DNA from: an uncultured Gemmatimonadota bacterium
GTDB taxonomy: Bacteria; Gemmatimonadota; Gemmatimonadetes; Gemmatimonadales; Gemmatimonadaceae
Length of the DNA: 5,666 bases
Direction: 5' to 3'
Assembly: GCA_946479995.1 (NCBI GenBank)
Contig: CAMLIU010000126.1
Location: forward strand, 1-5,666
The notes under the pieces are model-generated. The model searched no databases. It had not been told where the DNA came from and saw only the letters and a list, made by a program, of their open reading frames with translations. The position numbers and the translations under genes were made by a program. Positions 1-5,666 of the stretch are shown here, piece after piece (within the stretch, counting starts at the first letter, position 1; each line of letters starts with the position of its first letter).

Positions 1-346
1 GCTCGATCAGGTCGAGGAAGCGCCGCGGCTCGTCGTCGAAGCGATTGAGCACCACATGCTGGACGCCGACGTGCGCCAGCCGGACCACGAGCCGCATCGC
101 CTGCGGGGTGAGCGTCGTGTAGACGATGACGGGCAGGCCGGGCTGGCGATTGATGAGCGCCTCGAGGGAATCCACCATGGCGCCGTCGCGTGCGGACGGG
201 TCGACGACGAGGAGATCCGGGTCCTCCGCGGCGAGCATCGTGAACAGCTCCGCCGCGTCGGTCGCCGCACTCAGCGAGTGGGCATTCCCGAGCACGGTCC
301 GGAGATGTCCGAGGAGATGGCGGGGGAGGAAGGCGACGACGTGCAA
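1..346 (-). CDS. Degenerate response-regulator receiver-like protein, 3' end outside window
   Basis: The minus frame is open from the window edge to a TGA upstream of 397, and 115 residues are visible from the TTG at 346. They read like a CheY-type receiver: beta-1 HVVAF, then a helix (LPRHLLGHLRTVL), then DPDLLVVDP, whose Asp (about residue 49) sits where receivers are phosphorylated. VIVYTT follows (switch Thr at about 77), then GVQHVVLNRFDDE in place of the usual Y-x-x-K-P-F. The acidic pair after beta-1 is replaced by Ala-Phe and the conserved Lys by Asn, so Mg-dependent phosphorylation looks doubtful. An output domain, probably DNA-binding, is expected beyond the edge but not seen. The start is uncertain: TTG 346 fits the receiver boundary, TTG 397 lies inside the repeated element, GTG 295 would remove beta-1, and none has a good ribosome-binding site. 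It may regulate its neighbours; that is inference. Confidence 0.66.
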   Translation of the reverse strand, partial: MHVVAFLPRHLLGHLRTVLGNAHSLSAATDAAELFTMLAAEDPDLLVVDPSARDGAMVDSLEALINRQPGLPVIVYTTLTPQAMRLVVRLAHVGVQHVVLNRFDDEPRRFLDLIE

Positions 347-380
347 GAGAACCGCGAGAGGGACCGCGAAGCGGGGCGCG

Positions 381-421
381 TGTGGAGAATGTCGCAAAAC
401 GCCGGATTTTTGTCACAAAAT
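381..421 (+). promoter_or_regulatory. Shared upstream element, copy A (TGTCRCAAAA direct repeat)
   Basis: This 41-bp AT-rich island in GC-rich sequence is nearly identical to 1997-2038 on the other strand. It starts TGTGGAGAA and contains TGTCGCAAAA at 390-399 and TGTCACAAAA at 411-420, direct half-sites 21 bp apart start to start. The second half-site is followed by TGCCGG, echoing the CGCCGG after the first, so the whole is close to two tandem 21-bp units. It ends 79 nt before the ATG of the small lipoprotein gene, in the same relative orientation as copy B has to the TPR gene. Direct half-sites two helical turns apart suit a regulator binding one DNA face (LytTR-type regulators are one known example of such spacing). 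It could also act leftward on the receiver-like gene. The cognate protein is unknown. Confidence 0.6.
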
Positions 422-500
422 GCCGGTTTACGCGACGCATCGCGACCCTACGTTCGGGGCAGTCGTTCGAACTCACCGTCCGCCTACCCTGGAGTCGCCC
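422..500 (+). promoter_or_regulatory. Leader of the small lipoprotein gene, with hairpin and RBS
   Basis: This stretch lies between the shared element and the ATG at 501. It holds a compact hairpin (stem 431-435 CGCGA with 440-444 TCGCG, four-base loop) and a weaker GTTCG/CGAAC pair (452-456 with 468-472). A Shine-Dalgarno GGAG at 491-494 lies six bases before the ATG; its context CCCTGGAG is the same as that before the TPR gene. No confident -35/-10 pair is visible, so the transcription start is not assigned. Confidence 0.45.
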
Positions 501-635
501 ATGTCCCGCCGCCAGCTGACCCTGCTCGTCGTTGCGCTCGTTTCCTTCGCCGCCACCGCGTGCGGCACGGCCTCCACGGCGCCTCGGCATGATGCTGACA
601 CGACGGCGATCGTGACGAACGGCGCCGGGGGCTGA
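501..635 (+). CDS. Small putative lipoprotein or secreted peptide (44 aa)
   Basis: The ATG has a well-placed GGAG six bases upstream, and the frame runs 44 codons to TGA. The protein begins MSRR, followed by a hydrophobic stretch (about residues 6-20, LTLLVVALVSFAATA) and Cys21. That is a class II signal peptide with a non-canonical lipobox: Ala at -3, Thr at -2, Ala at -1. Processing would leave a 24-residue, Thr/Ala-rich tail ending in NGAGG, too short for a folded enzyme. I do not recognise the family. The gene converges on the TPR gene with 32 bp between stop codons, and both have the same upstream element, so co-regulation is likely. It could be a signalling peptide, a small envelope lipoprotein, or a chance ORF. 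The RBS, the signal-peptide pattern and the placement behind the shared element argue for a real gene. Confidence 0.62.
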   Translation: MSRRQLTLLVVALVSFAATACGTASTAPRHDADTTAIVTNGAGG

Positions 636-647
636 CGTTCCAGAGGC

Positions 648-668
648 ACGAACCGTCGTTCGGTTCGT
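648..668. terminator. Hairpin between convergent genes
   Basis: ACGAACCG (648-655) pairs perfectly with CGGTTCGT (661-668) around a five-base loop, in the 32-bp gap between the convergent lipoprotein and TPR genes. Its last base overlaps the TPR stop codon (668-670). It is symmetric, so it could serve both directions, but neither side has a T-tract, so intrinsic termination is plausible rather than certain. Confidence 0.5.
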
Positions 669-1900
669 CACGTGAGTGTCACCACTCGACGCAGCTCGTG
701 CACCTTGTTCGCGACGTCGACGAGATGCTCCGGTACCATTGCATCGGTCGCCGGGATTCGAAGCTGATCCAGATTGGCGAGGCGCTCTTCAACCGCGAAG
801 AGCAGTTGATTGAACTTGTATTCCTTAGCGATGCTGCGTGCCTGGTCGAGAGCTGTTTGTGCGCCAGGCAGGTTGCCAAGTCTTGCGTAGCCTTCTCCCA
901 GGTGTAGTTGAAACTGCGCCTTCAAATTGATGGGGAGGTCAGCTTGCAACAGAGAGCGCTTGTATCGTTCAAAGAGGGTCGCTGACCCATCGACCGACGC
1001 GATTTCCATCAAGTTGATCGCAGCGACCCAGCGCTGATACTGCTCCCGGCCAGTCGCCTCGAGGATGAGGTACGCGTCGCGAGCTGCCGACCGGGCGCCC
1101 AGCATGTAGAACGAACCCGCAATATCCGCGAGAAGACGATCTCGGTTACTCAGGTCGTCTTCTCGCTCGAGCGCCTCATACGCAAATCTGACGGCGTGGT
1201 CGTATTGGCCTCTCAAGAATGCCACGTCTGCGCGCTCGTGCAGGGCGCGAGCCTGCACGCCAGTTAGTCCATGAGCGGATGACTGCGCAATTACACTATC
1301 CAGCGTCGCTTCTGCGCTGGGCAGGTTGCCGCGCATGATGGCGATGCGTGCGCATCCGACTTCGGCGCGAAGTATCCCGTCGAGATCACCACTCGACTGT
1401 GCAAGTCCGCGAGCGGCCTCGTACCGGGCGAGAGACTCGTCGAATTCGCCCAGATGCCTCAGCACCCAGGCGAGTCGGAGCGTGGCCGCAATCGCCACGT
1501 CGCTCTCCTCCACCGGATGCACGTGCGCGATCACGGTCTCGTACACGTCCGCCGCCAGCGCCCACTTCGCGTCCAGGTCCAGCGCGCGCCCGTACGCCAG
1601 CAGGCGCGGCGCGATCGCCCGCATGTCGTTCGGCGGCGATGACTTCAGCGCTCCAACGACGCTCCGCAGCACCGAGCGCGCCGGCAGTCCCTCATCCACT
1701 TCCTCGATCGCCGCTTCCACCGAGCGAATGCCCCACCCGTCCGACGCAACCGCGGTCGCCCCCTCCTCGATCCAGGCGTCCACCAGCCGCAGCACCACCA
1801 GCCCGGCGCTCACCGCGCGCCACGACGGATCTCCGTCGTCCAGTGCCGCGAGCTCCGCGAAGAACGCCAGGTGTCGCGTTCCCTCTGTCTGATCGAACAC
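668..1900 (-). CDS. TPR-repeat protein without DNA-binding domain (410 aa)
   Basis: The GTG at 1900 is chosen because GGAGG (complement of 1908-1912) lies seven bases upstream. The protein has no signal peptide or membrane segment, so it is probably cytoplasmic. Residues 1-110 are helical but not clearly TPR. From about residue 112 come TPR-like helix pairs: 138-170 (with LRLAWVLRHLGEFDESLARY), 178-210 (IAIMRGNLPSAEATLDSV), 217-250 (AFLRGQYDHAVRFAYEAL), 256-283, and 330-362 (EGYARLGNLPGAQTALDQA). The G-x-x-x-x-A spacing is typical. TPR arrays bind proteins or peptides; no catalytic motif is seen. An N-terminal helical part plus TPR array without a helix-turn-helix resembles the layout of Rap-type members of the RRNPP peptide-sensing family, but that is analogy only. 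The TPR-coding part is clearly less GC-rich than the N-terminal part. Convergent with the 44-aa lipoprotein gene, with which it shares an upstream element. Confidence 0.85.
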   Translation of the reverse strand: MFDQTEGTRHLAFFAELAALDDGDPSWRAVSAGLVVLRLVDAWIEEGATAVASDGWGIRSVEAAIEEVDEGLPARSVLRSVVGALKSSPPNDMRAIAPRLLAYGRALDLDAKWALAADVYETVIAHVHPVEESDVAIAATLRLAWVLRHLGEFDESLARYEAARGLAQSSGDLDGILRAEVGCARIAIMRGNLPSAEATLDSVIAQSSAHGLTGVQARALHERADVAFLRGQYDHAVRFAYEALEREDDLSNRDRLLADIAGSFYMLGARSAARDAYLILEATGREQYQRWVAAINLMEIASVDGSATLFERYKRSLLQADLPINLKAQFQLHLGEGYARLGNLPGAQTALDQARSIAKEYKFNQLLFAVEERLANLDQLRIPATDAMVPEHLVDVANKVHELRRVVTLT

Positions 1901-1960
1901 GGGTAGGCCTCCAGGGCTGTTGGCGGCATCGACTCCGCCGATGCCTGCCTTACTGAGGCA
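1901..1960 (-). promoter_or_regulatory. Structured leader and RBS of the TPR gene
   Basis: Just upstream of the GTG at 1900 the minus strand has GGAGG (complement of 1908-1912, seven bases from the start). It is preceded by two directly abutting hairpins: GGCATCG/CGATGCC (1925-1931 with 1939-1945, seven-base loop) and TGCCT/AGGCA (1946-1950 with 1956-1960, five-base loop). If transcription starts near the shared element farther upstream, both hairpins are in the mRNA leader and could affect translation or stability. No open leader-peptide frame or known riboswitch was recognised. Confidence 0.45.
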
Positions 1961-1996
1961 CGACGATGGGTTCCCTCACCAGCCCCATCAAGGGTG

Positions 1997-2038
1997 ATTT
2001 TGTGACAGAAATCCCCCGATTTTGCGACATTTTCCACA
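1997..2038 (-). promoter_or_regulatory. Shared upstream element, copy B (TGTCRCAAAA direct repeat)
   Basis: Read on the minus strand, this begins TGTGGAAAA, then TGTCGCAAAA, a 12-base spacer ending in GGATTTC, then TGTCACAAAA and a T. It matches copy A (381-421) almost base for base, except for a few changes and one extra base in the spacer, which puts the half-sites 22 instead of 21 bp apart. Conservation falls off on both sides. It ends 96 nt before the TPR start codon and points towards it. An operator or promoter for a common regulator is the simplest reading. Confidence 0.6.
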
Positions 2039-2041
2039 TTC

Positions 2042-2062
2042 GCTGTCGACGCGAGCGACAGC
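2042..2062. repeat. Inverted repeat beside shared element
   Basis: GCTGTCG (2042-2048) and CGACAGC (2056-2062) form a perfect 7-bp inverted repeat with a seven-base spacer. It starts four bases from the outer end of element copy B, on the side away from the TPR gene. It could be an operator half-site pair or a hairpin. Copy A has no obvious equivalent, so a link to the shared element is not shown. Confidence 0.4.
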
Positions 2063-2124
2063 AGGCGGACAACAACGGCAGAATGTCCGCGATTCGGTGA
2101 CGGGCATCACACCGGCACGAATAC

Positions 2125-2162
2125 AGAGCGGCCCGTAGCTCGAGTGAACGACGGGCCGCTCT
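2125..2162 (-). terminator. Strong hairpin after the deacetylase gene
   Basis: AGAGCGGCCCGT (2125-2136) pairs perfectly over 12 bp with ACGGGCCGCTCT (2151-2162) around a 14-base loop. It lies 22 bp past the deacetylase stop codon. The base of the stem is followed on the minus strand by GTATTCG rather than a clear T-run, so it is a GC-rich terminator or a 3'-end stabilising hairpin. It also separates the deacetylase transcript from the TPR promoter region. Confidence 0.7.
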
Positions 2163-2184
2163 TCCTCCAGTCTGCCGCGACGGA

Positions 2185-3225
2185 CTACTTGCTCGCGACC
2201 TGATCCTTTCCGCGCGGCACCATGCGCGTCTTCGACGTCGTGAGCTGAGTCAGCGTGCGCGCGATGTCGTTCCCCACCGCCTGCACGCGGTTGATGCTCT
2301 TCGGGTTGAACTGCGGATCGTACGGGCTGCGCGCCGGACCGCCGGCCACCTCCAACACTGCCTGGAAGCTGTAGCTGTGCGTCTTGCCGGTCTTCGGGTC
2401 GGTCCAGCTCCCCTTCCACGCCAGCTCGCGGTTCTTCGGCCACAGTCCGTACGGGAGCGCCATCGTGCGGATCTTGTAGCCCGGCACCGCCGAGTCGATT
2501 CCCATCGCGTTGCGCACGATCTGCTCCTGCACCGCCGCGTCGGGATACTGGCTCAGCTTCATGTGCCAGAGCGTGTGGTCGCACAGCTCGAAGCCGTTGT
2601 CGGCGAGCCACTTCACCTTCTGGAACCGCCACTCCTTCTTCTGTCCGTCGAACTTCACGTTGTCGCCGAAGAAGTTGTGGCCCGCCGCACCACCGTTCAG
2701 CATGCAGTACGTGCCCCTGTTCTTCCAGCCGGGATGCGACTTCGCGAAGTCGAGCCAGATCCCCATCCCGCTCGTCGGGTCGATCTCCAGCTTGCCGTCC
2801 TTCTCGATGTAGCGGAACTGCGACGGCGACGCGTCGTCGTACACGAACACCACCGGCGACATCCCGGGCGGCACGTCGCTGAAGTCCTTGTCCAGCATCT
2901 GCGCGATGGTGATCGGCCGGTAGCCGAGCTTGTAGGCGGTGTCGAGGTCCGCCTTGTAGCTCGCCGCAGTCCGCGAGTACAAGGCGTTCTTGTCACCGCC
3001 GATCACGTGGTACTCCAGCACCGGGATGCGCCCGGTGAGATTCTGGCCGAGCGTGCCCCGCTCGTTGCCGGTATAGCCGGCCGGCGAAGCGCTGTCGCCC
3101 GTCGTGGCGGCCGCGGAGCGCGTCACGTTCCCCGCCGCGGAATCAACGGTTGTGGCGGTCTTTTGTTCGGCGCCGGTGGAACACGCGGCGAGGAAGGCGA
3201 GAAGTCCTGCGATGCGGCGATCCAT
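2185..3225 (-). CDS. Secreted polysaccharide deacetylase family (CE4-like) lipoprotein
   Basis: The 346-residue protein starts at ATG 3225 with a purine-rich GGGG nearby. A short signal peptide (MDRRIAGLLAFLAAC) has a lipobox Cys at 15, so the mature protein is probably lipid-anchored outside the cytoplasm. A low-complexity Ala/Thr/Ser linker (about 20-55) precedes the catalytic domain. NodB/CE4 signatures follow in order: PVLEYHVIG (68-76); VVFVYDD (125-131), matching the TFDD metal/base motif with Tyr for Phe; GFELCDHTLWH (211-221), matching the H-T-x-x-H metal motif (His217, His221); and ALPYG (256-260), matching the R-x-PYG motif. CE4 enzymes remove N-acetyl groups from GlcNAc-type polymers; the substrate here is unknown. 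The usual Arg before PYG is not visible, and about 80 residues separate motifs 1 and 2, so it is a divergent member. Divergent from the PBP gene. Confidence 0.88.
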   Translation of the reverse strand: MDRRIAGLLAFLAACSTGAEQKTATTVDSAAGNVTRSAAATTGDSASPAGYTGNERGTLGQNLTGRIPVLEYHVIGGDKNALYSRTAASYKADLDTAYKLGYRPITIAQMLDKDFSDVPPGMSPVVFVYDDASPSQFRYIEKDGKLEIDPTSGMGIWLDFAKSHPGWKNRGTYCMLNGGAAGHNFFGDNVKFDGQKKEWRFQKVKWLADNGFELCDHTLWHMKLSQYPDAAVQEQIVRNAMGIDSAVPGYKIRTMALPYGLWPKNRELAWKGSWTDPKTGKTHSYSFQAVLEVAGGPARSPYDPQFNPKSINRVQAVGNDIARTLTQLTTSKTRMVPRGKDQVASK

Positions 3226-3393
3226 TTGTCCCCTTTGGGGTCACACTGAGGGTGGTTGGAGCGGTACAGGCAGCAGCAAGGATAATCGAGCCCGCATCCC
3301 GTCGGTGGTGTCCCCGCACACAGTCTCGACACGCCACGGCCGGAAACCTGCTTCGATACCCCACGTACCAGTATTTGTACCTACTCAGTCTTC
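3226..3393. promoter_or_regulatory. Divergent intergenic region, deacetylase / PBP
   Basis: These 168 bp must hold the promoters of both divergent genes. Near the deacetylase ATG lies CCCCTTTGGGG (3230-3240), an 11-base palindrome. On the minus-strand mRNA it would fold as CCCC-AAA-GGGG and bury the GGGG that serves as ribosome-binding site. Near the PBP start, GTACC occurs twice (3365-3369 and 3378-3382) around an AT-rich core. I see no convincing -35/-10 pair for either gene, and the TGTCRCAAAA element is absent. Confidence 0.4.
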
Positions 3394-5580
3394 GTGCCAC
3401 GCCCATTTCTCCGACTATCTGACCGGTTCGCGCTGCTTCGGCAGCGCCTCCGCGCCACTGACGAGCCCGCCCGCGTCTGGATGAAGCGACGCTGGCGCTC
3501 GCTCACCGTGCTTGCCCTGCTGTGCGTCGGTGTCGGCGCGTTCGACGCCTGGCTGGGCACCTGCGGCTTCGCCGGCTGTCCGTCGCGGAGCGAGATCCGC
3601 GCGTTCCGCCCCGGCGAAGGGGGGCGGATCCTCGATCGGAACGATCGCTACATGGGACGCATCGCCATCGTGCGACGCGTCAACGTTCCCCTCTCCGACA
3701 TCCCGCTGCACGTGCGCCAGGCCTTCCTCGCCACCGAGGACCGCCGGTTCTACCAGCACAATGGCCTCGACTGGCGCGGCTTCTTCCGCGCGGCGGCCAG
3801 CAACATCCGCCACATGGGCGTGCGCGAGGGGTTCAGCACCATCACCATGCAGGTGGCGCGCAACTCCTTCCTCGTGAACCAGCGCGCGGGCCGCACCCTG
3901 CGCCGCAAGTTCATCGAGCTGCGCCTCACCCGCCTCATCGAGGGCGAGCTCACCAAGGACCAGATCCTCGAGCTCTACCTCAACCTGATCTACCTCGGCA
4001 ACGGCATGAACGGCGTCGAGGCGGCGAGCCGCGACCTGTTCGGCAAGCACGTGAGCGAGCTCTCGGTGAGCGAGGGGGCGATGCTCGCCGCGCTCCCGAA
4101 GGGTCCGAGCGCATACACGCCGCGCGACCACTACGAGCGCGGGCTGCGGCGCCGCAACCTCGTGCTCGCGCTGATGGGCGAGGAGGGCTACCTCACTGCC
4201 GCCCAGGTGGAACGCGCGACGGAGACGCCGCTGCGCATCGCCGAGGACGAGTGGCGCCCCGATACCGGCAACGAGCCCCTCGCGCTCGACGCCGTGCGCG
4301 CGTTCATCGACTCCATCCTTCCCGATGCGCTGAAGGACGGCGACGTCACCGTCTACACCACGCTCGACCTCGCGGCGCAGCGGGCAGCGGACCGCGCCGT
4401 GCTGAAGCAGACCACGGTCGTGACGCGCGAGACGCAGTATGCCGGCAACCGCGTGAAGGAAGCCGCGCAGGGCGCGCTCGTCGCGCTCGACCCGCACAAT
4501 GGCGACATCCGCGCCCTCGTCGGCGGACGTCGCAGCAAGCGCGGATTCAATCGTGCCCTGAACGCGCGGCGCCAGCCGGGGTCGGCGTTCAAGCCGTTCG
4601 TCTACGCCGCAGGACTGCGCGCCGGCATGTCGCCCGCCACGCTCGTGGACGACGAGCCCGTGGAGGTGCAGCAGGGGCGCAACCGCGTGTGGCGCCCCGC
4701 CAACTACGGCGACGAGTACACGGGCACCATCACGCTCGCCAAGGCCCTCGCCATCTCGTCGAACGCCGCTGCGGTGCGCGTGAGCCAGACGGTGGGGATC
4801 CCGAACGTGATCGACGCGGCGCGTCGCAACGGGATCACGAGCCCCTTGCCCAACGTGCCGGCCATGGCCCTCGGCGCGGTGGACGTCACGCCGCTGGAGC
4901 TCGTGGCCGCCTACGCGCCATTCGCCAACGGCGGCATGCGCGTCACGCCGCGACTCGTGCGCCGCATCGAGGCCGCCGACGGCACCGTGCTCTGGAGCCA
5001 GGAGATCACGCCGCCCGACACCGTGATGGATCCGCGCGACGCCTATCAGCTCACCGACATGCTGCGCGGCGTGGTGGACGACGGGACGGCGCGCGTGCTC
5101 CGCAACATGGGAGTGGACGGTCCGGTCGCCGGCAAGACCGGCACGACGAACGACGCAGACGACGTCTGGTTCGTGGGCTACACACCGTCACTCGTTGCCG
5201 GCGTGTGGTTCGGCTACGACACGCCACGCCCCATCGCGCCGCATGCGTCGGGCGGACACCTCGCCGCGCCGGCGTGGGCGGAGTTCTACCTGAACGGCTG
5301 GCGCGAGCCCGCGTCGAGCGCCACCGCATGGAAGCCGCCGCCGGGCATGATCGATCGCGTCATCGACCCCGAGACGGGCATGCTGGCCAACGACTGGTGC
5401 CCCGAGCGCAAGCGCGAGTGGTTCAAGCCCGGCACCGAGCCGACGCAGCTCTGCAACGTGCACGTCGAGCCGCAGCCGGACTACTACCCGTTCCCCGACC
5501 AGCTCCCGCCGATGCCCGACCCGGTGAAGAAGGCGACGGAGGGGATCGGGAAGGTGCTCCGCCGCATCTTCCACTTTTGA
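3394..5580 (+). CDS. Class A penicillin-binding protein, PBP1A-type (GT51 + transpeptidase)
   Basis: This bifunctional peptidoglycan synthase of 728 residues polymerises lipid II and cross-links stem peptides in the periplasm. A cytoplasmic basic stretch (to about 35) precedes one membrane helix (about 36-53). GT51 motifs are present: ATEDRRFY with catalytic Glu115, GFSTITMQVARN (146-157), RKFIE (171-175) and the ELYLNLIYLGNG region (193-204). The transpeptidase has SAFK (nucleophile Ser397, Lys400), SSN (455-457) and KTGTT (581-585). A C-terminal extension carries Cys669 and Cys687, and a CxxxC (57, 61) lies just outside the membrane. All catalytic residues are intact. The GTG at 3394 gives the longest frame but lacks a clear Shine-Dalgarno; ATG 3481 (residue 30) is an alternative that keeps the membrane helix. 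The gene is divergent from the deacetylase. It could be called PBP1A or mrcA-like, but I give no symbol because the subclass is not certain. Confidence 0.95.
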   Translation: MPRPFLRLSDRFALLRQRLRATDEPARVWMKRRWRSLTVLALLCVGVGAFDAWLGTCGFAGCPSRSEIRAFRPGEGGRILDRNDRYMGRIAIVRRVNVPLSDIPLHVRQAFLATEDRRFYQHNGLDWRGFFRAAASNIRHMGVREGFSTITMQVARNSFLVNQRAGRTLRRKFIELRLTRLIEGELTKDQILELYLNLIYLGNGMNGVEAASRDLFGKHVSELSVSEGAMLAALPKGPSAYTPRDHYERGLRRRNLVLALMGEEGYLTAAQVERATETPLRIAEDEWRPDTGNEPLALDAVRAFIDSILPDALKDGDVTVYTTLDLAAQRAADRAVLKQTTVVTRETQYAGNRVKEAAQGALVALDPHNGDIRALVGGRRSKRGFNRALNARRQPGSAFKPFVYAAGLRAGMSPATLVDDEPVEVQQGRNRVWRPANYGDEYTGTITLAKALAISSNAAAVRVSQTVGIPNVIDAARRNGITSPLPNVPAMALGAVDVTPLELVAAYAPFANGGMRVTPRLVRRIEAADGTVLWSQEITPPDTVMDPRDAYQLTDMLRGVVDDGTARVLRNMGVDGPVAGKTGTTNDADDVWFVGYTPSLVAGVWFGYDTPRPIAPHASGGHLAAPAWAEFYLNGWREPASSATAWKPPPGMIDRVIDPETGMLANDWCPERKREWFKPGTEPTQLCNVHVEPQPDYYPFPDQLPPMPDPVKKATEGIGKVLRRIFHF

Positions 5581-5600
5581 GTGAGTGGTTGAAAGTGGAA
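5569..5600 (+). terminator. Inverted repeat across the PBP stop codon
   Basis: TTCCACTTT (5569-5577), which encodes the last residues of the PBP, pairs perfectly over 9 bp with AAAGTGGAA (5592-5600). The TGA stop lies in the 14-base loop. It may terminate transcription or protect the 3' end. No T-run follows, so intrinsic termination is uncertain. Confidence 0.45.
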
Positions 5601-5644
5601 AGTCGGGAGTGCCACGGCAAAGCTCAAAGTTCCAGCTGAAAGCT
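5592..5644 (+). repeat. Degenerate AAAG heptad repeat
   Basis: AAAGT or AAAGCT recurs at 5592, 5599, 5619, 5626 and 5639. The spacings of 7, 20, 7 and 13 are close to multiples of seven, which suggests a decayed heptanucleotide repeat. It begins right after the PBP gene and probably continues past the window edge. Confidence 0.4.
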
Positions 5645-5655
5645 GTAAGCTTGCC
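5616..5655 (+). other. Imperfect hairpin at window end
   Basis: GGCAAAGCT (5616-5624) can pair with AGCTTGCC (5648-5655) with one bulged A, enclosing a smaller perfect stem CAGCT/AGCTG (5633-5637 with 5641-5645, loop GAA). TCGTAGTCACT follows, without a T-tract. It could be a second 3'-end structure for the PBP transcript or a by-product of the AAAGCT repeats it is built from. Confidence 0.35.
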
Positions 5656-5666
5656 TCGTAGTCACT

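Follow-up and report, generated by a model that had tools for sequence, protein, structure and literature searches.

Two near-identical elements in a 5,666-nt stretch of Gemmatimonadota DNA (the window) are likely to be operators of a divergent AraC-family regulator, which starts at position 346 of the minus strand and would use them to activate the promoters of a tiny lipoprotein-like gene and of a TPR gene. An earlier note on this DNA had proposed an operator read by a dimer on direct repeats and defining a small regulon, and our computational analysis supported and sharpened this proposal with respect to geometry, conservation, helix tracking and locality. Computation shows where the sites lie, that their geometry is fixed, that they are conserved and nearly absent elsewhere in six genomes, and that operator sequence tracks the recognition helices.

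Two copies of a direct repeat in the window

The near-identical pair that the earlier note had placed at 381-421 (plus strand) and 1997-2038 (minus strand) was found at these coordinates and on these strands. Local alignment of the two copies spans 46-47 nt with one gap and scores 31, compared with a mean of 11.2 and a maximum of 14 in 100 dinucleotide shuffles. All four half-sites in the window are exact instances of TGTCRCAAAA (Table 1), and half-site identity between copy 1 and copy 2 amounts to 20/20 in the window and to 14-17/20 in five relatives. The distances of 79 nt (copy 1) and 96 nt (copy 2) to the start codons are right, and so is the described AT-richness, with a GC content of 0.41 and 0.40 in the copies versus 0.67 in the window. 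The one-base difference between the spacers also stands, but 21 and 22 bp, which had been given as the distances between the half-sites, are half-to-half periods; the gaps proper measure 11 nt in copy 1 and 12 nt in copy 2. The extent of copy 1 had to be redrawn. Its left block, TGTGGA, is absent from the lipoprotein side of the relatives inspected and is found in relatives on the TPR side of some only; what is conserved in copy 1 therefore spans 390 to about 454 and reaches into the promoter. Since the regulator gene starts at 346 on the minus strand, this copy sits between divergent genes.

Table 1. Positions of the predicted genes, half-sites and promoter elements in the window.
Feature	Position	Strand	Remarks
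AraC-family regulator, N-terminal part	2..346	-	predicted TTG start at 346; runs past the window edge
Copy 1 distal half-site TGTCGCAAAA	390..399	+	exact motif; kept in relatives
Copy 1 proximal half-site TGTCACAAAA	411..420	+	exact motif; period 21 bp
-35-like TTTACG	427..432	+	6 nt beyond the proximal half-site; closest relatives have the identical hexamer at this position
-10-like TACGTT	449..454	+	16-nt spacer; TANNNT rule in relatives
Tiny lipoprotein-like ORF, 44 aa	501..635	+	lipobox (by eye) followed by TAP; end rich in glycine
TPR protein, 410 aa, GTG start	668..1900	-	Pfam TPR_12, E 6e-10
Weak -10-like CATCGT	1963..1968	-	17-nt spacer; uncertain, poor match
-35-like TTGATG	1986..1991	-	6 nt beyond the copy 2 proximal half-site
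Copy 2 proximal half-site TGTCACAAAA	1998..2007	-	exact motif; period 22 bp
Copy 2 distal half-site TGTCGCAAAA	2020..2029	-	exact motif
DnaA-box-like block TGTGGAAAA	2030..2038	-	abuts copy 2

The divergent gene encodes a predicted AraC-family regulator with a receiver-like domain

The window shows the N-terminal part of the regulator, whose HTH would lie beyond the window edge, and the predicted class of the protein is read from full-length Gemmatimonadota relatives. HTH_18 was matched in two of these (E 1.1e-14 and 1.7e-14), with a weak receiver match; in the window regulator itself the Response_reg Pfam match was weak and below cut-off. By tblastn the window protein is 59% identical to the regulator of locus L015, whose record is a Gemmatimonadaceae bacterium. 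A homolog search scored 7999 candidates, and among the matches listed (120 of 446) the named taxa were Gemmatimonadetes, Gemmatimonadaceae and 'bacterium'. Matches to NCBIfam, for the regulator as for the TPR protein and the lipoprotein, were all below cut-off.

The AF2 model of the L057 regulator (mean pLDDT 89) has five alternating strands and helices, the order of a (beta-alpha)5 receiver fold, followed by a helical C-terminal region. Sequence matches in the PDB were AdpA, VirS and other AraC-type proteins, and response regulators and receiver domains made up most of the fold matches (Foldseek). The acceptor Asp, D49, is invariant in 32 sequences. When 34 aligned regulators were inspected by eye, neither the acidic pair after strand 1 nor the Lys after strand 5 was conserved, L122 alone being noted with a Lys, which makes a standard phosphorylation pocket unlikely.

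Regulator, operator, tiny lipoprotein and TPR gene recur as a cassette

The same arrangement of regulator, operator, tiny lipoprotein and TPR gene is repeated in relatives. The L015 regulator had matches at E 1e-3 in 161/200 genomes of the phylum and the window TPR protein in 166/395, counts that include paralogs and distant AraC and TPR proteins, respectively. We took 39 loci around the better matches; a 40th, L133, is an extra site that is described below. A regulator match was present in 34/39 loci, giving 35 main loci with the window included, and in loci with both matches the TPR gene ends 288-484 nt from the start of the regulator gene. A tiny lipoprotein-like ORF lies between regulator and TPR gene in 32/35 of these loci, the window among them; one more is truncated where its contig stops, and in L074 and L124 no such ORF was seen between the two genes. 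A further 18 (paralog) loci comprised 16 with a regulator match, 15 of which also have a lipoprotein-like ORF.

The 32 lipoprotein ORFs of the main loci are 40-66 aa long (median 44). They were chosen by the lipobox pattern, so the lipobox is no independent evidence of their nature. All 32 also have a Cys that is soon followed by a loose TAP-like pattern, and 26/32 have a glycine-rich end resembling G-S/T-G. The TPR protein of the window was modelled by AF2 with a mean pLDDT of 93. Beside the regulator, a match to a single-domain response regulator was seen in 25/34 loci.

The repeat period is kept while the operator sequence varies

The earlier note had named orthologous loci as the place to check the element, and it is conserved there. 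In the 130-nt region next to the start of the regulator, an 8/10 direct repeat at a lag of 21 bp is present in 29/35 main loci, as against a mean of 0.9 and a maximum of 3 in 30 shuffles. Other lags were less frequent in these loci, with lag 20 in 8, lag 22 in 7 and each of the remainder in at most 2. The paralog loci have the lag-21 repeat in 9/16 cases (shuffle mean 0.7, maximum 2), followed by lag 12 in 5, and the repeat sequences differ from locus to locus. Thus, 6/35 main and 7/16 paralog loci have no 8/10 repeat at lag 21. An earlier count of 33/43, for which regions were cut off where the lipoprotein begins and near-duplicates were dropped, had lost 7/16 regulator-bearing paralog loci to a length filter, and the recount took all 35 and 16 loci. 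Both counts were made without preference for TG or AAAA.

Upstream of the TPR gene the period is mixed. The 52/55 loci left once near-duplicates were removed showed lag 21 in 14 and lag 22 in 12, with about 3 for each lag (maximum 7) in shuffles. A TPR-side period of 22 together with a lipoprotein-side period of 21 is found in the window and in L057, L059, L060, L063, L114 and L115, which are its six closest clear relatives with both sites. The one-base difference pointed out before is thus kept across the close group; TPR-side periods of 22 occur additionally in L069, L123, L125, L126 and L132, and periods of 21 are found farther out, in L068 and L120.

The operator sequence itself varies by group, with TGTCRCAAAA, TGACACAAAA, TGTCCTAAAA, TGGCACAAAA and TGATAGGAAA-like forms, the last of which stands three in tandem. 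In the close clade, TGTCRCAAAA is repeatedly followed by a GCCGG-TTT-like stretch on the lipoprotein side, and more rarely on the TPR side.

The proximal half-site adjoins the -35 position of a predicted promoter

The position of the repeats supports a reading in which the proximal half-site adjoins the -35 position of a recognizable, albeit predicted, promoter. With the -35 position starting 6 nt beyond the proximal half-site, a TANNNT hexamer past it was found in 26/29 loci, at a spacing of 16 nt in 25 and of 17 nt in 1; this count took 29 of the 35 loci, leaving out six with weak operator scores, and had no shuffle control. By our own arithmetic, TANNNT is expected by chance in about 1 locus in 10 when any of six spacings is allowed, and such chance matches would not gather at one fixed spacing. 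Half-sites in this analysis, as in the TPR-fit and helix-distance tests described below, were placed partly by likeness to TGTCACAAAA. On the TPR side, TTGATG or TTGAGG is found at equal spacing in L059, L114 and L115. A generic sigma-70 scan detected no promoter between 340 and 2250; this outcome agrees with weak hexamers dependent on an activator and is no evidence for them.

A half-site beside the -35 hexamer is the expected place for an AraC-type activator that touches polymerase. Autoregulation from divergent sites is also common among AraC-type proteins, and the site lies 11-83 nt from the regulator start in 29 loci, so the same regulator could use the same sites as a repressor or mainly for autoregulation, with co-control of lipoprotein and TPR gene being secondary. 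We regard this as unlikely: a -35-like hexamer follows the proximal half-site at 6 nt and has its -10 element at 16 nt, and the window and several relatives have a second site at the TPR promoter.

The promoter layout also bears on whether the repeats could act as RNA. They occupy intergenic DNA upstream of start codons, as would a transcribed 5' element such as a leader, attenuator or riboswitch. However, no Rfam family was found in the window at the gathering threshold, and the predicted -10 element lies downstream of the repeats, which would therefore not be transcribed from this promoter. Together, these two points rule against an RNA element, to which we give hardly any weight.

Operator sequence tracks the recognition helices of the adjacent regulator

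The following comparisons support the view that the lipoprotein and TPR promoters of a locus are read alike, as far as can be judged from their sequences. When the half-sites of each locus were fitted to its own TPR upstream region, the sum of fits was 832, with a mean of 744 and a maximum of 798 for permuted pairs (0/20000 reached the observed value; n=29). Six of the 29 loci (L065, L066, L067, L115, L116 and L128) ranked below the middle for their own TPR region, and for the window and the five relatives closest to it half-sites matched at 16.0/20 within genomes versus 15.8 between genomes; the signal therefore lies between groups.

Distances between operators correlated with distances between recognition helices after correction for the receiver (partial r 0.49, 0/2000 permutations), in a test that took 31 of the 34 regulators and helix columns chosen once, by the analyst. 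With the whole HTH, likewise receiver-corrected, the partial r was 0.26 (1/2000). No link between operator and receiver distances was detectable after correction for the HTH (partial r 0.09, 381/2000). Shared ancestry inflates both permutation tests, that of the TPR fit and that of the helix distances, and the receiver correction removes part of this in the latter. These results support the notion that operator sequence tracks the recognition helices of the predicted regulator.

They also bear on the idea that a different DNA-binding protein reads the sites and the nearby regulator is incidental. DnaA-box-like blocks do abut some TPR-side sites: TGTGGAWAA or a close form was seen upstream of the TPR-side site in 10/37 loci, window included. 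Yet operators differ in step with the recognition helices of the neighbouring regulator, no such dependence on its receiver is detectable after correction for the HTH, and we find a different reader quite improbable.

The sites are nearly confined to the cassette

We built a 43-position profile from 14 sites and ran it on 12 genomes, in seven of which it scored 150 of 167 to 508 first-look candidates. It gave 12 sites at E 9e-6 or better in six genomes: three in G001, one in G002, where the contig ends, and two each in G369, G343, G027 and G073. All 12 are training sites, so that their recovery follows by construction. Nothing further was found below E 0.3 in the 12 genomes, the next three matches being at 0.31-1.07. 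The six genomes without a strong match include G146 and G026, which have pattern-detected sites at the locus; the absence elsewhere therefore holds for the close site type of the window only.

An independent pattern with up to 3 mismatches gave 9 matches in seven genomes, of which 6 fall at the locus and 3 off it; a reversed-pattern control gave 0 in seven genomes; in G179 there was no match within 3 mismatches. The extra G001 site, L133, lies 148 nt ahead of a gene for a 390-aa lipoprotein and beside a divergent hybrid kinase, and was not seen in G027 and G002, which have homologs of this gene or pieces of them. The other two off-locus matches, on contig 326 of G001 and contig 26 of G146, have 3 mismatches each. 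A scan of genome contigs for the exact pattern returned 24 stretches, 2 of them from Gemmatimonadota.

Scattered hits would have spoken for a dispersed repeat, and iterons do come to mind with paired direct repeats of 21-22 bp accompanied by DnaA-box-like blocks, both of which are present here. Nevertheless, a dispersed repeat, an iteron-type replication element or a mobile-element remnant appears extremely improbable. The profile sites in six genomes are all lipoprotein- or TPR-side apart from the one extra site, which is the sole further one below E 0.3, 6/9 pattern matches lie at the locus with a reversed control of 0, the position is fixed relative to promoters and genes, and no match was found in the plasmid collection; genome scans and plasmid collection thus contradict a dispersed or mobile repeat. 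A regulon of many TPR and lipoprotein genes was not found with this narrow profile in 12 genomes. The scans support a predicted regulon that is local and does not extend to TPR and lipoprotein genes spread over the genome.

Discussion

Taken as operators of the divergent regulator, the two elements suggest a simple mechanism. A dimer of the regulator would occupy two 10-bp direct half-sites, two helical turns apart and beside the -35 position, and would bring RNA polymerase to the lipoprotein promoter at copy 1 and to the TPR promoter at copy 2. Copy 1 probably also sets the level of the regulator itself, because its first half-site lies 43 nt from the regulator start. The result would be a closed local circuit in which a single regulator co-controls a lipoprotein destined for export and a TPR protein that stays in the cytoplasm. 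We infer binding by the regulator, activation over repression, autoregulation, and the location and role of both products.

What such a circuit might sense is a matter for speculation. In a peptide-signalling or envelope-sensing circuit, the lipoprotein would be the signal precursor or sensor, the TPR protein would serve as its receptor in the cytoplasm and act on either the regulator or the neighbouring single-domain response regulator, and the regulator would drive both genes. We consider this doubtful as it stands. If it were true, paralogous copies with their own operators would be parallel, insulated channels. The paralog loci by themselves suggest that paralogous copies may form parallel, insulated circuits; operator calls for single paralogs are tentative because they were picked by a score that favours TG and AAAA. 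One locus, L167, is a close likeness of L126 and represents no distinct type.

An under-studied phylum gains a predicted switch for which protein, operator and promoter are all defined. Operators that diverge with recognition helices, together with several paralogs in some genomes, provide a natural data set that is suited to the study of co-divergence and insulation among AraC-type regulators and their operators.

In the literature searched (Gemmatimonadota AraC proteins, TPR proteins and promoters, and RRNPP systems, with subscription papers mostly outside) we found no description of the cassette. The operator is of a known kind, in a cassette that is undescribed as far as this literature goes. 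PMC5481539 describes the XylS sites at Pm as a pair of homologous 15-bp direct repeats that both contain a box A and a box B. Like XylS at Pm, the predicted regulator would combine a C-terminal AraC-type HTH with two direct-repeat half-sites, of which the proximal one is beside the -35. Unlike XylS, it has a receiver-like N-terminal domain in place of an effector-binding one, its half-site is TGTCRCAAAA, it would serve two promoters with periods of 21 and 22 bp, and its operators have diversified across the family. With AraC-type response regulators of two-component systems it shares a receiver fold fused to an AraC HTH and an invariant acceptor Asp, whereas these differ from the cassette regulator in that it is without the conserved acidic pair and the conserved Lys. 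Finally, the cassette raises the question of whether peptide-TPR circuits exist outside Firmicutes. Compared with the RRNPPA (Rap-Phr) systems of that phylum, the TPR protein, at 410 aa, falls within the receptor range of 250-500 aa, and the adjacent 44-aa ORF, with a lipobox by pattern only, stands beside a propeptide definition of 10-100 aa with a Sec signal.

DnaA-box-like sequence and variant sites at the operator

In 10 of the 37 loci whose TPR upstream regions were compared, TGTGGAWAA or a close form of it lies immediately upstream of the TPR-side operator site (the window and loci L057, L059-L062 and L114-L117). This DnaA-box-like block is found exactly as TGTGGATAA in four of the 37 loci. 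Before the lipoprotein gene of L069, L123, L126 and L132 we observed three half-sites of the TGATAGGAAA type, not two. A further operator-like site in genome G001 is located 148 nt before a 390-aa lipoprotein gene and is adjoined by a divergent gene for a PAS-kinase-receiver hybrid.

Positions of features in the window and in locus L133
Feature	Sequence	Position	Strand	Remark
DnaA-box-like block	window	2030-2038	-	directly upstream of TPR-side site
Polysaccharide deacetylase gene	window	2185-3225	-	
Penicillin-binding protein gene	window	3394-5580	+	
Third operator-like site in G001	L133	3959-3989	-	

Neighboring genes, paralogous loci and occurrence outside the phylum

A single-domain response regulator adjoins the AraC-like regulator at 25/34 loci (L057, L058, L061-L068 and others). 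As in the window, several relatives have polysaccharide deacetylase and penicillin-binding protein genes adjoining their cassette. Genomes G028, G107 and G110 each carry four regulator-TPR loci, the main one plus three more (the further ones within the paralogs L156-L173), among which the direct repeats differ. Other taxa, including Methylomonas as well as Nostoc and its relatives, also contain the exact half-site pair (L001-L006, L008-L014, L016-L024), at times as two consecutive copies.
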